Made by a program: the position numbers and the translations under genes | Shown here: one piece after another, positions 1-33,632 of the stretch | Position numbering within the stretch: the first letter of the stretch is position 1 | Layout of the letters: each line of letters begins with the position of its first letter | NCBI GenBank assembly: GCA_003157875.1 | Contig: PMKV01000170.1 | Span: 1 to 33,632 of the forward strand | DNA: 33,632 nucleotides | Source of the DNA: Chloroflexota bacterium | Lineage (GTDB): Bacteria; Chloroflexota; Limnocylindria; Limnocylindrales; CSP1-4 | Direction: 5' to 3' | The notes under the pieces: generated by a model | Told to the model about the DNA's origin: nothing | Databases searched by the model: none | What the model saw: only the letters and a program-made list of their open reading frames with translations

Positions 1-210
1 CGAGACCGCAAGCAGCGCAAGCGCCAGATGCGGCAGCTGTGGATCATCCGAATCAACGCAGCGGCTCGCCAGAACGGCGTGACCTACGGCAAGCTCGTCT
101 CGGGCCTCAAGGCCGCGAAGATAGAACTGGACCGGAAGATCCTGGCCGACATCGCCGTCCGCGATGCCGGTACGTTTGCCCAGATCGTCGCGCTGGCCAA
201 GGCAGCCTAA
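1..210 (+). CDS. rplT: 50S ribosomal protein L20, C-terminal part
   Basis: This is the last 69 residues of ribosomal protein L20; the start lies before the window. L20 binds 23S rRNA early in large-subunit assembly. The visible part begins with a basic stretch (RDRKQRKRQ) followed by [13 protein letters not shown], which is the signature of L20, and continues with the helical C-terminal domain ([18 protein letters not shown]). The frame runs from base 1 without interruption to a TAA at 208-210. In most bacteria rplT is the last gene of infC-rpmI-rplT and is followed by pheST, as here, so infC and rpmI are expected just outside the left edge. Identification is secure. Confidence 0.96.
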
Positions 211-251
211 GCACTCGAAACGGCCGCCGATGGCCGGAGCGTTCATACGAG

Positions 252-294
252 CCCTCGACTCGTCCACGTCCGTTAAGGCGCTCCGAGTCGAGGG
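252..294 (+). terminator. Inverted repeat between rplT and pheS (possible terminator or attenuator)
   Basis: An 11-base arm, ccctcgactcg (252-262), is matched perfectly by cgagtcgaggg (284-294), with a 21-base loop. One wobble pair and one A-T pair could extend the stem to 250-296. The following bases (ttctagattctc) are only moderately T-rich, so a classical intrinsic terminator is not certain. The position between the ribosomal-protein operon and pheST fits a terminator or attenuator that sets PheRS expression apart from L20. No T-box consensus and no run of Phe codons for a leader peptide is visible. Confidence 0.5.
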
Positions 295-359
295 TTCTAG
301 ATTCTCGGGAGTAGCGGATCGCACCGGGCGGGGCCCGCGACCAAAGTGAGGAAGGCAGC

Positions 360-1397
360 GTGGATTTCGAAAGCCTGAGCGCCGACCTGCGAAGCCTGCA
401 GGCGCGCGCGCTGAAGGAGATCGCGGAAGTCTCTGACCCCGCGAGCCTCGAAGCGCTGCAGATCCAGTACCTCGGCAAGAAGGGCGATCTGACGGCCGTG
501 CTGCGCGGCATCGGCGCCCTGCCGGCCGAAGACAGGCCCCGCGTCGGGGCCGTTGCCAATGAAGTAGGGGAGGCCGTAAAGGGCGCCCTGGCGGTGCGCG
601 GCGCGGAACTCCACGCCCAGGTTCAGGCCCTTCGCCTGGCGTCGGAGAAGGTCGACGTTACGCTGCCGGGCCGGCCGGTCGGTCGTGGCACGCTGCATCC
701 GATCCCGGAGACGATCGCCGCGATCACTGAGGTCTTCGGTCAGTTCGGCTTCGTGGTCTACGAGGGGCCCGAGGTCGAAGACGACCTGACCAACTTCCAG
801 ATGCTCAACATGCCCCCGGACCATCCGGCACGAGATCTCTGGGACACGCTCTACGTCGACATTCCCGGGCATCTCCTGCGGACCCACACCAGCCCGGGCC
901 AGATGCGCGTGATGCAGACCACAAGGCCGCCGATCCGAGCCCTCCTGCCGGGCCGCTGCTTCCGCTACGAGGCCGTCGACGCCAGCCACGGCTTCGAGTT
1001 CTTCCAGGTCGAGGGCCTGATGGTCGACGAGGGCACCTCCATGGCGGACCTCAAGGGCCTTCTCGACGAGTTCGCCCATGCGCTATTCGGTCCCCGAAAG
1101 ACGCGCTTCCGGCCGGGGTACTACCCATTCACCGAGCCGTCGGTCGCCTTCGACGTCGAATGCGTCGTCTGCGGCGGGGTCGGCTGCCCGGCCTGCTCCA
1201 AGTCGGGCTGGATGACGATCCTGGGTGCGGGCATGGTTCATCCGGTCGTGCTGCAGTACGGCGGCATCGACCCGGAGCGATATCAGGGCTTCGCCTTCGG
1301 GATGGGCGTCGAGCGTATCGCCAACCTGCGTCACGCTGTCCCCGACCTGCGCTACTACCTCGAGAACGACCTGCGCTTCCTGGATCAGTTCCGATGA
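360..1397 (+). CDS. pheS: Phenylalanine--tRNA ligase alpha subunit
   Basis: This is the catalytic alpha subunit (345 aa) of the alpha2-beta2 phenylalanyl-tRNA synthetase, which charges tRNA-Phe in the cytoplasm. An N-terminal coiled-coil region (about 1-85) precedes the class II catalytic core. Core motifs visible are HPIPETIAAITEVF, TNFQMLNMPPDHPARD, LLRTHTSPGQ, FRYEAVDASH, FFQVEGLMVD, YPFTEPSVAFDV, and the closing GFAFGMGVERIANL motif 3. A four-cysteine insert C-x2-C-x4-C-x2-C at residues 268-279 resembles the one in Bacillus PheS and may bind zinc. The GTG start is chosen because gtgaggaagg sits just upstream at Shine-Dalgarno distance. The stop overlaps the pheT start (ATGA), so translation is coupled. 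Confidence 0.97.
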   Translation: MDFESLSADLRSLQARALKEIAEVSDPASLEALQIQYLGKKGDLTAVLRGIGALPAEDRPRVGAVANEVGEAVKGALAVRGAELHAQVQALRLASEKVDVTLPGRPVGRGTLHPIPETIAAITEVFGQFGFVVYEGPEVEDDLTNFQMLNMPPDHPARDLWDTLYVDIPGHLLRTHTSPGQMRVMQTTRPPIRALLPGRCFRYEAVDASHGFEFFQVEGLMVDEGTSMADLKGLLDEFAHALFGPRKTRFRPGYYPFTEPSVAFDVECVVCGGVGCPACSKSGWMTILGAGMVHPVVLQYGGIDPERYQGFAFGMGVERIANLRHAVPDLRYYLENDLRFLDQFR

Positions 1398-3886
1398 GAG
1401 TGCCGCTCAACTGGCTCCGCGAGTACGTCGATATCCAGCAGACCCCGGAGCAACTCGCAGAGCGCCTGACGCTGCTGGGCATGGAAGTCAAGGGCATCGA
1501 GCAGTGGGGCGCCGACTGGCGCTCCGTCGTCGTCGGCGAGCTGCTGACCGTCGAGAAACACCCGCACGCCGATCGCCTCCACCTCACCACCGTAAACGTC
1601 GGTTCGGGCGAGCCGCTCCACATCGTCTGCGGCGCCAACAACATCGCGCCCGGCCAGCGCGTGCCCGTGGCTCTGCCCGGAGCCGTCCTGCCCGGCGAGC
1701 GGCGCATCGAGCGGACCGAGAAGATGGGCATCGCTTCCGAGGGGATGCTGTGCTCCGGAGATGAGCTGAAGATCACGACCGACGCCGAGGGGATCCTGAT
1801 CCTGCCGGCCGGAACCCCGCTCGGAAAGCAGCTCTCGGACCTGTACGGCGACGTCGTTCTGGACGTCGACGTCAAGCCCAACCGCGGCGATGCCCTGTGT
1901 CTCATCGGCCTGGCCCGTGAAGTCGCGGCAGCGACCGGTGCCGCCATTCGCTGGCCGGACATCGCGGTCGAGGAGAAGGGCGGCCCCGTCGGCGAGCGGC
2001 TGAGGGTCGAAGTGAAGGAGCCGGAGCTGTGCACCCGCTTCGTCGGCCGCTGGATCAGCGGCGCGAGGATCGGGCCCTCTCCGGACACCATCCAGATGCG
2101 GCTCCAGGCAGCGGGGATGCGGCCGGTCAGCAACGTCGTCGATGCCTCCAACTACGTCATGCTCGAGCTCGGCAAGCCGACCCACACCTTCAACGGCGCC
2201 GCGGTCAACGACGCCACGATCATCGTCCGCCTGGCTATTGCGGGGGAGCGCCTCGAGACGCTCGACCACGTCGTCCGGGACTTGACGCCGGACACGCTTA
2301 TCATCGCCGACCCCAAGGGGCCCATCGGCATAGCCGGGGTCATGGGCGGGGCGGACAGCGAGATCACCGACGCCACCACGGAGATCGCCATCGAGTCGGC
2401 CATCTTCGACCCGGTCAGCATCCGCCGCACAGGCCACCGCTACGCCCTTCGCTCAGAGGCGAGTCTTCGCTTCGAGAAAGGCCAGGAGTTCCGGCTGGCT
2501 CGCCTGGGCGCCGACCGCGTAGCCCAACTGACGCTGGCCTGGGCCGGCGGCTCATGCGCCGGCGGCCGGATCGACACCTCGCCGACCGAGCCGGCGCCTG
2601 CGCGGCTCGCCTTCCGGCCGGCACGGGTCAGCAAGCTGCTCGGCGACGACATCCCAATCGCCAATCAGCGCGACCTCCTGCGACGCGTGGGCATCGAAAC
2701 CGAGCCCGCGTCGTCCGGTGTCCGCATCAACGTCTCGGCCGAGCCCAAGCCGCTGGTCGTGGATCCGGGTTCCGCCGAAGTGCTCGTGGCCGTGGTGCCG
2801 ACCTGGCGCCGTGACCTGGCCGTCGAGGCGGACGTGGCCGAGGAAGTGGCCCGTGTGCGGGGCTACGAAGCCACCCCGGCCCATCTTCCGGACACGCTCA
2901 TGCCCGCCTATCGCCCTTCGCCGCTCAAGGTTCGAGACGCCATCCGCGAGATGCTCGTCGGCGCCGGGTTGAGCGAGGTCGTGACCCACGCCCTCGTCTC
3001 ACCCGAGCACGAGGCCAGACTGAAGTGGCCGGTCGACGGGGAGGATCGGCCGATTGACGATCCCGAGGTGGGAGAGACGATCGTCGTGACCAACCCGCTC
3101 TCCTCGCAGCACTCGGTTCTGCGGCGGCACCTGGTCGGTAGCCTGCTCGACGTCCTCGCCCTCAACGAGCGCCAGGGTCGTGCCGATGTCGCCGTCTTCG
3201 AAGTAGGCAAGGGCTACGGCCGCGCCGGCGGCGAGCCGCGAGAGTGGACACGATTGGCTCTGCTGCTGGCGGGCTCCGCCCAACCGGCGAGTTGGAACCG
3301 CGCCCCCCGTCCCTACGATCTCGACGACGCCAAGGGCCTCGTCGAGCTACTGTGCCGGCATCTGAGCCTGCCTGAGCCGGCCTATCATGCCGACGAGCGA
3401 GGGTTCCCGTTCCACCCGGGCCGGGCCTTCTCCGTGAGCGAGCAGTCCGAGCACGAGGTCCTCGACGGACGGGTCGCCGAGCTGCATCCCGACGTCACGG
3501 CCGAGTGGGATCTGCGAAGTCAGCGGGTCATCGTGGCCGAGCTGGCGATCCGCGGTCTGGCCGACGGCCTCCTGCCTCGTGTCTACGTCGAGCCGATCCC
3601 CCGGTTCCCGGAGGTCGAGCGCGATCTGGCCGTGATCGTGGACGACTCGCGCACCGCGGCGGAGGTCCAGGCCACGATCGCCCGTCACGGCGGGGAGCTG
3701 CTGCGAGGAGTCCGCCTCTTCGACCTGTATCGAGGCGCGCCGCTGGCGGCGACCGAGAAGAGCCTGGCCTATCGCCTCGTCTTCGGCACGAACGACAGGA
3801 CCCTGACCGAGGGCGAGGTCGACGAGGCTATGGCGGCAGTGCGAGACGGCCTGGCCGCCGACCTCGCCGCCCACATCAGGAGCTAG
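1394..3886 (+). CDS. pheT: Phenylalanine--tRNA ligase beta subunit
   Basis: This is the 830-residue beta subunit of PheRS, which binds tRNA-Phe and carries the editing site for mischarged Tyr. The start MRVPLNWLREYVD is the usual PheT beginning. It is followed by the tRNA-binding OB-fold (about 40-150, with HPHADRLHLTTVNVG and IVCGANNIAPGQRVPVALPGA). The B3/B4 editing domain (about 200-400, with TRFVGRWISG and DASNYVMLELGKPTHTF), the B5 domain, the catalytic-like core (about 480-700) and the C-terminal anticodon-binding FDX-ACB domain (about 735-830, with PIPRFPEVERDLAVIVD) then follow. The ATG overlaps the pheS stop by four bases. An in-frame extension upstream to 1160 exists but lies entirely inside pheS in another frame and is not used. 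Length is normal. Confidence 0.97.
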   Translation: MRVPLNWLREYVDIQQTPEQLAERLTLLGMEVKGIEQWGADWRSVVVGELLTVEKHPHADRLHLTTVNVGSGEPLHIVCGANNIAPGQRVPVALPGAVLPGERRIERTEKMGIASEGMLCSGDELKITTDAEGILILPAGTPLGKQLSDLYGDVVLDVDVKPNRGDALCLIGLAREVAAATGAAIRWPDIAVEEKGGPVGERLRVEVKEPELCTRFVGRWISGARIGPSPDTIQMRLQAAGMRPVSNVVDASNYVMLELGKPTHTFNGAAVNDATIIVRLAIAGERLETLDHVVRDLTPDTLIIADPKGPIGIAGVMGGADSEITDATTEIAIESAIFDPVSIRRTGHRYALRSEASLRFEKGQEFRLARLGADRVAQLTLAWAGGSCAGGRIDTSPTEPAPARLAFRPARVSKLLGDDIPIANQRDLLRRVGIETEPASSGVRINVSAEPKPLVVDPGSAEVLVAVVPTWRRDLAVEADVAEEVARVRGYEATPAHLPDTLMPAYRPSPLKVRDAIREMLVGAGLSEVVTHALVSPEHEARLKWPVDGEDRPIDDPEVGETIVVTNPLSSQHSVLRRHLVGSLLDVLALNERQGRADVAVFEVGKGYGRAGGEPREWTRLALLLAGSAQPASWNRAPRPYDLDDAKGLVELLCRHLSLPEPAYHADERGFPFHPGRAFSVSEQSEHEVLDGRVAELHPDVTAEWDLRSQRVIVAELAIRGLADGLLPRVYVEPIPRFPEVERDLAVIVDDSRTAAEVQATIARHGGELLRGVRLFDLYRGAPLAATEKSLAYRLVFGTNDRTLTEGEVDEAMAAVRDGLAADLAAHIRS

Positions 3887-4001
3887 CCGCCGTCGAGTCC
3901 TAGCCGACCTGGGACATTGATGCCGCACCTTCGGCACTGCTAACCTAGCCGAGACCTGCCAGCTGGAATCTCGGCAGCCGCCGCACCCGCGGAGGTAGAT
4001 C

Positions 4002-4577
4002 GTGGACATCGTCGGAGGGATCAACAGCGCCCCGGTGGTCGACCTGGCTTTGATCATCGGCCTGGGCCTCTTCTTCTTCCTTGGCGTGCTACAAGGCGCC
4101 ATTCGGCGGCTTATCGGAATCGGATCGATCATGGTCGCCTTCCTGCTGGCAGCGAACATGCGCGATACCGTGGGTGGCATGCTGACCCAGAACTGGACCC
4201 AGTTCGACGTCGGCTACAACCACCTTCTGGCCTTCGTGATCGTCTTCGTGGTAGCCGCGGTGGCCTTCATGATCGTCACTCAGGGCCTCTACAAGCGGAC
4301 CGACATCTCGGCCGACCACCCCATAATCGACGACGTCGTGGGCGGGCTCCTCGGACTGGTTCAGGGCCTGATCATCCTGACCATCATCGTGACGATCCTT
4401 GGCTCCTACCCGCTTCCTCCGGCGCGCCCCGGCGATGTGGATCAGCTCCGGGCGGTCCAGGACATGATCCTGAACCAGTCCCATATCGCCGCCGCGATCA
4501 AGAGCGGAATAGTGCCGGCGTTCGTGCACATTCTCGGGGTCCTGCTGCCGGCCGACCTGGTTTCGATCTTCCCCTGA
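4002..4577 (+). CDS. cvpA: CvpA family membrane protein
   Basis: This 191-residue inner-membrane protein has four predicted membrane segments, at about 7-25, 37-54, 72-96 and 116-136. The opening VVDLALIIGLGLFFFLGVLQG, written here as the first segment, and the following RRLIGIGS match the CvpA/colicin V production family. The family is linked to purF in Enterobacteria and to envelope homeostasis, but its biochemical role is unsettled. A cvpA-like gene (yshB) also sits between pheST and mutS2 in Bacillus, so the context supports the call. The GTG start has a strong Shine-Dalgarno (ggaggt, 3991-3996). The 115 bases between pheT and this gene hold a short dyad, tgccg/cggca (3921-3936), and no convincing promoter. 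Confidence 0.85.
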   Translation: MDIVGGINSAPVVDLALIIGLGLFFFLGVLQGAIRRLIGIGSIMVAFLLAANMRDTVGGMLTQNWTQFDVGYNHLLAFVIVFVVAAVAFMIVTQGLYKRTDISADHPIIDDVVGGLLGLVQGLIILTIIVTILGSYPLPPARPGDVDQLRAVQDMILNQSHIAAAIKSGIVPAFVHILGVLLPADLVSIFP

Positions 4578-4604
4578 GCCGATCTCGCCCAGACCGACCG
4601 ATGG

Positions 4605-5321
4605 ATGACTGATCCCGGCGCGCCTCGCCCGACCCCATTTCCGCGTGCCCTTCTAGAGCTCGAAACCGAGACGGCAGCCCGACGCTTGTTGGGCGCGCGT
4701 CTGGTCCGAGGCAGTGGTCCGGATGCGCGCCGTGGCCGAATTGTCGAAGTGGAGGCCTACATCGGACAGAACGATCTCGCCTCGCACGCTCGATTCGGCC
4801 GTACCAAGCGCAACGCGATCATGTTCGGACCTCCCGGAGTTGCCTACGTGTACCTTGTCTATGGAATGCACCACTGTCTGAACGTCGTCACCGAGCCCGA
4901 CGGGACGGCGGCCGCGTTGCTCATCCGCGCCGTCGAGCCGATCGCCGGCCCCGACGAGATGCGCGAGGCCAGGCTTCGGAGCGCGGTCGATCGACTCGGG
5001 CGCCGTGACGAGGCTGCTGCCGAGCGGGCCAGGAGCCGTATCGCGGCCATGCCGGCTGCGCGCCTGGCCGCCGGTCCAGCTCTGGTCTGCGCCGCCTTCT
5101 CAGTAAGTCGTGCGGACGGCGGCGTGGACCTGTGCGATCCGGTCTCTGAGCTCCGACTGGAAACCGCCCCCGACGAAATAGCGCCCGCTGTGCGGACCGG
5201 ACCTCGGGTGGGCATCGACTACGCGCCCGAACCGTGGCGCGGACGGCCGTGGCGCTTCTTCGTCCCGGGCAGCCCGGCGCTGTCGATGCCCTCGGACGTG
5301 GGACGCCGGGTGGCAGGGTGA
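4605..5321 (+). CDS. mpg: 3-methyladenine DNA glycosylase (AAG/MPG family)
   Basis: This 238-residue enzyme of the alkyladenine DNA glycosylase (MPG) fold excises alkylated and deaminated purines in base-excision repair. The family blocks are clear: GRIVEVEAYIGQNDLASHA with the catalytic Glu and the intercalating region, then RTKRNAIMFGPPGVAYVYLVYGMHHCLNVVTEP, split here as RNAIMFGPPGVAYVY and YGMHHCLNVV, then LLIRAVEP. The C-terminal WRFFVPGSPALS is also typical. Start choice: ATG 4605 follows cvpA by 27 bases and has no obvious Shine-Dalgarno; an ATG at 4601 is out of frame. The stop overlaps the mutS2 GTG start (GTGA), so the two are probably co-translated. No other repair gene is needed to explain it. 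Confidence 0.93.
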   Translation: MTDPGAPRPTPFPRALLELETETAARRLLGARLVRGSGPDARRGRIVEVEAYIGQNDLASHARFGRTKRNAIMFGPPGVAYVYLVYGMHHCLNVVTEPDGTAAALLIRAVEPIAGPDEMREARLRSAVDRLGRRDEAAAERARSRIAAMPAARLAAGPALVCAAFSVSRADGGVDLCDPVSELRLETAPDEIAPAVRTGPRVGIDYAPEPWRGRPWRFFVPGSPALSMPSDVGRRVAG

Positions 5322-7750
5322 GCACGCGCGAGCCCGACGGTCGGCGTCTCGACGCCCGGTCGCTGACGCTGCTCGAATACCCGCTCGTCAAGGCTCGACT
5401 TGCGGCAGCCACAGGTTTCCCGCCCGGCCGCCGACTCGCTGAGCTGCTCGAGCCCTCGACGGACGCCGTCGTCGTGGCGCGCGGCCTGGACGAGACCTCG
5501 CAGACCCGGGCCCTCATCTCTGGGAATCCGGGCGCGGGCATCGGCGGAAGCAAAGACATCGGACCGTGGATCGAGCGGGCGGCGCGCGGCGGCCGCCTGG
5601 ATCCGGCCCATTTCTTGGACATCGCGGCCACCCTCGAGGCGGCATCGCGCCTCTCCGACGCTTTGAGCGGCGACAAGCGGCCGCTATTGCGCGACCTCGC
5701 CCGCGAGATCCACCCCTTGCCGAGCCTCCGGAGCACCCTGGCGCGGAGCTTCGACCCGACCGGCGAGCTGCTGGACACCGCGTCTCCACGCCTGGGCGGA
5801 CTCCGGCGCGCCGTCCGGATCGCGTTCGAGCGCCTTCGTGCCCGGCTCGATCAGTTCATCCACTCCGGAGAGTTGGCCGGCTCACTGCAGGAGCCGATCG
5901 TCACGCTCCGTGGCGGCCGCTACGTGATCCCGATCCGTGCCGAAGCGCGCAGCCATGTCAAGGGAATCGTCCACGACGCGTCCGGGAGCGGCCAAACACT
6001 CTTCGTGGAACCGCTCGTGGCCGTCGAGATGGGCAACGCCTGGCGCGAGGCCCAGGTGGCGGAGCGGGCCGAGATCGAACGCATCCTCGACGACCTTTCG
6101 ATCGTTGTCGCCGGCCAGGCCGGGCCGCTCCGCGAGACGCTCGACGCCCTGGCGCGGTTCGATTTCTGGTCGGCCAAGGCCCGACTGGCCGAGGAGATGG
6201 ATGGCATGCCGGCCGAGATCGCGCCACGACCCGAGATCGTCCTGCTGGGCGCGCGCCATCCCGGCCTTTCGGGACACGTCGTTCCGGTCGACATCCGTCT
6301 GGGCGGCGACTACACGGCATTGCTCATCACCGGCCCGAACACGGGCGGCAAGACGGTCGCGCTTCGAACGCTTGGGCTGCTCAGCCTCATGCACCAGTCC
6401 GGCCTGCACATTCCGGCCGAAGCGGGCACGAGCCTGCCGGTACTCGATGACATCTACGCCGACATTGGGGACGAGCAGTCGGTGGCGCAGTCGCTATCGA
6501 CCTTCAGCGGCCACATGCGGTCGATCGTCCGCATCGTGGAGGCGGCCGGGTCCAACAAGCTGATCCTTCTCGATGAGCTGGGAGCCGGGACGGACCCGAC
6601 CGAGGGATCGGCCCTGGCCCAGGCCCTGCTGGACTACTTCATAAGATCCGGAGCCCTCGTCGCCGCCACCACCCACTACGCCGAGTTGAAGCTCTATGCC
6701 CACACAACTCAGCAGGCTCGCAACGCCTCCGTCGAGTTCGACGTGGAGACACTCCGGCCGACGTACAAGCTGACCATCGGTCTGCCGGGCCAGAGCCAGG
6801 CCTTCGCGATCGCCGAACGGCTGGGCCTGCCCGGGCCGATCGTCGCGGATGCCCGGTCGCGTCTCTCCGACGAGCAGCAGGCCTTCGAGGAGACCCTGGC
6901 ATCTATCAAGGCGACACAGCTCGAGACGACCGACGCCCTGGCCGAGGCCAGGATGGCCGAGGAGCGCGCCAGGGCCGCCCTCGCCGTCGCCGAGGACGAG
7001 AGGCGACGCGCCAGGCGCGAGCGCGAAGAGTCGGTCAGAACGGCCCGTGACGAGGCCGAGCGCATGATCGACGATGTCCGGGCCGAGGTGCGCGGCATCA
7101 GACGGAAGCTGGAACGCGAGACCGTCACGCAGCGGAGCCTCGACGAGGACCTCGGCCGCGCCAACGCTCAGCTCGAACGCCTGCCCGCACTCGCGCCCGA
7201 GCCTCAGCCCGCTCGTTCGGCCGTCTCCCTCCCGCCGATAGCCTGGCGGGTCGGGATGCGCGCCCGAACTCGGACGGCCGGCGCGGAAGGCCGCATCGCC
7301 TCGCTCGATAAGGGCGGCAAGCGGGCAACGCTCGAGGCGGGCGGTATGCGCATCACCGTCGCGGTGGACGACCTGGAGCCGGCAACCGGCGCCGACGCCG
7401 AGGGTGATCGGTCGGCCGGCGGCACGCTTTCGGGGAGAATCTCTTCGGGGCCGCGACCCGAGCCACTTCCGTCCTCCGCGGCCCGCATGCAGCTGGAACG
7501 GGCCAGAACCGTGGCCTCGTCACTCGATCTGCGGGGGGCCACGGTGCAGGAAGCACTGGAGGTCCTCGACCGCTACCTGGATGACGCATCCCTGGCCGGC
7601 CTGGAGCAGACGACGGTCATCCACGGCATGGGCACAGGCGCCCTCCGCGACGCCGTCCGGGACCACGCTTCGGCCCATCCGCTGGTCAAGTCGTGGCGCC
7701 CGGGTGCCCGCGGAGAGGGCGGCGACGGCGCCACGATCGTCAGCCTCTGA
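5318..7750 (+). CDS. mutS2: MutS2 family ATPase/endonuclease
   Basis: This 810-residue protein has the MutS2 layout: an N-terminal MutS III/core region (about 15-300), an ATPase domain, a long charged coiled-coil arm (about 515-625), a KOW/SH3-like segment and a C-terminal Smr nuclease domain. Walker A is GPNTGGKT at residues 339-346 and Walker B is LILLDELGAGTDPTEG at about 413-428. The Smr domain (about 736-810) shows LDLRG and HGMGTGALRDAV. It lacks the MutS mismatch-recognition domain, so it is not the mismatch-repair MutS. MutS2 proteins limit recombination or rescue collided ribosomes; which applies here is unknown. The GTG start overlaps mpg by four bases. Upstream in-frame residues to 5234 lie inside mpg and are rejected. 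Confidence 0.95.
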   Translation: MSTREPDGRRLDARSLTLLEYPLVKARLAAATGFPPGRRLAELLEPSTDAVVVARGLDETSQTRALISGNPGAGIGGSKDIGPWIERAARGGRLDPAHFLDIAATLEAASRLSDALSGDKRPLLRDLAREIHPLPSLRSTLARSFDPTGELLDTASPRLGGLRRAVRIAFERLRARLDQFIHSGELAGSLQEPIVTLRGGRYVIPIRAEARSHVKGIVHDASGSGQTLFVEPLVAVEMGNAWREAQVAERAEIERILDDLSIVVAGQAGPLRETLDALARFDFWSAKARLAEEMDGMPAEIAPRPEIVLLGARHPGLSGHVVPVDIRLGGDYTALLITGPNTGGKTVALRTLGLLSLMHQSGLHIPAEAGTSLPVLDDIYADIGDEQSVAQSLSTFSGHMRSIVRIVEAAGSNKLILLDELGAGTDPTEGSALAQALLDYFIRSGALVAATTHYAELKLYAHTTQQARNASVEFDVETLRPTYKLTIGLPGQSQAFAIAERLGLPGPIVADARSRLSDEQQAFEETLASIKATQLETTDALAEARMAEERARAALAVAEDERRRARREREESVRTARDEAERMIDDVRAEVRGIRRKLERETVTQRSLDEDLGRANAQLERLPALAPEPQPARSAVSLPPIAWRVGMRARTRTAGAEGRIASLDKGGKRATLEAGGMRITVAVDDLEPATGADAEGDRSAGGTLSGRISSGPRPEPLPSSAARMQLERARTVASSLDLRGATVQEALEVLDRYLDDASLAGLEQTTVIHGMGTGALRDAVRDHASAHPLVKSWRPGARGEGGDGATIVSL

Positions 7751-7768
7751 CCTTTGATCCGGAGATCC

Positions 7769-7782
7769 CGCTCGGGCGAGCG
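7769..7782. repeat. Short GC palindrome between mutS2 and femAB gene
   Basis: The bases cgctcg-gg-cgagcg form a perfect six-base inverted repeat with a two-base centre, 19 bases after the mutS2 stop. There is no T-run after it, so it is at most a weak pause or processing hairpin. It lies in the only sizeable spacer between mutS2 and the next gene. Confidence 0.3.
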
Positions 7783-7858
7783 CCGATCGAGCTGACGAGA
7801 TGCGACAATCGTGGTCGAGCGCACCGCCCTTCTGGGGCGCTACACGGCGGAGAAGCGA

Positions 7859-8977
7859 TTGAGCGCGCCCACGAGCCCAACGGCCCGGAACGTTTCGGCG
7901 GAACCCACGATCATCGACGCGACCGATTGGGCGCCATCCGCCTGGGACGAGTTGGCTGTGCGGAGCCCGATAGGGGAGGCGTTCCAATCGCACGCCTGGG
8001 GCGAGTTGAAGCGCGGCCTCGGCTGGCGACCGCTGCGCTACGTGGTGGAAGCCGGGGGCCGGCGCGTCGCCGCCTTCTACGTCCAGGAGCGGCCATTGTC
8101 TCGGCGCCTGCCAGGGCCACTCAGAGGCCTCAAGATCCACTACGCGCCCCGAGGCCCCGTTCTGCTGGAAGCGACGCCCCAGGCGGCGCAGGCGGCCCTG
8201 CAGGCGTTACGGACGATCGCCCAAGCCCGGCGTGCGGTGACCCTGACCGTCGATCCGTCATGGGAGGAGGGAGGGTCGCTTGCCGGGACGCTCGGTCCCG
8301 AGGGCTTCCGGGTCGCTCGGCGCGAGATCCAGGTCTCGCGTACGGCCATGGTCATCCCGCTCCAACCGACCGACGAGGCCCAGCATGCGCTGCTGGGCGA
8401 CAGCACGGCCCGCAACATCAACAAGGCCCGCCGCGCCGGCGTCACGACCGAGCGCGTGGATCTGACGGATGGCGACACCCGTGAGGAGGCCCTGGCGGAA
8501 TTCTTCGAGATGCACGCCGCCACGGGCCGGCGCGAGGACTTCCTGGTCCGCGACCGAGCCTACGAGCTCGAGCAATGGCGCTTGCTGGGCGGATCGGGCG
8601 TGGCCAGCCTGTGGTTCGCCTCCGTTGCGGGACGTCGTCGCAACGGCGTGCTTCTGCTCCACTGCGGCCGGATCCTCGTCTCGTATGCCGCCGGAGCGCC
8701 CGACGACGCCGATCTGCACGGCACGCGGGCCAATCACCTGCTCCAGTGGGAGATCATGCGCTGGGCCGCGGGATCCGGCTTCACCGGCTACGACCTGGGA
8801 GGAGTGGACACGCAGTCGATCGTCGGCCTGCCGCACGACGAGACTCATCCGCTCTGGAATCTCTACCAGTTCAAGCGCAGCTTCGGCGCCCGGCCGGTTC
8901 TCCGCGTCCGCGCCCACGAGTTCGCGCCTCGGGCCACGTTGGGAGCCGCGTGGCGGCTGGCCCGGCGCTTGCGATGA
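7859..8977 (+). CDS. FemA/FemB-family peptidoglycan bridge aminoacyltransferase
   Basis: This protein (372 aa from this start) has the duplicated GNAT fold of the FemABX family. These enzymes transfer amino acids from aminoacyl-tRNA to the lipid II stem peptide at the cytoplasmic membrane face. Diagnostic features are FQSHAWGELKRGLGW near the N-terminus, YAPRGPVL, the NINKARRAGV basic motif, FFEMHAATGRREDF, HGTRANHLLQWEIMRWA, and the end motif YDLGGVD...LYQFKRSFGA. The TTG start is preferred because ggag (7849-7852) stands six bases upstream. An in-frame GTG at 7811 would add 16 residues but has no Shine-Dalgarno. The stop overlaps the murJ ATG (ATGA), tying it to the lipid II flippase. Which residue is added cannot be told. 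Confidence 0.87.
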   Translation: MSAPTSPTARNVSAEPTIIDATDWAPSAWDELAVRSPIGEAFQSHAWGELKRGLGWRPLRYVVEAGGRRVAAFYVQERPLSRRLPGPLRGLKIHYAPRGPVLLEATPQAAQAALQALRTIAQARRAVTLTVDPSWEEGGSLAGTLGPEGFRVARREIQVSRTAMVIPLQPTDEAQHALLGDSTARNINKARRAGVTTERVDLTDGDTREEALAEFFEMHAATGRREDFLVRDRAYELEQWRLLGGSGVASLWFASVAGRRRNGVLLLHCGRILVSYAAGAPDDADLHGTRANHLLQWEIMRWAAGSGFTGYDLGGVDTQSIVGLPHDETHPLWNLYQFKRSFGARPVLRVRAHEFAPRATLGAAWRLARRLR

Positions 8978-10881
8978 GCGACGAGCAGCGCAAGCTCCAG
9001 CCGGGCGAGGGGAGTGACCCGGTTCCGGCCAACGAGGCCCCCGGAACGGTGCCCTCGCCGCGCATCAGCGGCTGGCAGCCCCGCCACGCCATACCCGAGC
9101 CCGAGCCCGAGCCCGAGCCCGAACCCGAGCCCGAACCCCAGCCTGCCCGCGCTGCGGCCCCGCCCCCACGCCGACCAGCGCCCTCGAGTAGCCGCCTCTC
9201 GACCGGGCCGGCGGCTGTGGCCGGCGATGTGGTCCTGACCGCCGACGTGGCCACTACCGATCTCTTGGCCACCTCATCGGCGCGGCTGGGAGGGCGTGCG
9301 ATCGCCCTGGCCGGCGTTGTGGTCGTGTTGGGAGTTGTCCTGTCGCGCCTGCTCGGCTGGGTCCGGACGGCGGTCTTCTACGCCCAGTTCGGCGGCCACA
9401 ACTCCAACCTGGACGCATTCTGGGCAGCCTTCCGAATCCCGGACACCCTCTTCCAGCTCGTCGCCGCGGGCGCCGTCGGGTCGGCCCTCGTTCCCGTTGC
9501 CTCGGAACTGCTGGCCCGCGGCGAAACGGAACGGGCGCGGCGCCTCATGGCCACGATCGCCAACCTGATGATCCTGGCGCTCATCCCGCTGGCGGTCATC
9601 GTCTGGATCGCGGCCCCGACACTCGTCGCGGCGTTTCTCAACCCGCATCCAGACCAGCTCGAGTTGGAGGTAGTTCTGACGCGGGTGATGCTTCTCTCGC
9701 CGATCCTGCTGGCCGCAGGCGCCGTCATGTCCGCCGGTCTCAACTCGCTCGGCATCTTCGGCGCACCCGCCATTGCGCCCAACGTGTACAACATCGCGAT
9801 CATCGTCTGTGCTATCGCCCTCACACCCTGGCTTGGTGTCTCCGCCCTGGCCATCGGAGTCGTCGTTGGCGCGGCAGGCATCGTCCTTACTCAGGCGTTC
9901 GCGGTCCACAAGGCGGGCTTCTACCGTCCCGAGATACACATCCATGATCCGGCCGTGCGCGAGACGCTGATGCTCATGGCGCCGCGCGCCCTCGGCTTGG
10001 GAGCGACGCAGCTGGTCTTTCTCGTCAACAACTTCTTCGCTGCGAGCCTGCCCAACGACGGTTCCATCTCTGCCTACACGGGCGGCTTCACGGCTCTCCA
10101 GATACCCGTCGGCCTGATCGGGGTGCCGCTCGGGATCGTTCTGCTACCGCCGCTGTCGAGAGCCGTCGCCAACGGCGACAACGAGCGCTTCCGCCGTCTG
10201 GTCGATCAGTCGCTCCGGCTGCTGCTGTTCGTGGTTGTGCCTCTCACCGGTTTCATGCTCGTTCTGGCGGCGCCGACCATGGCCATCCTGTATCAGCACG
10301 GCAGTTTCGACGCTGCCGACACGGCCCTGTACGCCCCGATCTACGGCGTCTTTCTGCTGGGGCTCATCGCCCATGTCCTGATCGCGCTTCTGGCGCCGAT
10401 CTTCTATGCCGGCAAGGACACCAGAACGCCCGTAACGGCGGCCATCGTGGCGGTGGTCGTGGACATCGCGGCGGCAGTGGTTCTCTTCCCATTCATGCAC
10501 CTGACCGGCCTGGCTCTCGCCATCGGTCTTGGGGCGTGGGCGGAGGTGGCCCTGCTCGTGGTGCTTATGGAGAGACGGATCGGCTTCGATTTACGCCCCA
10601 TGGCCCGGCACGCGGCCGCCTTCGCGGGCGGGGCCTGCGTCGCCTCCGCCGCCACGTACCTGGTCGCAGGTTTCGTCGAGCGCTCCACCGGGGGGCCCGC
10701 TTCACTGGTCGCGCAGTTGGCGGAGGTGGCGGCCGGCGGGCTCGTCGGCGTCGCCGCGTATGCGGCCTGGGCCTGGGTCTTCCGCCTGCCCGAACTCAAG
10801 GCTGCCATCGCCCTGGCGCGAATGCTCGTGGGCCGCCGGGGATCGGGTGGCGCTCCCGCGGTCGAAACGCCGGAGGACTAG
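8974..10881 (+). CDS. murJ: Lipid II flippase MurJ with long proline-rich N-terminal extension
   Basis: This 635-residue protein of the MOP/MATE superfamily flips lipid II across the cytoplasmic membrane for peptidoglycan synthesis. From about residue 105 on there are some 14 membrane segments. MurJ hallmarks include SRLLGWVRTAVFYAQFG, DAFWAAFRIPDTLFQLVAAG with the following SALVPV, and YQHGSFDAADT. The ends IFYAGKDTRTPV and GLALAIGLGAWAEV are typical too. The first ~100 residues are an unusual cytoplasmic extension: polar, then a run of Glu-Pro dipeptides (about 41-56), then Pro/Ala-rich. Such a tail is absent from the enterobacterial protein. The gene overlaps the femAB stop by four bases and converges on the PBP gene with only 15 bases between stops. 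Confidence 0.94.
   Translation: MSDEQRKLQPGEGSDPVPANEAPGTVPSPRISGWQPRHAIPEPEPEPEPEPEPEPQPARAAAPPPRRPAPSSSRLSTGPAAVAGDVVLTADVATTDLLATSSARLGGRAIALAGVVVVLGVVLSRLLGWVRTAVFYAQFGGHNSNLDAFWAAFRIPDTLFQLVAAGAVGSALVPVASELLARGETERARRLMATIANLMILALIPLAVIVWIAAPTLVAAFLNPHPDQLELEVVLTRVMLLSPILLAAGAVMSAGLNSLGIFGAPAIAPNVYNIAIIVCAIALTPWLGVSALAIGVVVGAAGIVLTQAFAVHKAGFYRPEIHIHDPAVRETLMLMAPRALGLGATQLVFLVNNFFAASLPNDGSISAYTGGFTALQIPVGLIGVPLGIVLLPPLSRAVANGDNERFRRLVDQSLRLLLFVVVPLTGFMLVLAAPTMAILYQHGSFDAADTALYAPIYGVFLLGLIAHVLIALLAPIFYAGKDTRTPVTAAIVAVVVDIAAAVVLFPFMHLTGLALAIGLGAWAEVALLVVLMERRIGFDLRPMARHAAAFAGGACVASAATYLVAGFVERSTGGPASLVAQLAEVAAGGLVGVAAYAAWAWVFRLPELKAAIALARMLVGRRGSGGAPAVETPED
9094..9141 (+). repeat. Hexanucleotide repeat encoding (Pro-Glu)n in murJ
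   Basis: Eight 6-base units lie in tandem: the first four are cccgag, then cccgaa/cccgag alternate, and the last degrades to ccccag. They encode a Pro-Glu dipeptide array inside the N-terminal tail of MurJ. Units of six keep the frame, so copy-number slippage would change tail length without breaking the gene. Confidence 0.85.
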
Positions 10882-10896
10882 CCCGGCCGTATCGCC

Positions 10897-13737
10897 CTAG
10901 CGCCGAAGCCGCCGCGCGAGAGCCAGCGGCAACGGCAGGAGCGGCAGGGCAGTCGGCGTCAGTGATGGAGGCGGCAGGGTCGGCGATGGCGTCGGCGTCG
11001 GCGTCGCATGGGGCGTCGGCGTGGGCGTCGGATGCGGCGTCGGACTCGGGGATGGCGACGGTGTCACTAGCGGGGTGGGCGTAGTGCTTGGCGACGGCGG
11101 CGGCGTGCCCGTGTTGGCGGTGCAGTAGCCGGTCGGCGCGAAGTCCGCTCCCCAGGTCTGGCCGAACGGCGTCCAGAAGCCGGTCTGGTAGAAGTACATG
11201 GTGGCCCCGTTGTTGGGCCCGCCCTTCTTGCCTACGCCCGTTTGGGCGCGCGATATCCAGACGTTGTCGAATATCTGCCAGTTGGGATCTCTCGCGTTGG
11301 CGTCGACCTTGCTGAGGTCGAGATAGCCCTTGGTGGCCTTCGTGCCGGGGCAGTCGTACGTCCAGCGCGTGTTCGACACGGTGTCCACATCGACCGGAAC
11401 CTTGGTGGTGTCGGCCTGGCCGGGGACCGTCCCGTTGATGAAGACTTCGTGGAAGGTCAGCGTCGTGAAAGGACCTGGGGCCATGCCGCTGAAGGCATCA
11501 ACGTTCGCCCAGGTCACGCCGTCGGGCTGGCGGAAGTCGGTCACCGGCGTTCCGGCCGTGACTTCCTGCATAAAGGCGTGCCAGATCGGAGCGGCCATCT
11601 CGAGCGACATGACGCTGTGGCCGGGGGCGTTGTCGCTGTTGCCGGCCCACACGCCGGCGACGATCGCCGGGGCGGACGAGCTCGATGGGGGGGCCACGTA
11701 GCCGACAGCGAAGAGGTCCTGCGTCTGATCGCTCGTGCCCGTCTTCAACGTGGCCGGACGGCGGGTGGTGCCGTCCATGATCTTGTATTGACTCCACCAG
11801 TTGTTCTGGGCCGGATCGGTATTGCCGGCCAGGATGTTCGTCATCACATACGTCGCCTGTGGCGTCGACGGGTGGGTCGTCGTCGGAGTCTGCCGGGCGG
11901 CCGACCACGTCGTCCCGCCCTTGCTATCCGTGATGGACAGGATCGTGTTGCGCTGGACCAGCGTGCCGCCGTCGGCGATGGCGCCGTAGGCCGAGGTGAG
12001 ATCCGCCGGGTGGACCTCAACGGTGCCGATGCCGATCGACACGCCGGGGTTCGAGCCTTTGGGGAAGACCAACCCGAAATCCTGAGCGCGCTGCATGACG
12101 TGCTGAACGCCGTTTATCGACGCCGCCTTTACGGCCGGTATGTTTAGGGAGTACTGGAGCGCCTCGCGCAGCCTGACCGGGCCGCGCTCAAGGCCATCGG
12201 CGTCGTGGGGGATGTAGCCACCGCCGAAGTCTGTCGCGACGTCCATGAATAGGCTGGACGCGGTCATGGTTCCATCCTGGAGGCCGATCAGGTAGTCGAT
12301 CGGCTTGAACGAGGAGCCCGGTTGCCGTCCATTGCCCGAGGAGAGAACGTCGTACTCGGGGTCGAAGTAGTCCTGGCCGGCGTTGGCCGGATCCTTGATC
12401 GTCTTGCCGTAGAAATCCGCGCTGCCGGCATACGCCAGAACCTGACCCGTCCGATAGTCGACCGCGATCAAGGCGCTGTTGTGGATGTTGCCGCTGCGAA
12501 GCCCGGTGAAGCCGGCGCCTCCGACGATCCGGTAGTAGTCGTAGGAATCGGACTTGGCCGTGATGCCGAGATTCGCCAGATATGTGATGTCGTCGGCCAG
12601 CGTGGCCTGGTTCGGACCGAAGACATAGGCCTTCAGCCACTTCTCGGCCGTGGCCTGCATGCTCGCGTCGAGGGTGGTGATGACCTTGTAGCCGCCGGTA
12701 TCGACCAGCTCGCAGTCGGCGGGATCGGTGCCCGGGGAGCACAGCAGGTCGGCCAGCTGCTGGCGGACGATCAGATCGAACTGCGGGGCGATCATCTTCT
12801 GCTGCTGCACCGGAGGATGAAGCACAACGGGCTCCGATTCGGCAGCCACGATATCCGCGTCGCTGTAGGTTCCACGCAGCAAACCGTCGCGGTTGTTGCG
12901 CCGCATCTCCTCCAGGAGGGTGTTGCGGCGGACCACGATCGGCGCCTCCGCCGGCACCAGGAGGCTGCCGTCGTCCTGTAGGACGTCGTTGGCGACCAGG
13001 TCGTAGTACGAAGGTGCCTGCAGGATGCCGGCCAGAATGGCTGCCTGGGCGATCGTCAGCTTGCTCAGGTCCGTCACTCCGAAGTAGCCCTGGGCTGCCG
13101 CCGCGATACCGTAGCTCTGGTTGCCGTAGAAGTTCAGGTTGAGGTAGGCGGAGATGATGGCCTGCTTGCCCTCGACCCCGGGGAATTCCTGAGTCAGCCG
13201 CACCGACTGGATGATCTCCTTGATCTTTCGGTCGAGGGTGCTCGTGGTGGCCGGCAGCAGCCGCTGCCTGACCAGCTGCTGGGTGATCGTCGAGGCGCCG
13301 CGCGGAGTGCCGGAGACGGCGTCACGCAGCGCGGACAGGATCGCGGCAGGGTCGAATCCGGTGTTGAACCAGAAGGTCTTGTCTTCGGTGCTGGTCGTCG
13401 TGTCGAGGACGACGTCCGGGATCTCGGCGAACTTGAGCACCCGCCGGTTCTCGGTGCCGAAGGCCGCCAGCTGCACCGTGCCCGTTCGGTCGTATAGAAC
13501 CGTCTGCTGGTTGAAGTCGATCGAATCCAGTTGCGCCTTCGGATCTTCGAGGTCCTTGCTGTATGCCGAGTAGACCTCCACCGAGCCCGCGAACGCGATA
13601 AGGCTGAGCGCGAAGAACGTGCCCAGGAGGAAGAGGGGCAGGACAGCGGCGAACTTGCTGCCGGGGCCGCTGCCGGGTCGACGTGTGCCCGTGCTATTGC
13701 GGCGGCGGCGTTCACGTCGGGTGAGACTGGTCTTCAT
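10897..13737 (-). CDS. Class A (bifunctional) penicillin-binding protein, PBP1A-like
   Basis: This 946-residue peptidoglycan synthase is anchored by one N-terminal membrane segment (about 30-51) after a very basic start. The GT51 glycosyltransferase domain follows (about 80-250), with the catalytic Glu118 in TEDKTFW and the GASTITQQLVRQ motif at about 147-158. The transpeptidase domain (about 345-720) has SxxK at S475 (GSSFK), SxN at S530-N532 (SLN) and KTGT at 665-668. All catalytic motifs are intact. A further domain (about 720-875) is followed by a Thr/Pro/Ser tail, a short Leu/Pro hydrophobic stretch and RRLRR. The ATG at 13735-13737 is chosen because MKTSLTRRERRRR is a natural start. Further upstream the frame runs into tyrS on the opposite strand. 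A TATGCT -10-like element lies about 15 bases upstream. Confidence 0.94.
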   Translation of the reverse strand: MKTSLTRRERRRRNSTGTRRPGSGPGSKFAAVLPLFLLGTFFALSLIAFAGSVEVYSAYSKDLEDPKAQLDSIDFNQQTVLYDRTGTVQLAAFGTENRRVLKFAEIPDVVLDTTTSTEDKTFWFNTGFDPAAILSALRDAVSGTPRGASTITQQLVRQRLLPATTSTLDRKIKEIIQSVRLTQEFPGVEGKQAIISAYLNLNFYGNQSYGIAAAAQGYFGVTDLSKLTIAQAAILAGILQAPSYYDLVANDVLQDDGSLLVPAEAPIVVRRNTLLEEMRRNNRDGLLRGTYSDADIVAAESEPVVLHPPVQQQKMIAPQFDLIVRQQLADLLCSPGTDPADCELVDTGGYKVITTLDASMQATAEKWLKAYVFGPNQATLADDITYLANLGITAKSDSYDYYRIVGGAGFTGLRSGNIHNSALIAVDYRTGQVLAYAGSADFYGKTIKDPANAGQDYFDPEYDVLSSGNGRQPGSSFKPIDYLIGLQDGTMTASSLFMDVATDFGGGYIPHDADGLERGPVRLREALQYSLNIPAVKAASINGVQHVMQRAQDFGLVFPKGSNPGVSIGIGTVEVHPADLTSAYGAIADGGTLVQRNTILSITDSKGGTTWSAARQTPTTTHPSTPQATYVMTNILAGNTDPAQNNWWSQYKIMDGTTRRPATLKTGTSDQTQDLFAVGYVAPPSSSSAPAIVAGVWAGNSDNAPGHSVMSLEMAAPIWHAFMQEVTAGTPVTDFRQPDGVTWANVDAFSGMAPGPFTTLTFHEVFINGTVPGQADTTKVPVDVDTVSNTRWTYDCPGTKATKGYLDLSKVDANARDPNWQIFDNVWISRAQTGVGKKGGPNNGATMYFYQTGFWTPFGQTWGADFAPTGYCTANTGTPPPSPSTTPTPLVTPSPSPSPTPHPTPTPTPHATPTPTPSPTLPPPSLTPTALPLLPLPLALARRLRR
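10951..11105 (-). repeat. Low-complexity repeat encoding the Thr/Pro/Ser tail of the PBP
   Basis: On the plus strand this is a run of ggcgtc-like units; on the coding strand they read as Thr-Pro, Ser-Pro and His-Pro dipeptides at about PBP residues 880-927. The repeat is imperfect and in frame. Such segments act as flexible, wall-spanning linkers in secreted proteins; here it lies outside the membrane after the transpeptidase domain. Confidence 0.8.
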
Positions 13738-13848
13738 AGCGGCTCGCAAGATAGCATAGGTGGAAAGGCGGGCATTCCACCCCATCCCGCCGAGTCCTCG
13801 GACGAGCCGACGCCCGACGGCGTGACGACGAAGGAGCGGAAGACTGCG

Positions 13849-15174
13849 ATGACGCTGGCAGGCGAAACAGGCGGAGCCAACCGCTCGACCGCCCAGACCG
13901 GGCTGGCCGGCTTGCTCGATGAGCTGCGCTGGCGAGGAATGCTGCACTCGACCAGCAGCGGCTTGGCCGAGCGCCTCGCGACCGGCCGCCCGATCAAGGG
14001 CTACAACGGCTTCGATCCTACAGGCTCCTCCCTTCACATCGGCAGCCTGGTCCCGATCTTCGGGATGATCCATCTGCAGCGCGCCGGCGGAACTCCGATC
14101 GTCCTCGTCGGCGGTGGGACGGCGATGATCGGCGACCCATCCGGTCGTTCATCCGAGCGGCTTCTCCTGAGCCGGCCGACCGTCGAGGAGAACATCGTCG
14201 GCATTCAGAACCAGCTGACGAGGTTCCTCGATTTCGAAGGTCCCAACGGCGCGGAGCTGGTCGACAACTACGAGTGGCTCAGTTCGTACTCTCTGCTGCG
14301 CTTCCTGCGCGACATCGGCAAGCACCTCACCGTGCCCTACATGCTGGCCAAGGATTCGGTCCAGATCCGGCTCGAGGCCGGTCTGAGCTTCACAGAATTC
14401 AGCTACATGCTCTTGCAAGCGGCCGACTTCCTCCACCTCTATCGGGCCGGGGGAGTGGAGCTGCAGATGGGCGGCGCCGACCAGTGGGGCAACATCACCG
14501 CCGGCCTGGAACTCATCCGTAAGGAATTCGGGGCGGGCGATGGGCAGGACCTGGCCTACGCCTTGAGCTACCCGCTGCTGACCAACCCCGGCGGCGAGAA
14601 GTTCGGCAAGACAGTCGCCGGAACGAGCGTCTGGCTCGACCCGGCCCGCACCAGTCCGTTCGCCTTCTACCAGTACTGGCTCGACGCCGACGATCGCGAC
14701 GTCGGCAAGTATCTGCGCACCTTCACACTCTTCGACCGGGCGAAGATCGAGGACCTCGAAGCCCGGCAGGCGGCCCATCCGGAGACCCGCGTCGCTCAGA
14801 AGGCGGTCGGCTACGACCTGACGGCCCGGGTCCACAGCGAGGATGCCGCTCGCAATGTGGTGCGCCTGAGCGAGGCGGCCTTCTCCAAAGAGCCGATCCG
14901 CGACCCCGAAGTGCTGGATGGTCTGTTCGCGGAGATCGACCATTTCGAGTTCACGGCCGAGGAGATTGCCGGCGGGGCGCTTCGTGTCGCAGTGGCGAGC
15001 GGCGCGTATACCTCGAACGGCGAAGCCCGCCGAGCCATGGCCCAGGGCGGCCTATCGATCAACGACGAACGCGTCAAGGCACCGGAGGACGCCGTTCCCG
15101 CGCTGGTCGGCGGGCGCTATCTGGTCGTCCGTGCCGGCAAGAAGAGCGTGCGCATCGGGCGGCTCAAGAGCTAG
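13849..15174 (+). CDS. tyrS: Tyrosine--tRNA ligase
   Basis: This 441-residue class I aminoacyl-tRNA synthetase charges tRNA-Tyr. Motifs seen are FDPTGSSLHIGSL (HIGH-type motif, about residue 56-68), GGGTAMIGDPSGRSSER, YMLLQAADFLHL, MGGADQWGNI and KFGKT (KMSKS-type motif, about 251-255). A C-terminal S4 RNA-binding domain covers about 375-441 (EARRAMAQGGLSINDERV). The ATG is chosen because ggaag lies six bases upstream and the sequence before it does not look like TyrRS. An in-frame GTG at 13822 is possible. It is divergent from the PBP gene across a 111-base spacer, too short for a T-box leader. Its stop abuts the convergent hisIE stop. Confidence 0.96.
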   Translation: MTLAGETGGANRSTAQTGLAGLLDELRWRGMLHSTSSGLAERLATGRPIKGYNGFDPTGSSLHIGSLVPIFGMIHLQRAGGTPIVLVGGGTAMIGDPSGRSSERLLLSRPTVEENIVGIQNQLTRFLDFEGPNGAELVDNYEWLSSYSLLRFLRDIGKHLTVPYMLAKDSVQIRLEAGLSFTEFSYMLLQAADFLHLYRAGGVELQMGGADQWGNITAGLELIRKEFGAGDGQDLAYALSYPLLTNPGGEKFGKTVAGTSVWLDPARTSPFAFYQYWLDADDRDVGKYLRTFTLFDRAKIEDLEARQAAHPETRVAQKAVGYDLTARVHSEDAARNVVRLSEAAFSKEPIRDPEVLDGLFAEIDHFEFTAEEIAGGALRVAVASGAYTSNGEARRAMAQGGLSINDERVKAPEDAVPALVGGRYLVVRAGKKSVRIGRLKS

Positions 15175-15179
15175 CTAGC
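15170..15179. other. Palindrome carrying the two abutting convergent stop codons
   Basis: The ten bases gctagctagc are a perfect palindrome. It contains the TAG of tyrS (15172-15174, plus) and the TAG of hisIE (15175-15177, minus) back to back, so the two genes end with zero bases between them. No stem-loop terminator is visible nearby, so read-through into the opposite gene seems likely unless Rho acts. Confidence 0.7.
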
Positions 15180-15894
15180 CCTTATGACGCTCCCGCAGTC
15201 GCGTGATGACCGCGGCCGGCGGCAGGTCGCGCTCCCATAGCAGGACGAGGGTGTGGTAGAGCAGGTCCGCGACTTCACCGGTCAGGGCGTCGCGCGTCGC
15301 GGAACGTGAGTCAGGCGATGCCGTGGCGTCGTCCTTCGCCGCCATGAGGACCTCGGTTGCCTCCTCGGTCACTTTGCGTGCCGGCGCGTCCACGCCGCCG
15401 GCCAGGAGCCGCGCGGTATAACTGGCCGCAGGATCGGCGCCGGAACGCGCGTCGATAGTGGCCCACAGCGTCTCGAGCCACTCGAAACCCTGACCCGACG
15501 GGGGAGTGAGGGCCGGCTCGGGCGCCGCCGGAGCGAGCCGCGCCCCCGGACCCTCGACCGGGACGGCCCCGATCGCGTCGAAGCAGCTGCGAGTGTTGCG
15601 ATGGCACGTCGGGCCGGTTGGGCTGACCTGCAGCAGCAGCGCGTCGCCGTCGCAATCCAGCGTGATGTCCAGCAGGCGCAGGACGTTGCCGCTCGTCTCG
15701 CCCTTGCGCCACAAACGGTCGCGGGAACGGGAGTGGAAGTGGACCTGACCCGTGGCCAGGCTGGCGGCGAGTGCCTCGGCGTCGACCCAGGCGACCATCA
15801 GGACGCGGCCATCGGCGGCATCCTGAACCACGGCCGGAACCAGTCCGGAGGATCCCCAGGCCACATCCTGCTCGCGGAAAGCCTTGTCGATCAT
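15175..15894 (-). CDS. hisIE: Bifunctional phosphoribosyl-AMP cyclohydrolase/phosphoribosyl-ATP pyrophosphatase
   Basis: This 239-residue fusion performs steps 2 and 3 of histidine synthesis. The HisI half (about 1-115) shows [30 protein letters not shown] and the metal site [11 protein letters not shown]...CHRNTRSCF. After a Pro/Ala-rich linker (about 118-140), the HisE half (about 141-239) has [37 protein letters not shown] and the end [16 protein letters not shown], a MazG-like helical fold. It is the last gene of the operon. Its ATG overlaps the hisF stop by four bases (ATGA). Confidence 0.95.
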
Positions 15895-16682
15895 GCGTCC
15901 CTCCCTTCTAGCTGTCGGACCGGCAAGCCGGCCGCCGCCATGGCCGCTTTGACATCCGCAATCGAGAAGATCCGGCGGTGGAAGATCGAGGCAGCGAGAA
16001 CCGCGTCGGCCTTGCCGTCTCGGACCGCCGTGACGAAGTCATCGGGCCCGGCCGCGCCTCCAGAGGCGATGACCGGCACGCGAACACGCGTGGCGATCTC
16101 GGCCAGCAGCTGCGTGTCGAAGCCGCTGCGAGTGCCGTCGCGATCCATCGACGTCACCAGCAGCTCACCGGCTCCCATCCCCACGGCTCGAATGGCCCAC
16201 TCGACGGCCTCGAGCTCGGTCGTTCGGCGGCCGCCGTGCGTGACGACCTCCCACCTCTGCTCGGCGCCGTCGGGGCGGGGGAGCCGGCGAGCGTCGATGG
16301 CACACACCACCGCCTGGCTGCCGAAACGATCGGCGCAGGCGGCCAGGAGCGCCGGGTCGGCGACGGCCGCGGTGTTGAACGAAACCTTGTCCGCGCCGGC
16401 TCGCAGCACGTCGCGCATCTCGTCGACGCTGCGCACGCCGCCGCCCACGGTCAGTGGCACGAAGGCACGCGATGCCGTCCGGCGCACAACTTCGAGCATC
16501 GTGCCCCGACGTTCGTGGGCCGCTGTTATGTCCAGGAACACGATCTCGTCGGCGCCCTCATGGGCATACCGCTCCGCCAGTTCGGCCGGATCGCCCTCAT
16601 CGGTCAGGTTGAGGAACCTGGTGCCCTTGACGACCCGACCCTTGTCGACGTCCAGGCAGGGGATGACACGGCGGGCCAGCAT
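15891..16682 (-). CDS. hisF: Imidazole glycerol phosphate synthase, cyclase subunit
   Basis: This 263-residue (beta/alpha)8 barrel uses ammonia from HisH to convert PRFAR to imidazole glycerol phosphate and AICAR. It starts [20 protein letters not shown], with the catalytic Asp11. The second catalytic Asp130 lies in CAIDARR, and phosphate-binding motifs LTVGGGVRS and [13 protein letters not shown] are present. The loop after Asp130 ([19 protein letters not shown]) matches the family. The start codon shares one base with the hisH stop (TGATG), so the two subunits are translationally coupled. Confidence 0.96.
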
Positions 16683-17347
16683 CAGGCCACCGGCGCCCCG
16701 GCCGCGTCGGAGCCCGCCGCGCTGGCGCCAGCCGCAACCAGCCCGACGAAATTGGCCAACACCCGGAGTCCGGCCTCGGACGACTTCTCGGGGTGGAACT
16801 GCAGGCCGTAGAGCGAGCCCTTCGCCACCGCGCTGACGAACGGCCGACCGTGCGTCGTGCGGGCCACGACTATGCCCTCGTCCGACGGCACCGGCGCGAA
16901 CGAGTGGACGAAGTAGAAGTACGAACCGTCGGCCACGCCATCGAACAAAGGGTGTGGACGAACGGCGTCGACCGAGTTCCAGCCGATGTGCGGGAGGGTC
17001 GGCGCGTCGACGAGGCCCACCGTCCGCCCCGCGAGGAGCCCGAGGGCCTGCGCATCGGCCTCGTCGCTCGCGTCGAAGAAGAGCTGGAACCCGAGGCAGA
17101 TGCCGAGGCAGGGACGCCCGGCACGGACCCATTCGCGGAGTGGCTCTGAGAGACCGCGTTCGCGAAGGTGAACCATGGCCGGAGCCGCGGCGCCGACACC
17201 CGGGATCACGATCGCGTCGATGCCGCTCAGCGCCGATGGCTCCGCGGCAACGACCGCCTCGGCCCCGACCGCGGTCAGGGCCTTGGTGATGCTGACCATG
17301 TTCGCGGCCCCGTAGTCGAGCACGGCAACCCGGACCGGGCCAGTCAT
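16682..17347 (-). CDS. hisH: Imidazole glycerol phosphate synthase, glutamine amidotransferase subunit
   Basis: This 221-residue class I glutamine amidotransferase supplies ammonia to HisF. It has [13 protein letters not shown] at the start, GVGAAAPAM in the oxyanion-strand region, the nucleophile Cys84 in [10 protein letters not shown], and the His185-Pro-Glu187 dyad in [21 protein letters not shown] differs slightly from the common GVGAFGDAM, without loss of a catalytic residue. The tail beyond about residue 205 is an Ala/Gly-rich extension. It overlaps hisB by four bases. Confidence 0.96.
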
Positions 17348-17964
17348 CCGAGAGAGCCCTTCGTGGAGGCAGGGCCCTTCCGCCGCGGATCAACGACGAC
17401 GGCCGAGCACAGCGCGCGGCCCAGCGCCTTGAACGCGGCCTCGGCGAGGTGGTGGTCGTTGCGGCCACGGCCCTTGACGTTCAGGGTCACTCCGCCGGCC
17501 CGAGCGAACGACTCGAAGACGTGTTCGATCAGCTCGAGCGGCAGCTTGCCGGCGCGCTTGCCCTTGAACGGCAGATCGACGACCGCGTATGGACGCCCGC
17601 CGACGTCGACGACGGCCGTGGCCACAGATTCGTCCATCGGAACGGCTGCGTCGCCGAAGCGGGCGATCCCGCCCCGATCGCCGAGGGCCTGAGCGAAGGC
17701 CGCGCCAACCACCAGCGCCACATCCTCGACGGTGTGGTGCTCGTCGACGATCAGGTCGCCGCTGGCGCCCACCTCGAGGTCGAAGAGCGCGTGATGAGCC
17801 AGCGCATTCAGCAGGTGGTCGAAGAAGCCGACACCCGTGTCGATCTTGGTATCGCCGCTCCCGTCGAGCTTGAGGGTCACCGTGATCTGGGTCTCGCGGG
17901 TCGAGCGGGCAACGGTGGCCCAGCGGTCACCCGAGGCGACGACCTTGCCGATCTGATTGGTCAT
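17344..17964 (-). CDS. hisB: Imidazoleglycerol-phosphate dehydratase
   Basis: This 206-residue enzyme dehydrates imidazole glycerol phosphate to imidazole acetol phosphate, using manganese bound by duplicated His motifs. Visible are [32 protein letters not shown] and the second-half [17 protein letters not shown]. There is no N-terminal phosphatase domain, unlike the fused enterobacterial HisB. Histidinol-phosphate phosphatase must therefore be encoded elsewhere. The start overlaps the hisC stop by four bases. Confidence 0.96.
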
Positions 17965-19064
17965 GCGGTTATCCCCCTGGCGGCTTCCATGAGGCGGTCG
18001 TTCTCTGCCTCGGACCGAACGGTGAACCGCAGGCAGTCCGCGAGCGGGTGCTCGGGGCCGAAGGTCCGGGGCACGAGACCCTTGCGAAGCAACGCTTCGG
18101 CCGCGCCGGTCGCGGCGGCCGGCGAGCTGAACCGGACCAGAATGAAGTTGGCGGTGGAGGGGTGCGGCCGCCAGCCCAGCTCCATCAGATCGAGGAAGAG
18201 GCGCGTCCTCTCGACGGTAGTGCGGTTGACGATGGCCGCAACGAGGTCGGGTCGCCGCAGTGAGGCAGTCGCCAGGGCAGCCGAAACCGTGCCCACCGAA
18301 GCCGGCGCTCGATAGGCCATGATCGGAGCCAGGGTTTCCGGCCGGGCAACCGCGAACCCGACTCTGATGCCTGCCAACGCGTGGGCCTTGCTCAGCGTCC
18401 TGATCACCACGAGCTTCGGGTAGTGGGACCGAAGCGGCAATACGCTTCGATCCACAAACTCGGCGTAGGCCTCATCCACGGCCACGACCGGTGCCTCGCG
18501 GCCGTTGCTTGCAGCGTCCGCCTCCAATCGCTCCAACAGATCTGCGACGCGCTCGGGCGGCATGTAGGTCCCGGTTGGATTGTTCGGCTCGCACAGCCAC
18601 ACAAGGCTGGCGGTGCGCGCCGCCCTGACGATCGCCGGGGTGTCCGGCGTAAAGGTAGCGTCGCGCCGCGGCGCGGTGACCACCCTGGCGCCACGCTGTT
18701 CGGAGACGATCCGATACATGTCGTACGTTGGCGGCACGATCACAGCCACCGAGCCCTCGCGGAGCGTCGCCCGGGCGATCAAGTCGATCGCTTCATCCGC
18801 CCCGGCCGTGGGAAGCAACTCGTCCGGCGAGACGCCGTATGACTCAGCCGCAGCCTCTACCAGCGTTGCGTAGTCGCTGGGTGGGTACTCGCAGAGCGCC
18901 GGGTCGAACTGCCCGGTGAGGACGTCGCGCATGTCCGGGGCAACCGGCGAGGTGTTCACGTCGAAGCGAACGATCGACTCTTGCGGCAGGCCGTACCTGG
19001 CCGCGAGCGCATCGGTCGTCGGCTCCCAGGTGTAGGTCGGCAGGGTCGTGGCCGGCGTGTTCAT
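17961..19064 (-). CDS. hisC: Histidinol-phosphate aminotransferase
   Basis: This 367-residue fold-type I PLP enzyme converts imidazole acetol phosphate to histidinol phosphate. It shows RFDVNTSPVAP, YPPSDYATLVEAAA, the CEPNNPTGTYMP substrate/PLP motif (about 158-170), VDEAYAEF, and the PLP-binding Lys226 in TLSKAHALAGIRVGF. A C-terminal small domain ends LRFTVRSEAENDRLM. The ATG is preceded by an excellent Shine-Dalgarno (gaaggaggaga on the minus strand), the strongest inside the operon. It overlaps the hisD stop by four bases. Aromatic aminotransferase side activity is possible in this family. Confidence 0.94.
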   Translation of the reverse strand: MNTPATTLPTYTWEPTTDALAARYGLPQESIVRFDVNTSPVAPDMRDVLTGQFDPALCEYPPSDYATLVEAAAESYGVSPDELLPTAGADEAIDLIARATLREGSVAVIVPPTYDMYRIVSEQRGARVVTAPRRDATFTPDTPAIVRAARTASLVWLCEPNNPTGTYMPPERVADLLERLEADAASNGREAPVVAVDEAYAEFVDRSVLPLRSHYPKLVVIRTLSKAHALAGIRVGFAVARPETLAPIMAYRAPASVGTVSAALATASLRRPDLVAAIVNRTTVERTRLFLDLMELGWRPHPSTANFILVRFSSPAAATGAAEALLRKGLVPRTFGPEHPLADCLRFTVRSEAENDRLMEAARGITA

Positions 19065-20395
19065 TCTCCTCCTTCAAATCGCAGCTCAACGGCGCGCTTG
19101 TGGGCGATCAAGCCCTCGGCCTCCGAGATCGCCTCCACGGAGTCGCGTATCGAGGCCAGGCCATCGCGGGTGATGCGCTGGACCTGGATGAATTTACCGT
19201 AGCTCTCGGTCGAGAGCGCGCCGCACGACCTGGCCAGGCCTCCGGTCGGCAGGACGTGGTTGGCCCCCGAGGCATAGTCGCCGGCCGACTCGGGCGCATA
19301 GGGCCCAACGAAGAGCGATCCGGCATTGCGCAGCCGGGCGACGGCCTCCTCCACGTCGTCGACCACCACAGAGAGATGTTCCGGCGCGTACCCGTTGACG
19401 AACTCGAGGGCCGCGCCGCGGCTCGGCGCCAGCACGACGACTGCACCGGTGGCGAGCGAACGTTCCAGGATTGCCCGGCGGGCGGAGGTTTCGAGCTGCC
19501 GAGCAAGCTCTCGTTCGACGGCGGCAGCCAGACCGGCATCCCACGTCACGAGCAGGGCAGGGGAGTCGGGGCCGTGCTCGGCCTGGGAGAGAAGATCCGA
19601 GGCGACATGAGCGGGATCGGCCGTGGCGTCGGCAACGACCATCACTTCGGACGGCCCGGCCGGCAGGTCGATGCCGCACTCGCCGAAGACCTCCAGTTTC
19701 GCCGCCGTAACCCATGAGTTGCCGGGGCCCACGATCCGATCGACCGCCTCGATGCCCGCGTCCGGGAGCCCGTATGCCATCGCCCCGACCGCCTGTGCGC
19801 CGCCGGCAACGACGAACTGGTCGACACCGGCGAGCCCCGCCGCGCCGAGGAGCGTGGCGTTGAGCCTGCCCTCGGCGTCGGCCGGGGAGGCGACAACGAT
19901 CCGCTCGACTCCGGCTACCGTGGCCGGAACGACGCCCATTAGGAGCGAGCTCGGGTAGGCCGCGGAGCCGCCCGGCGCGTATACGCCGACGCTGGCAAGG
20001 GGCACCCAGCGGCGTTCGATCTCCACGCCCGGGACGATGACCGTCGTCCTGGTCTGCGGCAGCTCCGTTTCCGCGAAGCGGCGGATGTTGGCGATCATCT
20101 GCTCCAGGCCGGCCCGGATCAGCGGCGTCAGCGCGTCTCGGGCCGACTCCATCTCGGCCCGGCTCACGAGGAGCGAGCCGCCGGCCCGACCGCCACCGAA
20201 ACGGCCGTTGGCCTCGCGAACGGCCGCGTCTCCGCCCGTCTTGATCGAAGCGAGAATGGCGCGGGCGCCTTCACGAACCCGCGCGTCCGGAACCGCGCCG
20301 CGACGGAATAGGCCGCGGACCTCGGCGGCCACGGTCGGGTCGGAGGAGACGCGGCCGAGATCGAGGCGGCGCAGGGTGACCATCGGGGCACTCAT
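19061..20395 (-). CDS. hisD: Histidinol dehydrogenase
   Basis: This 444-residue zinc enzyme oxidises histidinol to histidine in two NAD-dependent steps. The family signature is intact: VGVYAPGGSAAYPSSLLM, GGAQAVGAMAYG, IVGPGNSWVTAAK, and the zinc ligands expected from the E. coli enzyme at Gln271, His274 (SQAEHGPDS), Asp373 (AGDYASGANH) and His432. The catalytic Glu339-His340 pair lies in YAPEHLSV. The ATG (20393-20395) overlaps the hisG stop by four bases. A second in-frame ATG four codons in (20381-20383) is possible. A longer frame reaching 20506 lies within hisG and is rejected. Confidence 0.95.
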   Translation of the reverse strand: MSAPMVTLRRLDLGRVSSDPTVAAEVRGLFRRGAVPDARVREGARAILASIKTGGDAAVREANGRFGGGRAGGSLLVSRAEMESARDALTPLIRAGLEQMIANIRRFAETELPQTRTTVIVPGVEIERRWVPLASVGVYAPGGSAAYPSSLLMGVVPATVAGVERIVVASPADAEGRLNATLLGAAGLAGVDQFVVAGGAQAVGAMAYGLPDAGIEAVDRIVGPGNSWVTAAKLEVFGECGIDLPAGPSEVMVVADATADPAHVASDLLSQAEHGPDSPALLVTWDAGLAAAVERELARQLETSARRAILERSLATGAVVVLAPSRGAALEFVNGYAPEHLSVVVDDVEEAVARLRNAGSLFVGPYAPESAGDYASGANHVLPTGGLARSCGALSTESYGKFIQVQRITRDGLASIRDSVEAISEAEGLIAHKRAVELRFEGGE

Positions 20396-21252
20396 GACAC
20401 GAGCTTCTCGATGGGCAGGATCAGGATGCCCGACGCGCCGGCGGCCTTGAGACGCGGCAGCAGCGACCACACCTGGTCCGCGTCGACGACCGAGTGGATG
20501 GCGCACATCCCTGCGTGGGCCAACGGGATGATCGACGGCGACTCGAGACCCGGCAGGAGATCCTCCAGCTCGGTCAACTTGGTGAGAGGGGCGTTCATCA
20601 TCAGATACTTGCGGTCCCGCGCCGCCAGCGTCGCGCCGAGCATCGTCTCGATCGAGTCGATAACCTCCGGCCGGCCATCGAGAGCGCCCTTGTTCGCCAG
20701 CAGAACCGCCTCCGAATCGAAGACCTCCTCGATCGGCCGCAGGCCGTTCACCACCATCGTCGAACCGGTGGAGACCAGGTCCACGATCGCCTCGGCCAGG
20801 CCAAGCCTCGGCGCAACTTCGGCGGCGCCCGAGACCGGTATGACGTTCACGGGTATCGACCGGCTCGCGAAGAACTGCCGGGTCAGGTTCATGTGCGAGG
20901 TGGCGACGCGAAGCCCGGCCAGATCCTCGGCCGCTCGAATCGGCGAGTCGTTGGGGACGGCGATCGTAAGCCGGCAGCGCCCGTAGCCGAGCTTGCGGAC
21001 CTGCGGCACATCGCTCCCGGACTCGGCCACGAGATCCAGGCCGGTGACTCCGAGCTCCGCCACGCCGTCGTTGATGAACTCGACGATGTCGTTGGTCCTA
21101 ACGAAGAGGATGTCCAGATCGAAGTTCTGGACGCGGGCCACGAGCGCCCTCTCGCCGGTTTCGAAGACGAGGCCGGCATCGCGCAGAAGGGCGACCGTCG
21201 GCTCGACGAGCCGGCCCTTGTTCGGGATTGCCAGTCTCAGGCGGCGGATCAT
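20392..21252 (-). CDS. hisG: ATP phosphoribosyltransferase, long form
   Basis: This 286-residue enzyme makes the committed first step, ATP plus PRPP to phosphoribosyl-ATP. It starts RLRLAIPNKGRLVEPT and continues with VRTNDIVEFINDGVAELGVTG, written here in two parts as VRTNDIVEFI and DGVAELGVTG, then VATSHMNLTRQFF and EAIVDLVSTGSTMVVNGL. The C-terminal ~75 residues (from about 212) form the ACT-like regulatory domain, so it is the HisG-L type, which is inhibited by histidine and needs no HisZ. The ATG begins directly after the yerC TAG with no spacing, suggesting translational re-initiation. Confidence 0.95.
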   Translation of the reverse strand: MIRRLRLAIPNKGRLVEPTVALLRDAGLVFETGERALVARVQNFDLDILFVRTNDIVEFINDGVAELGVTGLDLVAESGSDVPQVRKLGYGRCRLTIAVPNDSPIRAAEDLAGLRVATSHMNLTRQFFASRSIPVNVIPVSGAAEVAPRLGLAEAIVDLVSTGSTMVVNGLRPIEEVFDSEAVLLANKGALDGRPEVIDSIETMLGATLAARDRKYLMMNAPLTKLTELEDLLPGLESPSIIPLAHAGMCAIHSVVDADQVWSLLPRLKAAGASGILILPIEKLVS

Positions 21253-21573
21253 CTACTTCTCTCCGGTAGCGGATGTCTGAGCTTCGTGAAGGCGGACGAG
21301 CGCTCTCGCGTAACCGCCCTCGCCGTGATGCAGCCACTGGGCGATGCGCGTGATCGTGGCCGTGCTGGCACCGGTCCCGCTCGAGATCTCGGCGTAGTGC
21401 ATCCCCTCGTCGAGCAACCTCGCTACCGCCCAACGCTGGGCCATGTCGTGCAGCTCGCCCAGGGTGCACAGGTCGCGGAAGAAGGCCGAGGCCTCATCCG
21501 TGCTCTCGAGTCGCAGAATCGTCTCGAGCAACTCCCCGACGGCCTCGTTGCGCCAGGCGTCCATAGCGCTCAT
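21253..21573 (-). CDS. yerC: YerC/YecD family TrpR-like transcriptional regulator
   Basis: This 106-residue all-helical protein is of the TrpR-superfamily YerC/YecD type. The segment FFRDLCTLGELHDMAQRWAV and the helix-turn-helix AEISSGTGASTATITRIAQW (about residues 61-80) are characteristic. TrpR itself binds DNA as a Trp-loaded dimer; the ligand of YerC proteins is not settled. As first gene of the his operon, divergent from hisA and next to a palindromic site, it is a natural candidate for a his-specific regulator; that role is inference. The ATG has gagg six bases upstream. Its TAG directly abuts the hisG ATG. Confidence 0.85.
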   Translation of the reverse strand: MSAMDAWRNEAVGELLETILRLESTDEASAFFRDLCTLGELHDMAQRWAVARLLDEGMHYAEISSGTGASTATITRIAQWLHHGEGGYARALVRLHEAQTSATGEK

Positions 21574-21592
21574 CTCATTCCTCGTTTGGTGT

Positions 21593-21605
21593 GGCCGGTC
21601 CGGCC
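21593..21605. promoter_or_regulatory. GC-rich dyad in the yerC/hisA control region
   Basis: The bases ggccgg-t-ccggcc form a perfect six-base inverted repeat with one central base, roughly midway between the yerC start (21573) and the hisA start (21632). It is distinct in sequence from the AT-richer repeat nearer hisA. Whether it is an operator or only GC-rich chance is unclear. Confidence 0.35.
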
Positions 21606-21616
21606 CTCAACTGATG

Positions 21617-21638
21617 TAGTAGCATAGTAGCATGCTAC
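21617..21638. promoter_or_regulatory. Candidate operator: tandem TAGTAGCA repeat ending in a GTAGCATGCTAC palindrome
   Basis: Two head-to-tail tagtagca units (21617-21624 and 21625-21632) run into tgctac, giving the perfect 12-base palindrome gtagcatgctac at 21627-21638. The hisA ATG (21632-21634) lies at the centre of the palindrome. The site sits in the shared 58-base control region of yerC-his and hisA and is one of the few AT-containing stretches nearby. The obvious candidate binder is YerC, by analogy with TrpR autoregulation; this is inference. Confidence 0.5.
21620..21625 (+). promoter_or_regulatory. Candidate -10 element for leaderless hisA mRNA
   Basis: TAGCAT matches four of six positions of TATAAT and lies at -12 to -7 relative to the A of the hisA ATG. 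No Shine-Dalgarno precedes that ATG. This is the spacing expected when transcription starts at the start codon itself. No good -35 hexamer is visible 16-18 bases further upstream. Confidence 0.4.
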
Positions 21639-22396
21639 AACGCCTGCCGCCTATTCCCGCCGGTTTCCAGCTCCTACCCGCGATCGACCTGCGCGGCGGT
21701 CAGGTGGTGCGCCTTGCGGAAGGGGATTTCGGGCGCGAAACGGTCTACGGGTCGGATCCGGCACGAGTGGTTCGCCGCTTCGCGGCTGCCGGCGCACACT
21801 GGATCCACATCGTCGACCTGGACGGCGCCAGGGATGGAGTGCGGCGCCAGACCGATGCGGTCATGCGCATCCTCGCGGCCGCGGGGCAGGCGATCGCCTG
21901 CGAAGTAGCCGGGGGACTTCGAGACGAAGGCGCAGTGGCGGCGCTGATCGATGCCGGCGCGGCACGAGCCGTCGTCGGCACAGCGGCGCTGCGCGATCCG
22001 GCGTTCGTGGAACGGCTCGTGGTGCGGTTCGGGGCGGATCGGATCGCGGTCGCCCTGGATGTTCGTGACGGGATGGCCGTCGGTCAGGGCTGGGTTCCCG
22101 GGGCGGCCGGCGTACCGGCCGACGGGGCGCTCGCCGCCCTGGCCGACCGCGGCGTCCGCACGTTTGTCGTCACGGCGATCGAGCGTGACGGACTGCTCAC
22201 GGGTCCCAACCTGGGACTGCTGGCTCACATGGTCGAGCGGGATCGCGGCGCGATCGTGGCATCGGCCGGAGTCTCGTCGCTGGCCGACATATCCGCCGTG
22301 CGCTCGATCGGCTGCGCCGGCGCCATCGTCGGTCGCGCGATCTACGAAGGCCGCCTCGACCTTGCCGAAGCATTGGGCCTTACCGAAGCCGGATGA
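21632..22396 (+). CDS. hisA: 1-(5-phosphoribosyl)-5-[(5-phosphoribosylamino)methylideneamino]imidazole-4-carboxamide isomerase
   Basis: This 254-residue (beta/alpha)8 isomerase opens the ribose of ProFAR to give PRFAR, the HisF substrate. The barrel begins at about residue 14 with LLPAIDLRGGQVVRL (catalytic Asp19). It has HIVDLDGARDG, CEVAGGLRDEG, the second Asp143 in VALDVRDG, TAIERDGLLTGPN and ASAGVSSLADI. The 13 residues before the barrel are longer than usual, yet this ATG is the only possible start. It is unusual that hisA stands apart and divergent instead of lying between hisH and hisF. A dual HisA/TrpF (PriA-like) activity cannot be judged from sequence. It converges on the LCP gene with 7 bases between stops. 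Confidence 0.95.
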   Translation: MLQRLPPIPAGFQLLPAIDLRGGQVVRLAEGDFGRETVYGSDPARVVRRFAAAGAHWIHIVDLDGARDGVRRQTDAVMRILAAAGQAIACEVAGGLRDEGAVAALIDAGAARAVVGTAALRDPAFVERLVVRFGADRIAVALDVRDGMAVGQGWVPGAAGVPADGALAALADRGVRTFVVTAIERDGLLTGPNLGLLAHMVERDRGAIVASAGVSSLADISAVRSIGCAGAIVGRAIYEGRLDLAEALGLTEAG

Positions 22397-22403
22397 CGGT
22401 CGG

Positions 22404-23717
22404 CTAGCAGGTCGCCGGCTGCGTCTTGCCGCTGTAGCGGCTGTCTGCTCCGAAGAGCTTCACCGACAAAGGCGCCACCTTCGCCAGGTCGAGACAGCTC
22501 GTTGACGCCGTGGCGGTAGAGGTCGAAACGCTGTAGGGCGGGCCGAGCACGTAGCTGTCGAAGTTGCCCGACGGCACGGACTGGACGAAGTCGACCATAT
22601 CGGCCACGCCCGACGCGGGGAAGTTGGTCGTCACGAGTGAGGAGGCCTGCCCCATCAGGTCGGGCAGACGAATGACCATGGCGGGCGTCGCCATCTTGTG
22701 GGCCACAGCCACCAGGACCTGCTGCTGCCTGCCGGCGCGCGCGTAGTCGCTGTTGCCGCTGCCGTGTCTGGATCGGACGTATGCAAGGGCGTTGCGACCG
22801 TTGAGGTGGTGAGTGCCGGCCGACAACCGGAACCCGTACGGAGACCCGTCGAGCCAGTCATAGGACGGATCGTCGATCGCCGCCGGATTGGTGATGTCCA
22901 CGCCACCGACCATGTCGATGATCTGCATGAAGCTCCCGAGGTCCAGCACGCCGTAGTAGTTGATCGGCACTCCCACCAGGAAGCTCACCTCGTTGACGAG
23001 CGTGGTCACGGGCGGATCCGGCGAATTGAGCCAGCCGTTCTTGACGTAGGTAGGAATGGAGTTGATCTTGATCTTGCCCGTCCCACCCCAGTACAGCGGA
23101 TAGCCGGAGGTGTCGCGCGGGACGCTGACCATGGCGACGCGATTCGTGTCCTTGTCGATGCTCACGACCATCAGAGAGTCGTAGAGACGCTCCGAACGCG
23201 TCACGTACTGGTCCAGACCGGCCAGCAGGACGGTAACTCGCGGACCGCTTGCCGGTGCCATGGCAGGCTCGGCCCCGAGGCCACCAACGTTGAAGATTCC
23301 GAGGTCCATCTGGTATGCCGACCCTACGTACCAGGCACCCAGGGCATGGCTGGCGACGATTGCCACCAGGAGGATGCATAGCGCGAGGCGCTCCCCGAGT
23401 CGCCGCCTGGACCGTACGTCGGCCGCTGAGAAGGCATGGACGACCGACCACAGCCGCCACGCCCCCAACACCAGCACGGCCGCGAAGACAGCCGCCGCGA
23501 CAGTCGGGTCGAGAAGCCGGGCGACCAGGACGGCCGCGCCCCGGCGGGCCTCGAACAAGACGACTCCGGCCACCACGACCACGGGGACCGCGAAGAAGAC
23601 GGCGGCGATCCGCCTGCGGACGTAGACCTGGCCAAGGCCGGGCAGGAGGAACGACAGGATTGCGGCCAGCGACGGAGACACTGGACTCGGCGAGGCCGCG
23701 GTTCGGGAGTTGCGCAC
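22404..23717 (-). CDS. LytR-CpsA-Psr (LCP) family cell-wall polymer ligase with N-terminal multi-pass membrane domain
   Basis: LCP enzymes transfer undecaprenyl-linked glycopolymers onto peptidoglycan outside the membrane. The LCP domain covers about residues 155-345 of 437. It has VTVLLAGLDQY, DSLMVVSIDKDTNRVAMVSV with PRDT, KINSIPTYVKNG, YYGVLDLGSFMQIIDMVGG and ALAYVRSRHGSGNSDYARAG with its Arg residues. In front is a region with about four membrane segments starting SLAAILSFLLPGLGQVYVRR, a PG-x-GQ-x-Y motif seen in TM2-like proteins. The GTG at 23715-23717 is preferred: an extended -10-like tgctagagt lies just upstream on the minus strand. A longer GTG start at 23777 would run through a hairpin and rare codons (CTA, ACA, TTG). 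A short C-terminal domain ends in Cys. Confidence 0.88.
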   Translation of the reverse strand: MRNSRTAASPSPVSPSLAAILSFLLPGLGQVYVRRRIAAVFFAVPVVVVAGVVLFEARRGAAVLVARLLDPTVAAAVFAAVLVLGAWRLWSVVHAFSAADVRSRRRLGERLALCILLVAIVASHALGAWYVGSAYQMDLGIFNVGGLGAEPAMAPASGPRVTVLLAGLDQYVTRSERLYDSLMVVSIDKDTNRVAMVSVPRDTSGYPLYWGGTGKIKINSIPTYVKNGWLNSPDPPVTTLVNEVSFLVGVPINYYGVLDLGSFMQIIDMVGGVDITNPAAIDDPSYDWLDGSPYGFRLSAGTHHLNGRNALAYVRSRHGSGNSDYARAGRQQQVLVAVAHKMATPAMVIRLPDLMGQASSLVTTNFPASGVADMVDFVQSVPSGNFDSYVLGPPYSVSTSTATASTSCLDLAKVAPLSVKLFGADSRYSGKTQPATC

Positions 23718-23748
23718 GTCCAACGACTCTAGCAGTGTTCGTAGGAAA

Positions 23749-23814
23749 GGACCCTCGGGACGGGCAGGGTCCGGCACCAGTTACGTTGATGAAGGGTCCC
23801 TTTGCGAATCGCAA
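23749..23814. promoter_or_regulatory. Cluster of three dyads upstream of the LCP gene
   Basis: Three inverted repeats lie within 66 bases. They are ggaccct/agggtcc (23749-23755 and 23766-23772), aaggg-t-ccctt (23792-23802), and ttgcga-a-tcgcaa (23802-23814). The first two share the core gggtcc. On the minus strand the first forms a 7-bp hairpin followed by tttcc, like a weak terminator or attenuator ahead of the LCP gene. The third is a clean 13-base operator-like palindrome. No regulator can be named. Confidence 0.4.
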
Positions 23815-23950
23815 CCGAACAGGGAGGGCCTGCCAACCTCACTGGACGGGGGACTGGGCGCACCACTTCGCCGCCGAGGACTCTCAAGGAGGCGATCGCC
23901 CTGCCGATGCCTGAGTTGGAGGCGTCGGCTCCGGGACGGTCTTCACGGGC

Positions 23951-24087
23951 TACGATCCCGGTACTTGGCGGCGTCGCCCTGTGGCTCTCTCCGATCCGGG
24001 CGCGAGGAACGGCCGTGTGCCCCATCGAACAGCCACGGCAAGGCACGCGGGCCCCGCGCCGGCCGGTGCGGGGCCCGCTATTTGTGT
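23951..24087 (+). ncRNA. Possible structured RNA ending in an intrinsic terminator
   Basis: The 401-base stretch 23718-24118 holds no convincing gene. Its right part can fold on the plus strand as a series: cccgg (23957-23961) with ccggg (23997-24001), gccgtg (24012-24017) with cacggc (24034-24039), then the strong terminator hairpin at 24047-24078. A TACGAT -10-like element lies at 23951. No plus-strand gene is available to be the terminated transcript, so a small RNA is one explanation. RNase P, tmRNA, SRP and T-box signatures were looked for and not found. The 5' end is a guess. Confidence 0.2.
24047..24087 (+). terminator. Strong GC hairpin with T-rich tail
   Basis: The arm gcgggccccgc (24047-24057) pairs perfectly with gcggggcccgc (24068-24078) across a ten-base loop and is followed on the plus strand by tatttgtgt. 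This looks like an intrinsic terminator reading plus. It also lies 41 bases beyond the stop of the minus-strand gene at 24119, so it could end that transcript as well, although no T-run follows on that strand. Confidence 0.65.
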
Positions 24088-24118
24088 CTGCCGGCTGTGA
24101 CCCACCTTCGCGGGGCCT

Positions 24119-24502
24119 CTACATCGGCGGCACGTCGTTGCACCAGTACTGCCACCCATGCCCGTAGTCAGTGACGAGCCACGGTTGGACGCGCCACGAT
24201 CCCAAACCCGGATCGCGCCCCGCCGCGTACGCCAGGCCGCATCCTCCCGACACTCCTCTCTCATTACCGTTGAGCACGAACACCGTCGTTCCGTTGGTCA
24301 CTCTCACGGCCTCGACGCGGATCAGGCCGACCCACCCTGCCTCGGCCTGCATTCCCCTTTCAGCCCGGGCGGCCGCCTGCTCCAGCTGAGACCGGCTCAA
24401 TTCGAAACGAACGGCCATCGGCAGGTCCGACTGAACCAGCCCCCAGGTCAGCAGAACCAGGGCCGGAATGCCGAGCCATCGCGCCCAGGCCGCACGTGGC
24501 AT
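24119..24502 (-). CDS. Unrecognised single-pass membrane protein, third member of a tandem paralogue array
   Basis: The function is not recognised. The 127-residue protein has one N-terminal membrane segment (about 8-24) followed by an outside domain. RFELS stands at 32-36, WVGL at 57-60, CGLAYA from Cys88, and a C-terminal WQYWC with Cys121. The RFxLS-to-Cys distance (56) and the Cys-Cys distance (33) match those of the two upstream paralogues, so a disulfide-stabilised extracytoplasmic domain is likely. The ATG at 24500-24502 is the natural start; its Shine-Dalgarno (ggag) is distant, 12 bases. A TTG inside the end of the preceding gene would add about 40 residues and is possible. It is the shortest of the three, lacking the extra membrane segments of the others. 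Confidence 0.65.
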   Translation of the reverse strand: MPRAAWARWLGIPALVLLTWGLVQSDLPMAVRFELSRSQLEQAAARAERGMQAEAGWVGLIRVEAVRVTNGTTVFVLNGNERGVSGGCGLAYAAGRDPGLGSWRVQPWLVTDYGHGWQYWCNDVPPM

Positions 24503-24575
24503 ATGGAGCCGGGTCTCCGACGCAGCCCATCGCTGCCATTCGCCGTCACCACTCGTGACTCCGGCGACCGGTCTA

Positions 24576-25229
24576 CTACCCCCCCGAGTAACAAGCAAAC
24601 CACCAGCCTCCGCCAAGATCCGTCTCCTGGGAGAAGCGCTGCGGTTTGACGCCGGCTGGCCAATACCCGATCCCGCAAGACGCGAGCAAGCCCGCACCGG
24701 GAATGGCGAAGAAGTCACCGCCGTCTACCTGTTCGGCATCGCCCACCGGCATCAGACCTACGTCTAGGCTGTGGTAGATAGGGCCGCTCGTCTCAACCTG
24801 CAACCGCGCGTCTTCGAACGCCGGCCGGCTCAGCTCGAACCGCACTCGGAACGGCGCGCCGCTTTCCGCGACCGCAAAACAGAGAAGCAGGACAAGGGGT
24901 AGGCCGAACGACACCTTGAGAGACTCCGCGCGCGACCAATCCCGTGGACCAATCGCCCTGACAAACCAGGCGGCAGCGAGAAGCAGACCCACGAGAATGC
25001 AGAGCAGGCGCCCCAACGCATTGGCCTGCGACTCACTCGCGATCAGACCGAGGCCCACTACCGCCGCAATGACGTAGGCACGACGCCAGAACAGCGATGA
25101 TGCGTCGCGGTCAGAATCGTCAACTCGGTGTCGCCTTCGAGCCGCACGTGCCGGCGATTGGCCGAGCGGCATCCCGTCCAGGCCAAGCGGAACAGTCCGA
25201 ACCCCACGCTCGGGAGATCGGTTGTCCAT
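24576..25229 (-). CDS. Unrecognised multi-pass membrane protein, second member of a tandem paralogue array
   Basis: The function is not recognised. The 217-residue protein starts with a polar, arginine-rich cytoplasmic segment (1-50), then three membrane segments (about 51-66, 72-91, 106-122). The shared domain follows: RFELS at 130-134, VGL at 157-159, CGIGYWPAG from Cys185 and GGGWWFAC with Cys213. The Cys-Cys distance is 28, against 33 in the other two. The ATG at 25227-25229 is preceded by a strong ggaggagggg Shine-Dalgarno; a GTG six codons upstream is less likely. The gene ends in two consecutive TAG codons. It follows the first paralogue by 43 bases, inside which lies a 19-base copy of the end of the EF-G-like gene. 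Confidence 0.75.
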   Translation of the reverse strand: MDNRSPERGVRTVPLGLDGMPLGQSPARAARRRHRVDDSDRDASSLFWRRAYVIAAVVGLGLIASESQANALGRLLCILVGLLLAAAWFVRAIGPRDWSRAESLKVSFGLPLVLLLCFAVAESGAPFRVRFELSRPAFEDARLQVETSGPIYHSLDVGLMPVGDAEQVDGGDFFAIPGAGLLASCGIGYWPAGVKPQRFSQETDLGGGWWFACYSGG

Positions 25230-25245
25230 TTCCCCCTCCTCCCTC

Positions 25246-25264
25246 ACTCCTTGTGCGCGGCCTC
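25246..25264 (-). repeat. 19-bp direct repeat, copy in the spacer between paralogues
   Basis: The plus-strand sequence actccttgtgcgcggcctc occurs here and again, base for base, at 26121-26139. The second copy encodes the last residues (EAAHKE) and part of the stop of the EF-G-like gene. Here it lies in non-coding sequence 8 bases after the first paralogue's stop, and its AAGGAG end contributes to the region just before the second paralogue. Confidence 0.9.
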
Positions 25265-25272
25265 AGCGTCGA

Positions 25273-26073
25273 TCAGTCTCCGTATCGGGTCCCCTGGCAG
25301 CCATACCACCAATCCTGGCCGAGAGATCGGACGCTCCAGGAGGTGGTGATCCAATTGTCGAAGGCGGGGGTTTGCTGAGGGGCATACGCGAAGCTGCACA
25401 ACCCGGACGAGTCTGTTGGCAGCGTCAGATCGAAGAACCGGATCGGCCCGTCCACCCTAACGTCATAGAACTCGTACAGGCCGATCCACCGCAACCCGTA
25501 GCCCGTGCTGACGTTGGTCTGGCTCGCGGTTTGCTGCATGGCCGACTCACTGAGATCGAAGCGAACGATCGACGGAACCGATGACCCGATCACGATGAAC
25601 GCTGCCAGGAAGATCGCCGGTGGGGTCCCCCAGCGCACCCAACCCCGGCGGTCGTAGCGCCAGTGGCTGCCCTGTGTGTCGTTGATCAGAGCGACGAGCC
25701 ATACCAGGCCGACCAGCATTCCGACCGCCACGGATATGTTCTCGACGTAGCCGAGGTCGACGCCACTCGCGCCGACGATGCCGAAGCACGCAACCAGCAC
25801 CGCGACCAGGCAGAACATCGGGCCGGGCCGGAACGGCGGCCTCTGATCGTAGGGAGACTTCAGCGGACGGTAGTAGCCTGCCGGAACCGGCGGCCACAGG
25901 GCGCCCGGTGCGGGGGCTGGGAATTGGGGACTCCATCCGCCGCCCGGAGGACTCGCCGGCGGCGGCCACGAGGTGAACTGGGGTGGAGCGCCGGGCGTCG
26001 CCGTGGACGGTCCTTGCGCACTGTCGGGCACCGGCACGTCACCAGGTGTGACCGGTTCAGGGGTATCCGACAA
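25273..26073 (-). CDS. Unrecognised multi-pass membrane protein with proline-rich N-terminus, first member of a tandem paralogue array
   Basis: The function is not recognised. The 266-residue protein has an 80-residue Pro/Gly/Ala-rich cytoplasmic segment, three membrane segments (about 87-105, 113-131, 151-168) and then the domain shared with its two neighbours. That domain has RFDLS at 171-175, WIGLY at 196-200, CSFAYAP from Cys226 and DWWYGC with Cys259. The Cys-Cys spacing is 33 and RFxLS-to-Cys is 55. The start is a TTG, chosen because gggaggg lies four bases upstream; no ATG or GTG is available near it. It stands 45 bases after the EF-G-like gene, beyond a terminator-like hairpin. Proline-rich N-termini in front of small membrane domains are common in high-GC Gram-positive-type bacteria; no function follows from that. 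Confidence 0.75.
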   Translation of the reverse strand: MSDTPEPVTPGDVPVPDSAQGPSTATPGAPPQFTSWPPPASPPGGGWSPQFPAPAPGALWPPVPAGYYRPLKSPYDQRPPFRPGPMFCLVAVLVACFGIVGASGVDLGYVENISVAVGMLVGLVWLVALINDTQGSHWRYDRRGWVRWGTPPAIFLAAFIVIGSSVPSIVRFDLSESAMQQTASQTNVSTGYGLRWIGLYEFYDVRVDGPIRFFDLTLPTDSSGLCSFAYAPQQTPAFDNWITTSWSVRSLGQDWWYGCQGTRYGD

Positions 26074-26086
26074 ATCGCCCTCCCTT

Positions 26087-26114
26087 CGAAAAGAGCTCGG
26101 CGGCCCAGGCCGCC
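26087..26114 (-). terminator. Terminator-like hairpin after the EF-G-like gene
   Basis: On the minus strand, four bases after the EF-G-like stop codon, ggcggcc-tg-ggccgcc forms a 7-bp stem (26099-26114). It is followed after gagctc by a run of four T (26089-26092). The gap between stem and T-run is longer than ideal, so termination may be partial. It would lower expression of the three membrane-protein genes relative to the GTPase. Confidence 0.5.
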
Positions 26115-26118
26115 CCGC

Positions 26119-28206
26119 CTACTCCTTGTGCGCGGCCTCCTGCGCCTTCTTGTGGGCCTCGATCACCTTCTCGGCGATGTGCTGCGGCACGTCCTCATAG
26201 CGGTCCAGGGTGGCCGTGAAGGTCCCCCGGCCGCCGGTGATCGAGCGCAGTTCCGTGGCGTAGGTGAAGAGCTCGGCCTGGGGCACGGTGGCGGTGATGA
26301 TCTGCATCCCATCCTTCACGTCCATGCCCAGGACGCGTCCACGGCGACCGTTGAGGTCGCGGTTGACGTCGCCCATGTAGATCTCGGGGATGCGGATCTC
26401 GACCGTCATGATCGGCTCCATGAGAGCCGGCTTGCATTCCAGGACGCCCTGCTTGAGGGCCATCGACGCGGCGATCTTGAACGAGAGCTCGTTGGAGTCG
26501 ACGGCGTGGAAGGAGCCGTCGTACAAGGTCGCCTTGAAGTCGCTGAGTGGGTAGCCGGCCAGGACGCCCTCGGCCGCGGCCTCGCGAACGCCCTTCTCGA
26601 CGCCCGGGAAGAAGTTCTTGGGAACGGTGCCGCCGACCACGTGCTCGGCAAACTCGACCCCGCCGCCGTGATTCGGCTCGATCTCGAGCCAGACGTCGCC
26701 GAACATGCCGTGGCCGCCGGTCTGCTTCTTGTAGCGGCCGTGGCTCTGGGTCTTGCCGCGGATCGTCTCTTTGTAGGCAACCCTGGGGATCTTGGTCACG
26801 ATGGCGGCCCCGAACTTGCGCTTGAGGCGCTCGCCGAGGACGGCAACGTGCGCGTCGCCCATCGACAGCAGAATCTGCTCCCCGGTCTCCGAGCGTTCGA
26901 CTCGAGCGGACGGCTCCTCCTCGAGCATTCGCTGCAGGGCAGAGCCCATCTTGTCGAGGTCCGCCTTCGTCTGCGGCTCGATCGCCGACTGGAGCGTGGG
27001 GATCGGGAAGACGAGCGGCGGCAGTATGAAGGCCGTCTCGTGAGAGTGGCATAGCGTGTCGCCGGTCGCCGTGACGGTCAGCTTTGCCACCGCGCCTATC
27101 TCGCCGGCATGAAGCTGGCCAACTGTCTCCTGGTCCTTGCCGCGCAGCAGCAGCAGCTGGCCGACGCGCTCCGCTTCGTTGCGGGTGGCGTTCCAGGCGG
27201 CGCCCTGGCCCTGCAGCGTGCCGGAGAGCACCCGGATGTAGGTCAGGCGGCCGACGAACGGGTCGGCTGTGGTCTTGAAGACGCGAACCACGACCGGGCC
27301 GGCGGCGTCCTGGGCGATCTTGACTTCCTTGCCCTTGCCGTCCGTGGCGACGATCTCGCCCAGCTCGGCCGGGGAGGGGAGATAGTGTTCGATGGCGTCG
27401 ATGAGCGCTCGAACGCCGATGTCCTTGCCGGCGCTGCCGACCATGACCGGCGCCACCAAGCCGGACCGGACGGCCTTGTGGAGGCAAGCCTCCAGCTCGG
27501 CGTCGCTGATCTCTTCGCCCTCGAGGTACTTGGTCATGACGTCGTCGTCGGCCTCGGATGCCGCCTCGAGGAGCTGATCGCGTCGCGTGGCGACCTCGTC
27601 GGCGAGGGCCGCCGGGACCGGAACTTCGACTTCCTTGCCACCCTGCACCTGATAGGCCTTGCGGTGGATCAGGTCCACGTAGCCCACGAACGACTCGCCG
27701 GCGCCGATCGCGACGTGGAGCGGCGCGATCTTCTGGCCGAAGGAGGTCCGCAGAGCGTCCAGGGCGGCAGCGGGATTCGCGTTCTCGCGGTCGCACTTGT
27801 TTATGAAGAAGAGGGCGGGGCGGCCGTTCGTGCGAGCCAGCGCCACCGCGGACTCGAGTCCGGCCTCGACGTGGCCGGAGGCGTCCATGAGCAGGACCGC
27901 CGTGTCGGTGGCGGCGAAGCCCTCGACGACCTCGGCCGAGAAGTCGGCGTATCCGGGGGTGTCGACCAGCTGGATCCTCGTCCCCTCGTGCTCCAGGCTG
28001 GCGACCGCGAGCGTCAGCGACTGCTTGCGCTTCTGCTCTTCGGGCTCGTAGTCCAAGCTCGCCGTGCCGTCGTCGACCCGACCGAGTCGGGTGATCGCGC
28101 CGGCATCGAAGAGGAGGCGCTCGGCCAGCGTCGTCTTGCCGGCCCCGGCGTGGGCGGCCAAAACGACGCTGCGAAGGTGGGGGAGGTCGACGCTCTTGGT
28201 TGTCAT
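26119..28206 (-). CDS. Elongation factor G-like protein (EF-G paralogue, EF-G2 type)
   Basis: This 695-residue translational GTPase has the five-domain EF-G architecture. G1 is AHAGAGKTT at 18-26, G3 is DTPGYADF at 82-89, G4 is NKCD at 136-139, and a G5-like GSA lies near 258. Domain IV (about 465-600) shows KTQSHGRYKKQTGGHGMFGD, and the C-terminus has the EF-G V fold. It departs from canonical EF-G: G1 is AHAGAGK instead of GHVDAGK, switch I has EEQKRKQSLT where EF-G has ERGIT, and the G3 histidine of DTPGH is tyrosine. These are traits of the EF-G2/EF-G-like clade (Thermus EF-G-2, mycobacterial FusA2), so the housekeeping fusA is expected elsewhere. The role is uncertain. Start ATG 28204-28206; divergent from yebC. 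Confidence 0.88.
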   Translation of the reverse strand: MTTKSVDLPHLRSVVLAAHAGAGKTTLAERLLFDAGAITRLGRVDDGTASLDYEPEEQKRKQSLTLAVASLEHEGTRIQLVDTPGYADFSAEVVEGFAATDTAVLLMDASGHVEAGLESAVALARTNGRPALFFINKCDRENANPAAALDALRTSFGQKIAPLHVAIGAGESFVGYVDLIHRKAYQVQGGKEVEVPVPAALADEVATRRDQLLEAASEADDDVMTKYLEGEEISDAELEACLHKAVRSGLVAPVMVGSAGKDIGVRALIDAIEHYLPSPAELGEIVATDGKGKEVKIAQDAAGPVVVRVFKTTADPFVGRLTYIRVLSGTLQGQGAAWNATRNEAERVGQLLLLRGKDQETVGQLHAGEIGAVAKLTVTATGDTLCHSHETAFILPPLVFPIPTLQSAIEPQTKADLDKMGSALQRMLEEEPSARVERSETGEQILLSMGDAHVAVLGERLKRKFGAAIVTKIPRVAYKETIRGKTQSHGRYKKQTGGHGMFGDVWLEIEPNHGGGVEFAEHVVGGTVPKNFFPGVEKGVREAAAEGVLAGYPLSDFKATLYDGSFHAVDSNELSFKIAASMALKQGVLECKPALMEPIMTVEIRIPEIYMGDVNRDLNGRRGRVLGMDVKDGMQIITATVPQAELFTYATELRSITGGRGTFTATLDRYEDVPQHIAEKVIEAHKKAQEAAHKE
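26121..26139 (-). repeat. 19-bp direct repeat, copy at the 3' end of the EF-G-like gene
   Basis: This is the coding copy of the repeat described at 25246-25264. On the minus strand it spans the codons for the last residues of the EF-G-like protein and the first two bases of its stop codon. Immediately outside the 19 bases the two copies differ. Confidence 0.9.
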
Positions 28207-28356
28207 CTTCTCAATCGATCCTTTGGTGGCAGTCAGATCGCATCAAGGGCGGCGTGACGAGGGGCGGCGCCGCGCGGCCATGATATCCCGGCGCGACCCG
28301 ACGGACGAGGAGGCCGCGACGCCAGCTCACGTCGACTCGGGGGCACCGCCGGGCGG

Positions 28357-28362
28357 TATACT
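28357..28362 (+). promoter_or_regulatory. -10 element for yebC, placed for a leaderless mRNA
   Basis: TATACT matches five of six positions of TATAAT and lies at -13 to -8 relative to the A of the yebC ATG. No Shine-Dalgarno is present between it and the ATG (ccgagcg). The -35 region is weak; a tcgact lies 19 bases upstream. The 163-base spacer 28207-28369 otherwise shows no gene and serves as the divergent promoter region of the EF-G-like gene and yebC. Confidence 0.6.
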
Positions 28363-28369
28363 CCGAGCG

Positions 28370-29116
28370 ATGTCAGGTCATTCGAAATGGTCACAGATCA
28401 AGCGCCAGAAGGGCGTTAATGATGTCAAGCGCGGTGCCGTCTTCACCAAGATGGGCCGCGAAATTAGCGTGGCCGCGCGAGCGGGCGGCGGCGACCAGGA
28501 TGGCAACTTCCGTCTGCGCCTGGCCGTAGAGCGGGCCCGCGCCGAGAACATGCCGCTGGACACGATCAAGCGCGCCATCGAGAAGGCGACCGGCGGCGGC
28601 GAGGGCGAACAGTTCGAGGAGATCGTCTACGAGGGCTACGGCCCGGGGGGCGTGGCGATCATCGTCGAAACGGCCACGAACAACAAGAACCGCACTGCGG
28701 CGGAGGTACGCTCGATCCTGACAAAGGCCGGCGGCAGCCTGGCGGTCTCAGGCAGCGTCGCCTGGCAGTTCGAACAGCGCGGCGTGATCCTGCTCGCCGC
28801 CGGCGGCGATGCCGAAGAGCTCGAGTTGCTCGCGATCGACGCCGGCGCGGAGGATGTCGACTCCTCCGGCGACCAGGTTGAGGTCTATACCAAACCGACC
28901 GAGCTCGAGTCCGTCCGCAAGTCGCTCGAGGTCGGCGGCGTCAAGATCGAGTCGGCCGAGCTGTCGATGTCCCCCAAGAACACGGTCGAGCTGGACGAGG
29001 GCAAGGCGCGCCAGGCACTCCGGCTCGTCGAACTGCTCGAAGACCAGGACGATGTCCAGCGCGTAACGGCCAACTTCGAGATCCCCGAGTCGCTGCTGGC
29101 CGAGGTCGGCGGGTGA
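28370..29116 (+). CDS. yebC: YebC/PmpR family regulatory protein
   Basis: This 248-residue protein of the YebC/TACO1 family starts with the near-invariant MSGHSKWSQIKRQKGVND and continues KRGAVFTKMGREI. It then has the core NMPLDTIKRAIEKATGG, YEGYGPGGVAIIVE and TNNKNRTAAEVRSI. The full three-domain length is normal. Members have been described as DNA-binding regulators and, more recently, as translation factors easing polyproline synthesis. That second role would suit the proline-rich MurJ, PBP and membrane proteins nearby, though this is only a suggestion. The yebC-ruvC-ruvA-ruvB order is widely conserved. The ATG has a -10 element directly in front and no Shine-Dalgarno. Its stop overlaps the ruvC GTG (GTGA). 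A longer frame upstream to 28064 runs into the EF-G-like gene and is rejected. Confidence 0.96.
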   Translation: MSGHSKWSQIKRQKGVNDVKRGAVFTKMGREISVAARAGGGDQDGNFRLRLAVERARAENMPLDTIKRAIEKATGGGEGEQFEEIVYEGYGPGGVAIIVETATNNKNRTAAEVRSILTKAGGSLAVSGSVAWQFEQRGVILLAAGGDAEELELLAIDAGAEDVDSSGDQVEVYTKPTELESVRKSLEVGGVKIESAELSMSPKNTVELDEGKARQALRLVELLEDQDDVQRVTANFEIPESLLAEVGG

Positions 29117-29751
29117 TCATTCTCGGGATCGACCCCGGGACGGCGATGCTCGGGTACGGCATCATCGAGAGGACTGGGCCCCGTCTCCGTGCCATCGACT
29201 ACGGCGTGATCAAGACGGCCGCTTCTCTGTCGCTGCCGGAGCGGCTCGAGTCCATCTACCTCTCGCTGACGGATCTCATCGAGCTGCACGCTCCGGCCCT
29301 GGTCGGTGTGGAGCGGCTCTTCTTCACCAAGAACGTTCAGACGGCATTCGCCGTCGGTCAGGCACGCGGCGTGGTTCTGCTCGCGGCCGCCCTCCACGAC
29401 CTGGAGATTCGCGAGGCAACGCCCAACGAGGTCAAGGTCGCGACTGCCGGCCACGGGTCGGCGTCGAAGGAGCAGGTCGGGCGCATGGTCCAGGCCATCC
29501 TGGGCCTGCCCGAGATCCCCACCCCCGACGATGCCGCCGACGCCCTGGCCATCGCGATCTGCGTCGCCAACCGCGAGCGGTCGGTCAGTCGCATCCCCAC
29601 CGGGGCCCTGGATCGCTCCGCACTACAGCCCGCCCCAACCGGCCACACCCCGTACGAGAAGGCCGTCCGCGACGCCCTGCGGCGGGAACGGCTGGGGCTA
29701 GGCCCGGAGGGACAGACCTCGCGCGTTCCCAAGTCCAAGACAGCCTCGTAG
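29113..29751 (+). CDS. ruvC: Crossover junction endodeoxyribonuclease RuvC
   Basis: This 212-residue Holliday-junction resolvase has an RNase H-like fold and cuts junctions processed by RuvAB. All four acidic catalytic residues are present: Asp7 in ILGIDPGTA, Glu67 in VGVERLFF, and Asp140 and Asp143 in DDAADALAIAIC. ATPNEVKVATAGHGSASKEQV is the junction-binding block, given here as ATPNEVKVA and GSASKEQV. The ~55 residues after about 157 are an extra basic tail compared with the ~170-residue E. coli enzyme. The GTG start overlaps the yebC stop by four bases. Confidence 0.95.
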   Translation: MIILGIDPGTAMLGYGIIERTGPRLRAIDYGVIKTAASLSLPERLESIYLSLTDLIELHAPALVGVERLFFTKNVQTAFAVGQARGVVLLAAALHDLEIREATPNEVKVATAGHGSASKEQVGRMVQAILGLPEIPTPDDAADALAIAICVANRERSVSRIPTGALDRSALQPAPTGHTPYEKAVRDALRRERLGLGPEGQTSRVPKSKTAS

Positions 29752-29769
29752 CCCGGCCAGGGTGGACGC

Positions 29770-30360
29770 GTGATCGCCTCGCTCGACGGTCTGGTGGGCG
29801 CCGTCTTCGCCGATTCGATGATCGTGGAGGTCGGCGGACTGGGCTATCGAGTGTTTGCGGCCCCGTCCGTGCTATCCACCTGCAGAGTGGGGGAGCGGGC
29901 CAAGCTCTTCACCCATCACGTGGTCCGCGAGGATCTCCAGGCGCTGTATGGCTTCCGTACGCCGGAGGAGCTGGGGTTCTTCGGGCTGCTCCTCACCGTG
30001 ACCGGCGTCGGCCCCAAAGTGGCCCTGGGGATCGTCGGATCCCGGCCGGTCGGGGATCTCCAGCTGGCGATCCTGTCGGACGATCTGGCCCTGCTGACCG
30101 CGGTCCCGGGAGTGGGCAAGAAGCTGGCCGCGCGCGTGGTGCTGGAACTCAAGGAGAAGGTCGCGGCGGCGGGCGTGGCCGCCGGGGCCGGCGGCGGTGG
30201 ACCGGCGGGCGAGTCCGAGGTCGTGGCCGCGCTCCTGGCCCTCGGCTACTCGGCCGGCGAGGCGCGCCAGGCATCGCGCGAGGCGTTGACGGATCTCTCC
30301 GTGGGGCCCGGCCTGGAGGATCGCGTCAAGGCGGCGCTGCGGACACTGGTCAGGGGTTAG
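29770..30360 (+). CDS. ruvA: Holliday junction branch migration protein RuvA
   Basis: This 196-residue protein forms the tetrameric junction-binding platform that loads RuvB. The N-terminal OB-fold (1-63) has MIASLDGLVG and VEVGGLGYRV. The central pair of helix-hairpin-helix motifs appears as LLTVTGVGPKVAL and LTAVPGVGKKLAARVVLELK, with the acidic pin between the OB strands (THHVVREDLQALYGF). A Gly/Ala-rich linker (about 135-150) leads to the RuvB-binding domain III (SEVVAALLALGYSAGEA). The GTG start follows agggtgg. It lies 18 bases after ruvC and is probably co-transcribed with it. Confidence 0.95.
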   Translation: MIASLDGLVGAVFADSMIVEVGGLGYRVFAAPSVLSTCRVGERAKLFTHHVVREDLQALYGFRTPEELGFFGLLLTVTGVGPKVALGIVGSRPVGDLQLAILSDDLALLTAVPGVGKKLAARVVLELKEKVAAAGVAAGAGGGGPAGESEVVAALLALGYSAGEARQASREALTDLSVGPGLEDRVKAALRTLVRG

Positions 30361-30388
30361 CAGTCGCCTTTCACCGGATCATCGTGTA

Positions 30389-30400
30389 GAACGCCCGTTC
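30389..30400. promoter_or_regulatory. Candidate LexA (SOS) box in the ruvB promoter
   Basis: GAAC-GCCC-GTTC is an exact match to GAAC-N4-GTTC, the core of the Bacillus/Actinobacteria-type SOS box (CGAACN4GTTCG). It lies just upstream of the ruvB -10 element, where a bound repressor would block RNA polymerase. ruvB is an SOS gene in many bacteria. No lexA gene is in the window. Confidence 0.6.
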
Positions 30401-30407
30401 GGTCTGG

Positions 30408-30413
30408 TATGAT
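30408..30413 (+). promoter_or_regulatory. -10 element for ruvB, placed for a leaderless mRNA
   Basis: TATGAT matches five of six positions of TATAAT and lies at -12 to -7 relative to the A of the ruvB ATG. Only ccgcgc separates it from the ATG and no Shine-Dalgarno is present. The promoter would uncouple ruvB-tgt from yebC-ruvC-ruvA. Confidence 0.6.
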
Positions 30414-30419
30414 CCGCGC

Positions 30420-31523
30420 ATGAGCGACGGCCCGCTGACCGACATATCGCGAATACTCGCCGCGGACGTGGAGGATGAGGTCGAGGTCGCCGTCGATCGG
30501 ACGCTGCGGCCCAAGACACTCGACGAGTACATCGGCCAGCGCGAGCTGAAGGCCAACCTTTCGATCCTGCTCGGCGCCGCCCGCCAGAGAGGGGACGCCG
30601 CGGACCATGTGCTGCTGCACGGCCCGCCCGGCCTGGGCAAGACGACCCTGGCCACGATCATTGCCCGCGAGCTGGGCGCCAACATCCGCTACGCCAGCGG
30701 TCCGGCGATCGAGCGGGCAGGGGACCTGGCGGCAATCCTGACATCGCTGGACGAACGCGACGTCCTTTTCATCGACGAGATCCACCGCCTCAACCGCGCC
30801 GTGGAGGAGATCCTCTACCCGGCCATGGAGGATTTCGCCCTGGACGTGATGATCGGCAAGGGGCCGTCGGCGCGTAGCCTGCGGCTGACCCTCAAGCCCT
30901 TCACGATCGTGGGGGCCACGACGCGCGCCGGCCGCATCTCGAGCCCGCTGCGTGACCGCTTTGGCGCCACGTACCGGCTCGACTTCTACGACATTCCGGA
31001 TCTCACTTCGATCGTCGTCCGCTCGGCCCGACTGCTCGGCGTGGAGCTGAGCCCGGACGGCGCGACGGCCATCGCCAGGCGCGGACGCGGCACGCCGAGG
31101 GTCGTCAACCGGCTCCTGCGCCGCGTTCGCGATTACGCCCAGATCAACGGCGACGGCCGCGTCGACGCGGCGACCGCCGACAAGGCACTGGTCGCTCTCG
31201 AGATAGACGACGAGGGTCTGGACGGCACGGATCGCAAGCTCCTGGCAGCCATCGTGCAGAAGTTTGGCAGCGGGCCGGTGGGGGTCCAGGCGCTGGCCGC
31301 GGTCCTCGCGGAAGAGCCCGAGACCGTGGAGGATGTTTACGAGCCGTTCCTGCTCAGGCTCGGTTTCCTGGACCGGACACCGCAGGGCCGCATCGCCACG
31401 GACGGCGCCAGAGCGCATCTGGCCCGGCTCGGCTACGAGGTCCCGGCGCCGAGGCAGGCGACTGCGGAGCAGCCGGCCTTGTGGGACGGCGCCACGCGCG
31501 GCACGGACACCACCGCCGGATGA
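30420..31523 (+). CDS. ruvB: Holliday junction branch migration ATPase RuvB
   Basis: This 367-residue AAA+ motor drives branch migration with RuvA. It shows [11 protein letters not shown], Walker A GPPGLGKT at 68-75, Walker B with DEIH at 119-122, [20 protein letters not shown] (beta-hairpin/insertion region), sensor [18 protein letters not shown], and the sensor-2 region [20 protein letters not shown]. The C-terminal winged helix has [15 protein letters not shown] and [17 protein letters not shown]. The tail after about 345 is Ala/Thr-rich. The ATG is 59 bases after ruvA, with its own promoter. The stop overlaps the tgt ATG (ATGA). Confidence 0.97.
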
Positions 31524-32722
31524 CGACGGCGCCACCTACCCCCAACCCAGAACGAACGTCGCCCGCCCAATTCGAAATGCTGATGCCGCCGCCCCAGGAC
31601 GGCTCCACGCGCGCCCGACTGGGCCGGCTGACCCTTCCCCACGGTGTGGTCGAGACGCCCCAGTTCATGCCGGTCGGTACCAACGCGACGGTCAAGGCGC
31701 TCGATCCGGACGACCTGCGCGCGGCCGGAGCCACGATCATCCTCTCGAACACATACCACCTCTATCTGCGCCCCGGCCATCAGCGGATCGCGGCGCTCGG
31801 AGGCCTCCACCGCTTCATGGCCTGGGATCGGCCGATCCTGACCGACTCCGGCGGTTTCCAGGTCGTCTCGCTCGGCGAGCTGCGCAAGATCGACGACGGC
31901 GGCGTCACCTTCCAGAGCCACCTCGACGGTTCGTACCACCGCTTCACGCCCGAACTGTCGATCGAGGCCCAGGAGGCGCTCGGGGCCGACATCGCGGTCG
32001 CTTTCGACCAACCCGTGCCGCCGGCATCGACGAGCCTGACCGCCGTCGCCGAAGCCACTGCCCGCTCCAACCGCTGGGCCGCCAGATCTCTCGAGGCCCA
32101 CTCGAGACCCGACCAGGCGATCTTCGGGATCATCCAGGGCGGGCTCGACCCGGACCTGAGGGCGGAGTCAACCCGGGTCGTGGCCGGGTTGCCGTTCGAC
32201 GGCATCTGCATCGGCGGCCTGGCCGGGGACGAGACGCCGAGCCAGCGCGAGGCGACGCTCGACACCGTCGTCGGGCTGCTCGAGGCCGCCGGCGATCCCC
32301 GGCCGCGGTACCTGATGGGCCTGGGATCACCGGCCGACCTGCTCGAGGCGGTCCATCGCGGGATCGACATGTTCGACTGCGTGTTGCCGGCTCGAGTCGC
32401 CCGAAACGGCCAGCTGTGGGTCCCCGGCGGTCGCCTGAACATGCGCAACGCCCGGTTCGCCGACGACCCGCGACCCGTCCAAGAGGGCTGCCGCTGCCCG
32501 CTCTGCCGGAACTTCTCACGCGCCTATCTAGCCCATCTCTTCCGCGCTGAGGAGCTTCTCGCCTACCGCCTCGCGACTTGTCACAACCTGACCTTCACCC
32601 TAGACTTCATGGCCGAAATCCGCTCCGCACTGCGCTCCGGCACGTTCGCCGCGCGACTGCCCGAGCTTCGAGCAAATGCCTTGCCGTCAAGGTCGCGTGC
32701 ATCGGCAGTGCAGTCGAAGTGA
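31520..32722 (+). CDS. tgt: tRNA-guanine(34) transglycosylase (queuine tRNA-ribosyltransferase)
   Basis: This 400-residue enzyme swaps guanine 34 for the preQ1 base in GUN-anticodon tRNAs during queuosine synthesis. After a ~20-residue Pro-rich start, the barrel shows [25 protein letters not shown], the general Asp109 in [37 protein letters not shown], and the nucleophile Asp286 in MFDCVLPAR. The zinc site is C-x-C-x2-C (CRCPLC) with the later His in ATCHNL. The ~20 residues at the C-terminus are an unconserved tail. The ATG overlaps the ruvB stop by four bases; the ruvB-tgt order is common. No other queuosine gene is in the window. Confidence 0.95.
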
Positions 32723-32762
32723 AGAGCCCACCAGTACTGTGTGAAACGCGGAGGCAAGTCCA

Positions 32763-32918
32763 ATGGCCAGCCGAGACCGACCCGGGCGACAAGAGAAGAA
32801 GAAGCCCAAGGACGCGTCTGCAAAGACCAAGATTCAGCCGATGCTGGAGCCTCCGACCAACGTCGAGGTTTGGAAGCCAACGCGAAAGCCGCGGACCGAG
32901 AAGACAGACGAGAGCTAG
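32763..32918 (+). CDS. Small basic protein of 51 residues between tgt and recA
   Basis: This short gene reads MASRDRPGRQEKKKPKDAS and ends WKPTRKPRTEKTDES, with a TAG at 32916-32918. An excellent Shine-Dalgarno (ggagg, 32750-32754) stands eight bases before the ATG. The product is highly charged, with a lysine cluster at residues 12-16 (KKKPK), a central hydrophobic patch around IQPMLEPPTNVEVW and a second basic patch RKPR. Small EKKKPK...RKPR proteins of this kind are, as far as I recall, seen in Chloroflexota and Actinobacteria genomes without known function. It is predicted to be disordered and possibly nucleic-acid or ribosome binding; that is inference. It ends 66 bases before recA and is in position to share its transcript. 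Confidence 0.6.
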   Translation: MASRDRPGRQEKKKPKDASAKTKIQPMLEPPTNVEVWKPTRKPRTEKTDES

Positions 32919-32984
32919 CGCGAGGGCGGACGCCATCCGGCGACCGCTCCGCCAATCGGGACAGGAGCGAGGAGCAAGGTGGCG

Positions 32985-33632
32985 ATGACCGAGCGAGGGG
33001 CCGAGATCCGAGGCACGTCGGCCGAGAAGACCAGCGAGCGCAGCAAGGCCGTCGAAGCGGCCATCATGTCCATCGAGAAGCAGTTCGGGCGCGGCTCGAT
33101 CATGCGTCTCGGCTCGTCCGATCGCCAGGCAGTCGACGTCATCCCGACCGGCTCGATCGCCCTCGATCTCGCCCTCGGGGTAGGCGGAATCCCACGCGGT
33201 CGCATGACCGAAATCTTCGGCCCCGAATCCTCGGGCAAGACCACTCTCTGCCAGCACATCCTGGCCGAGGCCCAGAAGCGCGGCGGCGTCGTCGCCTTCA
33301 TCGACGTCGAGCACGCCCTGGACCCAGGCTACGCCCGCGCCTGCGGCGTCAACGTGGACGAGCTCCTCGTCAGCCAGCCCGACACCGGCGAGGACGCTCT
33401 TCAGATCACAGAGACACTGATCCGTTCCGGCGGCGTGGACTGCGTAGTCGTCGACTCGGTCGCGGCGCTCGTCCCCAAGGCAGAGATCGAAGGCGAGATC
33501 GGCGACTCGTTCGTCGGCATTCAGGCCCGGCTGATGAGCCAGGCCCTGCGCAAGCTGGCCGGCGCCGTCAATCGATCGAACACCGCCCTGGTCTTCACCA
33601 ACCAGTTGCGCGAAAAGATCGGCGTCATGTTC
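32985..33632 (+). CDS. recA: Recombinase RecA, N-terminal part
   Basis: The gene runs off the right edge; 216 codons are visible, about 60 percent of the protein. RecA forms filaments on single-stranded DNA, performs strand exchange and activates LexA cleavage. After a ~20-residue leader the N-terminal helix [19 protein letters not shown] appears. Walker A GPESSGKT follows at 79-86, then [10 protein letters not shown], the Walker [21 protein letters not shown] region with the L1 loop, and [16 protein letters not shown]. It ends inside [13 protein letters not shown], the start of loop L2. The ATG is preceded by gaggag about ten bases upstream and aaggtgg nearer. No GAAC-N4-GTTC box is found in the 262 bases before it. 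Confidence 0.97.

Follow-up and report, generated by a model that had tools for sequence, protein, structure and literature searches.

Three tandem paralogues of an uncatalogued membrane-protein family beside an EF-G-like gene in a Chloroflexota genome

In the window, by which we mean the whole 33,632-nucleotide stretch of DNA analyzed here, three adjacent genes (A, B, and C) are well supported by sequence comparison as tandem paralogues, that is, as ancient copies of a single small membrane protein. Profile comparison further indicates that proteins encoded on Rhodococcus plasmids are homologous to the Chloroflexota members, and the family is thus not confined to one phylum. A sequence-only reading of this DNA had described three consecutive minus-strand genes of the lengths given in Table 1, and all the reading frames were found in place.

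Table 1. Coordinates of the array and of flanking features in the window
Feature	Position	Strand	Remark
Paralogue A	25273..26073	-	266 aa, TTG start
Paralogue B	24576..25229	-	217 aa from ATG; 223 aa if GTG at 25247 is the start
Paralogue C	24119..24502	-	127 aa; ATG at 24502 is the sole plausible start
In-frame trace upstream of the ATG of C (..ETRLH)	24503..24526	-	homologue of the loop joining TM2 and TM3 in the G052 protein
EF-G-like GTPase gene	26119..28206	-	immediately upstream of A; landmark of the slot conserved across the genus
Terminator-like hairpin	26099..26114	-	lies between A and the EF-G-like gene; identified by consensus match alone
14-bp G+C-rich inverted repeat	24047..24078	.	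after C; T-rich tail on the + strand

Paralogue A starts with a Pro-rich N-terminus, followed by three transmembrane (TM) segments at about 87-105, 112-130, and 152-170, and a C-terminal domain containing the motif RFDLS at 171, Cys226, and Cys259. Paralogue B, the most divergent copy, resembles A in having three TM segments and ends in that C-terminal domain as well, here with the motif RFELS; its ATG is preceded by a strong Shine-Dalgarno sequence, GGAGGAGGGGG. Paralogue C has a single TM segment and then the C-terminal domain. As shown by alignment, the stretch ETRLH-MPRAAWARW across the ATG of C matched DTRLH-MPRRSWARW of the G052 protein, which is the loop after TM2. Because only about 70 bases separate the stop codon of B from the ATG of C, TM1 and TM2 of C are gone. 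Judged from this match, C is an N-terminally truncated copy that retains a remnant of the lost N-terminal part upstream of its ATG, so its topology would reflect a deletion and not a design. The sequence-only reading had the proteins differing in membrane topology, which holds for C alone, as a truncated copy; A and B both showed three hydrophobic segments by hydropathy. The one TM segment of C lay below the hydropathy cut-off used, but it is helical in the predicted model and homologous to TM3 of A and B.

Pairwise blastp comparison gave E-values of 4e-18 for A-C, 2e-11 for B-C, and 7e-4 for A-B, and the z-scores against 2000 composition-preserving shuffles, calculated for the domain including the last TM segment, were 24, 17, and 10, respectively. 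When the part after RFxLS was compared alone (2000 shuffles), z was 15 for A-C, 6 for B-C, and a marginal 3.2 for A-B; the case for membership of B therefore depends on its similarity to C and to the family profile. B matched the family profile at 1e-45, with B itself included in that profile, and a broader profile built without B at 9e-26. The motif spacings noted earlier were exact (55, 55, and 56 residues from RFxLS to the first Cys; 33, 28, and 33 between the two Cys). The accompanying statement of little other identity was too low, as the domains are about 30-33% identical.

The TM2-TM3 loop is Arg-rich (4 K/R), whereas the TM1-TM2 loop of A contains no K/R. By the positive-inside rule, this places the N-terminus putatively inside and the C-terminal domain outside the membrane, a topology based on hydropathy, charges, and prediction from 12 sequences. 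The AlphaFold model of A had a pLDDT of 73, with the domain blocks mostly at 77-91, and that of C a pLDDT of 83 and a pTM of 0.72. Both models showed the same order of elements, namely the last TM helix, a juxtamembrane helix, a series of short strands, one short helix, and two final strands, in which the strands after the juxtamembrane helix form a beta meander of 6-7 strands. Superposition of all three predicted domains had been proposed as a check; the models cover A and C, where the same fold means the same element order, derived from alignments that are related and hence not independent. Together with the homology, this agreement supports the view of one fold that was duplicated and diversified. 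The conserved core consists of Gly, Trp, Tyr, and Pro, and looks structural, with no obvious catalytic set.

The two motif Cys residues are located in the fifth and the last of the predicted strands. Each of the ten domains known from the genus contains both, and neither was found in the two relatives from other genera or in the ten Rhodococcus proteins. The Cys pair is thus probably a genus-specific addition, which fits a disulfide gained once; since it is confined to one lineage, it counts as a single event and not as strong covariation. The disulfide-closed fold of the sequence-only reading held in part: a disulfide is plausible, with the Cys residues either both present or both absent, but it is a lineage trait and does not define the fold. 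Separately, two Rhodococcus relatives (P0001 and P0004; L043 2719-3276 and L045 2501-3058) have an alternative Cys pair in the helix and an early strand, which, in these two close sequences, fits an oxidising location.

Searches against Pfam and NCBIfam gave no family above the curated cut-off, and neither PADLOC (anti-phage defence) nor PHROGs (phage proteins) gave a match above cut-off, in agreement with the earlier description of the family as unrecognised. Candidate matches were rejected as follows. 8xMP (PF24838) touched only the TM segments of B at 19.6 of the 30 bits needed, and DUF1109/NrsF (PF06532) touched the TM segments of 1 of 21 members at a sub-threshold 18.7 of 26.8 bits. The PDB sequence-profile match 8ga6, a repeat protein, and the TM similarity to CrgA were judged composition artefacts. 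Foldseek comparison of the A and C models with the PDB and BFVD showed no match at E <= 0.001. Furthermore, no relatives were found in viral contigs searched with the domain of A or in phage records searched with a Rhodococcus relative.

Next, we analyzed the distribution of the family in Chloroflexota. Of the 107 genomes of the taxonomic family searched, 21 belong to the window's genus, and 8 of these had members; two other genera contributed one genome with a member each, and G082, from a third other genus, contained a C-terminal fragment of a member. A 400-genome draw from the phylum, in which fewer candidates were scored, returned only the window and the two other-genus members, and a scan of the whole genome collection gave nothing beyond these two loci. 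In all genomes of the genus that have the family, its position is directly downstream of one EF-G-like gene, the same throughout; seven other species have a single copy in this slot, and the window is the only multi-copy case. The completeness of the metagenome-assembled genomes (MAGs), 69-95%, may inflate absences; nonetheless, the slot was read directly in 12 congeners, and none had a member. In the sister species G039 and G051, whose EF-G-like genes are near-identical, both flanks aligned and the 0.6-kb gene was absent from G051; the stretch after the gene aligned at 84% over 133 bases. A functional link to EF-G was rejected, because the 12 congeners retain EF-G without the family gene. Whether the array always sits beside that gene had been raised earlier, and it does not: next to the seven single copies and the 12 genomes without one, relatives elsewhere lie in other contexts. 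In the gene tree, A grouped with G045, G042, G047, and G049 at a support of 99/99. C and B fell outside this group, near G052, and B was on a very long branch (1.68); the deeper forks are weak. From this placement, the duplication probably predates the splits of G045, G042, G047, and G049, with later losses.

Some features around the array were also recorded. The inverted repeat after C is a candidate transcript end. A LytR-CpsA-Psr (LCP) glycopolymer transferase gene occupies 22404-23777 (-), and several congeners have a similar long gene after the slot. Two congeners that lack the family have, between the EF-G-like and LCP genes, an unrelated gene for a secreted-looking protein (L091 316-1437 and L092 373-1425). 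Farther along, a histidine biosynthesis run (15175-21252, -) encodes PRA-CH/PRA-PH, a His_biosynth protein, IGPD, an aminotransferase, HisD, and HisG, accompanied by a divergent HisA-type gene at 21632-22396 (+).

The Rhodococcus proteins were reached by tblastn with a majority-style domain consensus of our own making, at E 1e-3, and ten were gathered by iteration. Comparison with the Chloroflexota set by hhalign gave 98.4% and E 1e-14 over 137 columns, and the similarity extended to the outside part alone (96.5%, E 9.9e-10). In whole-profile controls, one reversed and 20 column-shuffled, E was 0.006 or higher. Two relatives in Rhodococcus pyridinivorans lie side by side in convergent orientation, and hence neighbouring paralogues also occur outside the window. 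In R. pyridinivorans Y6 (L049 2752-3393), a relative is split over two annotated frames, which suggests a broken copy or a sequencing error. No paper naming the Rhodococcus accessions was found in the literature library searched. Relatives may also occur in Streptomyces; the one 1.8-Mb Streptomyces plasmid searched contained no family member. A Novosphingobium match at E 7 was treated as chance.

We propose, tentatively and as a reading nearly balanced between right and wrong, that the genes represent an uncatalogued membrane-protein family whose role, taken jointly with its anatomy, would be that of a dispensable surface-facing binding module. The TM hairpin and the third TM segment would anchor the protein with its N-terminus inside, and the juxtamembrane helix (RFxLSRxxxEqaA) would lead outward to a small beta-meander domain exposed at the outer surface of the cytoplasmic membrane; in this genus, a disulfide linking two late strands would brace the domain. 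The module may bind an envelope or external partner; it would be fast-evolving and dispensable, tandem copies could diversify what is bound, and C would be a truncated copy retaining anchor and domain only. The patchy presence, the fast divergence, and a sister species from which the gene is cleanly missing point to a dispensable accessory trait. The binding role alone is unlikely: neither solved structures nor viral predicted ones match the model, so that binding is conjectured from the anatomy, and it is in this sense that we infer the function of the family. The main rival holds that the array is decaying, with A alone working and B and C as degenerating leftovers of an old duplication. The loss of TM1-TM2 from C, whose inter-TM loop homology extends past its only ATG, the long branch of B with a GC3 of 70.5% against 79% in A, and the single copies of seven congeners all fit this. 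However, the frame of B is intact, with its strong Shine-Dalgarno sequence and conserved residues kept, and the domain of C retains every motif and both Cys, with a GC3 of 78%. Decay is possible, if on the unlikely side.

A sensor or signalling receptor with a constant outer domain and a variable inner part, as suggested by the sequence-only reading, would agree with the variable N-termini above a conserved outside domain. However, no cytoplasmic domain match and no signalling partner or regulator gene was found within the array, C has almost no cytoplasmic part, and the Pro-rich tails vary freely, which makes a sensor very improbable; no evidence emerged for the role in envelope decoration that had been offered with it. 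It is also quite improbable that the genes represent a plasmid or host-exchange trait (immunity or surface exclusion), in which a mobile accessory membrane protein blocks an external agent. All Rhodococcus relatives came from plasmid records, some beside recombinase or transposition genes, and presence within the genus is patchy; yet the plasmid location means little, since the collection searched for that phylum consists of plasmids only, the PADLOC, PHROGs, phage, and viral-contig searches gave no match, and the chromosomal slot is fixed in the genus. The displayed binding module is the reading that asks least. A wider version of it, which we consider improbable, would be an unnamed family across at least two phyla whose membrane-anchored outside beta-meander domains bind some partner and have been copied locally and diversified in the manner of surface proteins for immunity or recognition, the disulfide having been invented in one Chloroflexota genus.

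The finding alone reveals no new mechanism. It joins orphan hypothetical proteins of two phyla in one family missing from Pfam and NCBIfam, and it provides resources for function tests: alignment A9 as a profile, a fold prediction, and the sister species G039 and G051, which form a natural pair with and without the gene.

Compared with known systems, DUF1109/NrsF (PF06532) has in common with the family only the name given by annotators to some Rhodococcus relatives, a label shown here to be unsupported. The loci from other genera of the same taxonomic family, L026 (UBA5189 MAG) and L027 (MGR_bin130 MAG), have the same architecture and motifs; unlike the members in the genus, they lack the Cys pair, are single copy, and do not lie beside EF-G. 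Similarly, the Rhodococcus relatives (WP_102799522.1, WP_011600415.1, WP_138845882.1, and WP_168581051.1, annotated as hypothetical protein or DUF1109 domain-containing protein) differ in lacking the genus Cys pair, in their gene neighbourhoods, and in low pairwise identity (16-28% to L026), whereas they share the TM segments, the motif W-x-W/R-W...P preceding the last of these, the F-x-x-S/xR-P/x-x-FE-x-A helix, the V/I-G strand, G-x-A/I-Y-S-P-x-G-x-P, and the final G-x-W-Y.
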